64,000 nt of DNA from Psychroserpens jangbogonensis. GTDB lineage: Bacteria; Bacteroidota; Bacteroidia; Flavobacteriales; Flavobacteriaceae. Position 1 is the first letter of the stretch, and every line of letters begins with the position of its first letter. Positions 1 to 64,000 of the stretch are shown here, piece after piece. The DNA lies in assembly GCF_000797465.1 (NCBI RefSeq), contig NZ_JSWG01000001.1:339539-403538 (forward strand), in the 5' to 3' direction. The notes under the pieces were generated by a model that was not told the origin of the DNA, did no database searches, and was given only the letters and a program-made list of their open reading frames with translations. Position numbers and translations under genes: made by a program.

Positions 1-95
1 TTGTCTGTTGGTGCATCTGTAAAGAAGGAATCTTCAGATTTGAGATGTGTGCTTTCGGTTCTTAAATCGCCTAAATACGTTACTTTCGAGGTCAT
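1..95 (-). CDS. OsmC family protein, N-terminal fragment (runs off the window)
   Basis: The reverse strand reads from ATG at 95 off the left edge, giving about 31 residues that begin MTSKVTYLGDLRTESTHL and end in FFTDAPTD. This matches the opening beta-hairpin of OsmC/Ohr-type peroxidases as I know them from flavobacteria; that family reduces organic peroxides with a cysteine pair. The catalytic cysteines lie outside the window, so activity cannot be judged. The ATG overlaps the stop codon of the upstream LysM gene (shared ATGA), so the two are probably translationally coupled. Confidence 0.6.
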   Translation of the reverse strand, partial: MTSKVTYLGDLRTESTHLKSEDSFFTDAPTD

Positions 96-1999
96 AGTTT
101 TGCTTCAACAATAGTTAAGTTATCATACTTTACGATGTAAACTGCTTCGTTGTAATAACCACCAAACATCTTTTTTGAGTATCTGAATTTGTTCTCGACA
201 TACTCAGTTTCAATTTCGCTTGACGAGGCTTTGTATAAATCATCTTCCGAAGCCAAACGCAATAACAAGTCTAAGGTTAAATCGAAACCACGAACTGCAT
301 ATTTATTAGGACTTACATTGTAGGTATTCATGTATTTTTTAACAAAGCTATTTCTCGATGCCACAGCAATCGTTTTATTTACTGAAGGATAATGAAATTT
401 CAAATTAGACAAATGGTAGTTAGAAATCTCTTTACCTTCAAAAGCTTTATTTTTATTAGTCGTCATTAAAATGATTTCCTGATCATCCAAATTTAAACCA
501 TTAATCATACTAATCACATTTGAAGCAAAACCTTCATTATCGGTTTCTAAAAACACAATGTTTGTTCCTGGCTTAAACACATTTTCTAAATCAGTTTGGT
601 AAATAAAATAAGCTTCACGTCCTTTTTTATTCTTTCTAGACAAAATTTGTTTCGCTGAAGGAAATTCAGCTTTCAACCTATCACTTATAGTTTTGTTTTT
701 CGAATCTGAAATGATCACCATATGCTTAGGCAGAGAATCACTCTTTACAAAATTAATAATCGATTGCTCTAACAATTCACTTGTTGGAACGGTTTGAAAC
801 ACATTATCATATAAGTTTGTCGGCATTGTTAAAGGTGACACTACAGGCACATTATCACGTTTCAGTTTTGATGCCACGCGATCCAAATTACCAGGCATTA
901 GTGGACCAATAACGGCATCATACTCTGAAAAATCGTTAGCTTCTAATATCTTAGTAATTTCTGAAATCTGATTTCTAGTATCAATTACTTTCAGGTTCGT
1001 AGAAATCCCTAATTGTTTTGCCGAATCTAAAGCCATCAATACACCTGCATGAAAATCTAAGGACACAGATAATAAGCCATTTGTACGAATCATCTTTTTA
1101 GCTTCTTGAACAGAATCGACATCTACCTTATTTAAGCTAAAAGGCAACATTAATGCGATGCGCTTAGAACTTAAGTTTTTTAGATTTGCAGATAAGTTTG
1201 TACTCTCAACATCTCTAACATCGTTAGCTGTTTCAATATTTCCAGGCACTTTTAAAACCATTCCTAGTTTCAAACCACCTTCTTTAAGTTCAGGGTTTAA
1301 GGCTTCTAATCCTTCTTGAGTTACACCTAATTTACGATTTAAAGCCATGAAACCTTCACTCTTTAAAACCGTATAATAATTGAATTCTTCTTCGACAGTT
1401 TTCTCTTCGTTATTGCTAATATTTGGCACGTTAAGTTCGTCACCTGGTTGCAATACGTCATTCATATTCGGATTTAAAGCTTCCAAGTCTGGAACTGTAA
1501 TTCCGAATTTATAAGCCACTCTCCATTTGCCTTCTTTAGGGGCAACAACATACTTTTTTATCGTATTGTTTAAGCTTACTTTATTGACAATAGTCTTATA
1601 ACGAGGAATCTTAAGTCTGTCGCCTTTTCTCAAATTCTTTGAATAGAGCGTTGTATTGTATTTCTTGATATCCTCAACTTCAATAGCATATTTTTGAGAA
1701 ATACTGAATAGCGTTTCCTTACGTCTCACTTTATGCGTTTTGTATCCAATAAGTTCTTTTGTTTCTGTTGGAATGTCTTCGTTTTTTACTCGTGACGATG
1801 GAATAATCAAAACCATATCTGGCTCTAATCCTTTTTTCGCATCAGGATTTAGAGCAAAAATATCAAAAGGTGTCACCAAATATTGCTTCGCTATTTCTTC
1901 AATAGTTTCGCCTTTTAGGACTTTGTGCGTTTTGTAATCTTGAGCCATTGCAGTAAAACTGCAAAACAAAATAACAATGATGATTAAGAGTTTTTTCAT
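92..1999 (-). CDS. LysM-repeat protein with periplasmic binding-protein-like domain
   Basis: A 635-residue exported protein. A signal peptide (residues 1-20, ending AMAQ) is followed by four LysM repeats at about 22-67, 86-131, 150-191 and 209-251. Each repeat has the K-G-E/K-T...A-L-N-P...G...L-x-I/V-P pattern. Residues from about 279 to the end form an alpha/beta domain resembling type 1 periplasmic amino-acid binding proteins (IALMLPFSL start, YDAVIGPL, PVVSPLT). LysM domains bind peptidoglycan, so it probably sits on the periplasmic face of the wall. Ligand and role are unknown. It lies 68 bp downstream of guaA on the same strand and overlaps the osmC-like gene by 4 nt. This fusion is common in flavobacteria. 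Confidence 0.85.
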   Translation of the reverse strand: MKKLLIIIVILFCSFTAMAQDYKTHKVLKGETIEEIAKQYLVTPFDIFALNPDAKKGLEPDMVLIIPSSRVKNEDIPTETKELIGYKTHKVRRKETLFSISQKYAIEVEDIKKYNTTLYSKNLRKGDRLKIPRYKTIVNKVSLNNTIKKYVVAPKEGKWRVAYKFGITVPDLEALNPNMNDVLQPGDELNVPNISNNEEKTVEEEFNYYTVLKSEGFMALNRKLGVTQEGLEALNPELKEGGLKLGMVLKVPGNIETANDVRDVESTNLSANLKNLSSKRIALMLPFSLNKVDVDSVQEAKKMIRTNGLLSVSLDFHAGVLMALDSAKQLGISTNLKVIDTRNQISEITKILEANDFSEYDAVIGPLMPGNLDRVASKLKRDNVPVVSPLTMPTNLYDNVFQTVPTSELLEQSIINFVKSDSLPKHMVIISDSKNKTISDRLKAEFPSAKQILSRKNKKGREAYFIYQTDLENVFKPGTNIVFLETDNEGFASNVISMINGLNLDDQEIILMTTNKNKAFEGKEISNYHLSNLKFHYPSVNKTIAVASRNSFVKKYMNTYNVSPNKYAVRGFDLTLDLLLRLASEDDLYKASSSEIETEYVENKFRYSKKMFGGYYNEAVYIVKYDNLTIVEAKL

Positions 2000-2067
2000 T
2001 CAAAAAAAATATTTTATGTACCGAATGCTTTTACTTTTGAAACAAATTCCGTCCATAAGTCACAAAT

Positions 2068-3603
2068 TTATTCCCATTCAATAGTTGCTGGTGGTTTTGA
2101 ACTAATATCGTATACTACTCTATTAACGCCTTTCACCTTATTTATTATCTCGTTAGAGGTTTTTTGTAAAAATTCATATGGAAGATTTACCCAATCTGCT
2201 GTCATTCCGTCTGTACTTTCAACAGCCCTTAAAGCGACACATTTTTCGTAGGTTCTCTCATCTCCCATTACTCCTACACTATTCACAGGCAATAACATTG
2301 CTCCTGCTTGCCAAACTTTATCGTATAAATTCCAAGATCTCAAGTTATTAATAAAAACAGCATCTACCTCTTGTAATATACGTACTTTCTCTGAAGTTAT
2401 ATCTCCAAGAATTCGAATTGCTAGTCCTGGACCAGGAAATGGATGACGACCTAATAATTGTGAATCCATATTCATAGATGCACCAACACGTCTCACCTCA
2501 TCTTTAAATAAAGCTTTTAGTGGTTCAACTATTTTAAGTTTCATAAAGTCAGGTAATCCTCCAACATTATGATGACTTTTTATTGTTGCACTTGGACCTC
2601 CTGTTGCCGAAACACTTTCGATAATATCTGGATAAATGGTTCCTTGTGCTAACCATTTCACATCTTGTATACGATGTGCTTCATCATCAAAAACTTCAAT
2701 GAACACACGACCTATCGCTTTTCGTTTTTCTTCAGGATCGCTCTTACCAGCCAAAGCATCCAAAAAGCGTGCCGAAGCATCAACACCTTTTACATTGAAT
2801 CCCATTCCTTTGTATTGATGTAATACATCTTCGAATTCATTTTTACGCAGTAATCCGTTATTTACAAAAATGCAATATAAGTTTTCACCTATGGCTTTAT
2901 GCAATAACATAGCAGCTACTGAAGAATCTACTCCTCCTGATAAACCTAAAACTACTTTATCATTTCCTATTTGTGCTTTAAGTGCATCAACAGATTCTTC
3001 AACAAACGATTGAGGCGTCCAATCTTGCTCAACTTTAGCAATTTTAATTAAGAAATTACTTAATAATTGGTGACCATCAGTTGTATGATATACTTCTGGA
3101 TGAAATTGTATTGCGTATGTATCTTCTCCTTCAATTTTATAAGCTGCATTTTCTACATCACTAGTGCTTGCTAATAAAACGCCTCCAGTTGGTAATTGTT
3201 TTATTGTATCACTATGGCTCATCCAAACTTGGCTGCCTTCGTGGATATTCTCAAAGAAATCTTCATTAGGTTTTACAAAACCTAAATTGGCTCTTCCATA
3301 TTCTCTTGTATTAGATTCTGCAACTACTCCACCTGAAAAATGTGCTAAATACTGAGCACCATAACAAACGGCAAGCATTGGTTTTTCACCACGAATACCT
3401 GCTAAATCTGGATGTAGAACGGCTTCTCCTCTTACAGAGTTAGGGCTACCAGATAGAATAACAGCTTTAAAGGTCTCAGAATCACTAGGAATCTTGTTAT
3501 ATGGATGAATTTCGCAGTAGATATTTAACTCTCTTACACGACGCGCTATTAGCTGTGTGTATTGCGAACCGAAATCTAAAATAAGGACTTTGTTGTGTTG
3601 CAT
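2068..3603 (-). CDS. guaA: GMP synthase (glutamine-hydrolysing)
   Basis: Converts XMP to GMP using ATP and glutamine, the last step of guanylate synthesis. The 511-residue protein has the expected two parts. The class I glutamine amidotransferase has its nucleophile Cys80 in VCYGAQ and partner His168/Glu170 in FHPE. The ATP-pyrophosphatase domain has its PP-loop SGGVDSS at 222-228, and the C-terminal dimerisation domain ends [10 protein letters not shown] place the start at ATG 3603 (MQHNKVLIL); an in-frame TTG two codons upstream is less likely. It is followed on the same strand by the LysM gene; pyrF lies 74 bp upstream. Confidence 0.97.
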
Positions 3604-3676
3604 GTGCAAAAGTAATAATTGATTTTAGAATGGCTATTTAAGAATTGTGATTTTTTGAACAACTTATGAATAATTA

Positions 3677-4489
3677 TCATTTCAATTCTTGAGCCATATC
3701 TTTCTGTAAAGCTTCCGCTTTTTGAGCTGCAGCTTGAGCATAATCCTTTCCATCGGAAGCATAAATAATTCCTCTAGACGAATTGACTAATAAACCAACA
3801 TTTGGTGTCATTCCGTATTTACAAACGTCTTGTAAGTTTCCGCCTTGAGCTCCAACTCCAGGAACTAATAGAAATGCTTCTGGAATTATTTTTCTAATGT
3901 CAGCAAAATATTCCGCTTTAGTAGCGCCTACTACATACATTAAGTTTTCTGAATTCTTCCAATTTTTAGAAGTTTCTAAAACGTGTTTATACAATTCTTC
4001 ACCTTGAATGTCTTTGGTTTGAAAATCGAAAGCTCCAGCATTAGACGTTAATGCTAATAAAATGGTATGCTTGTCTTTGACTTCTAGAAACGGTTCAACA
4101 GAATCTTTTCCCATATAAGGCGCAACAGTCACACTATCAAAAGCTAAATCTTCAAGAAAGGCTTTGGCGTACATACGACTCGTATTACCAATATCACCAC
4201 GTTTCGCATCTGCAATCGTAAAGATTTCTGGATGTTTCACATTAAGATACATAATGGTTTTCTCTAAGGCTTTCCAGCCTTTTAATCCGTAAGCTTCATA
4301 AAACGCTGTGTTGGGTTTATAAGCCACACACAAATGATGTGTTGCATCGATTATGGCTTTATTAAAAGCGAAGATAGGATCTTCTTCATCCAATAAATGC
4401 TTCGGAATTTTATTGAGGTCGACATCCAATCCTATACAAAGAAAGGATTTCTTTTTTTGAATTTGTTCGGTGAGTTGTTGTGTTGTCAT
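3677..4489 (-). CDS. pyrF: Orotidine 5'-phosphate decarboxylase
   Basis: Decarboxylates OMP to UMP, the last step of de novo pyrimidine synthesis. At 270 residues it belongs to the longer OMPDC subgroup (type 2) usual in Bacteroidota. The catalytic Asp-Lys-Asp signature is [14 protein letters not shown], with Asp94 and Lys96. The N-terminal [11 protein letters not shown] and the C-terminal PGVGAQGG phosphate-binding loop are also visible. A factor-independent terminator separates it from prfA upstream, so it probably has its own promoter. It precedes guaA, placing two nucleotide-synthesis genes side by side. Confidence 0.96.
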
Positions 4490-4494
4490 GATAT

Positions 4495-4518
4495 AAAAAA
4501 AGCCTCAAAAAGAGGCTT
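4495..4518 (-). terminator. Terminator of prfA
   Basis: On the minus strand, AAGCCTC and GAGGCTT flank a five-base loop and are followed by a run of six T residues. It lies between the prfA stop (4523) and the pyrF start (4489). Confidence 0.85.
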
Positions 4519-4522
4519 AGTA

Positions 4523-5599
4523 TTAAATATGTTCGTCGCTTGCTTTTAGTTTTTCCGTGTTTTCAGCAAGTTGTAATTCGTCAATTATTTTTTGAATATC
4601 TCCATTTACGATATTTGATAAATCGTATAATGTCAAACCAATTCTGTGATCAGTAACACGACCTTGAGAATAGTTATATGTTCTAATCTTAGCACTTCTA
4701 TCTCCTGAACTCACCATGCTACCTCTCTTTTCAGCATCTGCCGCATTCTTTTTAGCCAATTCCATTTCATATAAACGAGAACGCAATACTTTAAATGCTT
4801 TCTCTTTATTCTTATGTTGAGATTTTTGATCTTGACATTGAGCAACCAATCCTGTTGGCTCATGCGTTAAACGCACTGCAGAATACGTCGTGTTTACCGA
4901 CTGACCTCCTGGACCTGAAGAACAGAAAAAGTCAACTCTTACGTCTTTAGGATTAATTTCTACATCAAACTCTTCCGCTTCTGGAAATACCATACAGGTT
5001 GCAGCACTTGTATGCACACGACCTTGAGTTTCAGTTTGTGGCACACGTTGTACACGATGCACACCAGCTTCAAACTTTAAGGTTCCATAGACATCATCAC
5101 CATTAACTTCAAACTGAATTTCTTTAAATCCACCATTAGTTCCTTCACTGTAATCTACCACATCAACTTTCCAGCCTCTGCCTTCACAATATTTCGTATA
5201 CATTCTGAATAAATCACCTGCAAAAATACTTGCTTCATCACCACCTGTTCCAGCACGTAATTCAACAACAGCATTTTTAGAATCTTCTGGATCTTTCGGA
5301 ATTAATAAGAATTTAATGTCGTCCTCTAGCTTCGGGATTCCTTCTTTAGCTTCATCGTATTGCATTTTAGCCATTTCAACCATTTCGGCATCACTGCCAT
5401 CTGCAATAATTTCTTCAGCTTCTTTAAGATTATCAGTAAACTCAAGATACAATTCTCGTTTGTCCATTAACAAACGTAAGTCTTTATACTCTTTATTAAG
5501 TTGAACATAGCGCTTTTGATCTGTAATAATATCAGGTTGAATGATTAAATCACTCACCTCATCAAAGCGTTGTTTTATGATCTGTAATTTCTCTAACAT
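4523..5599 (-). CDS. prfA: Peptide chain release factor 1
   Basis: Releases the finished polypeptide at UAA and UAG codons. The 358-residue length is normal. The GGQ catalytic motif is at 231-233 inside [20 protein letters not shown]. The codon-recognition tripeptide is P-Q-T (187-189, in [15 protein letters not shown]), which fits the PxT pattern of RF1 and not the SPF of RF2. The N-terminal helical domain is intact. It is monocistronic as far as can be seen: a terminator follows immediately and the upstream gene is divergent. Confidence 0.97.
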
Positions 5600-5711
5600 C
5601 TATCTCTTAAAATTGTGTTTCAAAAATACAATATTTTATGGATTTTAAGTAGTTGATTAATTGTTAACAACTCAGAAAAATATTTTTTTAAGTTTTGACG
5701 TTATATGTGAT

Positions 5712-6002
5712 ATGGGAAAGCAATTTACAGCCATACTAAACTATTATAGGTCAATGGCTTTTTGGTCGTTTCTGGTCACTCTAACCATAACGGTTATAAA
5801 TCCAGAATTAATTCTAGCGCTCAGCACTAAGTTATGTTTGATTTTTGTGTTGTGGTTTACATTGAACGACAGAAAAATGCGACAACGACTTCGCTTTTAC
5901 AAAATACGAGGTGTATCTAACTTAAAATTCTTCAGTGTGATTTTTGTATTTGACAGCTTTGTAACTTGCGTATTTTTACTCCTAATCAAAGGGTTTATCT
6001 AA
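5712..6002 (+). CDS. Small membrane protein of unknown function
   Basis: A 96-residue protein starting at ATG 5712 (MGKQFTAILNYYRS). An in-frame TTG at 5661 would add 17 residues but is unlikely. Hydrophobic stretches at about 17-31, 35-48 and 73-93 suggest three membrane segments, with a basic loop (DRKMRQRLRFYKIRG) between the second and third. No family was recognised. It is convergent with purM and overlaps its stop codon by 4 nt. The ORF is clean and its base composition matches its neighbours, so I think it is real, but there is no functional clue. Confidence 0.6.
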   Translation: MGKQFTAILNYYRSMAFWSFLVTLTITVINPELILALSTKLCLIFVLWFTLNDRKMRQRLRFYKIRGVSNLKFFSVIFVFDSFVTCVFLLLIKGFI

Positions 6003-7177
6003 TACTCAAACACTCCAAATTCGCTTGTAATCGTCAATTTTTTAGATTCTGAAGCTTCTACACGACCAATAACTTGAGCATTCACATTAAACGAGTTAGA
6101 AATGGCAATGATATCTTCAGCAATTTCAGGAGACACATATAATTCCATACGATGTCCACAATTAAACACCTGATACATTTCTTTCCAATCGGTTTTAGAT
6201 TGCTCTTGAATTAATTTAAACAAAGGTGGAATTGGAAACATGTTCTCTTTTACAATATGCAAATTATCAATAAAATGAAGAATCTTGGTTTGTGCTCCTC
6301 CAGAGCAATGCACCATTCCGTGAAGGCTATCACTTGTATATTTTGAAAGTATTGCTTTTATAATTGGCGCATAAGTTCGCGTTGGTGACAATACCAATTT
6401 ACCAGCATCAATAGGTGAATCTTGAACAGCATCAGTTAATTTCGTTTGTCCAGAATACACTAAATCTTCAGGAACAGAAGCATCAAAACTTTCAGGATAC
6501 TTTTCAGCTAAATATTTATGAAACACGTCATGACGAGCAGATGTTAAGCCGTTACTTCCCATTCCTCCATTATATTCAGTTTCGTAAGTTGCTTGTCCGA
6601 AACTTTCTAATCCTACTATAACATCACCAGGTTTAATATTAGCATTATCAATTACATCACTTCGTTTCATTCGAGCAGTAACTGTAGAATCTACGATTAT
6701 AGTTCTTACTAAATCTCCAACATCTGCAGTTTCGCCTCCTGTAGAATGAATAGTAACACCAAAGGATTTTAAATCTTGGATAAGTTCTTCAGTTCCATTA
6801 ATAATAGCAGAAAGTACATCACCTGTAATTAGGTTTTTATTACGACCAATAGTAGAAGACAGCATGATATTATCTGTTGCACCAACACATAACAAATCGT
6901 CAATATTCATAATGAGTGCATCTTGCGCAATACCTTTCCAAACTGAAATATCTCCAGTTTCTTTCCAATACATGTATGCCAAAGACGATTTTGTTCCAGC
7001 ACCATCAGCGTGCATGATAAGACAGTAGTCTTCATCATTAGTTAAATAATCTGGTACAATTTTACAGAATGCCTTAGGAAATAATCCTTTATCGATATTT
7101 TTAATGGCATTGTGAACATCTTCTTTTGATGCAGAAACACCACGTTGTGCGTAGCGTTTACTTATGTCTTGACTCAT
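5999..7177 (-). CDS. purM: Phosphoribosylformylglycinamidine cyclo-ligase (AIR synthase)
   Basis: Closes the imidazole ring of FGAM to give AIR in purine synthesis, using ATP. At 392 residues it is the longer Bacteroidota form. The N-terminus RYAQRGVSASKEDVHNAI, the ATP-binding HADGAGTKSSLAY segment (PurM-type DGxGTK), the dimer region (INDLLCVGA-like NIDDLLCVGATDN) and the HSTGGETADVGD motif are all present. Start ATG at 7177. It is the only purine-ring gene here besides guaA. An outer-membrane protein gene lies 36 bp upstream on the same strand and may be cotranscribed. Confidence 0.93.
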   Translation of the reverse strand: MSQDISKRYAQRGVSASKEDVHNAIKNIDKGLFPKAFCKIVPDYLTNDEDYCLIMHADGAGTKSSLAYMYWKETGDISVWKGIAQDALIMNIDDLLCVGATDNIMLSSTIGRNKNLITGDVLSAIINGTEELIQDLKSFGVTIHSTGGETADVGDLVRTIIVDSTVTARMKRSDVIDNANIKPGDVIVGLESFGQATYETEYNGGMGSNGLTSARHDVFHKYLAEKYPESFDASVPEDLVYSGQTKLTDAVQDSPIDAGKLVLSPTRTYAPIIKAILSKYTSDSLHGMVHCSGGAQTKILHFIDNLHIVKENMFPIPPLFKLIQEQSKTDWKEMYQVFNCGHRMELYVSPEIAEDIIAISNSFNVNAQVIGRVEASESKKLTITSEFGVFEY

Positions 7178-7213
7178 AACCTAAAATTAGACCACAAAAG
7201 TAACAATTGTTAT

Positions 7214-7927
7214 CTATTTTTTAATGTAATATTCATCATTTAAAAGATTAGAATCAATTACAGTAGCTTGTTCTTTTAGTTTTTTAGATCTCATTTTTGA
7301 ACCACCAAAATAGAAATTAACACCTAAAGCCATTCTGAAATAAGTATCATCAGAATCTCCAGCTTCAAGACCATCTAACTCATCACTTAAAACATAGTTA
7401 TAGTCTGTGTAAAGTTTAATACCGATTGTATCAGATGCGATATACTCAACTCCACCTCCACCTTGAAACTTATTCGCCGTTTCTCTAAAGTGGTTAGACG
7501 CATTTAAACCAGCTCCTGCAAAAACAAAAGGCGAAAATCTATTATGAGGTAGAACGGTCAATTCAAGATTGATGTCGAATGACATAAAACCTTCATTATA
7601 AACATCGATATACGCCAAATTAAATTTATGATATCCAATATCGATTCCAAAATGCGGAGTGATATGTCTTTTGTAACCCAAATGAGTATAAATCTCAAAC
7701 ATAGGATCTACAAAATCTCCATTAATAACTGAAGTCCCAATGGCCACGTCAAATACGTTTGCGCCTCTTAAGTCATAAAATTCGGTTCTGAAATTGTCCT
7801 TAATCTTAGTTTCACTAGTCTCTTCTGAAGATGTTTCTGAAGTTGTCTCTTGAGCTAACGCCTTTAAGGGCATAAGAATTAAACATAGCAATGCTATTGT
7901 TTTAATATAAAATGGTTGTGCTATCAT
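7214..7927 (-). CDS. Outer-membrane beta-barrel protein
   Basis: A 237-residue exported protein starting at ATG 7927; an adjacent TTG just upstream is ignored. The signal peptide ends KALAQ. A short Ser/Thr/Glu-rich linker (about 28-43) follows, then amphipathic strands of alternating polarity (FDVAIGTSVINGDF, HFGIDIGYHKF, FSPFVFAGAGLNA, IGIKLYTDYNYV, FRMALGVNFYFGG) typical of an eight-stranded OmpA-like barrel. The tail after the last strand is hydrophilic and may face the periplasm. Specific function unknown. Confidence 0.75.
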   Translation of the reverse strand: MIAQPFYIKTIALLCLILMPLKALAQETTSETSSEETSETKIKDNFRTEFYDLRGANVFDVAIGTSVINGDFVDPMFEIYTHLGYKRHITPHFGIDIGYHKFNLAYIDVYNEGFMSFDINLELTVLPHNRFSPFVFAGAGLNASNHFRETANKFQGGGGVEYIASDTIGIKLYTDYNYVLSDELDGLEAGDSDDTYFRMALGVNFYFGGSKMRSKKLKEQATVIDSNLLNDEYYIKK

Positions 7928-8063
7928 CAATTTTAATATTAATTAAACATATTAATCAATAACAAAATAGAATTTAAGTTCACGATTTAGGGGAAAATCG
8001 GATTGTAATATAAAAAATTAATTATCAATAGGTTAGCTTTTTTCAAATTTCACCTATGCGCAT

Positions 8064-8105
8064 AAAAAAAAGACAAACGAAATATTTATATTCCGCTTGT
8101 CTTTC
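8064..8105 (-). terminator. Terminator after the 46-residue secreted protein gene
   Basis: Minus strand: AAAGACAAGCGGAATA pairs (one G-T) with TATTTCGTTTGTCTTT around a short loop, followed by TTTTTAT. It lies about 50 bp after the stop of the small ORF at 8158-8298, which supports that ORF being transcribed. Confidence 0.75.
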
Positions 8106-8157
8106 AAGTCGATAAATTAAATTTATCTGACTGTTTCTTTTGTAACTGATAAAGTGT

Positions 8158-8298
8158 TTACGATTCTGCCTGCAAACTTAATTCAGTCTTAACGACCTCA
8201 TCTTGTGTAAGACTCTCATTGACATCCGAAGAATCATCTTGAGAGAATAGCAGCGTAGCAAACATTAAAGCAGCTACACTAAGTAGTAACTTCTTCAT
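8158..8298 (-). CDS. Small secreted protein, unknown function (46 aa)
   Basis: ATG at 8298 opens a 46-codon frame ending TAA at 8158-8160. The first 20 residues (MKKLLLSVAALMFATLLFSQ) form a textbook signal peptide. The remaining 26 are acidic and polar (DDSSDVNESLTQDEVV, then KTELSLQAES), giving a short exported peptide. A strong terminator follows about 50 bp downstream. The start has three consecutive good signals: ATG, Lys-Lys, hydrophobic core. No family was recognised. It could be a processed peptide or a degraded remnant of a larger secreted protein, but the intact signal and terminator argue for a real gene. Confidence 0.65.
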   Translation of the reverse strand: MKKLLLSVAALMFATLLFSQDDSSDVNESLTQDEVVKTELSLQAES

Positions 8299-8596
8299 TT
8301 TTACAAAAATTGATTAATAGCATGACAAACTTAATGAATTATGTAGCTAGGTTTGAGTTGTTAACAATTTTTTCGATTAGTTGTGAAAATAAGTCGTTGA
8401 ACTACCACTTTTTTCCTACAATTAGGGTAGAAATACGTACATAATCCAATAATTTTAACATGAAAAAACCTTCAAAACAATGGTTATGCATTGTCTTAAA
8501 GGTTATTTTTAACAGTTGTTTATTCTAATTAATCAATTGATTTCCATTGAATTTGAATCAATAATACTTGCATTATTTTCGCACCAAAGCTGATTT

Positions 8597-10783
8597 TTAT
8601 TTTGTAAAAAGAAGTTCTCTATACTTCGTTAATGGCCAAAGTTCGTCATCGACTAACAGCTCTAATTTATCACAATGATACCTGATATCTTCAAATAGTG
8701 GTTTTACTATTTCGCAATAAGCACTGGCTTTATTTTCTATATTATCAATGGCATTTGCTTTTTTTCGTTCTTCAGTCATTTTAGTAACTTTAGAATTGAT
8801 ACCTTCAATATGACTAGAAATTTCCTCAATAAGCTTGAGTTGCTCTTTAGCTAATTTTTTAAATGACGCTCCGTAAATCTCTTTAAGTCCTTTTACATTA
8901 TCAATTAAAACATTCTGATAACGGACTGCTGTTGGCACTACATGGTTTCTAGCAATATCGCCTAAGACGCGTCCTTCTATTTGAATTCTCAATACGTATT
9001 CTTCAACCTCAATTTCATAACGAGCTTCAGATTCAATTTTGTTCATAACGTTCATCTCTTCAAACAGACGAATTGCTTTCTTAGATACTTTAGCTTTTAA
9101 TGCTTCAGGTGTTGTTTTATTATTACTTAAACCTCTCTTTTTAGCTTCTTTTTCCCAAGCTTCAGAATACCCGTTTCCTTCAAAAAGAATGTGCTTCGAT
9201 TTTTTAATATATTCTCTAAGCACATTAAATATCGCATCATCTTTCTTCATGTCTTTTTTAGAGATTAAGCCTTCAACTTCTTCTTTAAAATCAACTAATT
9301 GTTTTGCAACAATTGTATTTAGAACTGTCATTGGATATGCACAATTTGCAGTCGAACCTACAGCTCTAAATTCAAATTTATTTCCTGTAAATGCAAAAGG
9401 AGAAGTTCGATTTCTGTCAGTATTATCTAATAACACATCTGGTATTTTACCAACAACATTTAGTTTTAAATCTGTTTTTTCTTGAGGCGACAGTTTACCA
9501 GTCGTAACATTTTCTAACTCATTTAAGGTATGAGTTAGTTGGGCTCCTATAAACACAGAAATAATTGCTGGAGGCGCTTCATTTGCACCTAATCGATGAT
9601 CATTACTTGCTGAAGCAATCGCAGCTCTTAATAATTCCTCGTTATCATAAACCGCTTTTATTGTGTTTATGAAAAAGGTTAAAAACTGAAGATTACTCAT
9701 TGGTGTTTTTCCTGGACTCAACAAATTAACTCCAGTATCTGTACTCAAACTCCAGTTATTATGTTTCCCAGAACCGTTTACACCTGCAAATGGCTTTTCG
9801 TGAAATAAGACTTTAAAGCTATGACGCTCGGCAACTTTATCCATCACATCCATCAAAAGTGAATTATGATCCACGGCCAAATTGGCTTCCTCATAAATTG
9901 GAGCTAATTCAAATTGATTTGGAGCAACTTCATTATGTCTTGTTTTTACGGGAATTCCTAATAACATACATTCGGTTTCCAAATCACGCATGTAAGCCAT
10001 TGCTCTATTCGGAATGGTTCCAAAATAATGATCGTCTAATTGCTGTCCTTTAGCTGGAGAATGTCCGAGAAGAGTTCTACCTGTTAATGTAATATCTGGT
10101 CTTGACATTGCCAATCCACTATCTATTAAAAAATATTCTTGTTCCCAACCTAATGAAGCATTTACTTTTTTTACATTCTTATCAAAATATTTACAAACAG
10201 ATACAGCAGCATTATCTACCGCATGAAGCGCTCTCAACAAAGGTGTTTTATAATCTAAGGCCTCACCAGTATAAGACACAAATACTGTTGGAATACATAA
10301 AGTCGTTCCATATACAAAAGCTGGAGATGTAGGATCCCAAGCTGTATATCCTCTCGCTTCAAATGTATTTCTTATTCCACCATTTGGGAAACTTGAAGCA
10401 TCAGGTTCTTGCTGAACTAATTGTCCGCCTTCAAATTTTTCGATAGCCAAACCATTTCCAATAGTTTCAAAAAAGGCATCATGTTTTTCAGCAGTTGCTC
10501 CTGTTAATGGCTGAAACCAATGCGTATAATGAGTAGCTCCTTTAGAAATTGCCCATTCTTTCATACCACTAGATATATGGTCTGCAACAGTTCTATCAAT
10601 TTTAGAACCTTTACTAACGGCATTCATAACGCTTTCGAAAGCCTCATTTGTCAAATACTGACGCATTGTTGATTCATTAAAAACATTAGCTCCAAAAATT
10701 TCTGAACGTCTAACATTCTCTTCAATCTTAACTGGCTTATGGTTAAACACCTCTTTTAAAGCATGGAATCTTAAAGTGGACAT
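8597..10783 (-). CDS. glnN: Glutamine synthetase type III
   Basis: Makes glutamine from glutamate, ammonia and ATP. At 728 residues from ATG 10783 (MSTLRFHALKEVF) it has the size of the GSIII class found in Bacteroidota and cyanobacteria, nearly twice GSI. Family segments are visible: RHNEVAPNQFELAPIYEEAN, GVNGSGKHNNWSLSTD, ANEAPPAIISVFIG and DRNRTSPFAFTGNKFEFRAVG. The frame extends 20 codons upstream of this ATG, but that part crosses the likely -7 element and is not translated. Transcribed divergently from glnA, with a palindromic control region between them; the two enzymes catalyse the same reaction, so they are probably coordinated by nitrogen status. Confidence 0.95.
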   Translation of the reverse strand: MSTLRFHALKEVFNHKPVKIEENVRRSEIFGANVFNESTMRQYLTNEAFESVMNAVSKGSKIDRTVADHISSGMKEWAISKGATHYTHWFQPLTGATAEKHDAFFETIGNGLAIEKFEGGQLVQQEPDASSFPNGGIRNTFEARGYTAWDPTSPAFVYGTTLCIPTVFVSYTGEALDYKTPLLRALHAVDNAAVSVCKYFDKNVKKVNASLGWEQEYFLIDSGLAMSRPDITLTGRTLLGHSPAKGQQLDDHYFGTIPNRAMAYMRDLETECMLLGIPVKTRHNEVAPNQFELAPIYEEANLAVDHNSLLMDVMDKVAERHSFKVLFHEKPFAGVNGSGKHNNWSLSTDTGVNLLSPGKTPMSNLQFLTFFINTIKAVYDNEELLRAAIASASNDHRLGANEAPPAIISVFIGAQLTHTLNELENVTTGKLSPQEKTDLKLNVVGKIPDVLLDNTDRNRTSPFAFTGNKFEFRAVGSTANCAYPMTVLNTIVAKQLVDFKEEVEGLISKKDMKKDDAIFNVLREYIKKSKHILFEGNGYSEAWEKEAKKRGLSNNKTTPEALKAKVSKKAIRLFEEMNVMNKIESEARYEIEVEEYVLRIQIEGRVLGDIARNHVVPTAVRYQNVLIDNVKGLKEIYGASFKKLAKEQLKLIEEISSHIEGINSKVTKMTEERKKANAIDNIENKASAYCEIVKPLFEDIRYHCDKLELLVDDELWPLTKYRELLFTK

Positions 10784-10808
10784 ATCAAGTATATTATAAA
10801 TTATAGGG

Positions 10809-10843
10809 CAAAAATAGCTAATATTTAAAATAATAAAGAACAA
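10809..10843 (-). promoter_or_regulatory. Probable promoter of glnN
   Basis: Minus strand carries TATTTTTG (10816-10809), a perfect match to the Bacteroidota -7 TANNTTTG, with TTG at 10843-10841 as -33. The spacer of 24 nt is slightly long. The -33 trinucleotide overlaps the left arm of the palindrome at 10843-10864. Confidence 0.55.
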
Positions 10844-10864
10844 ACCCCTAAAAAAATAGGGGTT
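10843..10864. promoter_or_regulatory. Palindrome in the glnN-glnA control region (putative operator)
   Basis: AACCCCTA-N6-TAGGGGTT is a perfect 8+8 inverted repeat whose spacer is all A. It overlaps the -33 of glnN. A third half-site, ACCCCTA, stands at 10897-10903 just upstream of the glnA -33, and its flank lets 10850-10863 and 10897-10910 pair as a perfect 14-bp inverted repeat. A regulator of both glutamine synthetase genes could bind here; the protein is unknown. Confidence 0.55.
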
Positions 10865-10909
10865 AATCAGTTGTTAATAACATTTTACCTAAAAATACCC
10901 CTATTTTTT

Positions 10910-10938
10910 TTGACCTAAGTATAAAATATTTACATTTG
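10910..10938 (+). promoter_or_regulatory. Promoter of glnA
   Basis: TTGAC at 10910-10914 and TACATTTG at 10931-10938 match the flavobacterial -33 (TTG) and -7 (TANNTTTG) boxes, with 18 nt between the TTG and the -7 box. The start codon is 29 nt downstream. Confidence 0.75.
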
Positions 10939-10966
10939 TCCTTTAAATTTTTAAAATAAATTAAGC

Positions 10967-11980
10967 ATGAGCAAATCTAAGTTAGAGTACATTTGGTTAG
11001 ATGGACATAAGCCAACTCAAAATATGAGAAGCAAAACTAAAGTAGAACAAGACTTTAGTGGTAAATTAGAAGATTGTCCTATTTGGTCTTTTGATGGATC
11101 ATCAACTGAACAAGCATCTGGAGGAGCTTCTGACTGTTTATTAAAACCAGTAGCAATTTATCCAGATCCTGTAAGAAAGGATGGGTTTTTAATAATGGCA
11201 GAAGTTTTAAGCGCAGACGGAACTCCACATTCATCAAACGCTAGAGCAGCTATTGATGATGATGATAACGATTTTTGGTTTGGCTTTGAACAAGAATACT
11301 TCTTAATGGATGCTAAAACAGATTTACCTCTAGGGTTTCCAAGAGGTGGGTTTCCTGGACCACAAGGAAAATACTATTGCTCAGTTGGTGGACGCTATAC
11401 TTGGGGAAGAGATTTTGTTGAGGAACATGCCGATTTGTGCATTGCTGCTGGATTGAACTTTGAAGGTATTAACCAAGAGGTTGCTCCTGGACAATGGGAA
11501 TATCAATTATTCGCTCAAGGCGCAAAAATAGCAGGAGACGAAATTTGGATCTCTCGCTATTTATTAGATCGTTTGACTGAGAAATATGGCTACTATATTG
11601 AATATCACCCAAAACCTGTAAAAGGAGATTGGAACGGTTCAGGTATGCATGCAAATTTTTCAAATACAACTTTAAGAACTTGTGGTTCTCAAGAAACTTA
11701 TGAGAAAATATGTGAAGCCTTCAGACCTGTAGTAGAAGAACACATGGATATATATGGTGAGTTTAATGATGAACGCTTAACAGGTTTACACGAAACTGCC
11801 CATGTATCAGATTTCTCTTATGGTATTTCAGATAGAGGCGCTTCTATTAGAATTCCTATTATTACTGTAGAGAAAGGCTGGAAAGGTTGGTTAGAAGACC
11901 GTCGTCCAGCTTCAAATGCTGATCCATATAAAATTGCTGGTCGAATTATTAAGACAGTGAAATCAGCTAATATTAGCTAA
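10967..11980 (+). CDS. glnA: Glutamine synthetase, type II-like
   Basis: A 337-residue glutamine synthetase of the short GSII type, otherwise best known from eukaryotes. The N-terminal beta-grasp domain (YIWLDGHKPT, CPIWSFDGSSTEQ) and the catalytic core (FWFGFEQEYFLMD, NQEVAPGQWEYQ, DWNGSGMHANFS, RGASIRIP) carry the metal and ATP ligands expected of active enzymes. ATG at 10967 is 29 nt after a near-perfect promoter. A terminator follows at 12003-12040, so it is monocistronic. It shares its control region with the divergent type III gene, so this organism has two unrelated-size enzymes for the same reaction side by side. Confidence 0.95.
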   Translation: MSKSKLEYIWLDGHKPTQNMRSKTKVEQDFSGKLEDCPIWSFDGSSTEQASGGASDCLLKPVAIYPDPVRKDGFLIMAEVLSADGTPHSSNARAAIDDDDNDFWFGFEQEYFLMDAKTDLPLGFPRGGFPGPQGKYYCSVGGRYTWGRDFVEEHADLCIAAGLNFEGINQEVAPGQWEYQLFAQGAKIAGDEIWISRYLLDRLTEKYGYYIEYHPKPVKGDWNGSGMHANFSNTTLRTCGSQETYEKICEAFRPVVEEHMDIYGEFNDERLTGLHETAHVSDFSYGISDRGASIRIPIITVEKGWKGWLEDRRPASNADPYKIAGRIIKTVKSANIS

Positions 11981-12002
11981 ATCATACAATACATTTTATT
12001 CA

Positions 12003-12040
12003 AAAACGTCTTCTTAATTTACAAGAAGGCGTTTTTTTTT
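12003..12040 (+). terminator. Terminator of glnA
   Basis: AAAACGTCTTCTT pairs with AAGAAGGCGTTTT (one G-T pair), followed by a run of T. It lies between convergent genes glnA and the exchanger gene and may serve both. Confidence 0.85.
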
Positions 12041-12043
12041 AGT

Positions 12044-12985
12044 TTAAGATTTAAAAGCAAAAAAGATAAACAATCCATAAGCAATGATTAATAGCAAGCC
12101 TTTATACCTTGATATATTAAATCGCTTTGGTATAATTATTAATGGAATTAATACTGCAGAAAAAGCTAACATCCAAAAAATATCACGAGATAAGATAGAG
12201 GAATCCGTTACTTCGATAGTTTTTATAATTGAAGTTAAACCCAATACAGAGCCGATATTAAAAATATTGGATCCAATTAAATTCCCAAGAGACAAGGCTT
12301 TTTCTTTTTTTACAGCTGCAATAATGGAAGCTGCTAATTCTGGTACACTAGTACCAATAGCAATAACCGTCGCAGCAATTACAGCGTCGCTAACTCCGAG
12401 AGCAGTAGCCAATTCTTTTGCACCATCAACCAACCATACTGAACCAAAGTACAATGCAACACCACCAATAAGCAACCAAATAAAAATTTTAAAATTTGAA
12501 ACTATTGCCAGACTATCATCAACTTGTTCTAATATTTTTTCTTTTTTGGCAACCTTTATTAATACTATCAAAAACAAGATTAACGAGCCAAACAAAATGC
12601 CTCCTTCAATTTTCGAGAGCTTATTGTCGTTACTCAAAAAGTAATATAATGCAATTGAAAACAGCATCATTACTGGCCAATTGAGTTTATAGAAACTTTT
12701 ATCTACAGCTATAGAACTTACAAAAGCTGTAATACCTAAAACTAGTCCTATATTGGCAATGTTTGAACCTATTACATTATTTAAAGCAATAGCTGGAGAA
12801 CCAGTTAATGCAGCATTTAAGCTTACTAAAAGTTCTGGAGCAGACGTTGCAAAACTCACAACTGTCATACCTATAACCATTTTAGAAATGTTTAACTTAA
12901 AAGATAAAGCGACTGAAGACCGAACTAAAAACTCACCTCCTACAACCAAAAGCATCAATCCTAAGATGATCCAAAGTAAACTCAT
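12044..12985 (-). CDS. Calcium/sodium antiporter (CaCA family, YrbG-like)
   Basis: A 313-residue inner-membrane exchanger with about ten hydrophobic segments in two inverted halves. Each half holds an alpha-repeat: the first VVSFATSAPELLVSL...NVIGSNIANIG (about 43-80), the second IAIGTSVPELAASI...NLIGSNIFNIG (about 208-245). The conserved acidic Glu of TSAPEL and TSVPEL and the Gly-Ser-Asn of GSN are the ion-binding residues of the CaCA family. It probably exports Ca2+ in exchange for Na+ or H+. Convergent with glnA, divergent from the BlaI-like regulator; nothing links it to either. Confidence 0.92.
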   Translation of the reverse strand: MSLLWIILGLMLLVVGGEFLVRSSVALSFKLNISKMVIGMTVVSFATSAPELLVSLNAALTGSPAIALNNVIGSNIANIGLVLGITAFVSSIAVDKSFYKLNWPVMMLFSIALYYFLSNDNKLSKIEGGILFGSLILFLIVLIKVAKKEKILEQVDDSLAIVSNFKIFIWLLIGGVALYFGSVWLVDGAKELATALGVSDAVIAATVIAIGTSVPELAASIIAAVKKEKALSLGNLIGSNIFNIGSVLGLTSIIKTIEVTDSSILSRDIFWMLAFSAVLIPLIIIPKRFNISRYKGLLLIIAYGLFIFFAFKS

Positions 12986-13045
12986 GTAATCACATTTTTT
13001 GCGAAGATACTACTTCATCTGAATAATAATAAAATTAGTTTTTAA

Positions 13046-13104
13046 AACTTAAAATTTAGTTAAATAACTACATTAATAGTTGTATAACTATAAAAATAGT
13101 TATA
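13046..13104. promoter_or_regulatory. Three phased operator-like dyads before blaI-like gene
   Basis: The motif AACTW-N6-TAGTT occurs at 13046-13061 (AACTT half), 13066-13081 and 13086-13101, each starting exactly 20 bp after the last. The third is extended to a perfect TATAACTAT-AAAA-ATAGTTATA. It lies in the spacer of the promoter at 13080-13110, so binding should block transcription. BlaI/MecI proteins bind such dyads, which makes autoregulation likely. Confidence 0.65.
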
Positions 13105-13110
13105 GATTTG
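13080..13110 (+). promoter_or_regulatory. Promoter of the BlaI-like/M56 operon
   Basis: TTG (13080-13082), a 20-nt spacer and TAGATTTG (13103-13110) match -33 and -7 TANNTTTG. The spacer contains the third operator dyad. The GTG start is 28 nt further on. Confidence 0.7.
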
Positions 13111-13138
13111 TTTCACTACTAATTAAAATACTTTTAAC

Positions 13139-13498
13139 GTGCAACAACTCACTAACAAAGAAGAAGAAATTATGCATATCTTATGGAAGCTTGAAAAGGC
13201 TTTTGTAAAAGATGTTCTTGCAGAAATAAATGAAGATAAGCCACATTATAACACGCTATCTACTATAATAAGGAATTTAGAAGAGAAAGGCTATGTGAGT
13301 TATAATGCCTACGGAAAAACACATCAGTACTTTCCTGTGGTTAGCAAAGAAGCATACAAAGAACGCTTCATGAATACTGCCATTGAAAGTTATTTTAATA
13401 ATTCATATAAAAATGTCGTTTCCTTTTTTGCCAAAGAGGAAAAGATTAGCGTCGATGAACTAAAAGAAATCATTGCTTTAATTGAAAAAAAGAAATAA
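13139..13498 (+). CDS. BlaI/MecI/CopY family transcriptional repressor
   Basis: A 119-residue winged-helix repressor. The N-terminal part TNKEEEIMHILWKLEKAFVKDVL, the recognition region YNTLSTIIRNLEEKGYVSY and the wing AYGKTHQYFPVVSK follow the BlaI pattern. The C-terminal helix (about 80-119) would mediate dimerisation. The start is GTG at 13139; the next ATG would remove the first helix. It stands 2 nt before an M56 peptidase gene, the classical BlaI-BlaR1 arrangement in which the membrane sensor inactivates the repressor by proteolysis. Three operator-like dyads lie in its own promoter. No beta-lactamase gene is nearby, so the regulated function is probably envelope stress. Confidence 0.9.
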   Translation: MQQLTNKEEEIMHILWKLEKAFVKDVLAEINEDKPHYNTLSTIIRNLEEKGYVSYNAYGKTHQYFPVVSKEAYKERFMNTAIESYFNNSYKNVVSFFAKEEKISVDELKEIIALIEKKK

Positions 13499-13500
13499 TT

Positions 13501-16017
13501 ATGGAGTATCTTTTAAAATCATCAACTGTAATCATTTTATTCTATTTGTGTTTCCATTTGTTTTTAAGGAAGGAAACATTTTTCCAACACAACAGAGGGT
13601 TTCTATTAATAGGAATGGTGATTGCACTCGTCTTTCCGTTAATTGTTATTCCTGTATATATTCCTTTGGAAACAGTAATCGTACCTGAATTTCAATATTT
13701 GAGTACTGCTGCTTCTCAGGCGGAATTGCCTTCAGCAACTTCAACTTTTCAATGGACTGATCTTATACCAATTGTTTATGGTATTGGGCTTATAATATTT
13801 CTAATTCAATTCTTGTTTCAATTTGGCTCCTTGCTCCTATTGGTGCTAAAGAACCCCAAAAACAGAGAAGGTATTTATACATATGTTACGGTAAAATATG
13901 ATATTTCTCCATTCTCTTTCTTTAAATGGATTGTTTTTAATCCGAATGCTTTTAAGGATGATGAATTAGAATTAATCCTCACTCATGAAAAAGTTCATGC
14001 AAGTCAATTACATTCTATTGATATTCTATTAACACAATTAGCTTGTTCTGTCTTTTGGTTCAACCCATTAATGTGGCTATATCGTAAAGATGTAAGACAA
14101 AATTTAGAATACATAGCTGACTTTAAAACACAAACAACATCTAATAAGGATAGAACATACCAACATTTATTATTAAAAACCAGTGTTACGAATCATCAAA
14201 TTCCATTATCAAATAATTTTTATAATTCATTAATCAAAGAACGAATCGTTATGTTAAAAAAATCAAGATCAAACAAAAGAAAACAATGGCGCTATTTACT
14301 AATACTTCCTTTACTATCAGGCTTATTAATGAGCGTGAGTACAAAAGAAGTTTATGTTGAGGCGAATTCAACTTTTGAAAAACCTGACAACACGTTTGAG
14401 TTTGTTGTTACTAAAAAAACGACTGACTCAGACCTCAAATCTATGTCTAAATCTATAGAACAAAAAGAAGGCAGTTTAGTCTTTAGTGACATAAAAAGAA
14501 ATGAAAATGATGAACTAACTAGTGTTTTTGTAAAACTATATAATCACAGTTATGGTGGTGGAAATTCAATTAAACCTATAGAGGATTTTATAATTTACAA
14601 AGAGCTCTCAGGACTTAAAGGTGGCTATGTAGGTCGTTTAGGAAATGGCACAACACATTTTGGAAGCAGTGATCTTAATGCTATTTATTCCAAAGAAAAT
14701 GAAGGTCAGCGAAAAGCATTCGAAAAAAGAGTACAGTCTGCTGTTATTAAAAATGGTCTTTTTAGTGAAGAGGACAAAAAGAGAGCTGACAACAGCGAAA
14801 TAATTGAAATTATCATAACCAAGATCACAAGTGACTCTGACCTTAATAACATAAAAAAAGAACTACAAAGTAAAGGCATCACCTTTAATTATAGCAATTT
14901 AAAACGAAATGCTAAAGGAGAAATTACTGCCATAAAAACAAAGTTTAAAAATGATAAAAATTCTACTAATTACAATGTTTCTGGTGACGAAGGCATAAAA
15001 TCATTCCAATTCAAAAGTAGTGATGACACGTTTAGTGTAGGGACCGTTGACAGTAACACATTCATTTACAAATCTGATAACAATAGTAATGTAAACGTAC
15101 AATCTTCTGGAAACAACAGAAAAGTAATAGTTATAGATGAAGAAGAGGAGAGCGGTACTACTTCAGTAAACATGAAGACTTTAAAGAATAAAGACACTGT
15201 TTATTTTGTTCAGAGGAATAACAAATTTACGTTATCAACAGGTGATGAAGACTCTAATATTTTTATCAACGAATCTGACGAACCAATATTCATTATAAAT
15301 GGTAAAAAAGTTGAAAAATCATTTTTTGAAGATGTAGATTCTGATGACATACAATCTGTATTTATATTAAAGGGAGAAAAAGCGTTGGAGAAATATGGTG
15401 ATGAAGGCAAGAATGGTGTTATCTTAATGACAAAGAAAGGCTCTAATAATCTATTTATAGAATCAAAGAAGGATGTTAATGGCAATGTTTTTATTGAATC
15501 AAAAAATGAGTTCATAATTGAAACTGATGGTGATGAACCACTTTACATATTGGATGGAAACGTTATCAATAAAAACAAAATGAAGGACATAAATCCTAAT
15601 GAAATTGAAAATGTCGAAATACTCAAAGACAAATCTGCAGTGACATTATATGGAGAAAAAGGAGAACATGGTGTAATAGTAATTAATACCAAAAAGAATA
15701 TAGGGAAATCAGTTTCTAATGTTGTTACAACCTTTTATGTAGAAGATCATGAAGAACGCGTTGATGTACTGACTAAAAATGCAACAAAAGCAGATTTAGA
15801 CAAAATCAAAAAAGATCTTAAAGCACAAGGTATTGATGCTAAATTCTCAAAAGTAAAACGCAATAAAGCTGGTGAGATTACTACGATTAAAATTTCTTTA
15901 AATGATAATAATGGCAGACAATCAAGCGCTAGTTTTAAAGAAAAGAATCAAGCTATCCCAAAAATTGTAATGGGTAAAAAGGGGAATAAACTTTTTATAA
16001 ATTCGATAGAAAACTAA
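13501..16017 (+). CDS. BlaR1-like M56 metallopeptidase with repeat and TonB-plug-like extension
   Basis: An 838-residue membrane protein. Hydrophobic segments lie near 8-22, 35-54, 88-118 and 283-299. The zinc protease site HEKVH (162-166) with downstream Glu203 in NLEYIAD is typical of M56/BlaR1. The long C-terminal part has no penicillin-binding domain. It carries three copies of a roughly 47-residue repeat (about 300-348, 437-485 and 755-803; pattern TDSDL...KG...F...KRN..GEIT.IK). Two modules near 595-645 and 678-730 (PIFIINGKKV...VLKG..A...YG.EGKNGVI pattern) resemble the plug of TonB-dependent receptors. It is translated with the upstream repressor and ends at a perfect hairpin terminator. 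Signal sensed is unknown. Confidence 0.88.
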   Translation: MEYLLKSSTVIILFYLCFHLFLRKETFFQHNRGFLLIGMVIALVFPLIVIPVYIPLETVIVPEFQYLSTAASQAELPSATSTFQWTDLIPIVYGIGLIIFLIQFLFQFGSLLLLVLKNPKNREGIYTYVTVKYDISPFSFFKWIVFNPNAFKDDELELILTHEKVHASQLHSIDILLTQLACSVFWFNPLMWLYRKDVRQNLEYIADFKTQTTSNKDRTYQHLLLKTSVTNHQIPLSNNFYNSLIKERIVMLKKSRSNKRKQWRYLLILPLLSGLLMSVSTKEVYVEANSTFEKPDNTFEFVVTKKTTDSDLKSMSKSIEQKEGSLVFSDIKRNENDELTSVFVKLYNHSYGGGNSIKPIEDFIIYKELSGLKGGYVGRLGNGTTHFGSSDLNAIYSKENEGQRKAFEKRVQSAVIKNGLFSEEDKKRADNSEIIEIIITKITSDSDLNNIKKELQSKGITFNYSNLKRNAKGEITAIKTKFKNDKNSTNYNVSGDEGIKSFQFKSSDDTFSVGTVDSNTFIYKSDNNSNVNVQSSGNNRKVIVIDEEEESGTTSVNMKTLKNKDTVYFVQRNNKFTLSTGDEDSNIFINESDEPIFIINGKKVEKSFFEDVDSDDIQSVFILKGEKALEKYGDEGKNGVILMTKKGSNNLFIESKKDVNGNVFIESKNEFIIETDGDEPLYILDGNVINKNKMKDINPNEIENVEILKDKSAVTLYGEKGEHGVIVINTKKNIGKSVSNVVTTFYVEDHEERVDVLTKNATKADLDKIKKDLKAQGIDAKFSKVKRNKAGEITTIKISLNDNNGRQSSASFKEKNQAIPKIVMGKKGNKLFINSIEN

Positions 16018-16019
16018 AA

Positions 16020-16055
16020 TCAAAAAAGCCCAAATTTAAATTTGGGCTTTTTTGA
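16020..16055. terminator. Bidirectional terminator between M56 and endonuclease genes
   Basis: A perfect 36-bp palindrome: TCAAAAAAGCCCAAATTT followed by its reverse complement, giving T-runs on both strands. It serves the convergent M56 and endonuclease genes. Confidence 0.9.
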
Positions 16056-16057
16056 TT

Positions 16058-18037
16058 CTAATTAATAATTATCTTTTTGACAACCTGTTTATTATTTGAA
16101 TACAGATTAAGCAAGTAAATACCACTTGACAATTCTAAATCTATATAATCATCGTTTCGTAAACTGAAAGTTTTGATCTTTCGTCCTTCTATTGAAAGGA
16201 TTTCAATTTTGGCTTCGTTTTGTAATCCTCTAATGAAGATACGATTTGATGTAGGATTAGGAAACACTTGAATTTGAGTTGTATTAAATTCAGAAATACT
16301 TAATTCTTGATCCCAAACATCACCTACATTATCTCCCCAAATATATTCGACTAAATCAGGCTGATCAATAAAAGGATTCCTATTGATTTGCCACGTAAAT
16401 ACTACATTATTACGATTCATCTCATAATCATCAGGAGGATCATTTCTATGCCAATCTAATAAGGTTGCTAAATCTCCTAATTCTCCTGTTGTACCTTCTG
16501 GAAATCCATTAACTACTTGAAGTCCGTTAAATCTTATTTCCATATATAAAACACTTCTAGCTACATCACCATAAAAACTAGCTTGATTAGCACTTGGCCC
16601 TGTATATTCACCATAATGCTGATTTCCTCTAGAACTATTTTCTGGTCCATCAACAGCTCTTAAAGCATGTGCATCTGAGTTTCCATGGCGCAATGAATCT
16701 GCAGTAGTATTCCAAAACACATTTCTACCATCTGCAATATCATCTTCGTCTATATCAAAATATCCACCACGAGAACGAGGATACGTATGTTCTCTATTCC
16801 ATTTTCCAGTACTCACAGAACCTGTTTGAAAATCTAATTTAGGACGACCTTGTTCAGTATACACTAACCACATTTGATTACTATTCTCTGGATTTTGATC
16901 AGCTTCTTTTAATATGTCAATAACATCAGCATAGGTTTGCGCTCTTACAACACCTTCTTCAGCGATTATATCTTGTAAGGCTTGACGCAATTGAGCATCA
17001 GCTAAACCATCTAAGCTATCATAATAATCATTTGGTTGTGTACCTGCCACTGTTTCAAACGTTGGATTTAAAGGCGTCCCAAATGATGCCGTCGTAAAGT
17101 CGTTATCTACAATTCGTATTTCAATATTATCATTAAGTTGGATGTATGGTAATGCCAAACTTACAAATCGAATTCTAGTCACTTCATCGCCTTCATCATC
17201 ACTGTCATCCACAAGAGTAATTGTTGTCGATGCTGTATTTTGTCCCATCGGAATAGTGATAGAAGTATTACCAGTAAAATCAGAAGTATTAAAACCTTGA
17301 TTATTTAGTAGAATATCAAAATCTAAGTTATCTGTTACATTAGATTCCGAAGTAAATGTAATATCAAAACTGTCGTCTTCATTATATTGTGTTTGAGCTA
17401 CACTAATACTAATACCATTAAATATAATTCCGCTTCCATCATTAAGTTGTCTAGGTGTAGGCACTGTTGACATATAAGAAACGTTTCCATCCATATCTTC
17501 AAAACGCTGAATGGAATTAGTATTGTTACTAGAACCTTCATTAATTTGCTCGATATCCACAAAATTTGGATCGTCATTAAAAATATCGATTAAGTCTAAA
17601 TCGTCACTATCTGAAGTATCATAGATTAAGACATCTATTAAATCTGTTATAGTTGCAACGGTGCCTTCCAGAAAATCAAAATTATTAGCTTGATAAATTG
17701 CTACAGCATCTGCTCCATTTTGAATTACATTTTCAGAAATTAGAAATTGAGGCACTGGTGATACTGAATTACTACCAATTAGTAAAAGTCCGTTAACATC
17801 TGTAACCAAACCATCCAAATCAACAGTAAAGTAGCTTGAATTCATACCAGAGGTAGAACCGTTAAAAAACACCAACACATAACCATCTAACGCAAAGTTA
17901 GGTGTTTCTGAAAGTAGCTCCACAAATTCCATGTTATCGATTCCTGGAGTATCACAATCTAACTCATTGATTACAACCTGAGAGAATAGTGGATTCGCTA
18001 TTAAAGCTAAAAAAATAAAGAGTAATAAAGATTTCAT
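16058..18037 (-). CDS. Secreted endonuclease I with lamin-tail, Calx-beta and T9SS domains
   Basis: A 659-residue secreted nuclease. Domains in order: signal peptide (1-19, ending LFS before Q); lamin-tail-like domain (about 20-150, starting VVINELDCDTPGIDNMEFVEL); Calx-beta domain (about 205-312, with ITIPMGQNTASTTITLVDD); endonuclease I domain (about 335-565) with the active-site motif KWNREHTYPRSRGG near 415-425; and a type A T9SS sorting domain (about 585-659, IQVFPNPTSNRIFI to the end). Endonuclease I proteins are Mg2+-dependent nonspecific nucleases, so it probably degrades extracellular DNA for phosphate or nucleosides. The sorting domain shows export by the Por system. Confidence 0.92.
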   Translation of the reverse strand: MKSLLLFIFLALIANPLFSQVVINELDCDTPGIDNMEFVELLSETPNFALDGYVLVFFNGSTSGMNSSYFTVDLDGLVTDVNGLLLIGSNSVSPVPQFLISENVIQNGADAVAIYQANNFDFLEGTVATITDLIDVLIYDTSDSDDLDLIDIFNDDPNFVDIEQINEGSSNNTNSIQRFEDMDGNVSYMSTVPTPRQLNDGSGIIFNGISISVAQTQYNEDDSFDITFTSESNVTDNLDFDILLNNQGFNTSDFTGNTSITIPMGQNTASTTITLVDDSDDEGDEVTRIRFVSLALPYIQLNDNIEIRIVDNDFTTASFGTPLNPTFETVAGTQPNDYYDSLDGLADAQLRQALQDIIAEEGVVRAQTYADVIDILKEADQNPENSNQMWLVYTEQGRPKLDFQTGSVSTGKWNREHTYPRSRGGYFDIDEDDIADGRNVFWNTTADSLRHGNSDAHALRAVDGPENSSRGNQHYGEYTGPSANQASFYGDVARSVLYMEIRFNGLQVVNGFPEGTTGELGDLATLLDWHRNDPPDDYEMNRNNVVFTWQINRNPFIDQPDLVEYIWGDNVGDVWDQELSISEFNTTQIQVFPNPTSNRIFIRGLQNEAKIEILSIEGRKIKTFSLRNDDYIDLELSSGIYLLNLYSNNKQVVKKIIIN

Positions 18038-18681
18038 TTATAGTCTGTTTTGCACAAATGTAATCATCAATTTGAGTATAATCGATTTATAGGTTTATTA
18101 AATGAATAATTTTAACATTAAAACGGCTAAAACTAACTGATTTAAAAACGAGTATCAAGTGACATTTTTAATTTTTAAAAAGATGAAATTGCCGAAATAC
18201 GTAGTTTTAAAGACAAATTCCCCCTTGGTTTTAAAAAAAACATCAAAAAACCTCCTTGAATTATTACAATACCAAACAATTTACTTACAATAAGATTACA
18301 ATTTGAAACTTCTTTCAAGACGGTCACATTAATACCGAAACATAAATCATCTTTTTAGTTATAATATTATATTCAATTTCACGAATTTTGCTAAAAACGT
18401 TTGGTTATAGGATTTCCAAGGTTATATATTGAAAACTCAAACGAAAAAATAATAAATAATTAACCTTTAAAACACTAAGAATTATGATGACACTTGCAAA
18501 ACTAGTAATTGATTTAATTTTCTCAATATAAAAAAACTAAAAATCAGTTAATCAATCAAAAAACAATCAACCAACACAATGTAAAACTTATAAAAGCATA
18601 AGTTTTACATTTTCTTTTAAGGCCCCATTTGGCAACCATATTCAAAAACTGTACTTTTAAATATCATATGACAACCTCTTA
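18038..18681. other. Gene-poor intergenic stretch with a possible short transcript
   Basis: No ORF of convincing length. The only structures are a 15-codon frame (MMTLAKLVIDLIFSI, ATG at 18484) and the strong terminator hairpin at 18580-18618 about 50 bp after it. The sequence is very A+T rich. No TANNTTTG promoter box with a partner was found upstream; the nearest is GAATTTTG near 18380 (seven of eight). Confidence 0.4.
18580..18618 (+). terminator. Orphan terminator hairpin
   Basis: TGTAAAACTTAT, six-base loop, ATAAGTTTTACA: a perfect 12-bp stem followed by TTTTCTTTT. No annotated gene ends here, so it probably ends a short RNA or a tiny ORF transcript from the preceding 100-250 bp. Confidence 0.75.
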
Positions 18682-18834
18682 ATGAAGAAAGGAATATTTA
18701 AAGCACTAGCCAAAATCAACAAAGCAGTCTTACCAAGTTATACAAAACGTAACTTAGACCTTAGCAAAGCCACTAATATTCAATTAGGAATTATTGGATG
18801 GCGAGTCTATGTGACCAAGCGTGCTTTGGAGTAA
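18682..18834 (+). CDS. Small basic protein of a flavobacterial family (50 aa)
   Basis: ATG at 18682 opens 50 codons ending TAA at 18832-18834. The product starts MKKGIFKALAKINKAVLPS and ends GWRVYVTKRALE. It is strongly basic with no signal peptide. I recall similar 45-50-residue proteins (KxLAKINKxxLPSxTKxxLDLxKAxxxQxxxxGWRxxVT) in many flavobacteria; some may carry an SsrA-binding label, which the sequence does not justify. A second, broken copy of its 3' end occurs at 26060-26101. There the last eight codons are conserved with only synonymous changes, good evidence that this frame is translated. Confidence 0.75.
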   Translation: MKKGIFKALAKINKAVLPSYTKRNLDLSKATNIQLGIIGWRVYVTKRALE

Positions 18835-19062
18835 AAAAACAAAATTTCAACTTCAGTAACCGAGGCAACAATTACCACGTAATTCCAAAAATTTTAATCT
18901 TCCCTACTCTTCTCGTACCATTTAAATAATCTTAATTTCCAACCGTTTAGTCCTTTAATTAGCAATTTTAGCTGCATTTAAATTGTGACATCAAGCTTAT
19001 GCCAACATACTAGAACAATACCATAATCCTAAATCGTATAAATCGTTTTATTATAAATTGCA

Positions 19063-19070
19063 TAGTTTTG
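19063..19070 (+). promoter_or_regulatory. Possible -7 box for the first AraC-type gene
   Basis: TAGTTTTG matches TANNTTTG, 38 nt before ATG 19109. No TTG at a suitable distance upstream was found, so the promoter may need an activator. Confidence 0.4.
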
Positions 19071-19108
19071 CAAAGCCACAAAAGTTTCAATTTAAAATTA
19101 GATTTATA

Positions 19109-19954
19109 ATGAATTTAAGGTATGCTAAACATCCAGAACAAGGAAACCTTGTTCTAACAGATTTTAATTGTGCTTCTTTTGAAAAAAGATTGGGTGTTGG
19201 CGATTATTACAAAGTAATTTGGGCAAAAGAGAATCCTATTACAATTGGCATCGATGGATACTTGGTGAATTTGGAAAAGGATCAAGTTTTGTTTTGTACG
19301 CCATTTAATATGATCCAAATAGAACCTTTTTTAAAAGGAGCTAGTTCAATAATTTTTGATCGCGAGTTTTACTGTATTAGAGATCATGATCATGAAGTAT
19401 CGTGTAATGGTTTTTTATTTCTTGGGTCTTCAGCACCAACAATTGTAGATTTAACAAAAAAAGAAAGAAAGAGTTTTGAATTACATTTTATGTTTTTTGA
19501 AGAAGAGTTTGAAACCCAAGACCACATTCAAGGTGAAATGTTAAGAGTGCTACTTAAGAGATTACTTATAAAATCGGTAAGACTTTTAAAGAAAACTATT
19601 ATTGACCCAACAATGGAGCAATCAAAAATTGATATTATTAGACAATTTAATTTGTTGGTAGAAGCAAATTTTAGAGAAAAACATAAAGTATCCGATTATG
19701 CAGAACTCTTAAATAAATCACCAAAAACTATTTCCAACCTATTTACTAAGTATAATAACAAGACACCTTTACAAGTTATTAATGATCGTATTATACTTGA
19801 AGCGAAAAAATTATTATTGCTTTCAGAAAAATCTTCAAAAGAAATCGCCTTTGATTTAGGGTTTAACGAAGCTTCTCACTTTTCTAAATTTTTCAAAAAC
19901 TACGCAGATATATCACCAATTCATTTTAAAAAGAATACTTTAAACATCTATTAA
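19109..19954 (+). CDS. AraC family transcriptional regulator (first)
   Basis: A 281-residue regulator from ATG 19109 (MNLRYAKHPEQ); the frame can be extended to a TTG at 19058 but that part overlaps the likely -7 box. Residues 1-130 form a beta-rich sensor domain resembling cupin-type AraC N-termini. The C-terminal 100 residues hold two helix-turn-helix motifs (KVSDYAELLNKSPKTISNLF and SSKEIAFDLGFNEASHFSKFFK) ending DISPIHFKK. It opens the accessory block at 18.7-26.1 kb and stands 102 bp before a second regulator of the same type. Its ligand is unknown. Confidence 0.9.
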   Translation: MNLRYAKHPEQGNLVLTDFNCASFEKRLGVGDYYKVIWAKENPITIGIDGYLVNLEKDQVLFCTPFNMIQIEPFLKGASSIIFDREFYCIRDHDHEVSCNGFLFLGSSAPTIVDLTKKERKSFELHFMFFEEEFETQDHIQGEMLRVLLKRLLIKSVRLLKKTIIDPTMEQSKIDIIRQFNLLVEANFREKHKVSDYAELLNKSPKTISNLFTKYNNKTPLQVINDRIILEAKKLLLLSEKSSKEIAFDLGFNEASHFSKFFKNYADISPIHFKKNTLNIY

Positions 19955-19967
19955 TCTTTTTTTTAAT

Positions 19968-19996
19968 TCTAGGAAAATAGACATCTAATCAGGTCA
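19968..19996. promoter_or_regulatory. Shared regulatory module, site I (before the second AraC gene)
   Basis: TAGGA (19970-19974), AATAGACAT, CTAAT (19985-19989) and GGTCA (19992-19996) occur in the same order as at 23680-23707 before the glutaredoxin-reductase gene. It lies 31 nt upstream of the -7 box at 20028. A binding site for an AraC-type protein of the block is the simplest reading. Confidence 0.5.
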
Positions 19997-20027
19997 AATG
20001 TTTATCAACTAAAGCTACAACCACTTC

Positions 20028-20035
20028 TAACTTTG
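20028..20035 (+). promoter_or_regulatory. -7 box of the second AraC gene
   Basis: TAACTTTG in the context CTAACTTTGTG-N3-CTAAAAAA (20027-20048). The same 22-nt stretch, differing only in the three spacer bases, precedes the glutaredoxin-reductase gene at 23717. No -33 TTG is present at either site, as expected for activator-dependent promoters. Confidence 0.6.
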
Positions 20036-20056
20036 TGTATCTAAAAAAAAAGATAC

Positions 20057-20869
20057 ATGCAACCTGAAATTGGATCGTTATATAATTATCCTTACATAAA
20101 TTACAAAAATTGCAAAACGAAAGCTTTTCATATTGAAAGCGTTTCTTCGGCTAGCTTAATTTGGATTGCTAAGGGTAGTTTAAAATGCAGTATAAATAAC
20201 CAAGTTACGGTTATACCATCTAACACTATTATCTTATTAGATAAAGGAAATGTATTTAGCTATAAAAGTAATAGTAGGTCTCAAATAAAGATACTTGAGT
20301 TTAATACTGAAATTTTCCTAAACTCTGTAACATTTATATGTGGCTTCATTAACAACAACACTAAAAAAGATTTAAAAAATCACATTATGCTCTTTTTTAA
20401 AAATGAGCAATCACCTTTACTAACAGATACTTTTTCAATTGTTGAAGAATTAATCACGGGCAACCATTTAGTAGATATCGAAAAATTGAGTTTTACAATT
20501 TGTAACCTATTGCAGAACGCTCTTATAGAGAAATCTGTTCAAGACTCCAAATACATTAATCGTTTTGGAGAACTTTTAAACTCACAGTATAACATATTTC
20601 ATAATGTTTCTGATTACGCATCCCAACTCATTATGAAACCAAAAAATTTATTGCGTTTGTTTCAAAAAAACGAACTTAAAAACCCAAGTGAGATTATTAA
20701 AGAAAAATTGTTGCTTGAAAGCAAAAAAAGGCTTGTCTATACGGATGAAAGTATTAGAGAAATCTGTTTTGAAATTGGATTTTCTGATCCTGCTTACTTT
20801 TCTAGATTTTTTAAAAAGCACACAAGTCTAACTCCTCAACATTTCAGAAAGGAGTACGCACAAAACTGA
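20057..20869 (+). CDS. AraC family transcriptional regulator (second)
   Basis: A 270-residue regulator. The N-terminal half (to about 165) is a cupin-like sensor (SLIWIAKGSLKCSINNQVTVIPSNTIILLDKG). The C-terminal half carries the AraC double helix-turn-helix: NVSDYASQLIMKPKNLLRLFQ and SIREICFEIGFSDPAYFSRFFKK, ending TSLTPQHFRKEY. The second half is close to that of the first regulator but the sensor domains differ, so they probably answer to different signals. It is preceded by a promoter and by a sequence module that recurs twice more in the block, which suggests autoregulation and control of the neighbouring operons. Confidence 0.92.
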   Translation: MQPEIGSLYNYPYINYKNCKTKAFHIESVSSASLIWIAKGSLKCSINNQVTVIPSNTIILLDKGNVFSYKSNSRSQIKILEFNTEIFLNSVTFICGFINNNTKKDLKNHIMLFFKNEQSPLLTDTFSIVEELITGNHLVDIEKLSFTICNLLQNALIEKSVQDSKYINRFGELLNSQYNIFHNVSDYASQLIMKPKNLLRLFQKNELKNPSEIIKEKLLLESKKRLVYTDESIREICFEIGFSDPAYFSRFFKKHTSLTPQHFRKEYAQN

Positions 20870-20882
20870 TGTATAGCAGAAT

Positions 20883-20915
20883 AAGGAAAAAAGTGCAAGT
20901 TAATAGGATTCTAAT
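20883..20915. promoter_or_regulatory. Shared regulatory module, site II (before the NTF2-like/P460 operon)
   Basis: AAGGAAAAAAGTGCAA followed by GTTAATAGGA (20883-20908) is identical in 22 of 26 positions to 23659-23684 before the glutaredoxin-reductase gene. It continues into TTCTAAT (20909-20915), the right half seen at site III. A weak -7 (TAATTTTA, 20920-20927) follows. Confidence 0.55.
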
Positions 20916-20938
20916 AAACTAATTTTAACATAATTTTT

Positions 20939-21322
20939 ATGGAAATAATAGAAACCATCAATAAAAAACATAAAAGTATTAATCAAGATATTTTTTTCAT
21001 GCTTCTCAAAAATCAAAAAATTGAAGAAGCCATTGAGAAGTTTATGGATGAGGATATTGAAATAGAATATAATAGTAAACAACGTTTCATTTCAAAAAAG
21101 ATCTGGATCAAATATCTAAAGAAAACCATTTTAAATACATCTACAGAAGTTGTTCAATTTAAGGTAGAAGAAACTATAAATCCAGAAGAAAAATTCAAAT
21201 TTAGAATTTTTATGATTTGTAAAAAATTAAAAGGCACCTTCGATTTAACAGAAATAAGAGTATGCAATATTTGGAAGAATAACCAGATCAATAAAATGGA
21301 ATACAAACTAATAAATCACTAA
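20939..21322 (+). CDS. NTF2/SnoaL-like small protein (tentative)
   Basis: A 127-residue cytoplasmic protein without signal peptide. A helical start (SINQDIFFMLLKNQKIEEAIEKFMDEDIEIEY) is followed by beta-strands (VVQFKVEETINPEEKFKFRIFMICKKL, DLTEIRVCNIWKNNQINKMEYKLI). This is the alternation of an NTF2-like cone fold such as SnoaL-type proteins. No catalytic residues can be named. It stands 15 nt before the tandem P460 gene and is probably the first gene of that operon. It may bind a small ligand, but that is inference from the fold guess only. Confidence 0.6.
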   Translation: MEIIETINKKHKSINQDIFFMLLKNQKIEEAIEKFMDEDIEIEYNSKQRFISKKIWIKYLKKTILNTSTEVVQFKVEETINPEEKFKFRIFMICKKLKGTFDLTEIRVCNIWKNNQINKMEYKLINH

Positions 21323-21337
21323 CCTAAAACAAATAAA

Positions 21338-22456
21338 ATGAAGCTTAAAAAAATCTATAAAGTAATTGTACTTGTCTCAATCGTGACATGTTTCATTACT
21401 TCATGTAAAAACGAAGGAGAAGGATATCAAGACATTTCCTATTTCAAAATGAATACTGAAGGTGATTTAGAACGTCCACAGGATTATAGATCTTGGGTAT
21501 ATGTTGGAACACCTGTTACTCCAAATGACATGAATGATGGAAAAGCTGCATTTCCAGAACTCCATAATGTTTATATGGATCCAATGAGCTATGATCACTG
21601 GAAAAAAACAGGGACTTGGCGAGATGGCACTATTCTAGTTAAAGAACTCGTTAGTGTTGGCACTAAAGCTGCTGTAAGTGGTAATGGTTATTTTATGGGA
21701 GAATTCATTGGATTAGAGGCAACAATTAAAAGTTCAAAACATTTCCCAGACGAACCAGGAAATTGGGCATATTTCAGTTTTACCAACCCAAAAGGTGGTG
21801 ATTTAGCAGATACAGGTAAAGCCTTTGAAACGCAAATGTGTAATTCTTGTCATAATGCTAGCGCAGCAGATGATTTTGTGTTTACCCAATATTATCCTGT
21901 ATTATCAGCAGCAAAAGGCGTTGGAGAAAACATTACTCCAGAAAATGCAGCGAGAAGAACAGCTGCTCAAGCAAAGGCCTTTAGTGACGCTGGAGTATGG
22001 GATGCAATGGCACCAACACCAGAAGGTTTAACGCTTGAAATTCCACTAGGAAAAGAACAGTTGTTTGCCTATCTAAAATCCGGAAAATATAAAAGCTATT
22101 CCAATAAAGAAGCAACTGCTCACCCATCTTTAGGACCACATCAAAAATTAGGACTTCCAGTACGTGTATTTATGAATGATATTATTGCGAAATCATTAGA
22201 AGAAGGAAATAATGAACATCCTTTGGGATCAGTAATAGTAAAAGAAATGTTTACAGCAGATAACCAGCCTAATGGTTGGGCTATAATGGCTAAAACCCAT
22301 GATAAATCAGATGGTGGAAATGGTTGGTTTTGGTACGAAGTAACCGATGATAATGATGCAGACAAAATTGCTGCTATTGGAAATGGTGTTGAAGGCTGTG
22401 TAAGTTGCCATACCATTGGAAGAGACATGGTTAGAACTTCCTTCCCTTTAAAATAA
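21338..22456 (+). CDS. Cytochrome P460-like di-haem lipoprotein (two domains)
   Basis: A 372-residue lipoprotein: signal peptide with lipobox ITSC and lipid-anchored Cys23. Two haem c motifs: C168NSCH172 and C354VSCH358. Residues 45-205 look like a cytochrome P460 domain (YRSWVYVGTPVTPNDMN, FPDEPGNWAYFSF, then CxxCH). Residues about 220-372 look like a second, diverged copy (VRVFMNDIIAKSLEEGN...GSVIVKEM...NGWFWYE...GCVSCH). P460 proteins of nitrifiers oxidise hydroxylamine at a haem cross-linked to lysine, and related cytochromes bind NO; whether the cross-link lysine exists here needs alignment. Two domains in one chain is unusual. A single-domain paralogue follows 27 nt later. Confidence 0.8.
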   Translation: MKLKKIYKVIVLVSIVTCFITSCKNEGEGYQDISYFKMNTEGDLERPQDYRSWVYVGTPVTPNDMNDGKAAFPELHNVYMDPMSYDHWKKTGTWRDGTILVKELVSVGTKAAVSGNGYFMGEFIGLEATIKSSKHFPDEPGNWAYFSFTNPKGGDLADTGKAFETQMCNSCHNASAADDFVFTQYYPVLSAAKGVGENITPENAARRTAAQAKAFSDAGVWDAMAPTPEGLTLEIPLGKEQLFAYLKSGKYKSYSNKEATAHPSLGPHQKLGLPVRVFMNDIIAKSLEEGNNEHPLGSVIVKEMFTADNQPNGWAIMAKTHDKSDGGNGWFWYEVTDDNDADKIAAIGNGVEGCVSCHTIGRDMVRTSFPLK

Positions 22457-22483
22457 AAAATAACTAAAAACAAAATATAAAAA

Positions 22484-23095
22484 ATGAATAAATTAAAATA
22501 CATACTCGTAATGATGATAACTATGGTAATAGTGACATCATGTAATGAAAATAGCAATTATATTGAAGCTACATATTTTACCATGGATTCAAATGGAGAG
22601 TTAATTCGTCCTGTAGATTATAGAACATGGATTTATGTTGGAACACCTTTAACGCCTAACGACATGAATAACGGAAAAGCTGCTTTTCCGGAATTTCACA
22701 ATGTATATATTGACCCAATAAGTTATAAACAATATAAAAAAACTGGCACTTGGAGAGAAGGCACAATTCTTATAAAAGAATTAGTAAATGTAGGAAGTAA
22801 AGCTGCCGTTAGTGGCAATGGTTACTTTATGGGTGAATTTATTGGATTAGAAGCTACAATAAAAAGTAAAGAGCACTTTCCAGATGAGCCAGGAAATTGG
22901 GCATATTTTAGTTTTACTAACCCAACAGGAGGAACTTTAGCAGCAACTGGCAAGGCTTTTGAAACTGCTCAATGTAATTCGTGTCATAATTCAAGTGCAG
23001 GTGATGATTTTGTATTTACACAACATTATCCAGTACTTAGAGCAGCCAAAGGTGTTGGCGAAGAAGTAACACCAGAAAACACTGCAAAACGATAA
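22484..23095 (+). CDS. Cytochrome P460-like lipoprotein (single domain)
   Basis: A 203-residue lipoprotein with lipobox VTSC (Cys20) and one haem motif C164NSCH168. It aligns without gaps to the first domain of the upstream gene, about 75 per cent identical by eye, and stops at PENTAKR, exactly where the upstream protein passes into its second domain. So it arose by duplication of domain one, or the upstream gene gained a domain. The downstream 40 bp hold no remnant of a second domain, so this is a complete single-domain protein and not a broken gene. A terminator follows at 23139-23181. It probably acts in the periplasm, anchored to a membrane, with its neighbour. Confidence 0.8.
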   Translation: MNKLKYILVMMITMVIVTSCNENSNYIEATYFTMDSNGELIRPVDYRTWIYVGTPLTPNDMNNGKAAFPEFHNVYIDPISYKQYKKTGTWREGTILIKELVNVGSKAAVSGNGYFMGEFIGLEATIKSKEHFPDEPGNWAYFSFTNPTGGTLAATGKAFETAQCNSCHNSSAGDDFVFTQHYPVLRAAKGVGEEVTPENTAKR

Positions 23096-23138
23096 ACACA
23101 AATTGGTTTTAAACTATTCTCGTAATAGTTTTAGTGTG

Positions 23139-23181
23139 GCCCAAAAGGATTTTTTATTTATACTTTTGGGCTTTTTTTTTT
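23139..23181 (+). terminator. Terminator of the P460 operon
   Basis: GCCCAAAAG (23139-23147) pairs with CTTTTGGGC (23163-23171), followed by ten T residues. The next gene starts 12 nt later, so some read-through is possible. Confidence 0.85.
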
Positions 23182-23192
23182 AAAATTAAAAA

Positions 23193-23660
23193 ATGATAAA
23201 AACAATTGTTTTATTATTATTTGTTGTCCAAATAAGTCAAACAACAATAGCTCAAGAGCATATTGATAAAGAACCAGGCTTTGAGTTAGTTTTTTCAGGA
23301 TTATCTATCTATAATACAGAAACTGAAATAAGTGATTTTGCTACTGAAATCCACCTCACTTACTGGACGACACATAAATGGGCTTTTGGTGTAGGTTACA
23401 CCCTTGTGTTTGAGGAAGACAATAAAATTGGCCATGAGGTCGCAGCATTGGTAAGCCATAAACCTTGGTCATTTTTAACTGTAAATACTGGACCAAGTAT
23501 TTCATTACCAAATTCTCATAAAGACACTGAAATATCCACTTATTTAGAATCTGAATTTGCATTTAAAATAGGAAACATTCATACAGGACCAACTGCTGGA
23601 ATTTTAGTCGGTGAAGATTTTAGATATTTTGGTGGCTTGCACATTAGTTATGAATTTTAA
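23193..23660 (+). CDS. Small outer-membrane barrel-like protein
   Basis: A 155-residue exported protein with signal peptide ending TIAQ. The mature part alternates polar and hydrophobic residues in short strands (FELVFSGLSIY, FATEIHLTYWTTHKWAFGVGYTLVF, HEVAALVSHKPWSFLTVNTGPSISL, STYLESEFAFKIGNIHTGPTAGILV) and ends in a strand with terminal Phe (GGLHISYEF), the hallmark of outer-membrane barrels. Six to eight strands are likely. No family recognised. It lies just after the P460 terminator and before the glutaredoxin-reductase operon and may be read through from either side. Confidence 0.6.
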   Translation: MIKTIVLLLFVVQISQTTIAQEHIDKEPGFELVFSGLSIYNTETEISDFATEIHLTYWTTHKWAFGVGYTLVFEEDNKIGHEVAALVSHKPWSFLTVNTGPSISLPNSHKDTEISTYLESEFAFKIGNIHTGPTAGILVGEDFRYFGGLHISYEF

Positions 23661-23707
23661 GGAAAAAAGTACAATTCATTAGGAGAAATAGATATTCCTA
23701 ATGGTCA
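23659..23707. promoter_or_regulatory. Shared regulatory module, site III (before the glutaredoxin-reductase gene)
   Basis: Contains AAGGAAAAAAGTACAA and TAGGA as at site II, then ATTAGGA (23678-23684), 11 nt, and TCCTAAT (23696-23702), a perfect 7-bp inverted repeat, then GGTCA as at site I. Its end is 10 nt before the -7 box; site I ends 31 nt before its box, a difference of 21 bp or two helical turns. Confidence 0.6.
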
Positions 23708-23717
23708 TGTTGTGCCC

Positions 23718-23725
23718 TAACTTTG
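23718..23725 (+). promoter_or_regulatory. -7 box of the glutaredoxin-reductase operon
   Basis: TAACTTTG inside CTAACTTTGTG-N3-CTAAAAAA (23717-23738), the twin of 20027-20048. ATG follows 21 nt later. Confidence 0.6.
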
Positions 23726-23746
23726 TGATACTAAAAAATAGAACCA

Positions 23747-25153
23747 ATGAATGAAATTAAACTTTATGGTGCAGACTGGTGTCCAGACTGCCGAAGAGCA
23801 AAAGCATATTTAAAGGAAAACAACATAGATTACACCTTTGTTGACGTCGATTTAGATAAAGAGGCTACTGCTAAAGTAGAAGCAATAAATAACGGAAAAC
23901 GTATCATCCCAACTATTATTATTAATGGGAAATCCTACACTAATCCAGAAAACGGTGAGTTAGCTTCTGTTCTAGGAATTAATGAAGAAGGTGATGTGCA
24001 ACTTTTTGGCGCAGATTGGTGTCCAGATTGCAGGCGTGCAAAGAGTTTCTTAAGAGATAATGGCGTCAATTTTCAGTTTATAGATGTAGATGAATATGAT
24101 TGGGCAACGCACAGAGTTGAAGAAATTAATAACGGAAAACGTATAATTCCAACATTATTAATTGACGGTAAACCATATACCAACCCAGATAATGTTGAGC
24201 TTACAGAGTTGCTTTCAATAAATGTAGAAAAAGAGCATAAAATTTTTGACTCGATAATAATTGGAGGAGGTGCAGCTGGGTTGACAACTTCAATTTATGC
24301 ACAGCGTGACCGTTTTGATACATTAATATTAGAGAAATCTACAATTGGAGGCAATGCTTTTCTAACTGAAAAGATTGAGAATTACCCTGGCTTTCAGTCG
24401 ATCTCTGGTCCAAAATTAATGGAGAAAATGGAAGAGCAAGCTAAAACGTATGGCGCTGTTATTAAAACAGGTGAAGAAGTTATTGCCATTACAAAACAAG
24501 GTGAACTATTTTCAATTCAAACAAAGAGTGCCACTTATTTAGGAAAAACAGTTGTCTTATCTACAGGTTCTACTTATAGAAAGTTGGGAATACCAAATGA
24601 AGAAGAGCTCATAGGTTCTGGAATTCATTTTTGCGCAACTTGTGATGGCGCATTTTATAGAGATAGAGATATTATTGTTGTAGGTGGTGGAAATTCAGCA
24701 TTAGAAGAAGGAATCTTTTTAGCCGGTTTTTGCAAAAGTGTTAAAATCATACATCGATCTGAGCACTTTAGTGCATCAGAAACTTATATCGAAAAATTGA
24801 AATCAATTGATAACATTTCAACCTATATGAATAAAACATCACTTGAGTTTGTTTCAAATGAAAATGATTTATTTAAAGGACTTAAAGTTAAAGATAATGT
24901 GACTAATGAAGAATCAATTATTGAAGCAGATGGAGTATTTATTTTTATTGGTTTAATCCCAAATACGCAATCATTTAGGGATGTGGTATCACTTGACGAA
25001 CGTGAATTTATTCAAACTACAGGATTAGCAGAGACTTCAGTAAAAGGAATTTTTGCTGCTGGAGATTGCAGAGAAGGTGCGATTGCCCAAGTCGCAGCAG
25101 CAACTGGAGAAGGTGTTTTGGCGAGCTACGGAATTAGAAATTATTTGAAATAA
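23747..25153 (+). CDS. Double glutaredoxin-thioredoxin reductase fusion
   Basis: A 468-residue cytoplasmic flavoprotein with three parts. Two tandem glutaredoxin-like domains (about 2-77 and 83-158) have active sites WC12PDC15 and WC92PDC95 and each a cis-proline segment NNGKRIIPT. From about 165 a full thioredoxin-reductase-type module follows: FAD loop GGGAAG (173-178), redox pair C296ATC299, NADPH loop GGGNSA (313-318) and the C-terminal GIFAAGDCREGAIAQVAAATGEG. It should carry electrons from NADPH via FAD to its own glutaredoxin domains and then to an unknown thiol or persulfide substrate. Two Grx domains on one reductase is uncommon. It starts from its own promoter and leads a short operon with two further genes. 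Confidence 0.92.
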   Translation: MNEIKLYGADWCPDCRRAKAYLKENNIDYTFVDVDLDKEATAKVEAINNGKRIIPTIIINGKSYTNPENGELASVLGINEEGDVQLFGADWCPDCRRAKSFLRDNGVNFQFIDVDEYDWATHRVEEINNGKRIIPTLLIDGKPYTNPDNVELTELLSINVEKEHKIFDSIIIGGGAAGLTTSIYAQRDRFDTLILEKSTIGGNAFLTEKIENYPGFQSISGPKLMEKMEEQAKTYGAVIKTGEEVIAITKQGELFSIQTKSATYLGKTVVLSTGSTYRKLGIPNEEELIGSGIHFCATCDGAFYRDRDIIVVGGGNSALEEGIFLAGFCKSVKIIHRSEHFSASETYIEKLKSIDNISTYMNKTSLEFVSNENDLFKGLKVKDNVTNEESIIEADGVFIFIGLIPNTQSFRDVVSLDEREFIQTTGLAETSVKGIFAAGDCREGAIAQVAAATGEGVLASYGIRNYLK

Positions 25154-25159
25154 AAACTA

Positions 25160-25609
25160 ATGGAATTACCAATCAAAAAGAAAGTTTTAGTAGTTTTTGC
25201 GTTAGTTTTTATTGGAATACAGTTCTATAGACCAAATAAAAATGAACAATTGCCAGAAACTTTAGATGACTTTTTAATTGCAGAAAAAGCTCCAAAAAAC
25301 ATTAAATCATTAATTAAAAATTCCTGCTATAATTGCCATTCGAATAACACCAATTATTTTTGGTATGATCATATTGCTCCTGCAAGTTGGTTTGTAGATA
25401 ACCATATTAAAGAAGCAAGAGAACATCTTAATTTTTCAAATTGGGCAACATTAGATAGCAGAGATAGAGCTGGAATGGTTTCTGAAATAGCAGTAAATAT
25501 TTTAGAAGAAAAAATGCCATTACCTTCGTATGTTACAATTCACTCAGATGCTAAATTATCCGAAAGTAATAAACAAAAAATTTTAGAATGGCTTTATACT
25601 ATTGATTAA
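25160..25609 (+). CDS. Haem-binding-domain protein (c-type motif)
   Basis: A 149-residue protein with one N-terminal membrane anchor (KKVLVVFALVFIGIQFY) followed by a periplasmic domain. The domain has a single c-type haem site C-Y-N-C-H-S (about 56-61) and downstream residues DHIAPASWFVDNHIKEAREHLNFSNW and EEKMPLPSYVTIH, the pattern of the haem-binding domain found in many Bacteroidota redox proteins. It is encoded 6 nt after the glutaredoxin-reductase gene, so it is cotranscribed. It may accept or donate single electrons in the periplasm beside the P460-like proteins; the partner is not known. Confidence 0.88.
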   Translation: MELPIKKKVLVVFALVFIGIQFYRPNKNEQLPETLDDFLIAEKAPKNIKSLIKNSCYNCHSNNTNYFWYDHIAPASWFVDNHIKEAREHLNFSNWATLDSRDRAGMVSEIAVNILEEKMPLPSYVTIHSDAKLSESNKQKILEWLYTID

Positions 25610-25637
25610 TTCATTTTCATAAATAACAAAAATTAAT

Positions 25638-26030
25638 ATGATGAACTGGTATTTACCAATTACTATTATTCCTGGTTTAGGAATGTTAATTCTATCTACT
25701 ACCTCACAAATGATGACGTTAAGTTCAGAAATTGGAAGTTTGTTGGCAAATAAGTGTACTTTAAATCAACATAAAATTTCTGAACGAAAAATCAAACAAT
25801 TAGGTTTACTAACTAGAGCTAGTGCATTGCTATATTTAGCAACAGGATGTTACGTGTTATCTGGAATTTTAGGTGTTGTTTTTGAAACAGAAGCAATTTT
25901 AAGTTTACCAAGTATTACGCTTTACTTAGGTACCGTTTTAATATTTATAGCCATTAGTTTGTTAATTCTCTATGCTTTTCGAGCTGTAAAAATAAGGAAA
26001 GACCAATTTATAAATAATCAAAATATATAA
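25638..26030 (+). CDS. Small membrane protein, DUF2721-like (tentative)
   Basis: A 130-residue protein with hydrophobic segments near 5-22, 60-83 and 90-112 and a basic loop (KISERKIKQLGLLTRAS) between the first two. That loop followed by long helices resembles DUF2721 proteins, whose function is unknown. It follows the haem-binding gene by 28 nt and probably ends the operon. No stem-loop follows directly; the next hairpin is at 26110. Confidence 0.6.
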   Translation: MMNWYLPITIIPGLGMLILSTTSQMMTLSSEIGSLLANKCTLNQHKISERKIKQLGLLTRASALLYLATGCYVLSGILGVVFETEAILSLPSITLYLGTVLIFIAISLLILYAFRAVKIRKDQFINNQNI

Positions 26031-26050
26031 GGTTATGATTTAAAGAAACA

Positions 26051-26101
26051 ATGAGCAGCTATTGGTTGCTAGTCTATGTGACTAAACGAGCTTTGGAATA
26101 A
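26051..26101 (+). pseudogene. Broken 3' copy of the 50-aa small gene (possible attachment-site repeat)
   Basis: From 26060 to 26103 the sequence matches 18792-18836, the 3' end of the small gene at 18682, at 38 of 44 aligned positions with one single-base gap. The gap shifts the frame ahead of the shared part. The last eight codons (YVTKRALE) are kept, with four changes that are all at third positions and synonymous (ACC/ACT, AAG/AAA, CGT/CGA, GAG/GAA). The 12-bp block AGTCTATGTGAC (26071-26082; 18804-18815) is identical. A 16-codon frame from ATG 26051 still reads MSSYWLLVYVTKRALE. Either an ancient duplication, or the displaced host end left by insertion of the 7.2-kb block between them. 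Confidence 0.6.
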
Positions 26102-26103
26102 AA

Positions 26104-26139
26104 CAAAAAAAGCAAGCTATTTTATTAGCTTGCTTTTTA
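26104..26139. terminator. Terminator beside tRNA-Arg
   Basis: AAGCAAGCTA, six-base loop, TAGCTTGCTT. T-runs occur on both strands (TTTTTAT on plus, seven T on minus), so it can end the tRNA-Arg transcript and the operon from the left. Confidence 0.85.
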
Positions 26140-26147
26140 TTTATTCG

Positions 26148-26221
26148 TGACCTCGACTGGATTCAAACCAGTAACCTCTTGAGCCGTAATCAAGTGCGCT
26201 ATTCAGTTGCGCCACGAGGCC
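26148..26221 (-). tRNA. tRNA-Arg (anticodon ACG)
   Basis: Minus strand folds as a cloverleaf: acceptor GGCCTCG/CGAGGTC, D arm GCGC...GCGC, anticodon stem CTTGA/TCAAG around loop TTACGGC (anticodon ACG, to read CGN codons after deamination to inosine), T stem ACTGG/CCAGT with TTTGAAT loop, discriminator A. CCA is not encoded. Its 3' end faces the accessory block, but no tRNA 3'-end repeat was found at the far side of that block. Confidence 0.95.
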
Positions 26222-26351
26222 TTTTTTAGTGGATGCAAATATACTACATTTATTAAGTCACTACCAAACTATTTATTTCAAAATTTAAACTAAAGGTTAT
26301 TCCATGTAACTATTTATAACAAAAATCACAATACATATCAATAGCTCTATA

Positions 26352-26359
26352 TATATTTG
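26352..26359 (+). promoter_or_regulatory. -7 box of the sulfur operon
   Basis: TATATTTG matches TANNTTTG, 17 nt before the first YeeE/YedE gene. No TTG at the usual distance. Confidence 0.5.
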
Positions 26360-26375
26360 CACTAATTAAACACGT

Positions 26376-26936
26376 ATGGAACACATATTACAGCCTTGGC
26401 CTTGGTACGTTTCAGGCCCTCTTATTGCATTAATTATGTTTACCCTAATCTATCTAGGTAAAACATTTGGTATGTCATCAAATCTTAGAACACTCTGTGC
26501 TATTGGAGGTGCAGGAAAAAAAGTTAAATTCTTCCATTTTGATTGGAGATCCCAACTATGGAATCTGATAGTGGTTTTGGGTGCTTTGATTGGTGGTTTT
26601 ATTGCACATCAGTTTCTATCTGTTCCAACTCATATAGATTTAAACCCTAAAACGATTGAAGATTTATCTCAATTGGGTTTTGAAAATGCTGGCCAATCAT
26701 TACTTCCAGCTGAACTCTATAGTTGGGATGCTGTATTTAGCTTGAAAGGTATTTTAATTCTAGTAATCGGAGGACTTTTAGTGGGCTTCGGCACACGTTA
26801 TGCAGGAGGTTGTACTTCTGGTCATGCTATAACTGGCCTAAGTAGTTTACAACGACCTTCTTTAATTGCTGTCATTGGTTTTTTTATTGGCGGACTTATT
26901 ATGACTCATTTACTATTCCCTTTAATTTTTGGTTAA
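26376..26936 (+). CDS. YeeE/YedE sulfur transporter, first half
   Basis: A 186-residue inner-membrane protein with about five hydrophobic segments. The signature TRYAGGCTSGHAITGLS (about 145-161) with its cysteine is the conserved pore motif of YeeE/YedE proteins, which import thiosulfate or related sulfur compounds. Full-length proteins have two such halves; in many flavobacteria they are split, as here, and the other half follows with one base between stop and start. The operon continues with a persulfide-type MBL-rhodanese. Confidence 0.92.
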   Translation: MEHILQPWPWYVSGPLIALIMFTLIYLGKTFGMSSNLRTLCAIGGAGKKVKFFHFDWRSQLWNLIVVLGALIGGFIAHQFLSVPTHIDLNPKTIEDLSQLGFENAGQSLLPAELYSWDAVFSLKGILILVIGGLLVGFGTRYAGGCTSGHAITGLSSLQRPSLIAVIGFFIGGLIMTHLLFPLIFG

Positions 26937-26937
26937 T

Positions 26938-27351
26938 ATGAAGTTTTTGAAATTTTTATTCGTTGGCATTATTTTCGGAATTGTATTGGTCAAATCTGAA
27001 GCCGTATCATGGTATCGTATTTATGAAATGTTCAAATTTGAATCCTTTCATATGTATGGAATAATTGGAACTGCTATAGGCACTGGAGTCATTTTACTTC
27101 TTATAGCAAAACAATTAAAACTAAATAATTTAGAAGGAAATCAAATGAAAGTTCCTTTAAAAGATAAAGGTGTTTTTCGTTATATTATTGGCGGCACACT
27201 TTTCGGATTAGGCTGGGCTTTAGCTGGAGCTTGTCCTGGGCCAATGTACATATTAGTAGGAACTGGAGCATTTTCAGTACTTATCGTAATCGCTGCTGCT
27301 TTAGTAGGCACTTATGTTTACGGAATTATCAAAGACAAACTTCCACATTAG
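26938..27351 (+). CDS. YeeE/YedE sulfur transporter, second half
   Basis: A 137-residue membrane protein from ATG 26938 (MKFLKFLFVG); a TTG three codons upstream is not the start. Four hydrophobic segments and the second pore motif GLGWALAGACPGPMYILVG with a cysteine in ACPGP, the companion of CTSGH in the first half. The two should assemble into one transporter. Overlap or near-overlap (1 nt apart) with the first half points to coupled translation. Confidence 0.9.
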   Translation: MKFLKFLFVGIIFGIVLVKSEAVSWYRIYEMFKFESFHMYGIIGTAIGTGVILLLIAKQLKLNNLEGNQMKVPLKDKGVFRYIIGGTLFGLGWALAGACPGPMYILVGTGAFSVLIVIAAALVGTYVYGIIKDKLPH

Positions 27352-27392
27352 TTAAACCTGATAAATGTCAGATAATAAAAAAGAATACTTCT

Positions 27393-27400
27393 TATATTTG
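27393..27400 (+). promoter_or_regulatory. Internal -7 box before the MBL-rhodanese gene
   Basis: TATATTTG, 30 nt before the ATG, with CTGA-N6-TCAG (27359-27372) upstream as a small dyad. It may give the MBL-rhodanese gene a promoter of its own. Confidence 0.4.
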
Positions 27401-27430
27401 CATCATTGTTAAAACTAAATTGACATCGTT

Positions 27431-28837
27431 ATGAAAATCGAACAAATTTATACAGGCTGTTTAGCACAAGGTGCTTATTATATTGAGTCTGAAGGCGAAG
27501 TTGCCATTATTGATCCTTTACGAGAAACACAAGCATATATTGATAAAGCGAATACTAATAATGCAAAAATCAAATATGTTTTCGAAACACATTTTCATGC
27601 CGATTTTGTTTCTGGTCATGTAGATTTGGCTAAAAAAACAGGAGCAACTATTGTTTATGGTCCTGGAGCTGAAACTACTTATGAGATTCATTCAGCAAAA
27701 GATGATGAAACGTTCAAGTTAGGAAACATCATAATAAAAGCATTACATACACCTGGTCATACTCTAGAATCAACATCTTTCTTGCTCATTGATGAAAATG
27801 GTAAAAATCACGCTATATTTTCTGGTGACACTTTATTTTTAGGTGATGTTGGACGACCAGATTTAGCAATAAAATCTGATTTAACAAAAGAAGACTTAGC
27901 AGGTATGTTATTCGATTCACTTCGTAGTAAAATCATGCCTCTTGCTGATGACGTTATCGTATATCCAGCCCATGGCGCTGGTTCTGCATGTGGAAAAAAT
28001 TTAAGCAAAGAAACTGTAGGCTTTATAGGTGATCAAAAGAAAACGAATTACGCTTTAAGAGCAAATATGACTAAAGCAGAATTTGTAGAAGAAGTATTAG
28101 ATGGTATTGCTCCTCCTCCACAATATTTTGCTAAGAATGCAATGATGAATAAAACGGGTTATGATAGTTTTGAAACGGTTTTAAAATCTGGAAATTCACC
28201 TTTAAATCCACAAGATTTTGAAGCAATGGCCAATCATGAAGAAGCTCTAGTACTTGATGTAAGACCTGAAAGCGAATTCATTAAAGGGCATATTCCAAAC
28301 TCTATCTTTATTGGATTAAACGGACAATTTGCACCTTGGGTTGGCGCATTAATAATTGATTTAAAACAACCTATTTTATTAGTTGTTCCTGAAGGAAAAG
28401 GAAAAGAAGCTGTAACTCGATTATCCCGTGTTGGTTATGACAATACCTTAGGTTATTTAGAAGGTGGTTTGGATGCTTGGATCGCTTCAGGTAAAGAAAC
28501 AGACAATTTAGAATCTATTTCTGCTGAAACATTTGCTAAACGTATAAATAGTGAAGACATAAATATTCTCGATGTTAGAAAAGATGGTGAATATAAAAGT
28601 AGCCATTTAGAAAATGCTCAGCATTTTGCATTAGACTTTATCAATACAAAAATGAATGAGGTTTCTAAAGACAAAACCTATCACATCCATTGTGCTGGTG
28701 GTTATAGAAGTGTCATTGCAGCTTCAATATTAAAAGCCAGAGGATATCATAACTTAGTTGATATCGCAGGTGGTTTTGAAGCTATCAAAAAAACGGATTT
28801 ACCAACTACGGATTTTGTTTGTCCATCTACACTTTAA
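27431..28837 (+). CDS. Persulfide dioxygenase-like MBL protein with two rhodanese domains
   Basis: A 468-residue protein. The metallo-beta-lactamase domain (1-245) has the metal motif T-H54-F-H56-A-D58-F, then HTPGHT and FSGDTLF. The last His of the usual HxHxDH is Phe, as in persulfide dioxygenases of the ETHE1 type that use one iron. The first rhodanese-like domain (about 250-350) lacks the catalytic Cys (LLVVPEGKGKEA) and is probably structural. The second (about 365-465) has it at Cys421 (HIHCAGGYRS). The enzyme should oxidise glutathione- or other thiol-bound persulfide and move sulfane sulfur. It lies in an operon with the YeeE/YedE halves, so imported or internal reduced sulfur is its likely substrate. 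Confidence 0.92.
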   Translation: MKIEQIYTGCLAQGAYYIESEGEVAIIDPLRETQAYIDKANTNNAKIKYVFETHFHADFVSGHVDLAKKTGATIVYGPGAETTYEIHSAKDDETFKLGNIIIKALHTPGHTLESTSFLLIDENGKNHAIFSGDTLFLGDVGRPDLAIKSDLTKEDLAGMLFDSLRSKIMPLADDVIVYPAHGAGSACGKNLSKETVGFIGDQKKTNYALRANMTKAEFVEEVLDGIAPPPQYFAKNAMMNKTGYDSFETVLKSGNSPLNPQDFEAMANHEEALVLDVRPESEFIKGHIPNSIFIGLNGQFAPWVGALIIDLKQPILLVVPEGKGKEAVTRLSRVGYDNTLGYLEGGLDAWIASGKETDNLESISAETFAKRINSEDINILDVRKDGEYKSSHLENAQHFALDFINTKMNEVSKDKTYHIHCAGGYRSVIAASILKARGYHNLVDIAGGFEAIKKTDLPTTDFVCPSTL

Positions 28838-28839
28838 AT

Positions 28840-29109
28840 ATGGAAAATACATTTCAAATTCAAAACTTAAAATGTGGAGGTTGTGCACATACTATAATAA
28901 CACGTTTAGAAGAATTTCAAGGAATTTCAAATGTTATAGTTGATAATGATGCTCATTCAGTAGGTTTTAGTTACACCGAAACGAAAGAATTGGAGTTGGT
29001 AAAAACATTGTTATCTACACTCGGATATCCAGTTGAAGGTGAATCAAATCCGTTAACAAAAAAAGCAAAATCTTTTGTTAGTTGCGCTGTTGGACGACTA
29101 AATAATTAA
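28840..29109 (+). CDS. HMA-domain (heavy-metal-associated) small protein
   Basis: An 89-residue soluble protein from ATG 28840 (MENTFQIQNLKCGGCAHT). The C12xxC15 motif and the beta-alpha-beta-beta-alpha-beta pattern are those of CopZ/MerP metal-binding domains, which carry Cu+ or other soft metals. The start codon is 2 nt after the MBL-rhodanese stop, so it is cotranscribed. The C-terminal tail has a further Cys. A link between a soft-metal carrier and sulfur handling is chemically sensible but unproven. Confidence 0.88.
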   Translation: MENTFQIQNLKCGGCAHTIITRLEEFQGISNVIVDNDAHSVGFSYTETKELELVKTLLSTLGYPVEGESNPLTKKAKSFVSCAVGRLNN

Positions 29110-29154
29110 TCATAAATCACTATACAAGAGGTGATTAATGATTTTTATTTTTTG
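29108..29154 (+). terminator. Terminator of the sulfur operon
   Basis: AATCAT-A-AATCAC (29108-29120) pairs with GTGATT-A-ATGATT (29131-29143), then a T-rich tail. Confidence 0.8.
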
Positions 29155-29181
29155 TTTACAATAAATTTAACATATAATATT

Positions 29182-29212
29182 TTGAATCACTAGACGAGTG
29201 GTCATATATTTG
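29182..29212 (+). promoter_or_regulatory. Promoter and operator of the TetR gene
   Basis: TTG (29182-29184), 20-nt spacer, TATATTTG (29205-29212). The spacer carries TAGAC-GAGTG-GTCAT (29191-29205), the same half-sites found twice before the RND operon, so the regulator probably represses itself. Confidence 0.7.
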
Positions 29213-29230
29213 CATTATTAATTTTACAAC

Positions 29231-29827
29231 ATGTCAAAAACCTTAAAACACGATCTTAAAGCTGATGCTCTTTTAGAAAAAGGGATGGAGTTGCTTTGGT
29301 CTAAAGGTTATAATGCAACAAGTGTTAACGACATTGTAAAGGTTGCTGGAATACCAAAAGGTTCTTTTTATTTTTATTTTGAAAGCAAAGAAGACTTTGT
29401 AGTAAAAGCCATAGACAAATATTATTGTATGATGTTTACGCCTGCAAAAGCAATTTTGGAGAATAAATCATTATCTCCAAAACAAAGGCTTCTCGATTTT
29501 CATGAATACAGGATTGATATTTTGAAAAATGAATTGGACTGTACAATGGGATGTATGGCTTGCAATATTGGAAATGAAATGGCTGAGCATAGTGAAAAAA
29601 TTAGAACAGCAATTTTGATTCATGACCAAATGATTTTATCTACAATTACTGATGTAATTCAAGAAGCAAAAGACCTAGGAGAGATCAAAAATACAATGAG
29701 TGCTCAGGATATTGCTGCTTTTATAGAAGATGCTGGAAAAGGAGCTATGGTAAGTATGAAAGAATTAAATAGTTCTTATCCCATTGATAATGCAATGAAT
29801 ATGATCAGAAACGTTTTATTAAAATAA
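29231..29827 (+). CDS. TetR/AcrR family regulator, NemR-like
   Basis: A 198-residue repressor. The helix-turn-helix is at about 29-50 (TSVNDIVKVAGIPKGSFYFYF). The ligand domain contains a cysteine cluster: Cys104, Cys108, Cys111 in DCTMGCMACNIGNEMAEHS, plus Cys66. The GCxxxNxxxE pattern resembles NemR-type regulators, which sense electrophiles or hypochlorous acid by thiol modification. Its operator (TAGAC-N5-GTCNA) occurs in its own promoter and twice in front of the following RND operon. So it very likely controls that efflux system in response to a thiol-reactive compound, though the signal is inferred. Confidence 0.92.
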   Translation: MSKTLKHDLKADALLEKGMELLWSKGYNATSVNDIVKVAGIPKGSFYFYFESKEDFVVKAIDKYYCMMFTPAKAILENKSLSPKQRLLDFHEYRIDILKNELDCTMGCMACNIGNEMAEHSEKIRTAILIHDQMILSTITDVIQEAKDLGEIKNTMSAQDIAAFIEDAGKGAMVSMKELNSSYPIDNAMNMIRNVLLK

Positions 29828-29843
29828 TTATTTTTTTTGCATC

Positions 29844-29868
29844 AATAATAGACGACTGGTCAATTATT
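29844..29868. promoter_or_regulatory. TetR operator before the RND operon (distal)
   Basis: AATAAT-A-GAC-GACTG-GTC-A-ATTATT: a near-perfect dyad with nine matched bases per arm, the strongest of three sites carrying GAC-N5-GTC. It lies about 110 bp upstream of the RND start. Confidence 0.7.
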
Positions 29869-29938
29869 AATACAAATTACAACAGAAATTTATAATATTA
29901 GAAAAAGAATCTGAAATCAATAACCAAATGACCTTTTA

Positions 29939-29956
29939 TAATCGACTGGTCAACTA
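29939..29956. promoter_or_regulatory. TetR operator before the RND operon (proximal)
   Basis: TAATC-GACTG-GTCAA: the right half and centre equal the distal site; the left half is degenerate. It ends 17 nt before the start codon. Confidence 0.55.
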
Positions 29957-29972
29957 ATCAAATCAAAAAACA

Positions 29973-32351
29973 ATGAATGCATTAAAAAAAGTAAGCAACG
30001 CTTCTAACAAATTTGCTAGTCAATGGGCAACATTTGTTATTAAAAATAAATGGCTAGTATTAATTGGAACTTTCCTCTTAGCAATAGGACTAGGTTCACA
30101 AGGTAAAATGGAATTTGATGGAGATTACCATGTATTCTTTAGTGAGTCGAATCCTGAATTAGAAGCTTTTGACGCATTACAAGAGAAATACACTAAAGAT
30201 GATAACGTCATAATAGTCCTATCTCCTTCTAATGGAAACATATTTACAAAAGAAAATCTAAATGCCATTGAAGAATTAACTACAGAATCCTGGAATACGC
30301 CATACTCTTCTCGAGTAGATGCTTTGACAAATTTCCAGCACACAAGCGCTGAAGGTGATGATTTGTACGTTGATGATTTATCATATGAGTCGTCTTTGAA
30401 AAGTAATACAGAAATTGCTGAAATTAAAGAAAAAGCATTGAAAGAACCGTTATTGGTCAATCGAATTTTAAATGAAAAAGGTAGTGTTACAGCAATCAAT
30501 ATTACCGTTAGACTTCCTGGTGTAGATAGTGCAAAAGAGATTCCTGAAGTTACTGTTTTTACAAGGAACATGGTTTCTAGTTTTAAAGAGAAGCACCCAA
30601 ACTTTGAAGTACATACTTCAGGTTTAGTACCATTAAACACAGCATTTTTCGAGTCCTCAATGGCAGATATGGCATTGACAATGCTTATGCTACTTATTGT
30701 CATAATAACAACGTTTATATTAACTCGAAACATTTATAGTACAATAGCTACATTGGTTGTCGTTCTATTTTCAATTATAAGTGCTGTTGGTTTTATTGGT
30801 ATAATGGGTATAAAACTAACACCTCCTTCAGCAACATTTATGACCATGATTTTAACGCTAGCTGTAGCGGACAGTATACACATACTTATCACTATGCTGC
30901 AAAAAATGCGACAAGACGGTCTTAATAAAGTTGATGCTTTAGTCGAATCGATACGATTAAACTTTATGCCTGTTTTCATTACTAGTCTGACTACCGTAAT
31001 TGGATTCTTGACTATGAATTTTGGAGATGTGCCTCCATTTTGGGATTTAGGAAACATTACTGCTTTTGGAATGACAATGGCATTTATTTTCTCGACAACA
31101 GTTCTGCCTGCATTAATGGCAATATTCCCTGTAAAAACCAAAGTGAGAAAAGAAACCGAAAAAACTAAGAAAAACTGGTATGCATCTCTCGGTAACCTAG
31201 TTGCTAATCAACCTTTAAGACTTACTTTTATTTCAATAGTTATTATTGGAGGATTAACCTTTTTAGCTACTAAAAACGAATTCAATGATGAGTTTATCAA
31301 TTATTTTGATGAGAGCGTCACCTTCAGAACAGATACCGATTATATCAGTGAAAACTTAACTGGTATTTATAATATAGAATTTTCAATTGGTAGCGGTGAA
31401 AGTGGAGGAATTAATAACCCAGAATACCTTAAAAAACTTAATGGTTTTGAAGACTGGTTAAATGAACAACCAGAAGTAGTACATGTAAATGCATTTAGTG
31501 AAGTTGCAAGACGTGTAAACAGATCAATGCATGGTGATGACGAAAGCTTTTATCGCGTTCCTGACAATCGTGAAGAAGCAGCACAATACTTACTACTGTA
31601 TGAACTGTCCTTACCTTTTGGATTAGACCTCAACAACCAAATAAATGTAGATAAATCAGAATCTCGTGTTACTGTAACCTTAAAAAATCTTGACAGTCCA
31701 GAGATGATTGCATTTGCCGAAAAAAGTGAGCGATGGTTAGTCGCTAATACTCCAAAGGAAATGCATGCAATTGCTGTAAGTCCAATGCTAATGTTTTCTA
31801 AGTTAGGATTTAGGCAAGCAGAAAGCATGTTTAATGGAAACATTATAGCGCTTATTTTAATTTCATTAGTACTTATGCTCGCTTTAAGAAACTTCAAGCT
31901 TGGGTTATTAAGTATCATCCCAAATGTAACTCCAGTTCTCGTTGGTTTTGGGATTTGGGCACTTTATAAAGGTCAAATCAATACTGGAATGGTAATCGTT
32001 TTTGGTATGACTTTAGGCATAATAGTAGATGATACTGTTCACTTTATGAGTAAATTTTTAAGAGCAAGAAGAGAGTTAGGATATGATGCAAAACAAGCTG
32101 TAGTATACGCTTTTGAAACTGTTGGAAAAGCACTTGTAACTACCACAATTGTACTATTAGCAGGATTTGCAGTGCTTTCAACTTCATCATTTGCATTAAA
32201 TAGTTACATGGCAAGAATTACGGTAATCATTATAACAAGTGCTTTAATAATTGACTTTGTTTTATTGCCTTCATTATTAATTCTGACGAGTAAAAAGAAA
32301 GAAAAAATCATTCAAAAAAAGGAATACACACAAGTTATCCTTGATAAATAA
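29973..32351 (+). CDS. RND/MMPL family transporter
   Basis: A 792-residue inner-membrane transporter with the RND two-fold plan. Each half has one membrane segment, a large periplasmic loop and then five closely packed segments. First half: loop about 45-215 and helices near 222-385. Second half: loop about 435-610 and helices near 615-780. Segments such as LTLAVADSIHILITM and VFGMTLGIIVDDTVHFMSKF carry the conserved acidic residues of helices 4 and 10. It belongs to the HAE-3/MMPL branch and has no adaptor gene beside it. Followed by a LolA-like, a DoxX and an outer-membrane gene; the set suggests lipid or hydrophobic-compound movement to the outer membrane. Confidence 0.93.
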   Translation: MNALKKVSNASNKFASQWATFVIKNKWLVLIGTFLLAIGLGSQGKMEFDGDYHVFFSESNPELEAFDALQEKYTKDDNVIIVLSPSNGNIFTKENLNAIEELTTESWNTPYSSRVDALTNFQHTSAEGDDLYVDDLSYESSLKSNTEIAEIKEKALKEPLLVNRILNEKGSVTAINITVRLPGVDSAKEIPEVTVFTRNMVSSFKEKHPNFEVHTSGLVPLNTAFFESSMADMALTMLMLLIVIITTFILTRNIYSTIATLVVVLFSIISAVGFIGIMGIKLTPPSATFMTMILTLAVADSIHILITMLQKMRQDGLNKVDALVESIRLNFMPVFITSLTTVIGFLTMNFGDVPPFWDLGNITAFGMTMAFIFSTTVLPALMAIFPVKTKVRKETEKTKKNWYASLGNLVANQPLRLTFISIVIIGGLTFLATKNEFNDEFINYFDESVTFRTDTDYISENLTGIYNIEFSIGSGESGGINNPEYLKKLNGFEDWLNEQPEVVHVNAFSEVARRVNRSMHGDDESFYRVPDNREEAAQYLLLYELSLPFGLDLNNQINVDKSESRVTVTLKNLDSPEMIAFAEKSERWLVANTPKEMHAIAVSPMLMFSKLGFRQAESMFNGNIIALILISLVLMLALRNFKLGLLSIIPNVTPVLVGFGIWALYKGQINTGMVIVFGMTLGIIVDDTVHFMSKFLRARRELGYDAKQAVVYAFETVGKALVTTTIVLLAGFAVLSTSSFALNSYMARITVIIITSALIIDFVLLPSLLILTSKKKEKIIQKKEYTQVILDK

Positions 32352-32371
32352 TCAATTAAAATACAAACAAC

Positions 32372-33142
32372 ATGAAAACAATAATTTTAACATTAACACT
32401 TTTAAGTACAATCGGACTATTTGCACAATCTGCTGAAGATCGTGGATTAGAAATCGCAAAAGCAGCGGAAAACGCCGATTTAGGATTCAAAAGTTCTACA
32501 GTAGAATTAAAAATGACCTTGAAAAATAAAAATGGTCAAACTAGTGAGCGTCTTTTAACAACAAAGACATTAGAATTAACAGAAGATGGTGATAAATCAT
32601 TAATCGTTTTTAATAGTCCGAAAGATGTTAAAGGCACATCTACTTTAACGTTCACGCACAAAATTGGTGCTGATGATCAATGGTTATTTTTACCATCTAT
32701 AAAGCGTGTGAAACGAATTTCATCTAATAACAAATCAGGTCCATTTGTAGGAAGTGAATTTGCATATGAGGATTTGTCATCTCAAGAAGTAGAGAAATAT
32801 GCTTATAAATTCTTAAATGAAAATGGAAACCTTCTAAATGTTGAACAAGATCCTGTAGACCCAAAATCTGGATATACACGACGCATAGTAACCTACAATA
32901 AAGATAAAGGGTACCGAATTGAAAAAGTAGAATTTTATGATCGTAAAAATTCACTTTTAAAAACACTCACATACTCTGGATATAAACTCTATAAAAACAA
33001 GTTTTGGAGAGCAGCTTCATTTAATATGGTAAATCACCAAAGTAATAAAGAAACCTTATTACAGTTCAGTGATTATAATTTTGGAGTTGATCTAGCAGAA
33101 GAAGATTTCACTCAAGTTGCTTTAAAAAGAGCTGGAAACTAA
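32372..33142 (+). CDS. Outer-membrane lipoprotein-sorting (LolA-like) protein
   Basis: A 256-residue periplasmic protein with signal peptide ending LFAQ. The mature part has the concave beta-sheet pattern of LolA/LolB-like proteins (STVELKMTLKNKNGQTSERLLT, STLTFTHKIGADDQWLFLPSIKRVKRISSNN, SGPFVGSEFAYEDLSSQEVEKYAY). The sequence WLFLPSIKRVKRI and GSEFAYEDL are common to outer-membrane lipoprotein-sorting family members that accompany MMPL transporters. It probably carries lipid or lipoprotein cargo for the RND transporter encoded just upstream (20 nt gap). Confidence 0.9.
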   Translation: MKTIILTLTLLSTIGLFAQSAEDRGLEIAKAAENADLGFKSSTVELKMTLKNKNGQTSERLLTTKTLELTEDGDKSLIVFNSPKDVKGTSTLTFTHKIGADDQWLFLPSIKRVKRISSNNKSGPFVGSEFAYEDLSSQEVEKYAYKFLNENGNLLNVEQDPVDPKSGYTRRIVTYNKDKGYRIEKVEFYDRKNSLLKTLTYSGYKLYKNKFWRAASFNMVNHQSNKETLLQFSDYNFGVDLAEEDFTQVALKRAGN

Positions 33143-33153
33143 AGCATTTAAAA

Positions 33154-33573
33154 ATGATTAAAATTTTCTTACGCCTTGCAATTGCAACTGGATTTCTGTC
33201 TGCAGTTGCCGATCGGTTTGGATTTTGGAATAAAGACGTTTCAGCTTGGGGAAATTGGGACAACTTTTTAGAATACACAGCAGTGTTAAATCCATTAATT
33301 CCTGTTGATTTCATTCCAATAGTTGGAGCAACAGCTACAATAGCTGAAATTGTTTTTGCTTTGTGTTTAATAATTGGATACAAAACTGAATTATTTGCTA
33401 AGTTTAGTGGATATCTTATCTTATTATTTGCATTAGCAATGACATTCACTTCTGGAATAAAAGGCGCTTTCGATTACTCTGTTTTTACAGCAGTAGCAGC
33501 AGCATTTGCCTTAAGCACAATGAAAGCAAAGTCTTTTGAATTTGACATCGTATTGATGAAAAACAAACTTTAA
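33154..33573 (+). CDS. DoxX family membrane protein
   Basis: A 139-residue protein with four membrane helices and the DoxX pattern (LRLAIATGFLSAVADRFGFW, PIVGATATIAEIVFALCLIIGYKTELFAKFSGYLILLFALAM). DoxX proteins are found with redox and thiol-stress genes but their activity varies. It is 11 nt after the LolA-like gene. A hairpin with T-run follows before the last operon gene. Confidence 0.85.
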   Translation: MIKIFLRLAIATGFLSAVADRFGFWNKDVSAWGNWDNFLEYTAVLNPLIPVDFIPIVGATATIAEIVFALCLIIGYKTELFAKFSGYLILLFALAMTFTSGIKGAFDYSVFTAVAAAFALSTMKAKSFEFDIVLMKNKL

Positions 33574-33578
33574 AATAT

Positions 33579-33667
33579 AAGCAATACCGTTGACTACTTA
33601 ATCTACAATTCATAGTGATGGTTGGTTAGTTGGTTAATAGCAGTAGTTATTCGGTATTGCTTTTTTA
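33579..33667 (+). terminator. Long hairpin/terminator inside the RND operon
   Basis: AAGCAATACCG (33579-33589) pairs with CGGTATTGCTT (33652-33662), then TTTTA. The 62-nt loop holds ACTACT and AGTAGT, which can pair with it further. It ends 12 nt before the next start codon, so it may attenuate the last gene or protect the upstream mRNA. Confidence 0.6.
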
Positions 33668-33679
33668 ATACTAAACAAA

Positions 33680-34885
33680 ATGTTTAAGAATAGTAATTTA
33701 TACATCCTTTTTCTCTTTTTCAGTTATACATTTTTAAATGCACAAACTGATGAAAGAAAAGTAACGCATGATTTTGAACTTGAAATAGAAGCTGAATATC
33801 GTTATTTTATTGATGACGCAAAGTTTCAAGGTCAGCAAGATCACTTTCCATCTATTGCAATTCTTCCAGAGTATAGTTTGCAATGGAACAAAGGATATGA
33901 AAGTCTAAATTTTACTGGTTTTCTTAGAATAGATAAAGATAATGAACGAACGCATTGGGATATTAGAGAATTGTATTACCAAAAAGCACAAAGTAAATGG
34001 GAGCTAAGTATCGGCCTTAAAAAAGTATATTGGGGAGTTACAGAGAGCAATCATTTGGTAGATATCATCAATCAAACAGATGCCGTTGAATCCTTTGATG
34101 GTGAAGATAAACTTGGACAACCAATGGTTCAATTTACGTACACCACAGACAACTTTGGTAGTTTCGATTTTTACTATTTACCATATCATAGAAAACGAAC
34201 ATTTGCAGGAGAAAAAGGACGCTTACGTTTTCCTGTTATTATAGATAAAGATGATATAAATTATGAGAGTAGCGCAGAGGAATGGAGACAGGATGCTGCC
34301 TTTAGGTGGTCCCATTATTTTGGTGCTTTCGATATAGGAATATCTCATTTTTATGGAAACGGTCGTGAACCATTATTCACTTTTGATAATCAAGGGAATA
34401 TTAACGCCTTCTACCCTGTTATTAATCAAACAGGATTAGATTTACAAGTCACTCAAAACGCGTTTCTTTGGAAATTTGAATCTATATATCGTTCTTCTAA
34501 AGCACAAGATTTTTTTGCTTTAGTAGTTGGTCTAGAATACACGTTTAGCAATATCGATAGTAATGGTTTAGACATTGGGTTGCTGGCTGAATATCTATAT
34601 GATGAGCGTGATGAATTGGCATTAAATGCGTTACAAAATGATGTGTTTTTTGGAACTAGGATTGCTTTTAATGATACGCAAGACACTTCTATTTTAATTG
34701 GAGGAATTTCCGATTTAGAATCTAGCAGTAAAATTTTCAGCATTGAAGCTTCTAGGCGAATTGGTAATAGCTGGAAGGCTGAATTAGAAGCACGTATTTT
34801 TAGTAATATTGATCCAAATGAATTTATTCTATCCAATTTTCAGGAAGATAGTTTCCTGAGGTTTTCTATTTCAAAATTTTTTTAA
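33680..34885 (+). CDS. Outer-membrane protein of the RND operon
   Basis: A 401-residue exported protein with signal peptide ending LNAQ. Aromatic, alternating strands run through the whole chain (YEVEAEYRYF-like ELEIEAEYRYFID, WELSIGLKKVYWGVTESNHLVDIINQTDA, GSFDFYYLPYHRKRTF, FDIGISHFYGNG, FALVVGLEYTFSN) and it ends in Phe-Phe, as barrels do. KVYWGVTESNH with NQTD resembles a DUF1302-type outer-membrane protein seen beside MMPL and LolA-like genes in other phyla. Probable role: outer-membrane end of the RND export path. Convergent with clpS, overlapping its stop by 4 nt. Confidence 0.8.
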   Translation: MFKNSNLYILFLFFSYTFLNAQTDERKVTHDFELEIEAEYRYFIDDAKFQGQQDHFPSIAILPEYSLQWNKGYESLNFTGFLRIDKDNERTHWDIRELYYQKAQSKWELSIGLKKVYWGVTESNHLVDIINQTDAVESFDGEDKLGQPMVQFTYTTDNFGSFDFYYLPYHRKRTFAGEKGRLRFPVIIDKDDINYESSAEEWRQDAAFRWSHYFGAFDIGISHFYGNGREPLFTFDNQGNINAFYPVINQTGLDLQVTQNAFLWKFESIYRSSKAQDFFALVVGLEYTFSNIDSNGLDIGLLAEYLYDERDELALNALQNDVFFGTRIAFNDTQDTSILIGGISDLESSSKIFSIEASRRIGNSWKAELEARIFSNIDPNEFILSNFQEDSFLRFSISKFF

Positions 34886-35157
34886 ATAATCTCAGCGCTT
34901 AAACCTGCTTCTAATAACATAGAACAACGAGGTTCTAATTCTTTATATTCACCTGTCTTAACGGTACATTGCCCTTTGTAATGGACAATAATAGAACATT
35001 GTTCTGCTTGTTCTGGTGTATGATCACAGGCGTAGATTAATGTGTCAATAACGTGGTCAAATGTATTTACATCGTCATTATACACAATGATCTCATTAAG
35101 AGGCTGTTCTAGTGTGTCGACTTGAACTTCTTCTTTCGTTTTTTCTTTAGTACTCAT
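34882..35157 (-). CDS. clpS: ATP-dependent Clp protease adaptor ClpS
   Basis: Delivers N-degron substrates to ClpAP/ClpCP. A 91-residue protein from ATG 35157 (MSTKEKTKEEV); the frame extends four codons upstream. The core EIIVYNDDVNTFDHVIDTLIYACDHTPEQAEQCSIIVHYKGQCTVKTG carries the NDDxxTxDxV substrate-binding loop and the HxKG region usual in the family. It follows prmA on the same strand, 63 bp apart, as in other flavobacteria. Confidence 0.93.
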   Translation of the reverse strand: MSTKEKTKEEVQVDTLEQPLNEIIVYNDDVNTFDHVIDTLIYACDHTPEQAEQCSIIVHYKGQCTVKTGEYKELEPRCSMLLEAGLSAEII

Positions 35158-35220
35158 TATTTGGTGCATAGCTGTTAACTTAAATGAGGTTGGCTGTAAT
35201 CGGTTAGATAAATTTAAAGA

Positions 35221-36057
35221 TTATTTTTCAAACTTTAAAGCTACCCAGTTATTTCTTTCTAATGTTTCAACGTGTTTTAAACCATATTTATTACACTCAG
35301 CTTCTATAATTGGGATATCTTCATTATAAAAACCACTTAAGAACATAATTCCATTGGCATTCAATGTGTCTGTGTAGGTTTTCAAATCGTTAAGCAGAAT
35401 ATTTCTATTAATATTCGCAATTACAATATCATAATGCCTTCCAGGCAATAAATTAGCATCACCTTCTACAACGGTAATATGTTTAGCGTTGTTTCGTTCA
35501 ACATTTTCAAGACTGTTTAGATAACACCAATTATCATAATCGATAGCATCAATAGGCTTTGCTCCTTTCATTTCAGCTAGAATTGCTAGAACACCTGTTC
35601 CGCAACCCATATCTAAAACCGATTTATCAACAAACTCATTCTTTAAAATGTGCTGAATCATCATATGTGTGGTTTCATGGTGACCAGTACCAAAACTCAT
35701 TTTTGGCTCAATGATAATATCGAAATCGGTATTGGGTTTATCATGAAAAGGTGCGCGAACTGAGCATTTATCATCGACTATAATCGGATTGAAATTTTTC
35801 TCCCATTCTTCATTCCAATTGGTTTGCTCAATCTCATCAGAAGTATACGTGATTTCAAACTCTTCAGATTTCAGAATTTGAATGTCTTCAAGAATGGTTT
35901 CATTGTATTCTTCTTTTTGAATGTAAGCTGTTACTCCTTCTTCAGTCTCTACAAAACTTTCAAAACCTGCGTAACCCAATTCTGCAATTAGAATTTCTAC
36001 ACCTGGTTGAAGTGGTTTCACTTTGAAATAATATCCTAAATATATAGTATTTGACAT
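35221..36057 (-). CDS. prmA: Ribosomal protein L11 methyltransferase
   Basis: Trimethylates ribosomal protein L11. A 278-residue SAM-dependent methyltransferase: an N-terminal substrate-recognition domain (to about 100), then the Rossmann fold with SAM motif SVLDMGCGTGVLAILAEM, the acidic YDNWCYLNSLENV and the NINRNILL motif in place of NPPY. The FGTGHHETTHMMIQ segment typical of PrmA precedes the SAM loop. Start ATG 36057. Lies between clpS and the response regulator. Confidence 0.95.
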   Translation of the reverse strand: MSNTIYLGYYFKVKPLQPGVEILIAELGYAGFESFVETEEGVTAYIQKEEYNETILEDIQILKSEEFEITYTSDEIEQTNWNEEWEKNFNPIIVDDKCSVRAPFHDKPNTDFDIIIEPKMSFGTGHHETTHMMIQHILKNEFVDKSVLDMGCGTGVLAILAEMKGAKPIDAIDYDNWCYLNSLENVERNNAKHITVVEGDANLLPGRHYDIVIANINRNILLNDLKTYTDTLNANGIMFLSGFYNEDIPIIEAECNKYGLKHVETLERNNWVALKFEK

Positions 36058-36094
36058 AGAACCTGTTTAGGTTGCAAAGATACATGTCTAAATA

Positions 36095-36733
36095 TTAAAG
36101 CAATTGTTTTTCGATGGCAATCTTAATAATACCAACGCTATTTTTCGCACCTAGTTTACTCATAATATTCATACGATGCGTTTCTACTGTTTTAGGACTA
36201 ATGAATAGTTTTTCTGAGATTTCTAGCGTAGTTAACTCTTCCGAAATTGCTAGCAACACATCGTGCTCTCTTCTTGTAAGTTTAGGGAGTAAGCCATTAT
36301 TTGTTGCCTTTTTTGAAGTTTGATTGTATAGTCTTTTTTGAATATCTTTTTGTAAATAAACATCTCCAGAAAGGACTGTTTTTAAGGCTTCGACAAGTTC
36401 TAATTTATCTGTATTTTTTAACAAATATCCATGCACGCCATTTTTAAGCATTCGTTTTACAAAAGTGATATCTTCATAATTTGTAAGTGCAATAATCTTT
36501 AATTCAGGATGTGTTTTAAGTAATTGTTTACTCAAATCGATACCATTAATGTCCGGCAAATTAATATCTAAAAACAACACATCTGGAAGGTTTAAATCTA
36601 AACCTTTGATTGTTTCTTCACCATTCTCATATTCTCCAATAATTTTGATTTCAGGAGTGTTTTCTAATAAAGAAACAATGCCTTTAAGCACCATAACATG
36701 ATCGTCTGTAATGGCAATTTTAGTTGTGGTCAT
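36095..36733 (-). CDS. LuxR-family response regulator
   Basis: A 212-residue two-component regulator. Receiver domain (1-120): acidic pair Asp10-Asp11, phosphorylation site Asp56 (LFLDINLPDINGIDL), Lys at about 105. Output domain (about 145-205): LTRREHDVLLAISEELTTLEISEKLFISPKTVETHRMNIMSKL, a LuxR/NarL helix-turn-helix. It overlaps the 3' end of the kinase gene by 14 nt, so the pair is translated together. Target genes are not visible here. Confidence 0.95.
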   Translation of the reverse strand: MTTTKIAITDDHVMVLKGIVSLLENTPEIKIIGEYENGEETIKGLDLNLPDVLFLDINLPDINGIDLSKQLLKTHPELKIIALTNYEDITFVKRMLKNGVHGYLLKNTDKLELVEALKTVLSGDVYLQKDIQKRLYNQTSKKATNNGLLPKLTRREHDVLLAISEELTTLEISEKLFISPKTVETHRMNIMSKLGAKNSVGIIKIAIEKQLL

Positions 36734-38669
36734 TTAATTTATTTATATCCATTTCAATTGTATACGATGTTCCATCTTCATTTGATAACACATCCATAGT
36801 TGCTTGTAAATAATCGACTCTAGATTGTATGTTTTTTAATCCAATTCCATTCGACTTAACAGTCTTTGGGTCGAATCCTATTCCGTTATCTTCTACCGAT
36901 AAAGATAAATGATTCTCACGACAACTTATCTGAACATTAATTTCATCTGCTTCTGCATGTTTAATACTATTTGAAACCAATTCTTGAATGATTCTAAAAA
37001 CATTAATTTCTGGACTTTTAGAAATACTAAAAGAATCTCCCAAATGTTGAAACACAATTTCTTGGGTATGCATTTCATTTAAATTAAAACAATACTCTTC
37101 TGATGCTTCAATCAAGTTAAAATTTTCTAACGAAGGCGGCACCAAGTTATGTGAAATTGCTCTTACTTGTTCACAAGAGCTATCAATCATGGTAATAGCT
37201 TCCTTGATGACTTTATTATTCATTTCTAATAACGTAGACAACTTATATTTTATGGCAGATAAATCACCATTAACGCCATCGTGCAATTCTTTTGCAATAC
37301 GCAAACGTTCTTTCTCCTCGCCTTCTATTAACGATTCTAACGATTTGATTTGATACTCTCGTTTTAAGGTTAAAAGTTCTTGGCTTTTACGTTTTTGTTT
37401 TTGTTGAAATACTAACCACGTTAATAAAGAAGCAACTAATAAAAATAGTGCAATTCCTGACATGTAAATTAATTGATTGTTTTTTTGTTGAATTTCATCA
37501 TCTTGTTGTTTCAACTCTAATTGTTGTTCTACAATTTCTTTATTTTTCTTTTCGGTTTCAAACTGTTTTTGAAGCAAGTTTATGGACTTGATATTTTCTT
37601 CATTTAAAATCGAATCTTTAGCAGTAATAAATTTAGACTGAAAATCGAATGCTTTCCTATAATTCTGGTTTTTAAAATATGAATTAGACAATCCTGAATA
37701 AATGTTTTTAGCGTGATGCAGATCATTCGAGTTTTCAACTAAGTCTAATCCTTTGTTATAATAGATTAGAGCCTCAGTTGTTTTATTATTTTCTTCATAA
37801 AAATTTCCAAGATCATGGTAAAAAGCTGTTAGCGAGTAACTATAGCCTACTTTCTCTAATAAAGGTTTTGCTTTTAAGTAATAATTTAAAGCCAGTTTAG
37901 GATCTGAAGACAAATAGGTTCTTCCTAGCATATAATATGAATTTCCAATTTCAGAATCCTCATTAACCTCCTGAGCTATAGCTAAAGATTTAATAGCATA
38001 CTCACGAGATTTTAAGGTGTCTTTTTTTCTGAGCGTTATTTCAGCAATATTTCTTAGAGACATTGATTGATTGCGTTTTTTGTGTTTAAGGATAAAAATG
38101 GAATTTGCCATTTGGTAATTTAATATGGCTTCATCATGACGATCCATTTCTCCATAAATATTTGCAATACTATTGTAGGTAGATGCCATTGCAAACGAAT
38201 CTTTTTTATGCTCAAAAATATCTAATATCTCAAAGTAGGTTTTTAAGCTATTTTCATAATCTCCAAGTTTACTATGTATTATTCCAACCTGAAATAAAGC
38301 ATAGGCTTTACTAGTTGAATCCTTTTCAAAATATTTAATATTCTTAGCTAAATGATCCAATGCTTTGTCATAGTTTCCACTTACACGTTCTAACAAACCA
38401 TACATGAAATGACAATTGGCTTCTTTATCTTTAAATCCAGAAATCTTTGAATAATGCATCGAACTATCCACAAACTGTTTACTCAGTTCTAAATCATTTA
38501 ACCTTTGAAGCGCATAAAGAGATTCTTTATAAAAACGCTGAGCTCTTAAACTATCAGAACTGGACTTTTTTATTTCTACTGAAATACTGTCCTTATAAGT
38601 TTCATGTGTTTGAGCTTTTACAGAAAAAAAAGTAAAAACAAATGCAAAAAATAGAATAAATAGTTTCAA
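36720..38669 (-). CDS. TPR-containing sensor histidine kinase
   Basis: A 649-residue membrane sensor kinase. A signal peptide (1-19, ending KAQ) is followed by six or more tetratricopeptide repeats (about 60-350) in the periplasm, a short coiled coil (about 365-400), a membrane helix near 403-422 and the HisKA_3 segment KERLRIAKELHDGVNGDLSAIKYKL with His463. The ATPase domain (about 555-645) has N-box VSNSIKHAEAD and VEDNGIGFD. Start is TTG 38669, because the signal peptide begins right there. It pairs with the overlapping response regulator. This TPR-kinase architecture is frequent in Bacteroidota; the stimulus is unknown. Confidence 0.92.
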   Translation of the reverse strand: MKLFILFFAFVFTFFSVKAQTHETYKDSISVEIKKSSSDSLRAQRFYKESLYALQRLNDLELSKQFVDSSMHYSKISGFKDKEANCHFMYGLLERVSGNYDKALDHLAKNIKYFEKDSTSKAYALFQVGIIHSKLGDYENSLKTYFEILDIFEHKKDSFAMASTYNSIANIYGEMDRHDEAILNYQMANSIFILKHKKRNQSMSLRNIAEITLRKKDTLKSREYAIKSLAIAQEVNEDSEIGNSYYMLGRTYLSSDPKLALNYYLKAKPLLEKVGYSYSLTAFYHDLGNFYEENNKTTEALIYYNKGLDLVENSNDLHHAKNIYSGLSNSYFKNQNYRKAFDFQSKFITAKDSILNEENIKSINLLQKQFETEKKNKEIVEQQLELKQQDDEIQQKNNQLIYMSGIALFLLVASLLTWLVFQQKQKRKSQELLTLKREYQIKSLESLIEGEEKERLRIAKELHDGVNGDLSAIKYKLSTLLEMNNKVIKEAITMIDSSCEQVRAISHNLVPPSLENFNLIEASEEYCFNLNEMHTQEIVFQHLGDSFSISKSPEINVFRIIQELVSNSIKHAEADEINVQISCRENHLSLSVEDNGIGFDPKTVKSNGIGLKNIQSRVDYLQATMDVLSNEDGTSYTIEMDINKLNDHN

Positions 38670-38706
38670 AATATAATTGATTTATGCCCTAATTTAATTA
38701 ATAATC

Positions 38707-41700
38707 TTAGTCTTGCCTTAAAAGCGCCTTAATTTCTTCAATTTCTAGCCTAATAGTCTTTAACTCTTCTTTTTGAGCTTCTATAATGTCTTGTTGCTCT
38801 TGCATTGCCTTTACAAGTGGCACAACAAACTCTGAATAGCGTAAAGCATAAGTGCCATCACTATTGTAAGGCTTAACAATTCCATGAAAATCGAAACCAA
38901 CTTCATTGGCTGCAGCTTCTACTTCTTGAGCAATAAAACCAGTTTGTACTTCTAGTGCTTTCAACTTTTCAGCATCTTTTAGACGTAAACTATCTGGTGT
39001 TTTCTCAAAACGAGCAATGGCATTCATATCTAAGTTATAACTTACAGGACGTAGTTTTTTTATAAAATCTAAACCTGCAATATCTTCTTTAATGTTGGTT
39101 TTTAATCGTCCATCTGAAAAATTAGACCAATTAGCAGAGCCACCAATTACAGAAACACTTGCATTACCTAATCTTACTTGATTAGGCGAGTTCGGTTCTG
39201 CATCATAACCCAATGCTGTAATGTTGTCGAATACTGCATTTGATGAAGCCGCTGAAACACCTATAGCTGTATTAGTATCTACAGCTGTACAATTTGATAA
39301 AGCACTTGAACCAATTGCTACGTTATAATCTCCAGTAATATTATTTTGTAATGCTTTAAAACCTATAGCAACATTAGTATTACCAGAGTTATTATAAAAC
39401 ATAGATTGATAACCAATGGATACATTATTACTACCACTAGTGTTAGTTACTAAGGTACGATTCCCGACAGCAGTATTGCCAGTACCAGATGCATTATTAA
39501 AGAGTGAAACATAGCCAACTGCTGTATTTGAGCTACTTGTATTTAGTTCCAACGCTTTATATCCTACTGCTGTATTTTCACTTCCTATGGAAACTGTAGT
39601 AAGTGAATTATATCCTACCGCAGTATTCTTGTTATCTGAACTATTATCATTTGCTCCTGCTGCAATACCTAAAAAAATAGAGGACCCATTATTTGTGCCA
39701 TCATCATCCGATTTACCATCGCTTAAATCATTGATCTTTTGAACACTACTTACTGAAACCCAACTTGTAGTACTGTTTTTCCAATAATAAAAAGTATTGT
39801 CTGTAGTTAAAAACAAAAGCATTCCATTTTGATCTGCTGTTGGATTAATCGCAGGAAAAGCATCCACTCTAGGAATTAAAATTCCATCTGTATTTGAAGG
39901 TATTGCACTATTGGTTGCTTCAATATCCAACAAAGCAGTCGGAGAAATATCATTAATACCTACTCTTCCATCTTTTAACCAAGTCATACGAATACCTTCA
40001 TTTCCCGCAAATGTTCTAGACCATAAATACAGCTTATCAGGACTCCCATCATACTCAAACTCAAAACCATAATCACCACTTCCTCCACTTTCAAATAATT
40101 TTAAAGAAGATTTATTTCCGAAGGGAGTTTTTACAGTAATACTTGCATCTGCAGATTTTTCTACTTCAAGATCTCCGTTTACTCTCAATAAATCATTATC
40201 AAATTCTCCGTAGATTAAAGGAGTCGTCGTGAGAGAGCTTTCAATATGTAATCTATTGCTATTGGCTTCCCAATAACCTGCATAAGCTCCTAAAAACACA
40301 TTATTACTTGCGTTATTAAGAGCACCTGCAGCATGTCCAACAGCAACATTATAATGGGAATCAATATTATTACTTAACGCATTAAATCCAACTGCCGTAT
40401 TACCTCTCCCACTTAAATTACCTTGCATAGATGAAGCTCCAATAGCTGTATTAAAATATCCTGTGGTATTATTTTTCATTGAAAAATAACCAATACCAAC
40501 ATTTTTATTATTAGTCTGGTCATCATTTAAACCTGCATCTACTCCTAAGAATATAGAGGAACCATCATCTGTACCATCGTCATCAGATTTTCCATCTGTT
40601 AAATCATTAATTGATTGAGAACCACTTGTATTTATTGAAATCCAACTTGTGGTACTGTTTCTCCAAAAATAAAAGGTGTTATCTGTGGTTAAAAAGGCAA
40701 GCATCCCGTTTTGGTCTGCTGTTGGGTTTGAGGCAGGAAAAGTATCAATTCTAGGAATTAAAATTCCATCTGTATTTGTAGGTGTTGCACTATTAGTTGC
40801 TTCAATATCTAACAAAGCCATTGGAAAAATATCATTAATACCTACTTTTCCATTCTTTAACCATGTCATACGTATGCCTTCATTTCCAGCAAAAGTTCTT
40901 GACCATAGGTGAAACTTATCTGAATCCCCATCATACTGAAACTCAAAACCATAATCTCCACTACCACCACTTTCAAATAATTTTAAAGAAGATGTCTCTC
41001 CAAAAGGCGTTTTTACTGTGATATTAGCATCTGTAGTTTTTTCAACTTCAAAATCACCGTTAACTCGTAATAAATCATTATCAAACTCTCCATAGATTAA
41101 GGGAGTCGCTGAACTAGAATTTTCTATATACAATCGATTACTATTACCTTCGGAATAACCAGCTTGATAACCAACAAAAACACTACCTTCTTTACTGTCA
41201 TAATTTAATGCTCCAGTTTCAGAACCTAAAAACACGTTATTACTCCCGTTTGTGTATTTTCCGGCATTATATCCAACTGCTGTATTATTATTAGCATCAT
41301 AATTATCAATCAAACTATTTCCACCTATTGCAACATTATTACTTCCAGATTCATTAAAATACATGGAATATAAACCAAAAGATGAATTATTGGAACCAGA
41401 TATATTCTCTTTCATTGTTTCAAATCCTATTCCAACATTTCCGTTATTTGTTCCATCATCATTTAGACCTGCATCTTTTCCTAAAAATATTGAGGAGCCG
41501 TTATCTGTTCCATCGTTATCAGATTTTCCATCTATTAAATCATCAATCTTCTCAATCGTAGTTCCTGAAAACGGTTTCCATGACGTGGTTATATTATCCC
41601 AATAATAAAAACCTTTTGTTACGCTTCCAGTTCCTGTAGCAAACACCAAAATACCATCTTGAGCTGCTGTTGGGTTAACCGAAGGATATTCATCAATTTT

Positions 41701-41844
41701 AGGGATCAAAATACCATCTGTATTTGCTGGTGTTGCCTGATTAGACGATTGTATATCTAATGATGCATTAGGCGAAGTGGTATTAATACCTACTTGACTA
41801 AAACATATTAATGGCAAAAAAAACAATAGGATTAAAGCTCTCAT
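38707..41844 (-). CDS. Trimeric surface protein with S74 intramolecular chaperone
   Basis: A 1045-residue exported protein: signal peptide ending CFSQ, then three tandem units starting near residues 27, 341 and 638. Each begins with SLDI/LLDIEATN...ATPTNTDGILIPR, followed by a hydrophobic strand (FYYW..STTSW), the sequence INDLxDGKSDxDGT, and head-type repeats with TAVGY/VAIG/VFLG as in trimeric autotransporter adhesins. The C-terminus is a peptidase S74 chaperone (NWSNFSDGRLKTNIKEDIAGLDFIKKLRPVSYNLD) with a coiled-coil tail to the end. Such domains drive trimerisation and then self-cleave. Probably a long surface fibre; no T9SS domain seen. Start overlaps the LamG gene stop by 1 nt. Confidence 0.85.
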   Translation of the reverse strand: MRALILLFFLPLICFSQVGINTTSPNASLDIQSSNQATPANTDGILIPKIDEYPSVNPTAAQDGILVFATGTGSVTKGFYYWDNITTSWKPFSGTTIEKIDDLIDGKSDNDGTDNGSSIFLGKDAGLNDDGTNNGNVGIGFETMKENISGSNNSSFGLYSMYFNESGSNNVAIGGNSLIDNYDANNNTAVGYNAGKYTNGSNNVFLGSETGALNYDSKEGSVFVGYQAGYSEGNSNRLYIENSSSATPLIYGEFDNDLLRVNGDFEVEKTTDANITVKTPFGETSSLKLFESGGSGDYGFEFQYDGDSDKFHLWSRTFAGNEGIRMTWLKNGKVGINDIFPMALLDIEATNSATPTNTDGILIPRIDTFPASNPTADQNGMLAFLTTDNTFYFWRNSTTSWISINTSGSQSINDLTDGKSDDDGTDDGSSIFLGVDAGLNDDQTNNKNVGIGYFSMKNNTTGYFNTAIGASSMQGNLSGRGNTAVGFNALSNNIDSHYNVAVGHAAGALNNASNNVFLGAYAGYWEANSNRLHIESSLTTTPLIYGEFDNDLLRVNGDLEVEKSADASITVKTPFGNKSSLKLFESGGSGDYGFEFEYDGSPDKLYLWSRTFAGNEGIRMTWLKDGRVGINDISPTALLDIEATNSAIPSNTDGILIPRVDAFPAINPTADQNGMLLFLTTDNTFYYWKNSTTSWVSVSSVQKINDLSDGKSDDDGTNNGSSIFLGIAAGANDNSSDNKNTAVGYNSLTTVSIGSENTAVGYKALELNTSSSNTAVGYVSLFNNASGTGNTAVGNRTLVTNTSGSNNVSIGYQSMFYNNSGNTNVAIGFKALQNNITGDYNVAIGSSALSNCTAVDTNTAIGVSAASSNAVFDNITALGYDAEPNSPNQVRLGNASVSVIGGSANWSNFSDGRLKTNIKEDIAGLDFIKKLRPVSYNLDMNAIARFEKTPDSLRLKDAEKLKALEVQTGFIAQEVEAAANEVGFDFHGIVKPYNSDGTYALRYSEFVVPLVKAMQEQQDIIEAQKEELKTIRLEIEEIKALLRQD

Positions 41845-42875
41845 TACTTCTTAAGTATTTGACCAGATTTTAAAATTGAATTATGACTGCTAATTGTGTA
41901 CAAATACATTCCGTGAAACAACATAGAAACATCTAAATTGGTTTCTATAAGCAATTCTAAATTGCTAACAACAACTCTTCCTGTTAAGTCAATTACTGAA
42001 AGCCTTAAATCTTGATGATTATTGAGTAATTGCTCATCAATTTTAAATGTAACACTGTTCATTGCGGGATTAGGAAATGGAGTAATCTTTTCTACAAGAC
42101 TGAAATCATTTATACTCAAACCATCAGAACATTTTCCTAAAGCACCTGCATTATAAATACCTTGTATTTCGGCTTCAGATAAAGCACGATTATAAACGCC
42201 TACCTCATCAACTTCACCTGCAAAAAAATAACTATAATCATTTGCCGAAGTTGTAGGATTATGGTATTGAGCTCCAATGGTTAAAGGTAATCCTACTGAG
42301 ATTTCAGGAGAATCCGTGAAACTTTCCCAACCAAACTCAAAACCATCAGCATAAAGAATATGCATGTTTCCTTGTCGTACATAGGCATAATGATGCCATT
42401 GCCAATCTTCAAAAGTTGGTCCTAGTTTTTCTATATATACACCTGAAGAATCTTTAAATAAAAATTTTGCAGTAGCATTTTCAAAACGCATCAAAAATAC
42501 TGCAGGTTCATTATTTGGAACATCACCTGCACCTTTACAAATTACAGTTTGTATTTCGTTATCAAACCCAGTTTGTCTCACCCATAACTCTACTGTAACA
42601 TCTCCAGACAAATCTAAATCAGCACTATGAGGTACAACGACTACATCGTCTATACCATCAAATTGAAAAGCAATATTTACTACGCCAGAAACATAACTAA
42701 CACCATTCTGTTCCATGCCGTTATTATTACTATAAAGATCATTTGCATTATTTTCGGCTTGCCACCAGCTTACCATATCAGCAGGAGGTGCTGTACATTG
42801 TCCTAATACATTTACGCTATAAAGCAACAGACTGTACATTAATATTACTACCGAAAAAAAGTTTTGCGTTTTCAT
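41844..42875 (-). CDS. LamG-domain T9SS secreted protein
   Basis: A 343-residue secreted protein. A signal peptide of about 25 residues is followed by a LamG/concanavalin-like jelly roll (about 30-245: MVSWWQAENNANDLYSNNNG, AFQFDGIDDVVVVPHSADLDL, FAGEVDEVGVYNRALSEAEIQGIYNAG) and a type A T9SS sorting domain (about 265-343: ITPFPNPAMNSVTFKID to GQILKK). LamG domains bind carbohydrates or proteins. It is directly upstream of the S74 gene and translationally coupled to it. The two may form one surface system, perhaps adhesion, but this is inferred from order only. Confidence 0.9.
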   Translation of the reverse strand: MKTQNFFSVVILMYSLLLYSVNVLGQCTAPPADMVSWWQAENNANDLYSNNNGMEQNGVSYVSGVVNIAFQFDGIDDVVVVPHSADLDLSGDVTVELWVRQTGFDNEIQTVICKGAGDVPNNEPAVFLMRFENATAKFLFKDSSGVYIEKLGPTFEDWQWHHYAYVRQGNMHILYADGFEFGWESFTDSPEISVGLPLTIGAQYHNPTTSANDYSYFFAGEVDEVGVYNRALSEAEIQGIYNAGALGKCSDGLSINDFSLVEKITPFPNPAMNSVTFKIDEQLLNNHQDLRLSVIDLTGRVVVSNLELLIETNLDVSMLFHGMYLYTISSHNSILKSGQILKK

Positions 42876-42982
42876 TTTTAAATACTTTTAAATTAACTAG
42901 TTGCAAGTTAAGTTGAGCATCTAAAAAAAAAGTAAGGGCATTCCTTGATATATTAAAAATCAGGGAATACCCTTAGATATTC
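42876..42982. repeat. 107-bp intergenic repeat, copy A
   Basis: Identical to 43607-43713 except for four substitutions by my reading. On the minus strand the copy runs from a hairpin terminator (42922-42974) through TAACTTGC, a -7-like box, to the leader just before the LamG gene start. It is thus a terminator plus leader cassette. Confidence 0.8.
42922..42974 (-). terminator. Terminator of the 202-aa outer-membrane protein gene
   Basis: Minus strand: AAGGGTATTCCCTGAT pairs with ATCAAGGAATGCCCTT around a short loop, with mismatches at two positions, followed by an uninterrupted T9 after AC. Confidence 0.75.
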
Positions 42983-42997
42983 ATTCTATGTGATTAT

Positions 42998-43606
42998 TTA
43001 CTTTCCGAAATTATAAGCAACACCAAACTGAATATTATTGATTTTTATGTAGTTATCGCTATCTCCATCTTCAAGTAAATTGGTTAGTCCCCAATCATAT
43101 CGTCCTTCCAAAGAAAACTTATCTGAAATATTATAGGACAAGCCAAAATCTATTGCAAGATTGAACGCCTTAGTGTTTTGAGAAGGGTCTAATAAAAAGC
43201 CGAAATTTGGTCCAGCAACAGCACTAAGATTATCAACTATATTATACTTTAATAGTACTGGCATTTGTATTTGGTTAAAGTCTTTTACGACTACAAACCT
43301 TACCTCTGGCAATAACTCTAATGACTCTGACAATGAAATATCACTAAGCGCTAAGCCCAAATAAAAACCAGTTTCATTACTTGTGCTTTCAATTGTTTTC
43401 GATGACGATGACAGCGCTTCATCACTAAAAGCGTTTCTAGTAACAACTGGGTCTGTTGGATCACCATCTGTTGGTGGATCAATTTCACCATCTACTTTAA
43501 ATTTAACTTGCATTAAATTCACTCCTCCCGTTATTTTAATTGTTTGACTATAAGCAATTGTTGACATTAAAACTATTGCTAATACTGTGTTTACTACATT
43601 TTTCAT
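42998..43606 (-). CDS. Outer-membrane beta-barrel protein (porin-like)
   Basis: A 202-residue exported protein, signal peptide ending AYSQ. A barrel-type beginning (TIKITGGVNLMQVKF) is followed by a loop rich in Asp/Pro/Thr (about 38-70). Then strands: FYLGLALSDISL, LELLPEVRFVVV, MPVLLKYNIVDNLSAVAGPNFGFLL, LAIDFGLSYNISDKFSLEGRYDWGL, IQFGVAYNFGK, ending in an aromatic-rich strand. Matches the outer-membrane beta-barrel family (PF13568-type). Its upstream leader is duplicated before the LamG gene. Function unknown. Confidence 0.75.
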   Translation of the reverse strand: MKNVVNTVLAIVLMSTIAYSQTIKITGGVNLMQVKFKVDGEIDPPTDGDPTDPVVTRNAFSDEALSSSSKTIESTSNETGFYLGLALSDISLSESLELLPEVRFVVVKDFNQIQMPVLLKYNIVDNLSAVAGPNFGFLLDPSQNTKAFNLAIDFGLSYNISDKFSLEGRYDWGLTNLLEDGDSDNYIKINNIQFGVAYNFGK

Positions 43607-43713
43607 TTTTAAATCCTTTTAAATTAACTAGTTGCAAGTTAAATTGAGCATCTAAAAAAAAAGTAAGGGCATTCCTTGATTTATTAAAAATCAAGGAATA
43701 CCCTTAGATATTC
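43607..43713. repeat. 107-bp intergenic repeat, copy B
   Basis: Twin of 42876-42982. It sits between tpiA and the outer-membrane gene and consists of the tpiA terminator (43654-43705) plus the leader of the next gene. The identity is far higher than expected for unrelated intergenic DNA, so it is a recent duplication. Confidence 0.8.
43654..43705 (-). terminator. Terminator of tpiA
   Basis: Minus strand: AAGGGTATTCCTTGAT pairs with ATCAAGGAATGCCCTT around a short loop, then AC and a T-run. It lies 28 nt after the tpiA stop. Confidence 0.8.
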
Positions 43714-43732
43714 GATAAGAAATCTTGTCTAA

Positions 43733-44482
43733 CTAAAATGCATTCACAATCGCATAGAAATCTTCAGCTTTTAAAGCTGCACCACCAATTAATCCACCAT
43801 CTACATCTGGCTTAGAGAAAATCTCTTTTGCGTTTCCTGGTTTTACACTTCCTCCATAAAGAATCGTCATGTCATCAGCAATTGTATGACCATATTTGCT
43901 TTCTAAAGTTTTTCTAATAAAAGCATGCATGTCTTGTGCTTGCTCTGGACTTGCTGTTTCACCTGTACCAATTGCCCAAACAGGCTCATAAGCTAAAACA
44001 ATATTTTTATAAGCTGAAGCGTCTAAATGAAATAGCGCTTTCTTTATTTGGCTTTCAACGACAGCTTCTTCGTTTCCAGATTTACGATCTGAAAGTTCCT
44101 CTCCAAAACAGAAAACAATACGCATATCATGTTCTAAAGCTGCATCTACTTTTTGTGCTAAAGATTCATCTGTTTCATTGAAATATGCACGACGCTCACT
44201 ATGTCCTAAAATAACGGTTTGTATTCCGATACTTTTTAGCATCGATGCACTCACCTCTCCTGTATAAGCTCCGTTTTCTGCAAAGTGCATATTTTGAGCA
44301 ACCACTTCAATATCATCTTGTCTTGTTGATTGAAAGGCATGCCACAAGTTTGTAAATGTTGGCGCAATCATGACCTCAGCATTTGAAGTTTTAGTTTGCT
44401 GTTTTAATTCTGAAATTAGAGTTTCTGTTTGAATTAAACCATTATTCATTTTCCAGTTTCCTGCTACGATATTTTTTCTCAT
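43733..44482 (-). CDS. tpiA: Triosephosphate isomerase
   Basis: Interconverts dihydroxyacetone phosphate and glyceraldehyde 3-phosphate. 249 residues, normal length. Catalytic residues Lys11 (NWKMN), His94 (ILGHSERRAYF) and Glu166 (LAYEPVWAIGTG) are present, and the phosphate loop GGSVKPGNAKE near the end. Start ATG 44482. Followed by the repeat cassette and the outer-membrane gene; preceded by a TlpA-like lipoprotein gene. Confidence 0.98.
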   Translation of the reverse strand: MRKNIVAGNWKMNNGLIQTETLISELKQQTKTSNAEVMIAPTFTNLWHAFQSTRQDDIEVVAQNMHFAENGAYTGEVSASMLKSIGIQTVILGHSERRAYFNETDESLAQKVDAALEHDMRIVFCFGEELSDRKSGNEEAVVESQIKKALFHLDASAYKNIVLAYEPVWAIGTGETASPEQAQDMHAFIRKTLESKYGHTIADDMTILYGGSVKPGNAKEIFSKPDVDGGLIGGAALKAEDFYAIVNAF

Positions 44483-44520
44483 GTCGTTGCCTGCTTAAGC
44501 AGGTATATTTTAAGTTATAC

Positions 44521-45009
44521 TTATTTTAATGTTTGTCTGATTAAAGGATCATCAGCTTCAATTGCATCAAATAATTCGATATGTCCATCTGAATCGACTA
44601 TCATATATCGTGGAATCCAATCTATATCCACAAATTCTCCTAAAAGACCTTTTGTTCCTTTAGTCATGAAGTAATGCTCGCCTTCAATATTATACTTTTT
44701 GATTGTACGTTTCCATGTATCTAAATCCCTGTCAGCAGATAAAAACAGATATACAGCATTCGGTTTTTCGGCTTGTAAAGCCTCTAATTCAGGTAAGCCA
44801 ACTATACAATCTCTACACCAACTTGCCCAAACATCAATAACAATTTGTTTTCCTTTATGTGCAGATAAGATATCTTTAAATGCCACTGAATCACCTTTTA
44901 AACTGACATATTGTTCGTTTAAAACATCTTCTGAAAACTGAGTTCGAATCTCTTTTGAACAGCTTACAAATAAAAGACTACATATAAGAAAATAGGTTAT
45001 TGATTTCAT
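44521..45009 (-). CDS. TlpA-like thioredoxin-fold lipoprotein
   Basis: A 162-residue lipoprotein with lipobox FVSC (Cys17). Thioredoxin-like fold: IVIDVWASWCRDCIVGLPELEAL (CRDC active site near 65-68) and the cis-Pro in DIDWIPRYMIVD. Members act as periplasmic thiol oxidoreductases or cytochrome maturation helpers. It lies between tpiA and the DppB-like permease. Start ATG 45009. Confidence 0.88.
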   Translation of the reverse strand: MKSITYFLICSLLFVSCSKEIRTQFSEDVLNEQYVSLKGDSVAFKDILSAHKGKQIVIDVWASWCRDCIVGLPELEALQAEKPNAVYLFLSADRDLDTWKRTIKKYNIEGEHYFMTKGTKGLLGEFVDIDWIPRYMIVDSDGHIELFDAIEADDPLIRQTLK

Positions 45010-45014
45010 AGTGT

Positions 45015-46088
45015 TTATTCTAATTTCACTTTTGGATCAAGCCATCCATAAATGATATCTACAAAGATATTGATAATGATAAACAAAAGAGCAATAACTA
45101 GAACAGAACCCATAATAACAGGTAAATCTAAGGTGTTCAATGCATTTACGATTTCTTTTCCCAAACCATTCCAGCCAAAGATATATTCTACAAATACGGC
45201 TCCTGCCAACATTGAAGCAAACCATCCTGATATCGCAGTAACTACTGGATTTAAAGCGTTTTTTACGGCATGTCGTGTTATAATCTGAAACTCAGTTAAA
45301 CCCTTTGCTCTTGCCGTTCTAATATAATCTTGATTAAAAACTTCTAATAATGAGTTTCGCATTAACTGAATAACCACTGCCAAAGGACGAATACCTAAAA
45401 CAATTGCTGGCAAAATTAAATTCTTCCATTTGATATTCATTTTTTCGCCAAAATCATCAAGTTCATACAAACTCCCAGTCATTTCCAGGTTAGTATATTC
45501 ATGTAAGATGTATCCAAAAAACCAAGCAAATAAAATCGCACTAAAAAACGATGGTATACTCATACCAAGCGTACTAAATATTTGTATGGTTTTATCTAAC
45601 CATCTGTCTTTATATAAAGCAGAAATAATACCAAGAAAAATTCCTAAAATAATTGCGATAAATATTGCAGACACTGCAAGAACCGCAGTATTGGGTAACG
45701 TTTCTCCAATCACCTGAGATACTTTTTTTCCCTGTTTAGTAAAGGATTCTCTTAAATATGGAAATTTAAAAACGGTAGTTGTATTACCAATAGTAAACAA
45801 TTGACTTGCGCTATATTTTCCGTCTCTTAAATAGGTGTAGTTTTCAGAATTGGTAGAATGAAATGACAAAGGTGACACATCATTGAGGTAATACATATAT
45901 TGCGTTGAAATTGACTTATCAAAGCCATACTTAGCTCTTACAGCAGCAATTTGATCGCTATCTTCATTCTGACCTAGCATCATTTGTGCAGGATCTCCAG
46001 GTAACACATTAAATAAAAAGAAAATAACCGTTACCACTCCAAATAATGTGAGTATCGCGTAAAAGGTTTTATTTAGGATGTATCTAAT
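45015..46088 (-). CDS. ABC transporter permease, DppB/OppB type (non-ATG start)
   Basis: An inner-membrane peptide-type ABC permease with about six membrane helices and the EAA-type loop (QDYIRTARAKGLTEFQIITRHAVKNAL). In-frame codons continue upstream of the GTG at 46037 as IRYILNKTFYAILTLFGVV, the first membrane helix usual in DppB-like proteins, so the real start must be further out. No ATG, GTG or TTG exists there before the in-frame codons run into the preceding gene. ATT at 46088 or CTG at 46091 are the only candidates at the expected position. I annotate ATT 46088 (358 aa). The alternative is GTG 46037 (340 aa, truncated). No ATP-binding partner is encoded in this window. Confidence 0.75.
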   Translation of the reverse strand: MRYILNKTFYAILTLFGVVTVIFFLFNVLPGDPAQMMLGQNEDSDQIAAVRAKYGFDKSISTQYMYYLNDVSPLSFHSTNSENYTYLRDGKYSASQLFTIGNTTTVFKFPYLRESFTKQGKKVSQVIGETLPNTAVLAVSAIFIAIILGIFLGIISALYKDRWLDKTIQIFSTLGMSIPSFFSAILFAWFFGYILHEYTNLEMTGSLYELDDFGEKMNIKWKNLILPAIVLGIRPLAVVIQLMRNSLLEVFNQDYIRTARAKGLTEFQIITRHAVKNALNPVVTAISGWFASMLAGAVFVEYIFGWNGLGKEIVNALNTLDLPVIMGSVLVIALLFIIINIFVDIIYGWLDPKVKLE

Positions 46089-46108
46089 CAGATGGTATAT
46101 GTTAGTTG

Positions 46109-47203
46109 TTAAAACTCTAAATCATCAATATCGTTCCAATGTGCTTTTTGAGTTACTTTTCCTTTTTCAAAAACTACAACTCCAGGATTTGCACGAACAA
46201 TAGTTTTTAAAACTTTCTCATCACAGAGATAGAATTCAGCATCTAAGTCATAAGCGTCTTGAATTTCTTTTTTCTTATCTGTACCAGAAGCCGTTAAACC
46301 TATTACAGTATATCCTTTTTTCTTAGCTTCGTCAGCCATAGCTTTCATTTTCGCTAAGCCATCAGCTTCAGCTTTATCTAAATTGTAGGATACAATCATG
46401 ACTAATTTTTCAGTCTCTAAAAACTGCTGTGTTAAATCTTCATCTTCAGATTCTATAGAGAAATCTTGGATTTTAGGAACATCACCTTCTTGAACCGTTA
46501 TCGTTTCTACACCAATAATCTTATCGTAAGTTTTTGGACCACGACCCCGATCTGTAATTACATTTTCTTTGCCATCTAATGTATAAGTCCAATTATAATC
46601 TATAATAGCATCCTTAGCATCAGCCGGCAATTTCATGTTTTCCTGAAGGTTATCACCAATCTTATATGCTCTAAAATCAAACAATGGTAAATGCATCAAT
46701 ACATGGTATCCAAACCAAAGGCAAACGATAAAACTCAATAAAGCACTAACGGTTAGACCGAATTTACTTAACATGGGCTTTATATGTTTCTGACCAACAA
46801 ATAGAATCAGAATAAAAAACAATAAAATCAAATCTTTACCAAAGGATTGCCATGGTGTCAATTTTAAGAAATCGCCAAAACATCCACAATCTTTCACCTT
46901 ATCAAAATAGGCTGCATAGAAGGTTAAAAATGTGAAGAATACAATCATTCCCAATAAACTCCAAACTGTAAATTTTGGTTTATAACCTATCAATAAAAAC
47001 ACACCCAAAATCACTTCAAAAACAACAACAAATATTGAAAGTCCTAAAGCATATGGTATAAATACCGGAAGATCTAGAACGTCGTAACTAAAATATTCTT
47101 GAAGCTTATATGAAAATCCTAATGGATCATTCAGTTTAATAAATCCTGAAAAAATAAAAAGTGCTCCGACAAAAATTCGGCTAATATTTACGATAAACTT
47201 CAT
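46109..47203 (-). CDS. DoxX-like membrane protein with thioredoxin-fold C-terminus (BT_3928 family)
   Basis: A 364-residue inner-membrane protein. Four to five helices (about 5-185) form a MauE/DoxX-like unit with the redox motif KDCGCFGDF (about 104-112). A C-terminal thioredoxin-like domain (about 250-364: KLVMIVSYNLDKAEADGLAKM, FYLCDEKVLKTIVRANPGVVVFEKGKV) follows. This matches the BT_3928 family conserved in Bacteroidota, of unknown function but with a disulfide-transfer look. It lies between the DUF1599 gene and the DppB-like gene. Confidence 0.88.
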   Translation of the reverse strand: MKFIVNISRIFVGALFIFSGFIKLNDPLGFSYKLQEYFSYDVLDLPVFIPYALGLSIFVVVFEVILGVFLLIGYKPKFTVWSLLGMIVFFTFLTFYAAYFDKVKDCGCFGDFLKLTPWQSFGKDLILLFFILILFVGQKHIKPMLSKFGLTVSALLSFIVCLWFGYHVLMHLPLFDFRAYKIGDNLQENMKLPADAKDAIIDYNWTYTLDGKENVITDRGRGPKTYDKIIGVETITVQEGDVPKIQDFSIESEDEDLTQQFLETEKLVMIVSYNLDKAEADGLAKMKAMADEAKKKGYTVIGLTASGTDKKKEIQDAYDLDAEFYLCDEKVLKTIVRANPGVVVFEKGKVTQKAHWNDIDDLEF

Positions 47204-47220
47204 AAACTTCGTTTTGATTA

Positions 47221-47757
47221 TTATTCACTTAAATGAATCATTGCAAACACCGAGTAATTAATCATATCTTGGTAATTGGCATCGATACCTTCACTTACTA
47301 TTGTTTGTCCTGCATTGTCTTCAATTTGCTTTACACGCAGTAATTTTTGTATAATTAAATCGGTTAAACTACTCACTCTCATATCTCTCCAAGCCTCACC
47401 ATAATCATGATTTTTATCCATCATTAACTGTTTGGTAATTGCAATTTTATCATCATAAAGCACTGTTGCTTCATCTACAGATAAATCTGGTTGTTCAACC
47501 ACACCTTTGTCTAATTGAACTAAAGCCATAGTGCAATAATTGATAATCCCGATAAATTCACTTACTTCACCTTCGTCAACCTTACGAACGCTATTTTGTT
47601 GTAATCCTCTTATGCGTTGCGCTTTGATAAAAATCTGATCTGTTAACGATGGTAATCTTAAAATGCGCCATGCACTTCCGTAATCTTTCATTTTGTTAAT
47701 GAAAAGACTTCTGCATTGCGTGATGACATCATCATATTGTTTTGAAGTATCTTGCAT
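47221..47757 (-). CDS. DUF1599 domain protein (MazG-like fold, two repeats)
   Basis: A 178-residue soluble protein made of two similar halves: KMKDYGSAWRILRLPSLTDQIFIKAQRIRGLQ (about 18-50) and DKNHDYGEAWRDMRVSSLTDLIIQKLLRVKQIE (about 113-145). The DYGxAW...SLTD pattern is that of DUF1599, thought to be nucleotide-pyrophosphohydrolase related. It is divergent from folP, an arrangement common in flavobacteria. Function unproven. Confidence 0.88.
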   Translation of the reverse strand: MQDTSKQYDDVITQCRSLFINKMKDYGSAWRILRLPSLTDQIFIKAQRIRGLQQNSVRKVDEGEVSEFIGIINYCTMALVQLDKGVVEQPDLSVDEATVLYDDKIAITKQLMMDKNHDYGEAWRDMRVSSLTDLIIQKLLRVKQIEDNAGQTIVSEGIDANYQDMINYSVFAMIHLSE

Positions 47758-47830
47758 TTAAAACATTTAATTTTCCGTAAATTTCGCATAAATTAATCAG
47801 ATTTAAAAACTTTAACGATACTATATAGTT

Positions 47831-48658
47831 TTGAGCAAAACCATCAATTGTAAAGGACAGTTAATTGACCTGAGCCAGCCAAAAGTTATGGGCATTTTAA
47901 ATGTGACACCAGATTCGTTTTACGATGGTGGTCGCTTTAGAAATTCGTCTGCAGTTATGCGCCAAGTAGATCAGATGCTAGAAGAAGGAGCTACTTTTAT
48001 TGATGTTGGTGCTTACAGCTCTAAACCAAACGCAGATGACGTAAGTGAGGCTGAAGAATTACAGCGTATTTTACCAGTAGTCGATCTTGTTATTAAAAAT
48101 TTCCCTGAAGTAGTGCTATCTATCGATACCTTTAGAAGTAATGTTGCAAAACAATGTATTGAAGCTGGAGCGAGTTTGATTAATGATATTTCAGCAGGAC
48201 ATTTGGATGATACTATGATTGAAACGGTTGCTAAACTGAAAGTTCCTTATATCATGATGCACATGAGAGGAAATCCGAAAACCATGCAGCAGCAAACTAA
48301 TTATGACAATTTAGTTAAGGAAATGCTTTCTTATTTTTCTGAACGAATAGCCAAAGCAAGAGCCTTAGGAATAGTTGATATGATAATCGATCCTGGTTTT
48401 GGGTTTGCCAAAACTGTAGAACAAAATTACGAACTACTGAATAAATTAGAGCTTTTAAAAATGACCGACTTACCTATTTTAGTCGGTGTTTCCAGAAAGT
48501 CGATGATTTACAAAACATTGGACACTTCAGCTGAAGAAGCCTTAAACGGAACCACAGTGCTCAATACGATAGCATTACAAAAAGGAGCAAAAATCTTGAG
48601 AGTTCACGATGTTAAGGAAGCGATGGAATGTATAAAACTAACACAACAATTGCATTAA
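47831..48658 (+). CDS. folP: Dihydropteroate synthase
   Basis: Condenses p-aminobenzoate with dihydropterin pyrophosphate in folate synthesis. 275 residues from TTG 47831 (MSKTINCKGQLIDLSQPK). Signatures VMGILNVTPDSFYDGG (19-34), SIDTFRSNVAK, MHMRGNPKTMQ and PGFGFAKTVEQN bind pterin and pABA. The stop shares a base with the start of the lipoprotein gene (TAATG). A TAGTTTTG box at 47826-47833 overlaps the start codon, so it cannot be the promoter of this start; transcription probably begins further upstream. Confidence 0.95.
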   Translation: MSKTINCKGQLIDLSQPKVMGILNVTPDSFYDGGRFRNSSAVMRQVDQMLEEGATFIDVGAYSSKPNADDVSEAEELQRILPVVDLVIKNFPEVVLSIDTFRSNVAKQCIEAGASLINDISAGHLDDTMIETVAKLKVPYIMMHMRGNPKTMQQQTNYDNLVKEMLSYFSERIAKARALGIVDMIIDPGFGFAKTVEQNYELLNKLELLKMTDLPILVGVSRKSMIYKTLDTSAEEALNGTTVLNTIALQKGAKILRVHDVKEAMECIKLTQQLH

Positions 48659-49347
48659 TGAGATATTTATTTGTTTTAGCTCTAGCCCTTTTGATGTTTT
48701 CCTGCGGAAATGAAAAATCGGTATTATTACCAGAAATAGAAAACGCAAAAGTCACCGAAATACTTGACGTTTCTCCTGCTTATCTTTTTTATGATGAAAC
48801 ACAACCAGATAGTTTAGAGCTCAACCGAAAAAATTTAATTGGCACTACAAATTGGTTATTTAATGTGGACAAACGACTGACATTAGAACAAGCGATTCCT
48901 AAAATTAAATTCTTGCAAAATAAAAAGCGTAATGCTGAAGTACATAAAAATGAAAATGCGAAAAACTATTATACCTGCAATGATACGAGCATTCAAAATT
49001 TAGGATTTATTGAGTTTACAGATGTTGTTTATCAAAATATTTCTCTTCAAGACTATTTTAAAAACAAAAAACGCCATGAAACATTGAGTTTAGCTTTGAA
49101 CGTAATTTCAATCAATAACTATAGTTTAGAGTCCTTTTCTAACGAGAATTCAAACACTGAGGTTTTTTCTAAAATAGAAGATGTAATTAATAAAATAAAA
49201 ACACACTTTAAAACGGAACAGGATCTAAAGCTTTATTCACTATTTCATTCTAAATTAAGTTTTCAGGAATACATAACTATCAAATCTAAAATCCAAGACA
49301 TTGAATACGAAGGAATTCCAATAGATAAAAACGAATTCATTTATTAA
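48658..49347 (+). CDS. Lipoprotein between folP and cdaA
   Basis: A 229-residue lipoprotein: ATG 48658, lipobox MFSC with Cys at about 16. The mature part is hydrophilic and mostly helical, no family recognised. It overlaps folP by one base and precedes cdaA by 35 bp. In many flavobacteria a lipoprotein gene of this size sits here. A role in cell envelope or c-di-AMP signalling is only suggested by position. Confidence 0.7.
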   Translation: MRYLFVLALALLMFSCGNEKSVLLPEIENAKVTEILDVSPAYLFYDETQPDSLELNRKNLIGTTNWLFNVDKRLTLEQAIPKIKFLQNKKRNAEVHKNENAKNYYTCNDTSIQNLGFIEFTDVVYQNISLQDYFKNKKRHETLSLALNVISINNYSLESFSNENSNTEVFSKIEDVINKIKTHFKTEQDLKLYSLFHSKLSFQEYITIKSKIQDIEYEGIPIDKNEFIY

Positions 49348-49382
49348 GCATATTTTGTTAAATTTACAGAAACACCTTTGCA

Positions 49383-50165
49383 TTGGATAAATTCAAATTT
49401 TGGGATTTTGGTATTATAGATTTTATCGACGTATTTCTCGTCGCTATCTTACTCTACTACATCTATAAGCTTGTAAAAGGAACCGTTGCCATCAATATTT
49501 TTATAGGAATCATCATCATCTATGCCGTTTGGAAAGTCACAAACCTTTTGGAGATGCAAATGCTTCATAATATTTTTGATGGATTCATGAAGGTTGGAAT
49601 TATTGCTTTAATTGTCGTGTTTCAGCCAGAAATTAGGAAATTCCTATTGATGGTTGGATCTACAAATTTAAGCGGAAGAGGAAAATTGTTCAGTAAAATG
49701 AAATTCCTTAAAAACGATATTGAGACTGAAACTAATGTAGATGCCATTGTAGATGCTTGTCATAAAATGGGAAGTACAAAAACTGGAGCGCTTATCGTTT
49801 TAGAACGTAATAACAATTTAGATTTTCTGGTGAGTACTGGTGACGCAATGAATATTAAAGTTACCCAACCGATCATAGAAAGTATCTTCTTTAAAAATAG
49901 TCCGTTGCATGATGGTGCTGTTATAATTGAAAATAATACGGTTAAAGCAACACGAGTTATTCTTCCGGTAAATAATGAGAAAAACATTCCTCAACGATTT
50001 GGTTTGAGACATAGAGCAGCAGTTGGTATTACTGAAAAAACTGATGCCATTGCGCTAGTTGTTAGTGAAGAAACTGGACAAATATCTTATATAATTAATG
50101 GCGAGTTTGTTATGTTTGAAAACATAGATGAGCTACTTAACCTTTTAAAGAAAGATTTGATGTAA
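49383..50165 (+). CDS. cdaA: Diadenylate cyclase (c-di-AMP synthase)
   Basis: Joins two ATP into c-di-AMP. A 260-residue CdaA-type enzyme: three membrane helices (about 12-30, 35-52 and 68-82), then the DAC domain with motifs Asp177-Gly-Ala179 (LHDGAVII) and Arg209-His-Arg211 (GLRHRAAVG), and GALIV/LDFLVS before them. Start TTG 49383. Regulates osmotic balance and wall homeostasis in other bacteria. It lies in the folP-lipoprotein operon, as in many Bacteroidota, and just before two DUF3667 genes. Confidence 0.97.
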   Translation: MDKFKFWDFGIIDFIDVFLVAILLYYIYKLVKGTVAINIFIGIIIIYAVWKVTNLLEMQMLHNIFDGFMKVGIIALIVVFQPEIRKFLLMVGSTNLSGRGKLFSKMKFLKNDIETETNVDAIVDACHKMGSTKTGALIVLERNNNLDFLVSTGDAMNIKVTQPIIESIFFKNSPLHDGAVIIENNTVKATRVILPVNNEKNIPQRFGLRHRAAVGITEKTDAIALVVSEETGQISYIINGEFVMFENIDELLNLLKKDLM

Positions 50166-50166
50166 T

Positions 50167-50955
50167 ATGGAATGTAAAAACTGTAATACATCTTTAAGTA
50201 AGCTTATTAATTATTGTCCGCTCTGTGGTGCTAAAATTGTAAAAAAGCGATTGACGTTTAAAAACCTTTCTGTCGATATTACCGAACAATTTTTAAATAT
50301 TGACAACAAGTTTCTAAAAACCTTTCTTCATTTATTTACCAAACCTGAGTTGGTGATAAATGGATTTATTGATGGAACTCGAAAAAAATACATTAATGTA
50401 ATTCAATATTTTGCTGTAGCACTAACGTTAGTAGGTATACAAGTGTTTTTGATGAATACCTTCTTTCAAGAAGCCTTACAATTAGACAACGAGTTTTTAA
50501 AAGGCTTAGAAGGAAGTTCTAATTCTAAGAACAACCCATTTGCTTCTTTTGATTTTGAAGAGTATAATAATTATCAAAGTATTGTTTATATACTAAGTGT
50601 ACCAATAGCTACAATCGCAACATGGATTGCTTACTATGTAATTGGATTACGACGACTTAATTTCACAGAACACCTAGTTCTCAATTTGTATTATTCTGCT
50701 CAAATAATCATTGTTACAGCAGTTTTGAGTATTCTATTTTTATGCTTTGGATTTGATTATTTAATGATTTCCGGATTCATTTCTGTACTTACTTTTGGTT
50801 ACTTATTTTTTGTGCTAAAAAGAGTATTTAATACTCCTTTTGGGGAAACTGTATTGCACTTTTTGTTAATCATGGTAGCTTACTTTATTTTGTTTATGAT
50901 AATCATGTTGATTGCGGTTGCCATAGGAATTATATATGTTTTACTTAACAAATAA
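50167..50955 (+). CDS. DUF3667 membrane protein (first)
   Basis: A 262-residue protein with an N-terminal zinc ribbon (CKNCNTSL...YCPLCG), a conserved linker (KKRLTFKNLSVDITEQFLNIDNKFLKTFLHLFTKPELVINGFIDGTRKKYINVIQYF) and four hydrophobic helices (about 83-98, 145-170, 180-205 and 230-262). The linker and layout match DUF3667. Function unknown. It begins 1 nt after cdaA's stop and is probably cotranscribed. Confidence 0.88.
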   Translation: MECKNCNTSLSKLINYCPLCGAKIVKKRLTFKNLSVDITEQFLNIDNKFLKTFLHLFTKPELVINGFIDGTRKKYINVIQYFAVALTLVGIQVFLMNTFFQEALQLDNEFLKGLEGSSNSKNNPFASFDFEEYNNYQSIVYILSVPIATIATWIAYYVIGLRRLNFTEHLVLNLYYSAQIIIVTAVLSILFLCFGFDYLMISGFISVLTFGYLFFVLKRVFNTPFGETVLHFLLIMVAYFILFMIIMLIAVAIGIIYVLLNK

Positions 50956-50975
50956 CAATTTATAAATACGATCAA

Positions 50976-51776
50976 ATGAATTGTAAAAATTGTCATACCG
51001 AACTTACTGAAGGCAGCGACTTTTGTAATAGCTGTGGTGGAAAAGTCATTAGAAACCGCTTAAGTTTTAAAAATCTTTTTGAGCACATAAGTGAAACATT
51101 TTTCAATTATGACAATAAACTTTTAAGAACATTTATTCACTTATTTAAAAAACCGGAAGTTGTAATTGATAGTTACGTTCAAGGTATTAGAAAGCGATAT
51201 GTAAATCCAGTTAGTTTTTTCGGTATCATATTAACTATAAATGGGTTAAACGTATTTATAATTAGCAAATTCTATAAAAAATATCTTGACGCGACTAACT
51301 TATTAGGAGACATAAATTCAGCAAATAATGAGGCAACAAAAAAAATAATGGAGATGTCTTCGGATATTTCATTAGAATATGCTTCTATATTTTTTTCTAT
51401 GTTAATTCCGCTTTCTGCATTAATAAGTTGGATTGTATTTTTTAACAAAAAATATAATTACACAGAACATATCATTTTATATTTATACAGTATGTCTGTA
51501 TATTCAATTATCACAGTCGTATTGGGTCAATTAATATTAGCAATTATACCTGAAAAATATTTGCTTTTTGGTACAGCAATGTATCTGTTCCTTTTTCTCT
51601 ATCATTGCTATATTCTAACAAGATTATTTAAGTTAAGTTTTCGGCAACTCTTCCTTAAAATACTTCTGTTTACCACCTTGTTTTTCATAAGTTATATAGG
51701 TTTTTCCATCTTGTCAGTTATAGCGCTTTTATTAACTGGCACAGTTGAATTACAAGATTTCCAACCTATACAGTAA
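50976..51776 (+). CDS. DUF3667 membrane protein (second)
   Basis: A 266-residue paralogue of the upstream gene: zinc ribbon CKNCHTEL...FCNSCG, linker IRNRLSFKNLFEHISETFFNYDNKLLRTFIHLFKKPEVVIDSYVQGIRKRYVNPVSFFG, four helices. The linker is more conserved than the helices. So the tandem pair arose by duplication and diverged mainly in the membrane part. Convergent with the ABC exporter gene, 1 nt apart. Confidence 0.88.
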   Translation: MNCKNCHTELTEGSDFCNSCGGKVIRNRLSFKNLFEHISETFFNYDNKLLRTFIHLFKKPEVVIDSYVQGIRKRYVNPVSFFGIILTINGLNVFIISKFYKKYLDATNLLGDINSANNEATKKIMEMSSDISLEYASIFFSMLIPLSALISWIVFFNKKYNYTEHIILYLYSMSVYSIITVVLGQLILAIIPEKYLLFGTAMYLFLFLYHCYILTRLFKLSFRQLFLKILLFTTLFFISYIGFSILSVIALLLTGTVELQDFQPIQ

Positions 51777-51777
51777 C

Positions 51778-53544
51778 TTAAACTGCTTCAATCTTTAGAA
51801 ACTGAACTTCATATAGATTTCTGTAGTACCCATCTTCTTTTTTAAGGAGTTCTTCGTGTGTGCCTTTTTCAACAATATAGCCTTCATCCATAACAATAAT
51901 TTGATCAGCTTTTTGGACTGTCGCTAAACGATGTGCAATAACAATTGAGGTTCTATCCTTAGTGATTTTGTCAGTTGCATCTTGGATCAATTGCTCAGAA
52001 TAAGAATCGACAGAAGACGTGGCTTCATCTAAAACCAAAATACTTGGATTAGTTACATAAGCACGTAAAAATGAAATTAATTGACGCTGGCCAGAAGATA
52101 GCATCACACCTCTTTCCTTTACATTATACTGATAACCATTAGGCAAGCTCATAATAAAATCGTGAATACCAATATCTTTTGCAGCTTGTTGAACTTGAGC
52201 TTCGGTGATGTTCGGATTTTTAAGTGTAATATTATTTAAGATGGTATCTGCAAAAAGGAATACATCCTGCAAAACAACAGCAATTTGAGCACGAAGCGAT
52301 TTTAGAGTTAAACTTTTAATATCAACACCATCAATACAAATCGTTCCATGTTGAATGTCGTAGAAACGGTTTAATAGATTAATAATTGTAGATTTCCCAG
52401 CACCTGTTGCTCCAACAATTGCAACAGTATCTCCTGCTTTGACCTCTAAAGAAATACCTTTTAGCACTTCTTCATCTTCTATATAAGAAAAATGCACCTC
52501 TTTAAATGTAAGGTCTCCTTTAAATTCGGAAGCCACTGTTGTTCCTTTATCAACTATTTGAGATGAAGTATCCAAGACTTTAAACACACGATCTGCTGCG
52601 ACCATTCCCATTTGAAGCGTATTGAATTTATTAGCTATTTGATTTAATGGTCTGAATAACATAGGAACAAACATGATGAAAGCAAACAGATCGCCTTCAC
52701 TAGCTGTACCATTCATAACAACTCCAATACCTCCAACCCAAATAATGGTTCCCAAGGTAATTGAAGATAAGAAATCTGCTATTGGAAAAAACACAGAGTT
52801 GTACCAAACTGTTTTTAACCAACCTTTTTTATGGCGTTCGTTAATTGCTTTAAACTTTTTATATTCGGTATCTTCACGTGTAAACAACTGAAGGATTTTC
52901 ATTCCAGTTACACGTTCTTGAACAAATGAATTAAGGTTAGACACTTCTGTTCGTACTTCTTCAAAAGCACGTTTCATATATCTTTGAAAAATCTTCGTCG
53001 CAAATAACACGATTGGCATGGTGACAAAAGCAATAAGACTCAATTTCCAATTCATATAAAACATCATTCCACCAACAACCAACATTTTTAATACATCACT
53101 AAAAATCATAAAAAGTCCTTGTCCGAAAATATCAGCAATTCGTTCCATGTCTGTTACAGTTCTTGTAATAAGTACGCCTACTGAAGATTTATCGTAATAC
53201 TTCATTTTAAATCTAAGCACATGCTCATAAAGTTTTACTCTAATATCTTTGACTACAGACTGTCCCAACCAACTCGCATAATAAATAAATAACAATTGGC
53301 TTATTACTTCAAGTATAAGTAAAACAAGCATTGCAATGATGTAAAACAAAAAGCCATCGTATTCTTTTAAAACGACATGCTTATCAATGGCTTGTTGCAA
53401 AACATAAGGTCTCGAAGCTCCAAACACAGCGAGTCCAACAACACAAACCAATGATACAAAAAACACAAATTTGTATGGTTTTATATGCTGTAACAATCGC
53501 TTGAAAAGTGAAACATCAAAAACTTTTTTCTTTTCGTCTGCCAT
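51778..53544 (-). CDS. ABC exporter (permease-ATPase fusion)
   Basis: A 588-residue half-transporter of the MsbA/LmrA type: six membrane helices in the first 330 residues, then the nucleotide-binding domain with Walker A GATGAGKST (about 378-386), signature LSSGQRQ (about 480-486), Walker B ILVLDEATSS and the H-loop IVIAHRLATV. It works as a homodimer and exports lipid or drugs; substrate unknown. The start codon abuts the truA stop. Confidence 0.93.
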   Translation of the reverse strand: MADEKKKVFDVSLFKRLLQHIKPYKFVFFVSLVCVVGLAVFGASRPYVLQQAIDKHVVLKEYDGFLFYIIAMLVLLILEVISQLLFIYYASWLGQSVVKDIRVKLYEHVLRFKMKYYDKSSVGVLITRTVTDMERIADIFGQGLFMIFSDVLKMLVVGGMMFYMNWKLSLIAFVTMPIVLFATKIFQRYMKRAFEEVRTEVSNLNSFVQERVTGMKILQLFTREDTEYKKFKAINERHKKGWLKTVWYNSVFFPIADFLSSITLGTIIWVGGIGVVMNGTASEGDLFAFIMFVPMLFRPLNQIANKFNTLQMGMVAADRVFKVLDTSSQIVDKGTTVASEFKGDLTFKEVHFSYIEDEEVLKGISLEVKAGDTVAIVGATGAGKSTIINLLNRFYDIQHGTICIDGVDIKSLTLKSLRAQIAVVLQDVFLFADTILNNITLKNPNITEAQVQQAAKDIGIHDFIMSLPNGYQYNVKERGVMLSSGQRQLISFLRAYVTNPSILVLDEATSSVDSYSEQLIQDATDKITKDRTSIVIAHRLATVQKADQIIVMDEGYIVEKGTHEELLKKEDGYYRNLYEVQFLKIEAV

Positions 53545-54285
53545 TTAAATATTTATAGTATTAGGGTATTCAATTTTTGTTAAATATAATCCATGAGCAG
53601 GAACTGAAAAACCAGCCTCTCCTCTATTCTTTGATTTAATAATATTATGTAAATCCTCAACATTCATCTTTCCGATACCAATATTTATCATGGTTCCTAC
53701 AATTGCTCGAACCATATTTCTTAAAAATCGGTCTGCCTTTATTGTAAAAAATAGTTGATCATCTTTACATTCCCATTGTGAGAACATTATGTTACAATTA
53801 TACGTTTTTACATCTGTATGAACTTTAGAAAAGCATTGAAAATCGTTATACTTCAATAGAATTTCGCAAGCTTCGTTCATAGCCTTCAAATCTAAATGCT
53901 TATGATGTGAAAAAGCAAAATCAGAATTAAATACATTTTTTTGTTGAGAAACCTTATAGATATAAGTTCTGCTCGATGCATCAAAACGTGCATGCGCTTC
54001 ATCTTTAACTTGAAAGATATTATGAATCGCAATATCGTTTGGTAAAAATGAATTCAGTTTAAAAAGTAACTTATCTTCGACTAAACTATCCGTATCAAAA
54101 TGTGCAAACATTTGTGAAGCATGCACTCCAGCATCTGTTCTTCCAGCTCCCATAACAGAAATTTTAGATCGCAACAATTTTGAAAGTGCATTATCTAAGA
54201 CTTCCTGAACCGAAATAGCATTAGGTTGAATTTGCCAACCATGATATGCTTTTCCATTATATGATAATTCAATAAAATATCTCAA
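53545..54285 (-). CDS. truA: tRNA pseudouridine synthase A
   Basis: Makes pseudouridine at positions 38-40 of tRNA anticodon arms. 246 residues with the catalytic Asp51 in GAGRTDAGVHASQ, the N-terminal MRYFIELSYNGKAYHGWQIQPNA and later FLRNMVRAIVGTMINIG. Start is TTG 54285, since MRYFIELSYNG is the conserved N-terminus. Stop is directly next to the ABC exporter's ATG (coupled). Confidence 0.96.
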   Translation of the reverse strand: MRYFIELSYNGKAYHGWQIQPNAISVQEVLDNALSKLLRSKISVMGAGRTDAGVHASQMFAHFDTDSLVEDKLLFKLNSFLPNDIAIHNIFQVKDEAHARFDASSRTYIYKVSQQKNVFNSDFAFSHHKHLDLKAMNEACEILLKYNDFQCFSKVHTDVKTYNCNIMFSQWECKDDQLFFTIKADRFLRNMVRAIVGTMINIGIGKMNVEDLHNIIKSKNRGEAGFSVPAHGLYLTKIEYPNTINI

Positions 54286-54388
54286 GTAATCCTGTATTTT
54301 TGTAAAAGCACAAAGATAATTAGTTTTAACAGTATTTATCTTAGATTAACATAATTAAAAGATTTCTACTTTTTAGTAGACAACATTT

Positions 54389-54886
54389 ATGACAAAAATC
54401 CTTTTACTTTCTGATACACATAGTTATATCGACAAGGATATATTGAAATATGTCAAACAAGCCGATGAAGTATGGCATGCTGGTGATATTGGTGATTTAA
54501 AGGTAACAGATGCCATTCAAAAACTAAAACCTTTGCGTGCTGTTTATGGAAATATCGACGATGCTAAAGCCAGAGTTGAATTCCCTGAAAACAATCGGTT
54601 TATGTGTGAAGACGTTGATGTTTGGATGACACATATTGGTGGCTATCCTCCAAAATACAATATGAGAACACGGGGTTTTATTAAAGCTAATCCGCCTCGC
54701 ATTTTTATTTGTGGACATTCACATATTCTGAAAGTCATGCCAGACAAACGGTATAATTTACTTCATATGAATCCAGGAGCCGTTGGCAAACATGGTTTTC
54801 ATAAAGTACGAACAATGCTCCGATTTACAATTGATGGAAAGACTATTGATAATTTGGAAGTCATTGAATTCCCAAAACGACATTAG
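54389..54886 (+). CDS. Metallophosphoesterase, YfcE/MJ0936 type
   Basis: A 165-residue phosphodiesterase. Metal ligands in order: Asp9 and His11 (LSDTHSY), Asp33 (AGDIGD), Asn55 (GNIDD), His81 (MTHIGG), His110 and His112 (CGHSHI). Members hydrolyse phosphodiesters and sometimes cyclic nucleotides; the substrate here is unknown. Divergent from truA. The downstream hairpin lies on the other strand's side. Confidence 0.9.
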   Translation: MTKILLLSDTHSYIDKDILKYVKQADEVWHAGDIGDLKVTDAIQKLKPLRAVYGNIDDAKARVEFPENNRFMCEDVDVWMTHIGGYPPKYNMRTRGFIKANPPRIFICGHSHILKVMPDKRYNLLHMNPGAVGKHGFHKVRTMLRFTIDGKTIDNLEVIEFPKRH

Positions 54887-54893
54887 GACTAAT

Positions 54894-54922
54894 AAAAAAA
54901 CCCAAGGTCTTCACCTTGGGTT
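54894..54922 (-). terminator. Terminator of the DUF4293 gene
   Basis: Minus strand: AACCCAAGGT, GAAG loop, ACCTTGGGTT, T-run. A perfect 10-bp stem. It may also stop transcription from the phosphoesterase side, though without a T-run. Confidence 0.85.
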
Positions 54923-54952
54923 TACGCACTAAAATAATTAAGATAATAGGGT

Positions 54953-55363
54953 TTATCGCAATCTATCAACAGATTTGACAAGATCTTCATCCTTTTTTAT
55001 GGCTTTATTGGCCAAGACCAATAACACGATAGATAAAATAGGTATGAATATCCCAACACCCTTCTCAGAGATGTTACTCTCTCCAGGTGGTATTAGTAAT
55101 TGATACACAAAAAATCCTAATAAAATAAAGTTTAATATTATATTGAGTCGTCCCATAACAAATTGAAACTTCCTGTTTTTAAAACTAAAAATCGAAATTA
55201 AAGATAATAAAGCAGATCCTAAAAACAAACCTAAATACAAGTATTCGTCTTTTGCAAATACAAGAACATCCTCACTGTTTGTCCACAAGTGCAGTACAAA
55301 TATTAAGCCAGCAGACACAGCAGCCGATAATATAAGGTATATGGATTGTATACGTTGAATCAT
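54953..55363 (-). CDS. DUF4293 membrane protein
   Basis: A 136-residue protein with four membrane helices: MIQRIQSIYLILSAAVSAGLIFVLHLW at the start, LYLGLFLGSALLSLISIFSF, GRLNIILNFILLGFFVYQLL and GIFIPILSIVLLVLANKAIKKDE. The start MIQRIQSIYLxL and the end VLANKAIKKDExLVKSxDRLR match DUF4293, a Bacteroidota family of unknown function usually next to rho, as here. Confidence 0.9.
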   Translation of the reverse strand: MIQRIQSIYLILSAAVSAGLIFVLHLWTNSEDVLVFAKDEYLYLGLFLGSALLSLISIFSFKNRKFQFVMGRLNIILNFILLGFFVYQLLIPPGESNISEKGVGIFIPILSIVLLVLANKAIKKDEDLVKSVDRLR

Positions 55364-55581
55364 TTATTATTATGAATAATGAGGCACAAAATTAATAGTT
55401 TCTTTTAAAAGATGTATTAAATTTTAAAAATAAAATTGTATTATTGCATATATAATTTGTTACCAACAGTGTAACAGCTTATTAATCTTCCGATTTTTTT
55501 CAAATTTTTCCCCTAAACACATTTTCAGAAAAGTAAGGATTAAATCAAATTCAGTTTATAAAACTTAATTACTAAACATAC

Positions 55582-57315
55582 ATGTTCGAAATTTCCGAAT
55601 TAAAAGCAAAAAAGCTTCCTGAACTTCAGGAAATAGCTCAAAAATTAAATGTTCCAAAATACCGCAGTTTAAAAAAATTAGATTTAGTTTATCAAATTCT
55701 TGATTTTCAGGCAGCTAATCCAGATGCTGTAAAAAAAGAAGTTATAAAAGAAACTCCTAAACAGGAACCAAAAAAACCTGTGCAACAGAACAAACCTGCG
55801 CAGGAAAGAAAGCCTAGAGAACGAGTTCAGAAAAAACCTGAACAAAATTCTACTCAACAAAAAATGGAATTAGATGATAAAAAGGACACCAAACCGTCTA
55901 ATACTGATTCTACTGATGAAAAGGACAATAAGAATACTCAAACCAACAATCAGAGTAACGATAATCGTTCTAAAGAGTCAAATGACAACAAGCCGAATCC
56001 TCGCCAAAAGGATGACAATAAGCCGAATCCTCGTCAGAAAGAAAGCAATAAGCCGAATCCTCGTCAGAAGGATGACAGCAAACCAAACCCTCGACAAAAG
56101 GATAGCAATAGACCAAATCCTCGCCAAAAGGATGGTAACGTTCATAAAAACAACGGAAACAAAGACAATCGTAATCGCTACAGAGAACCAGATTTTGAAT
56201 TTGATGCAATAATAGAAAGTGAAGGTGTTTTAGACATCATGCAAGATGGTTATGGATTTTTACGTTCATCTGATTATAACTATTTATCATCTCCTGATGA
56301 TATTTATGTATCGCAATCTCAAATTAGATTATTTGGATTAAAAGTTGGTGATACTGTTTTTGGAAATGTACGCCCACCAAAAGAAGGTGAAAAATATTTT
56401 CCATTAATCAAGGTAAGTAAAATTAATGGCCAGAGTCCAAATGTTGTAAGAGATCGTGTTGCTTTTGAGCATTTAACGCCTTTATTTCCACAAGAGAAAT
56501 TTAATCTAGCTGAAAAGCAAGCAACTATATCTACTCGTATTATGGATTTGTTCGCTCCAATAGGAAAAGGACAACGTGGTATGATTGTATCACAACCTAA
56601 AACAGGTAAAACAATGTTACTTAAGGATGTTGCAAATGCAATTGCAGCAAACCACCCTGAAGTTTATCAAATGATTTTATTAATTGATGAACGTCCAGAA
56701 GAGGTAACAGATATGCAACGTAATGTTCGTGGTGAAGTAATTGCTTCAACTTTTGATAAAGAAGCACACGAGCATGTTAAGATTGCGAATATCGTATTAG
56801 AAAAAGCAAAACGTTTGGTAGAATGTGGCCACGATGTGGTAATTCTTTTAGATTCAATTACACGTTTAGCAAGAGCTTATAACTCAGTACAACCTGCTTC
56901 TGGTAAAATCTTAAGTGGTGGTGTTGATGCTAATGCTTTACACAAACCAAAACGTTTCTTTGGTGCTGCTCGTAATATTGAAAATGGAGGTTCATTAACA
57001 ATTATTGCAACTGCACTTACTGAAACAGGTTCTAAAATGGATGAAGTAATTTTTGAAGAATTCAAAGGGACTGGTAATATGGAATTACAATTAGATCGTA
57101 AAATATCTAATCGTAGAATCTTCCCAGCTATTGATTTAACTTCATCAAGTACAAGACGTGATGATATTTTATTAGACCCAACAACAATAAAGAGAATGTG
57201 GGTGATGCGTAAATATTTAGCTGATATGAATCCGGTTGAAGCGATGGAATTTATTAATGACCGTTTCAAACAGACAAGAAATAATGAAGAGTTTTTAATT
57301 TCTATGAATGGATAG
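55582..57315 (+). CDS. rho: Transcription termination factor Rho
   Basis: Hexameric RNA helicase that ends transcripts. 577 residues, about 150 more than E. coli Rho. Rho_N domain (1-50: [28 protein letters not shown]) is followed by a disordered charged insert (about 55-195) with five 10-residue repeats, mainly [14 protein letters not shown], at 137-186. Then comes the RNA-binding domain (about 205-280: [20 protein letters not shown]) and the ATPase with Walker A PKTGKT (339-344), [15 protein letters not shown], and Q-loop/R-loop region AVQP... SGGVD. Ends at a strong terminator. Long inserts in Rho are known in Bacteroidota; the repeat here is notable. Confidence 0.96.
55990..56139 (+). repeat. 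Five 30-bp tandem repeats within rho
   Basis: Consecutive 30-nt units, each AAGCCGAATCCTCGYCARAA-like, coding [40 protein letters not shown] and [10 protein letters not shown]. Differences between units are mostly synonymous or conservative. Not a CRISPR array: there are no spacers and the frame is open. Confidence 0.9.
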
Positions 57316-57336
57316 ATATTGAATTTATTACATATT

Positions 57337-57371
57337 AAAAAAGCCTTGAATTAATAATTCAAGGCTTTTTT
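57337..57371 (+). terminator. Terminator of rho
   Basis: AAAAAAGCCTTGAATT pairs with AATTCAAGGCTTTTTT around a three-base loop, then TCTTTT. Confidence 0.9.
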
Positions 57372-57402
57372 CTTTTTAGTTACTTTCTCCTTTTAAGGAA
57401 AC

Positions 57403-57430
57403 AAAAAAAGCTTCTCTTTAGAGAAGCTTT
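57403..57430 (-). terminator. Terminator of rpsT
   Basis: Minus strand: AAAGCTTCTC, TAAA loop, GAGAAGCTTT, then T-run. Confidence 0.88.
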
Positions 57431-57452
57431 ACAAATGTCTTAAGGCAAAACC

Positions 57453-57707
57453 TTACTTTAACGTCGCAACGTGCTTAGTTAAGTTAGATTTGATGTTAGC
57501 AGCTTTGTTATTATGTATAACATTATGCTTAGCTAACTTATCTACCATTGAAATGACAGAAGGTAAAAATGCCTTAGCATCTTTAGCTTTTTCCATTTCA
57601 CGTAACTTTTTGATAGCATTACGAGTCGTTTTATGCTGATATCTATTAGTTAAACGTTTTGATTCGTTACTTCTTATTCTCTTTAAAGCAGACTTATGAT
57701 TTGCCAT
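57453..57707 (-). CDS. rpsT: 30S ribosomal protein S20
   Basis: An 84-residue basic, all-helical ribosomal protein (MANHKSALKRIRSNESKRLTNRY...HNVIHNNKAANIKSNLTKHVATLK). It binds 16S rRNA early in assembly. Monocistronic, with its own terminator. It stands between rho and tRNA-Glu, the usual flavobacterial order. Confidence 0.97.
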   Translation of the reverse strand: MANHKSALKRIRSNESKRLTNRYQHKTTRNAIKKLREMEKAKDAKAFLPSVISMVDKLAKHNVIHNNKAANIKSNLTKHVATLK

Positions 57708-57732
57708 TGTATTATTTTCTTATTAAAAATTG

Positions 57733-57804
57733 TAGCCCGTAGGGGAATCGAACCCCTCTTACATGGATGAAAACCATGCGTCCTAGCCGATAGACGAACG
57801 GGCC
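57733..57804 (-). tRNA. tRNA-Glu (anticodon TTC)
   Basis: Minus strand cloverleaf: acceptor GGCCCGT/ACGGGCT (first pair G-T), D arm, anticodon stem CATGG/CCATG around TTTTCAT (anticodon TTC), T stem AGGGG/CCCCT, discriminator A. CCA not encoded. Confidence 0.95.
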
Positions 57805-57949
57805 ATTTGATTAAAATTCAGTAGTAAGTTTATAATTTTTTTAATGATAAACTCACATTTCAAATGAACATGCAATTATCCATTGCGGATGCAAAAATAC
57901 AACTATTTTTAAATGTTGCAACACCTTGCTAAAGTTTTTTGAAAAAAAA

Positions 57950-59428
57950 TTAATATGCTTTAGCAAATAAGACTCTTCTACTTGAAGTTTTCCCAGTGTA
58001 AACGCACTTTCCTTCTTCATATTTTACATCAGAAGGAATACATCTAATAGTCGCTTTTGTTATTTCTTTAATCTTAAGTTCAGTTTCTTCAGTTCCATCC
58101 CAATGTGCTGAAATAAATCCTGTTTTAGTTTTTAAAACTTCTTTAAATGTTTCAAAATCATCTACTTCAGTAGTATGAGAATCTCTAAAATTTAAAGCTT
58201 TAGTAAATAATTCTTCTTGAATTGTTTTTAATAAACCATCTACTTTAGCAACCAAATCAGACATCTCAACAATTTCTTTTGTCAAAGTATCACGTCTAGC
58301 TAGCTCGATTGTTCCATTTTCTAGATCTTTAGGTCCAATAGCAATTCTCAAAGGTACACCTTGCAATTCATGTTGAGCAAACTTTGCTCCTGGTCTATGC
58401 GTAGTTCTGCCATCAAATTTACATGAAACGCCTTTCGCTTTTAATTCTTGAATAATACCATTAGCTTTTTCCGTAATAATATCTAATTGCTCATCAGTTT
58501 TATAAATTGGTACAATAACTACTTGTGATGGCGCTAAATTTGGAGGTAACACTAAACCTTTATCATCACTGTGGGTCATTATTAAAGCTCCCACCAATCG
58601 TGTAGAAACTCCCCAAGAAGTCGCCCAAACATAATCAAGTTTGCCTTCATTGTTTGTAAACTTAACATCAAAGGCTTTCGCAAAATTCTGTCCTAAAAAA
58701 TGGGATGTACCAGCTTGAAGTGCTTTTCCATCTTGCATTAAAGCTTCAATACAATAAGTTTCTAATGCTCCTGCAAAACGTTCACTTTCAGTTTTAACAC
58801 CTTTTACAACAGGAATTGCCATAAAATTTTCTGCAAAATCTGCGTATACGTTGTTCATTAATTCTGCCTCTACTAAAGCTTCCTTTTTTGTGGCATGTGC
58901 TGTGTGACCTTCTTGCCATAAAAATTCAGCAGTTCGAAGAAATAAACGTGTTCTCATTTCCCATCTCACAACATTTGCCCATTGGTTAATTAGAATTGGC
59001 AAATCTCTATAACTTTGAATCCATCCTTTATAAGTGCTCCATATAATTGCTTCACTCGTTGGCCTTACAATTAACTCTTCTTCCAGTTTTGCATCAGGAT
59101 CCACACGTAATTTCCCTTCATTATCAGGATCGTTTTGCAATCTATAATGTGTAACAACCGCACACTCTTTGGCAAAACCTTCAGCGTTTTTCTCTTCTGC
59201 CTCAAATAGGCTTTTAGGAACAAAAAGAGGGAAATAAGCATTTTGATGACCTGTTTCTTTAAACATTCGGTCAAGCTCTGCTTGCATTTTTTCCCATATT
59301 GCGTAGCCATAAGGTTTGATAACCATACAACCACGAACTGCGGAATTTTCTGCTAAATCAGCCTTGACAACCAATTCGTTATACCATTTTGAATAGTCTT
59401 CTGCTCTACTTGTAAGATTTTTACTCAT
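57950..59428 (-). CDS. proS: Prolyl-tRNA synthetase (archaeal/eukaryotic-type)
   Basis: Charges tRNA-Pro. 492 residues, the short form without the editing insertion typical of E. coli ProS. Class II motifs: motif 1 around [27 protein letters not shown], motif 2 [24 protein letters not shown] and motif 3 near [22 protein letters not shown]. The anticodon-binding domain and the C-terminal zinc-like domain ending [11 protein letters not shown] follow. Start ATG 59428. Lies downstream of tRNA-Glu and divergent from a repeat-rich lipoprotein gene. Confidence 0.96.
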
Positions 59429-59528
59429 TTTTATTTTTTTGGCACAAAAGTTGTGATTTCTAAATCAGAAATTAGTTTAGCAAAATTAACCATTTTTTAT
59501 AATGTTTAACAATAAAAAAACAAAGGAT

Positions 59529-60464
59529 ATGGAATTAAAAAACTACTCAAAAACAAAATCTCAATTTCTAATTCTGTTAGGTCTTAGTTTTATTTTAGCC
59601 TCATGCAGTTCCACTAGAGATTTCAACTCAAAAAATGCCATAACAGATATTGGACAGGAGAGTGACTATCAAAACTATTTTAATGATAAAGTAAATGAAT
59701 ATGAGACGTCAAATTATTATGACAACCTATATTTTACTGATTTAATTACCAACAGAGCAAATTACTTTAGCGGAAGATCTCTTTTTGGACAATATCAATA
59801 TACAGGCCGTGGAAATAGATTTAACAATGTTACAATTAATAACATTGGTATAAATATCTATTCAGATTTTGCAATAAATAATCTTGGAAGAACTAATTGG
59901 GCTTGGACTTCTAATCACCTAGAATCTTGGGGTTGGATTAATAAAGGTTGGAATACGCCTTGGAACCAAAACAATTGGAGATCTGTTAGTAATTCTTGGA
60001 ATGGACCAATTTGGAATTATTGGGGCTGGGATGGAGATCCTGAAAACAGTCTATGTGGCGGTGATAATTCTTGGTCTAGAGGATTAAGGTTTCCTGAATT
60101 TATTAAGAAAAGACATTCAGTATACCAACAATTTGCTAGTAATAGCAAAATTGTTTCCAATCAATACAGCGCATTAATGAGAGCGACAGTTATTAAAACT
60201 AAAAAAACTAGTATTAGATATGCTTCACTCACAAAACGCACGAATAGTGATTCGCCAAGATCTAGACCAAAATCTAAAACTGTAAGAACGAGTAATACTT
60301 CTTTATCATCAAACCAACATATAAGCAGCAATAGTTCTTCTACTCGATCTAAATCAAGAAGTAATTCAAAATCTACAGTAAGAAAATCTAGTAACAATAG
60401 TTCTATCACTAGAAGCTCTAGTTCTAGCTCTAATACATTAAGCCGTAAAAGCACAAAAAATTAA
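59529..60464 (+). CDS. Asn/Trp/Ser-rich lipoprotein
   Basis: A 311-residue lipoprotein from ATG 59529 (MELKNYSKTKSQF), lipobox LASC. The more distal ATG at 59502 lies in a leader shared with the next gene, where the equivalent ATG runs into a stop after seven codons, so it is not the start here either. Middle part rich in Trp-Asn-Gly (about 120-185), C-terminal part (about 215-311) low-complexity Ser/Thr/Arg/Lys. Related to the next gene by signal peptide, NYF motif and tail composition. Function unknown; perhaps surface-exposed. Confidence 0.75.
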   Translation: MELKNYSKTKSQFLILLGLSFILASCSSTRDFNSKNAITDIGQESDYQNYFNDKVNEYETSNYYDNLYFTDLITNRANYFSGRSLFGQYQYTGRGNRFNNVTINNIGINIYSDFAINNLGRTNWAWTSNHLESWGWINKGWNTPWNQNNWRSVSNSWNGPIWNYWGWDGDPENSLCGGDNSWSRGLRFPEFIKKRHSVYQQFASNSKIVSNQYSALMRATVIKTKKTSIRYASLTKRTNSDSPRSRPKSKTVRTSNTSLSSNQHISSNSSSTRSKSRSNSKSTVRKSSNNSSITRSSSSSSNTLSRKSTKN

Positions 60465-60494
60465 AAACTGTAAATTATCTTAACATTTAAATAC

Positions 60495-60539
60495 AATAAA
60501 GCCTAGATATAAGAAATGTAGCTAGGCTTTATTATTTTA
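60495..60539 (+). terminator. Terminator of the first repeat-rich lipoprotein gene
   Basis: AATAAAGCCTAG pairs with CTAGGCTTTATT around a 15-base loop, then TATTTTAT. Confidence 0.8.
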
Positions 60540-60697
60540 TAGTCTGTTAAAAGTAGCCTAAAATTCAAAATCGTAGAAGCATTCAGATCTTACATCCTGT
60601 TAAATCAATTACATTTATAAGATTTCCAGTCAAATAGACTGGTTTGGCATAAAAATTGTGACTATGTTAAATAATGAAATAGTTCAGGAAAACTAAC

Positions 60698-60705
60698 TAT
60701 TTTTG
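60698..60705 (+). promoter_or_regulatory. -7 box of the second repeat-rich lipoprotein gene
   Basis: TATTTTTG matches TANNTTTG. The following leader (TAATGTTCAACAATAAAAA) recurs before the first lipoprotein gene (59500-59518) with one difference. Confidence 0.5.
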
Positions 60706-60733
60706 TAATGTTCAACAATAAAAATTTATAAAT

Positions 60734-61795
60734 ATGCAATTCAATAACTACATTAAAACGAAATTGCCATTTTTTGTTGCACTTAGCTTAACCTTTGTTT
60801 TAGCTTCTTGTGGATCATACCAATATGTTGGGTATGAAAGTGATGGTATATATAGCGAAAGACAAGTCGCATATGAAGAACCTTCTGCCGTTACCGAAAA
60901 CGAAACTACCACTAGCAGTGATGATAATAGTTATTATAAAAACTATTTTAATGAAAAAGCTAATCAATATAGTGACATACCAGATGATGAACGTGTAATC
61001 TTTACAGACATTGACTCGTATGAAGGTGATTATTCAGATGAATACCAAGAAGAAGACTCACAAAATGGATATGCAGGTTGGGGACAAGCTAGCAATAATA
61101 TTACCATAAACTATATAGACAATGGTTGGAATAACTATTATGGATGGAATGGATATTATGGATGGAATAACTATTACGGATGGAATGGATATTACGGTTG
61201 GAATGGATACTACGGATGGAATGGATATTACGGTTGGAATGCTGGCTGGGGATATAACAATTATTGGTGTCCTCCAGGATACAATGGTTATTACTACAAC
61301 AATCATAACCTAGCCTATAATTCAGGTCGAAGAGGTTCTAATTCGGCTTATGCAAATAGAAACTCTGTTACTAGGCGAAACACGTCTAATACAACACGCC
61401 GTAATTCTTCAACGGTCACAAGACGAAGTACAGCAAATACAAGAAATAATTTAGCGACTAGGTCTACAACTAGAAGAAATAATAGTTCTACAATTAGAAG
61501 AAATAATACAAGCACCAGATCTAGCAGCACTGTTAGACCAAGAAGCAACACTAGAAGCAACACTAGAAGCAACACTAGAAGCAACACTAGAAGCAACACT
61601 AGAAGCAACACTAGAAGCAACACTAGAAGCAATAGTAATGTTACTAGACCACGTTCAAGTGGCACGAGATCTAACACAAGGTCAACAACTCCTAGAAGGA
61701 GTAGTTCTTCTTCAACTAGAAGCTCTAGTAGTAGTTCAAGATCTTCAGGAACTTCTAGCTCATCAAGCAGAAGTAGTTCTAGTCGTCGCAGATAA
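60734..61795 (+). CDS. YYGWNG- and NTRS-repeat lipoprotein
   Basis: A 353-residue lipoprotein from ATG 60734, lipobox LASC. After an acidic stretch (about 45-110) come six repeats of YYGWN(G/N) (about 135-169), a Trp/Tyr/Asn-rich block, then a long Arg/Ser/Thr/Asn-rich tail with seven perfect NTRS units (about 270-297) and polyserine at the end. The basic tail is positively charged and the middle aromatic. Such sequence suits binding to acidic polymers, but no function is known. Related to the gene before it. The 12-bp DNA repeats are perfect, suggesting recent expansion. Confidence 0.8.
   Translation: MQFNNYIKTKLPFFVALSLTFVLASCGSYQYVGYESDGIYSERQVAYEEPSAVTENETTTSSDDNSYYKNYFNEKANQYSDIPDDERVIFTDIDSYEGDYSDEYQEEDSQNGYAGWGQASNNITINYIDNGWNNYYGWNGYYGWNNYYGWNGYYGWNGYYGWNGYYGWNAGWGYNNYWCPPGYNGYYYNNHNLAYNSGRRGSNSAYANRNSVTRRNTSNTTRRNSSTVTRRSTANTRNNLATRSTTRRNNSSTIRRNNTSTRSSSTVRPRSNTRSNTRSNTRSNTRSNTRSNTRSNTRSNSNVTRPRSSGTRSNTRSTTPRRSSSSSTRSSSSSSRSSGTSSSSSRSSSSRRR
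61136..61240 (+). repeat. Six 18-bp repeats coding YYGWN(G/N)
   Basis: Units TATTAYGGATGGAATGGA and close variants, open in frame. Confidence 0.85.
61541..61624 (+). repeat. Seven perfect 12-bp repeats coding RSNT
   Basis: Seven identical AGAAGCAACACT units in a row, a site prone to length change by slippage; each unit keeps frame. Confidence 0.9.
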
Positions 61796-61830
61796 TAGAA
61801 ATGTAATTTTCAACAATTAAAAAATTTAAC

Positions 61831-63348
61831 ATGAAAAAGTTAACTATACTAATGATAGGTGTCCTATCTATGTCTAATCTTGTTGCACAAGACATTTCTG
61901 ATGCACTTAGATTTTCACAAGACAACATACAAGGTAGCGCTCGTTTTAGAGCTTTAAGCGGTGCTTTTGGCGCTCTTGGTGGTGATATGTCAGCGGTTAG
62001 TTTAAACCCTGCAGGATCTGCTATATTTAATAGAAGTCATGCTTCAATATCACTTTCTGGTTTGCATATTGATAATGACATATCTTATTTTAACGGTAGA
62101 AATTCTACATCAGAATCTAAAATAGATTTACATCAAGCTGGAGGTGTATTCGTGTTCGCCAATAATAATGATAATTCATCGTGGAAAAAATTTGTAATTA
62201 GCGTTGCCTACGACAAGACTGCTAATCATGATGACCAATGGTTTGCAAATGGTAGAAATACAAATTCTATAGACAATTACTTTTTAGATTATGCACAAGG
62301 TTTGAGACTTGATGAAATTAGCGCATTTCCAGGTGAAACAATATCACAAGCATATGCAGAAATAGGTTCTTTCTATGGGTATGACAATCAACAAGCTTTC
62401 TTAGGTTACGAATCGTACATACTAGAACCAGGAAATGATACTGATGCAAATTCTGTATACACATCAAATATAGGGTCTGGAACATTTAACCAACAATACG
62501 ACTACATTTCTCGTGGATATAATGGTAAAGTTAGTTTTAATGCTGCTGCCCAATACGAAGACAAATTATATTTGGGAGTTAACTTAAATTCTCATTTTAT
62601 TAATTATGATAGATTTACTTTCTTACGAGAAAGAAATTCTAATCCTGGCTCTTTAATTACTAATGTTGGTTTTGAAAACAATTTATTAACTACTGGTTAT
62701 GGATTCTCTTTTCAATTAGGAGCAATACTTAAAGTAACAAAAGAATTAAGAGCTGGATTTACATATAATTCACCAACATGGTTTAATATATATGAAGAGA
62801 CTACTCAAAGTATTTCTACTTTTGTTGATGATGTAGACGGGAGCTTTACAGCAAATGTAAACCCTAATATCATTAATGTATTTCCAGAATATAAATTGCG
62901 ATCTCCTGGGAAAATTTCCGGAAGTCTTGCTTATGTTTTTGGAGATAAAGGTTTATTAAGTTTTGATTACTCAAGAAGAGATTATTCAAATATGGAGTTT
63001 AGACCTGAAAACGAATCTTTTTTTAGTTCTCAAAATAGAATTATTAGTGATGTATTCAAAGCAGCAAATACGTTTAGATTTGGTGGCGAATACAAATACA
63101 AACAAATTAGTTTTAGAGGTGGATATCGTTTTGAAGAAAGTCCATACAAAGATGATTCGTTTGTTGGAGATTTGACTGGTTATTCACTTGGCTTAGGTTA
63201 TAACTTTGGTAACACAAGATTAGACTTAACATTTGATCAATCAGAAAGAACAGTTAACAATCCTTTGTATTCTGTTGGGCTAACTGATGCAGCTACAGTG
63301 GATGCTATTAATTCAAACGTTACACTTTCTTTAGCATTTAATCTCTAA
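61831..63348 (+). CDS. OmpP1/FadL-family outer-membrane transporter
   Basis: A 505-residue outer-membrane barrel. Signal peptide ends VAQ. The mature start DISDALRFSQDNIQGSARFRALSGAFGALGGDMSAVSLNPAGSAIFNRSHASISLSG contains the FGALGGDxSAxxxNPAG motif of FadL/OmpP1 proteins (also the PorV-type family), which take up hydrophobic compounds or fatty acids. Strands follow to the end (VTLSLAFNL). ATG 61831 follows the lipoprotein gene by 35 bp. Ends before a + strand terminator at 63369. Confidence 0.9.
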   Translation: MKKLTILMIGVLSMSNLVAQDISDALRFSQDNIQGSARFRALSGAFGALGGDMSAVSLNPAGSAIFNRSHASISLSGLHIDNDISYFNGRNSTSESKIDLHQAGGVFVFANNNDNSSWKKFVISVAYDKTANHDDQWFANGRNTNSIDNYFLDYAQGLRLDEISAFPGETISQAYAEIGSFYGYDNQQAFLGYESYILEPGNDTDANSVYTSNIGSGTFNQQYDYISRGYNGKVSFNAAAQYEDKLYLGVNLNSHFINYDRFTFLRERNSNPGSLITNVGFENNLLTTGYGFSFQLGAILKVTKELRAGFTYNSPTWFNIYEETTQSISTFVDDVDGSFTANVNPNIINVFPEYKLRSPGKISGSLAYVFGDKGLLSFDYSRRDYSNMEFRPENESFFSSQNRIISDVFKAANTFRFGGEYKYKQISFRGGYRFEESPYKDDSFVGDLTGYSLGLGYNFGNTRLDLTFDQSERTVNNPLYSVGLTDAATVDAINSNVTLSLAFNL

Positions 63349-63368
63349 TAAAAACAACTTTATAATCG

Positions 63369-63399
63369 AAAATGCTAGATATGAATCTAGCATTTTTTT
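63369..63399 (+). terminator. Terminator of the FadL-type gene
   Basis: AAATGCTAGAT, four-base loop, ATCTAGCATTTTTTT. Confidence 0.88.
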
Positions 63400-63478
63400 A
63401 TTGTCCCAAACTGTTCAAAATTATAAATTAAATGCGCTTATAAGCTATTGTGAATTCCTAAATTGAATGATAATTAAA

Positions 63479-63512
63479 TAAAAAAGGCTTTATGATTTCA
63501 TAAAGCCTTTTC
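63479..63512 (-). terminator. Terminator of the T9SS type B gene
   Basis: AAAGGCTTTATGA and TCATAAAGCCTTT with a two-base loop; a T-run follows on the minus strand. It also has weak T on the plus strand. Confidence 0.8.
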
Positions 63513-63537
63513 TTATAGTTTATAGTTTAAAACCTAT

Positions 63538-64000
63538 CTACCTTTTCAGGGTGAAATGGGCTTTAAATTCTTTACGTTCTCCGGTATTTGGTTCATTGTA
63601 CTCTACTACAAACCAGTAGTCACTCGTTGGCATTGGGTTTCCATTATAGGTACCATTCCAACCTTCACTTGAGGGACTTATCTGTTTTATTAGTTTTCCG
63701 TACCTGTCAAATATATAAATTTTTGCGCTTGGTTGGTCCGCAATACCTTTAATGTTCCATGTGTCATTATAACTATCTCCATTTGGTGTGAAAAACTTCG
63801 GGTAATCCATTACCGTTACCTTATCACTCGCAAATCCACAGCCTATCTTATCTCGTACATCTATATCATGCTCGCCGGCTGATACATCTGTAAAGGTATT
63901 ACTATCCTGCCATGCTCCATCATCTAATCGATACTCATAATCGCCAGGTCCTGTAACTGTAACAACTATAATATGCAACTCTGAAAAGGCATCTGTTGTT
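63538..64000 (-). CDS. T9SS type B (gliding motility-associated C-terminal) protein, C-terminal fragment
   Basis: The frame stays open to the window edge, so the N-terminus is missing. The visible 153 residues contain a repeat-type beta domain (VTGPGDYEYRLDDGAWQDSNTFTDVSAGEHDIDVRDKIGCG) and the type B sorting domain: VMDYPKFFTPNGDSYNDTWNIKGI, IYIFDRYGKLIKQISPSSEGWNGTYNGNPMPTSDYWFVVEY and HFTLKR at the end. This domain directs T9SS export of large adhesins. The full protein is probably long. Confidence 0.9.
   Translation of the reverse strand, partial: TTDAFSELHIIVVTVTGPGDYEYRLDDGAWQDSNTFTDVSAGEHDIDVRDKIGCGFASDKVTVMDYPKFFTPNGDSYNDTWNIKGIADQPSAKIYIFDRYGKLIKQISPSSEGWNGTYNGNPMPTSDYWFVVEYNEPNTGERKEFKAHFTLKR

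Follow-up and report, generated by a model that had tools for sequence, protein, structure and literature searches.

The closest described counterpart of the locus analyzed here is a group of AraC-type proteins of Bacteroides, Bacillales, and Enterococcus that are predicted to act as rhamnose regulators, and direct repeats of 21 bp have been reported as the layout for AraC regulators, including those of Bacteroides (PMC3870299). Whereas those regulators, as presented there, serve sugar catabolism, our locus contains thiol/peroxide and P460 genes, uses another DNA word, and has a second design with a single half-site. A further parallel is RclR of Escherichia coli, described in PMC7464077 as a redox-gene activator of the AraC family that carries a two-cysteine switch. 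The regulator that we call AraC1 would be alike if our thiol-switch reading is right, although the cysteine pair is Cys89/Cys99 across the AraC1 family and Cys21/Cys89 in RclR; identifying AraC1 as the RclR reactive-chlorine regulator itself was discarded, with BLASTP similarity no better than chance (best E 3.6). Our findings favor, with a probability of roughly 0.6, two kinds of operator and a two-tier cascade, in which AraC1 would act at sites I and III and AraC2 at site II.

Regulators and downstream genes

The window, that is, the whole stretch of 64,000 nucleotides that was analyzed, contains the following genes and one terminator-like element:

19109..19954, + strand: araC1, AraC-family regulator with a cupin-like N-domain (model, Foldseek), a C-terminal double HTH of the AraC type (HTH_18, PF12833, 8.3e-19), and the Cys89/Cys99 pair
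20057..20869, + strand: araC2, second AraC-family regulator, a separate clade in the tree, without the FYC..C motif, with a C-terminal double HTH of the AraC type (HTH_18, PF12833, 7.1e-19)
20939..21322, + strand: small protein, earlier labeled "NTF2", with no Pfam or NCBIfam match
21338..22456, + strand: P460a, Cytochrome_P460 domain protein (PF16694, 9.6e-37)
22484..23095, + strand: P460b, shorter tandem copy (PF16694, 4.2e-27; 76-77% DNA repeat)
23139..23182, + strand: hairpin then T run, terminator-like, 3' of P460b, similar in L009, L010, L034, and L011, and not listed by a scan with a loop limit of 8
23747..25153, + strand: glutaredoxin-glutaredoxin-thioredoxin reductase-like fusion, Grx-TrxR (Pfam Glutaredoxin twice, Pyr_redox_2; TIGR01292 below cut-off)
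25160..25609, + strand: haem-binding domain protein, next gene of the Grx-TrxR operon (PF14376, 3.5e-42)

The likeness between AraC1 and AraC2 is confined to their C-terminal halves, and for AraC1 the matches to HTH structures reach a TMt of 0.89. The AraC1 model (pLDDT 84.8) has an N-terminal cupin-like and helical dimerization domain that matches AraC (2arc) and RhaR (5u93), with Foldseek E-values against AraC-family structures down to 3.4e-09 at 12-14% identity. The model suggests that this domain is alike in fold to the regulatory domains of E. coli AraC and RhaR, and that the protein, with its double HTH, resembles full-length AraC proteins of the ToxT/Rns type. As expected for the AraC/XylS family, AraC1 lies beside direct-repeat half-sites that are set in tandem next to a promoter, about 21 bp from each other.

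The AraC1 family is widespread: of 3419 candidates, 2751 were homologues at E<=1e-30. Cys89 is kept in 61/61 members and Cys99 in 60/61, while Cys21 is kept in 17/61; in relatives, the predicted targets are genes for CMD/AhpD-like proteins, OsmC, thioredoxin, MsrA, MsrB, and Grx-TrxR. Together, the near-invariant cysteines and the redox targets suggest a thiol switch in AraC1.

Two operator layouts

The putative operators and their promoter boxes are located as follows:

19971..19984, + strand: site I, distal half-site AGGAAAATAGACAT, starting 57 nt before the -7 box (profile match E 2.3e-11)
19992..20005, + strand: site I, proximal half-site GGTCAAATGTTTAT, starting 36 nt before the -7 box (GG at 36 in 5/5 genomes)
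20028..20035, + strand: -7 consensus box TAACTTTG of the araC2 promoter
20885..20898, + strand: site II, single half-site GGAAAAAAGTGCAA, 35 nt before the box in 7/8 loci and 36 in one
20920..20927, + strand: -7-like box TAATTTTA of the P460 operon, reading TATTTTTG in L035 and TAAATTTG in L222
23661..23674, + strand: site III, distal half-site GGAAAAAAGTACAA, starting 57 nt before the -7 box (profile match E 2.2e-13)
23682..23695, + strand: site III, proximal half-site GGAGAAATAGATAT, starting 36 nt before the -7 box (GG at 36 in 5/5 genomes)
23718..23725, + strand: -7 consensus box TAACTTTG of the Grx-TrxR operon

For sites I and III we predict AraC-type operators of a tandem design: in 5/5 full-block genomes, namely this genome and four relatives with the same genes, a TAnnTTTG -7 box is preceded by a pair of direct-repeat half-sites that start 57 and 36 nt ahead of it. 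The matching -7 boxes at 20028-20035 and 23718-23725 agree with the preliminary description, as does the lack of a normal -33 element at both promoters, where the TTTG position reads TCAA and TTCC; TTTG is absent from this position in all 18 tabulated tandem sites (13 of the site I type and 5 of site III). The same description had reported a 21-bp difference in promoter distance between the two sites. This offset arises because the first half-site of site I had been matched to the second half-site of site III, and it equals the distance by which half-sites are spaced in an AraC operator.

Site II is built differently. Its half-site differs by one base from the distal half-site of site III, so that the two sites have the half-site in common but not the promoter geometry, and beside araC2 no tandem operator was found at site II, with no distal half-site conserved across 8 loci. 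The reported identity of 22/26 bases between site II (20883-20908) and site III (23659-23684) was reproduced; 22 is also the best 26-mer match between the two regions, against a mean of 15.9 and a maximum of 20 in 300 shuffled pairs. In the 3.63-Mb genome, the pattern GGAAAAAAGTNCAA-N4..6-TAGGA occurs at sites II and III only (0 matches for the reversed control pattern), and among 298 other genomes of the family it has a single match (G245), rejected as an operator since it lies inside rplQ.

The motifs TAGGA, AATAGAYAT, CTAAT, and GGTCA do follow one another in the same order in site I (19970-19996) and site III (23680-23707). Across the four block-bearing relatives, the half-sites and their spacing to the box are kept, but several finer details vary: CTAAT and GGTCA of site III are not kept (read by eye), and the palindrome ATTAGGA-N11-TCCTAAT, present as a motif in site III here, is missing from 4/4 relatives and was dropped as a functional element. 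The sequence CTAAAAA 3' of the box, also read by eye, is found at site I in 3/4 relatives and at site III in 0/4.

A genome-wide regulon defined by the exact word AAGGAAAAAAGTNCAA was rejected, with 34 matches at up to two mismatches against 64 in the reversed control; around the three one-mismatch matches, the local letters look coding and none has the operator layout (read by eye). A sigma-70 scan found 28 matches against 36.2 expected.

Operators and regulator genes across genomes

In Bacteroidota, many AraC1-family genes have the tandem operator a short way downstream. The pattern GG-N19-GG-N34-YAnnTTTG occurs downstream of these genes at 28/63 distinct loci, against means of 0.14 for 1271 control spacing pairs and 0.02 for shuffles, with no match on the opposite strand or upstream of the genes. 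Within the 23 genomes of the genus that were searched, 33/33 strong sites (E<1e-3) lie no more than 3.8 kb from an AraC1-family gene, and such sites were found in 13/13 genomes with the gene versus 0/10 without it; leaving out the training genomes gave 9/9 versus 0/10. Because sites and genes adjoin, synteny inflates this co-occurrence.

The association extends to L021, where AraC1 and a full site upstream of msrB occur with no AraC2 or P460 match. It has exceptions on both sides: at 20/63 AraC1-family loci even the half-site pair scores under 14, the full matrix finds no site in L042 (AraC1 57% identical), and L018, L030, and L033 have tandem sites with the AraC1-family gene absent from the stretch examined, one of those in L030 adjoining an AraC2-type gene. 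Single-half-site matches number 13, by a pattern composed after most of them had already been seen, and all lie in DNA from ten genomes that each carry an AraC2-type gene (reversed DNA, 0). As judged from sequence comparison, the tandem design (57/36 nt) tracks AraC1-family genes and the single half-site (35 nt) tracks AraC2-type genes.

A proposed cascade and its alternatives

The half-sites, their spacing, their conservation, and their co-occurrence with two regulator types form the observed part of our scheme. An AraC1 dimer would occupy sites I and III, with one double-HTH unit per half-site; since the proximal half-site extends to where the absent -33 element would lie, AraC1 may replace that contact and recruit RNA polymerase. 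In this way AraC1 would switch on araC2 through site I and the Grx-TrxR/haem-binding operon through site III, after which AraC2, at the single half-site of site II, would activate the P460 operon. The favored signal would be an oxidant sensed via the Cys89/Cys99 pair of AraC1. We infer as likely the binding itself, activation rather than repression, the regulator of site II, and the signal.

The preliminary description had placed all three units in one AraC regulon. Conserved half-sites, fixed -7 spacing, missing -33 boxes, and AraC co-occurrence support predicted AraC-type control of the three units, but with two operator designs a single regulon appears too simple. We regard as unlikely the corresponding account in which AraC1 alone binds all three sites, site II being a tandem site minus its distal half, and AraC2 has targets elsewhere. 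One protein could bind both GGAAAAAAGTGCAA and the nearly identical half-site of site III, and in G164, which has no AraC2 match, an AraC1-type tandem site lies ahead of P460; however, site II has another geometry, one half-site at 35 nt, and G319 has two single-half-site matches, upstream of araC2 and of P460, with no AraC1-family match at 1e-20. A cascade of two regulators is the better fit, and cross-talk between them is possible, since their half-site words hardly differ.

That the AraC proteins act here as repressors or via looping, as reported for E. coli AraC (PMC6018408), seems quite improbable, given that the proximal half-site reaches the TTTG-less -33 position in 18/18 tabulated tandem sites, as expected for activator-dependent promoters. 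Hardly credible is an unlinked regulator with the AraC genes as mere neighbors, for which synteny and the sites in L018 and L033, with no AraC match in the stretch examined, could be cited, but against which stand the AraC-like 21-bp direct repeats and the absence of strong sites from the ten genus genomes without the gene.

More tentatively, the preferred cascade may belong to a broader picture, in which AraC1 would be one member of a family of thiol-switch activators spread throughout the phylum Bacteroidota, reading a tandem operator of fixed 57/36 layout and controlling genes of oxidant repair (AhpD-like, OsmC, thioredoxin, MsrA/B, Grx-TrxR); in this clade it would have enlisted another AraC, whose operator has one half-site, adding haem P460 proteins. 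A fixed spacing grammar in one widespread AraC family would make targets predictable from sequence, P460 haem proteins would be tied to a thiol and peroxide repair program, and the circuit would be a compact one of two regulators. Searches of an open-access library turned up no paper apparently describing the AraC1/AraC2 spacing grammar or circuit. As for the single-half-site design, one point against our scheme is that its match in G146 lies upstream of a cytochrome c-like gene instead of P460.

Gene block and its surroundings

Sites I, II and III lie upstream of araC2, the P460 operon and the Grx-TrxR operon, respectively, within a block that comprises the following genes (window positions).

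19109-19954: AraC1, AraC-family regulator
20057-20869: AraC2, neighbouring AraC-family regulator
20939-21322: small protein
21338-22456: P460-domain protein (P460a)
22484-23095: P460-domain protein (P460b)
23193-23660: 155-aa protein
23747-25153: glutaredoxin-glutaredoxin-TrxR-like fusion
25160-25609: haem-binding protein
25638-26030: DUF2721-like protein

The small protein, labeled NTF2-like in the preliminary description, has no Pfam match. P460b duplicates P460a in tandem and in shortened form, the two sharing 76-77% DNA identity (21440-21739/22574-22873 and 21839-21958/22973-23092). A terminator-like hairpin with a T run separates P460b from the 155-aa gene (23139-23182), as it does in L009, L010, L034 and L011, the relatives' loci carrying the complete block (diverged or partial in L035, L222 and L223); expression of the 155-aa gene may require transcription to read through it. 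The whole block is flanked by an 84% direct repeat (18801-18844 and 26068-26111), in which the terminal part of a small ORF is matched by a piece of that ORF and which adjoins tRNA-Arg (26147-26221); the block may represent an insertion.

Two site designs

The motif positions from which one AraC regulon had been proposed were correct in the window, as was the identity of sites II and III in 22 of 26 bases; none of 300 shuffled pairs of these regions reached 22 matches (maximum 20). The strict joint pattern matched only sites II and III in the genome itself and once, within rplQ, in 298 other family genomes.

Sites I and III share a tandem design: counted backwards from the -7 consensus TAnnTTTG, half-sites lie 57 and 36 nt before the box in 5/5 genomes each (the window and four relatives). 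Within each site the two half-sites repeat in direct orientation at a distance of about 21 bp, or two helical turns. The proximal GG is conserved in all 10 copies; the distal GG of site III stands at 57 nt in four of five copies (the exception being L009), and that of site I is one base nearer in the window, L010 and L034 and substituted in L009 and L011, with the CA part unshifted in these copies. The 21-bp difference in promoter distance described earlier stems from half-site 1 of site I having been aligned with half-site 2 of site III. The gene directly behind site III, read directly from the sequence, varies: TrxR (window, L009), a 118-aa-type small protein (L010, L034) or msrB/msrA-like genes (L011). 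Since the site is conserved despite these changes, selection appears to act on the operator itself. As 21-bp-periodic direct repeats have been reported for AraC regulators, including in Bacteroides (PMC3870299), the tandem operator is a new instance of an already known type. By eye, a TGTAAGTTTAC element was also seen upstream of araC1 at approximately L010:1900, L034:1925 and L011:630, and is absent from the window and L009.

Site II is of a different design, the less usual one, with a single half-site. This lies 35 nt before TAATTTTA in the window, L009, L010, L034 and L011, 35 nt before TATTTTTG (L035) and TAAATTTG (L222), with AG replacing GG in both; in L168 the distance to TAATTTTA is 36 nt. 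A conserved distal half-site was found at none of these eight loci. The box choice is supported because two boxes end in TTTG. A further single-half-site match (L222:3766, minus strand) precedes a homologue of the 155-aa protein, which may be an AraC2 target there.

The tandem operator and AraC1-family genes

The tandem operator, as predicted here, belongs to the AraC1 family. A tblastn search (E<=1e-25) of 167 loci identified AraC1-family genes in 80, reduced to 63 after removing copies and those with <200 nt behind the gene. In each, positions -60 to +350 relative to the stop codon were scanned. GG-N19-GG-N34-YAnnTTTG occurred downstream in 28/63 loci, against none on the opposite strand or upstream side and a mean of 0.02 (maximum 1) in 200 shuffles. 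The 1271 spacing pairs averaged 0.14 loci, and outside 19/34 and its adjoining cells the highest count was 3; the counts in adjoining cells (20/34, 23; 18/35, 11; 19/35, 9; 18/34, 5) are put down to GGG runs. The 41 regex sites have the consensus GGAAaAATtgACAa-N7-GGAAaaa..tCCAt, then CATcTTTG. A half-site-pair matrix trained on 25 of these 41 plus two site III copies scored >=14 in 43/63 downstream regions, 0/63 on the opposite strand, 4/63 reversed and 1/61 upstream, leaving 20/63 downstream regions <14; high scores without a regex match came from L147, L154, L109, L143, L152, L153, L142 and L162. Between two operators, and between an AraC1 paralogue and an AhpD-like gene, lies a conserved ORF of ~50 aa with an HxHDYYCDAEKP-like ending (L129:2337-2489, L136:1237-1395).

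A tandem-site matrix scored site III at 48.4, site I at 20.8 and everything else in the window at <=3. The only four strong profile sites in the genome were III, I and two on contig 62 that adjoin an AraC1 paralogue there and have the half-sites GGAARAATTGACAA. The profile, 76 positions long and built from 16 sites, was applied to the 23 searched genomes of the genus, with 150 first-look candidates scored in each; all 33 matches at E<1e-3 lay <=3.8 kb from an AraC1-family gene (E<=1e-40). Strong sites occurred in 13/13 genomes with such a gene versus 0/10 without (best E 0.0029), and in 9/9 versus 0/10 with the four training-site genomes left out (Fisher 1.1e-5), a co-occurrence inflated by synteny because gene and site adjoin. 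As a partial control, among 66 loci retrieved by searching for the TrxR fusion, a site >=24 was present in 8/10 with an AraC1-family gene (up to five of these 10 had supplied matrix sites) versus 3/56 without (Fisher 1.2e-6) and none when reversed; the three (L018, L030, L033) carry it before trx or TrxR genes.

Predicted regulators, promoter contact and signal

On the 6.3-kb contig of L021, AraC1 is present and the tandem site still precedes msrB, but AraC2 and P460 have no match, so AraC1 is the stronger candidate to read the tandem sites. The modules are separated in genome G022, where AraC1'-site-msrB-msrA is followed 9 kb further by AraC2'-site II-P460. AraC2-type proteins lack the cysteine motif and form one clade (support 0.986, midpoint root). 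The single-half-site pattern, composed after most sites had been seen and hence descriptive more than a test, matched at 13 distinct sites when 1.77 Mb of partly overlapping DNA was searched and at none in the same DNA reversed; the stretches with these 13 come from ten genomes, which have an AraC2-type gene. In genome G319 (98% complete), where AraC2 and P460 are present but nothing matches the AraC1 family at 1e-20, single half-sites precede araC2 (36 nt) and P460 (35 nt, CAA missing). Two genomes count against a strict regulator split: G164, with P460 behind an AraC1-type tandem site and no AraC2 match, and G146, with a single-half-site match ahead of a cytochrome c-like gene. In L030 an AraC2-type gene adjoins the tandem site, and G121, the genome of L222, has AraC1-family genes elsewhere.

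The absence of a normal -33 at both matched promoters, as previously described, holds: TCAA and TTCC replace TTTG, and the proximal half-site extends to this position. The flavobacterial -33 element is reported to be non-essential, yet required for full activity (PMC2483708); an activator at sites I and III would substitute for the missing contact.

No publication apparently describing this regulon emerged from our searches of the open-access literature. RclR resembles AraC1 on paper (PMC7464077), although no sequence similarity between them was found. The AlphaFold model of AraC1 (pLDDT 84.8) combines a cupin-like domain and helices with two HTH units, and its nearest solved structures are AraC-family proteins. 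The signal we prefer is a hypothetical oxidant-operated thiol switch. Cys89 is conserved in 61/61 and Cys99 in 60/61 aligned family members (close relatives included), and first genes behind the sites in relatives include CMD/AhpD-like, OsmC, thioredoxin, MsrA, MsrB and Grx-TrxR.
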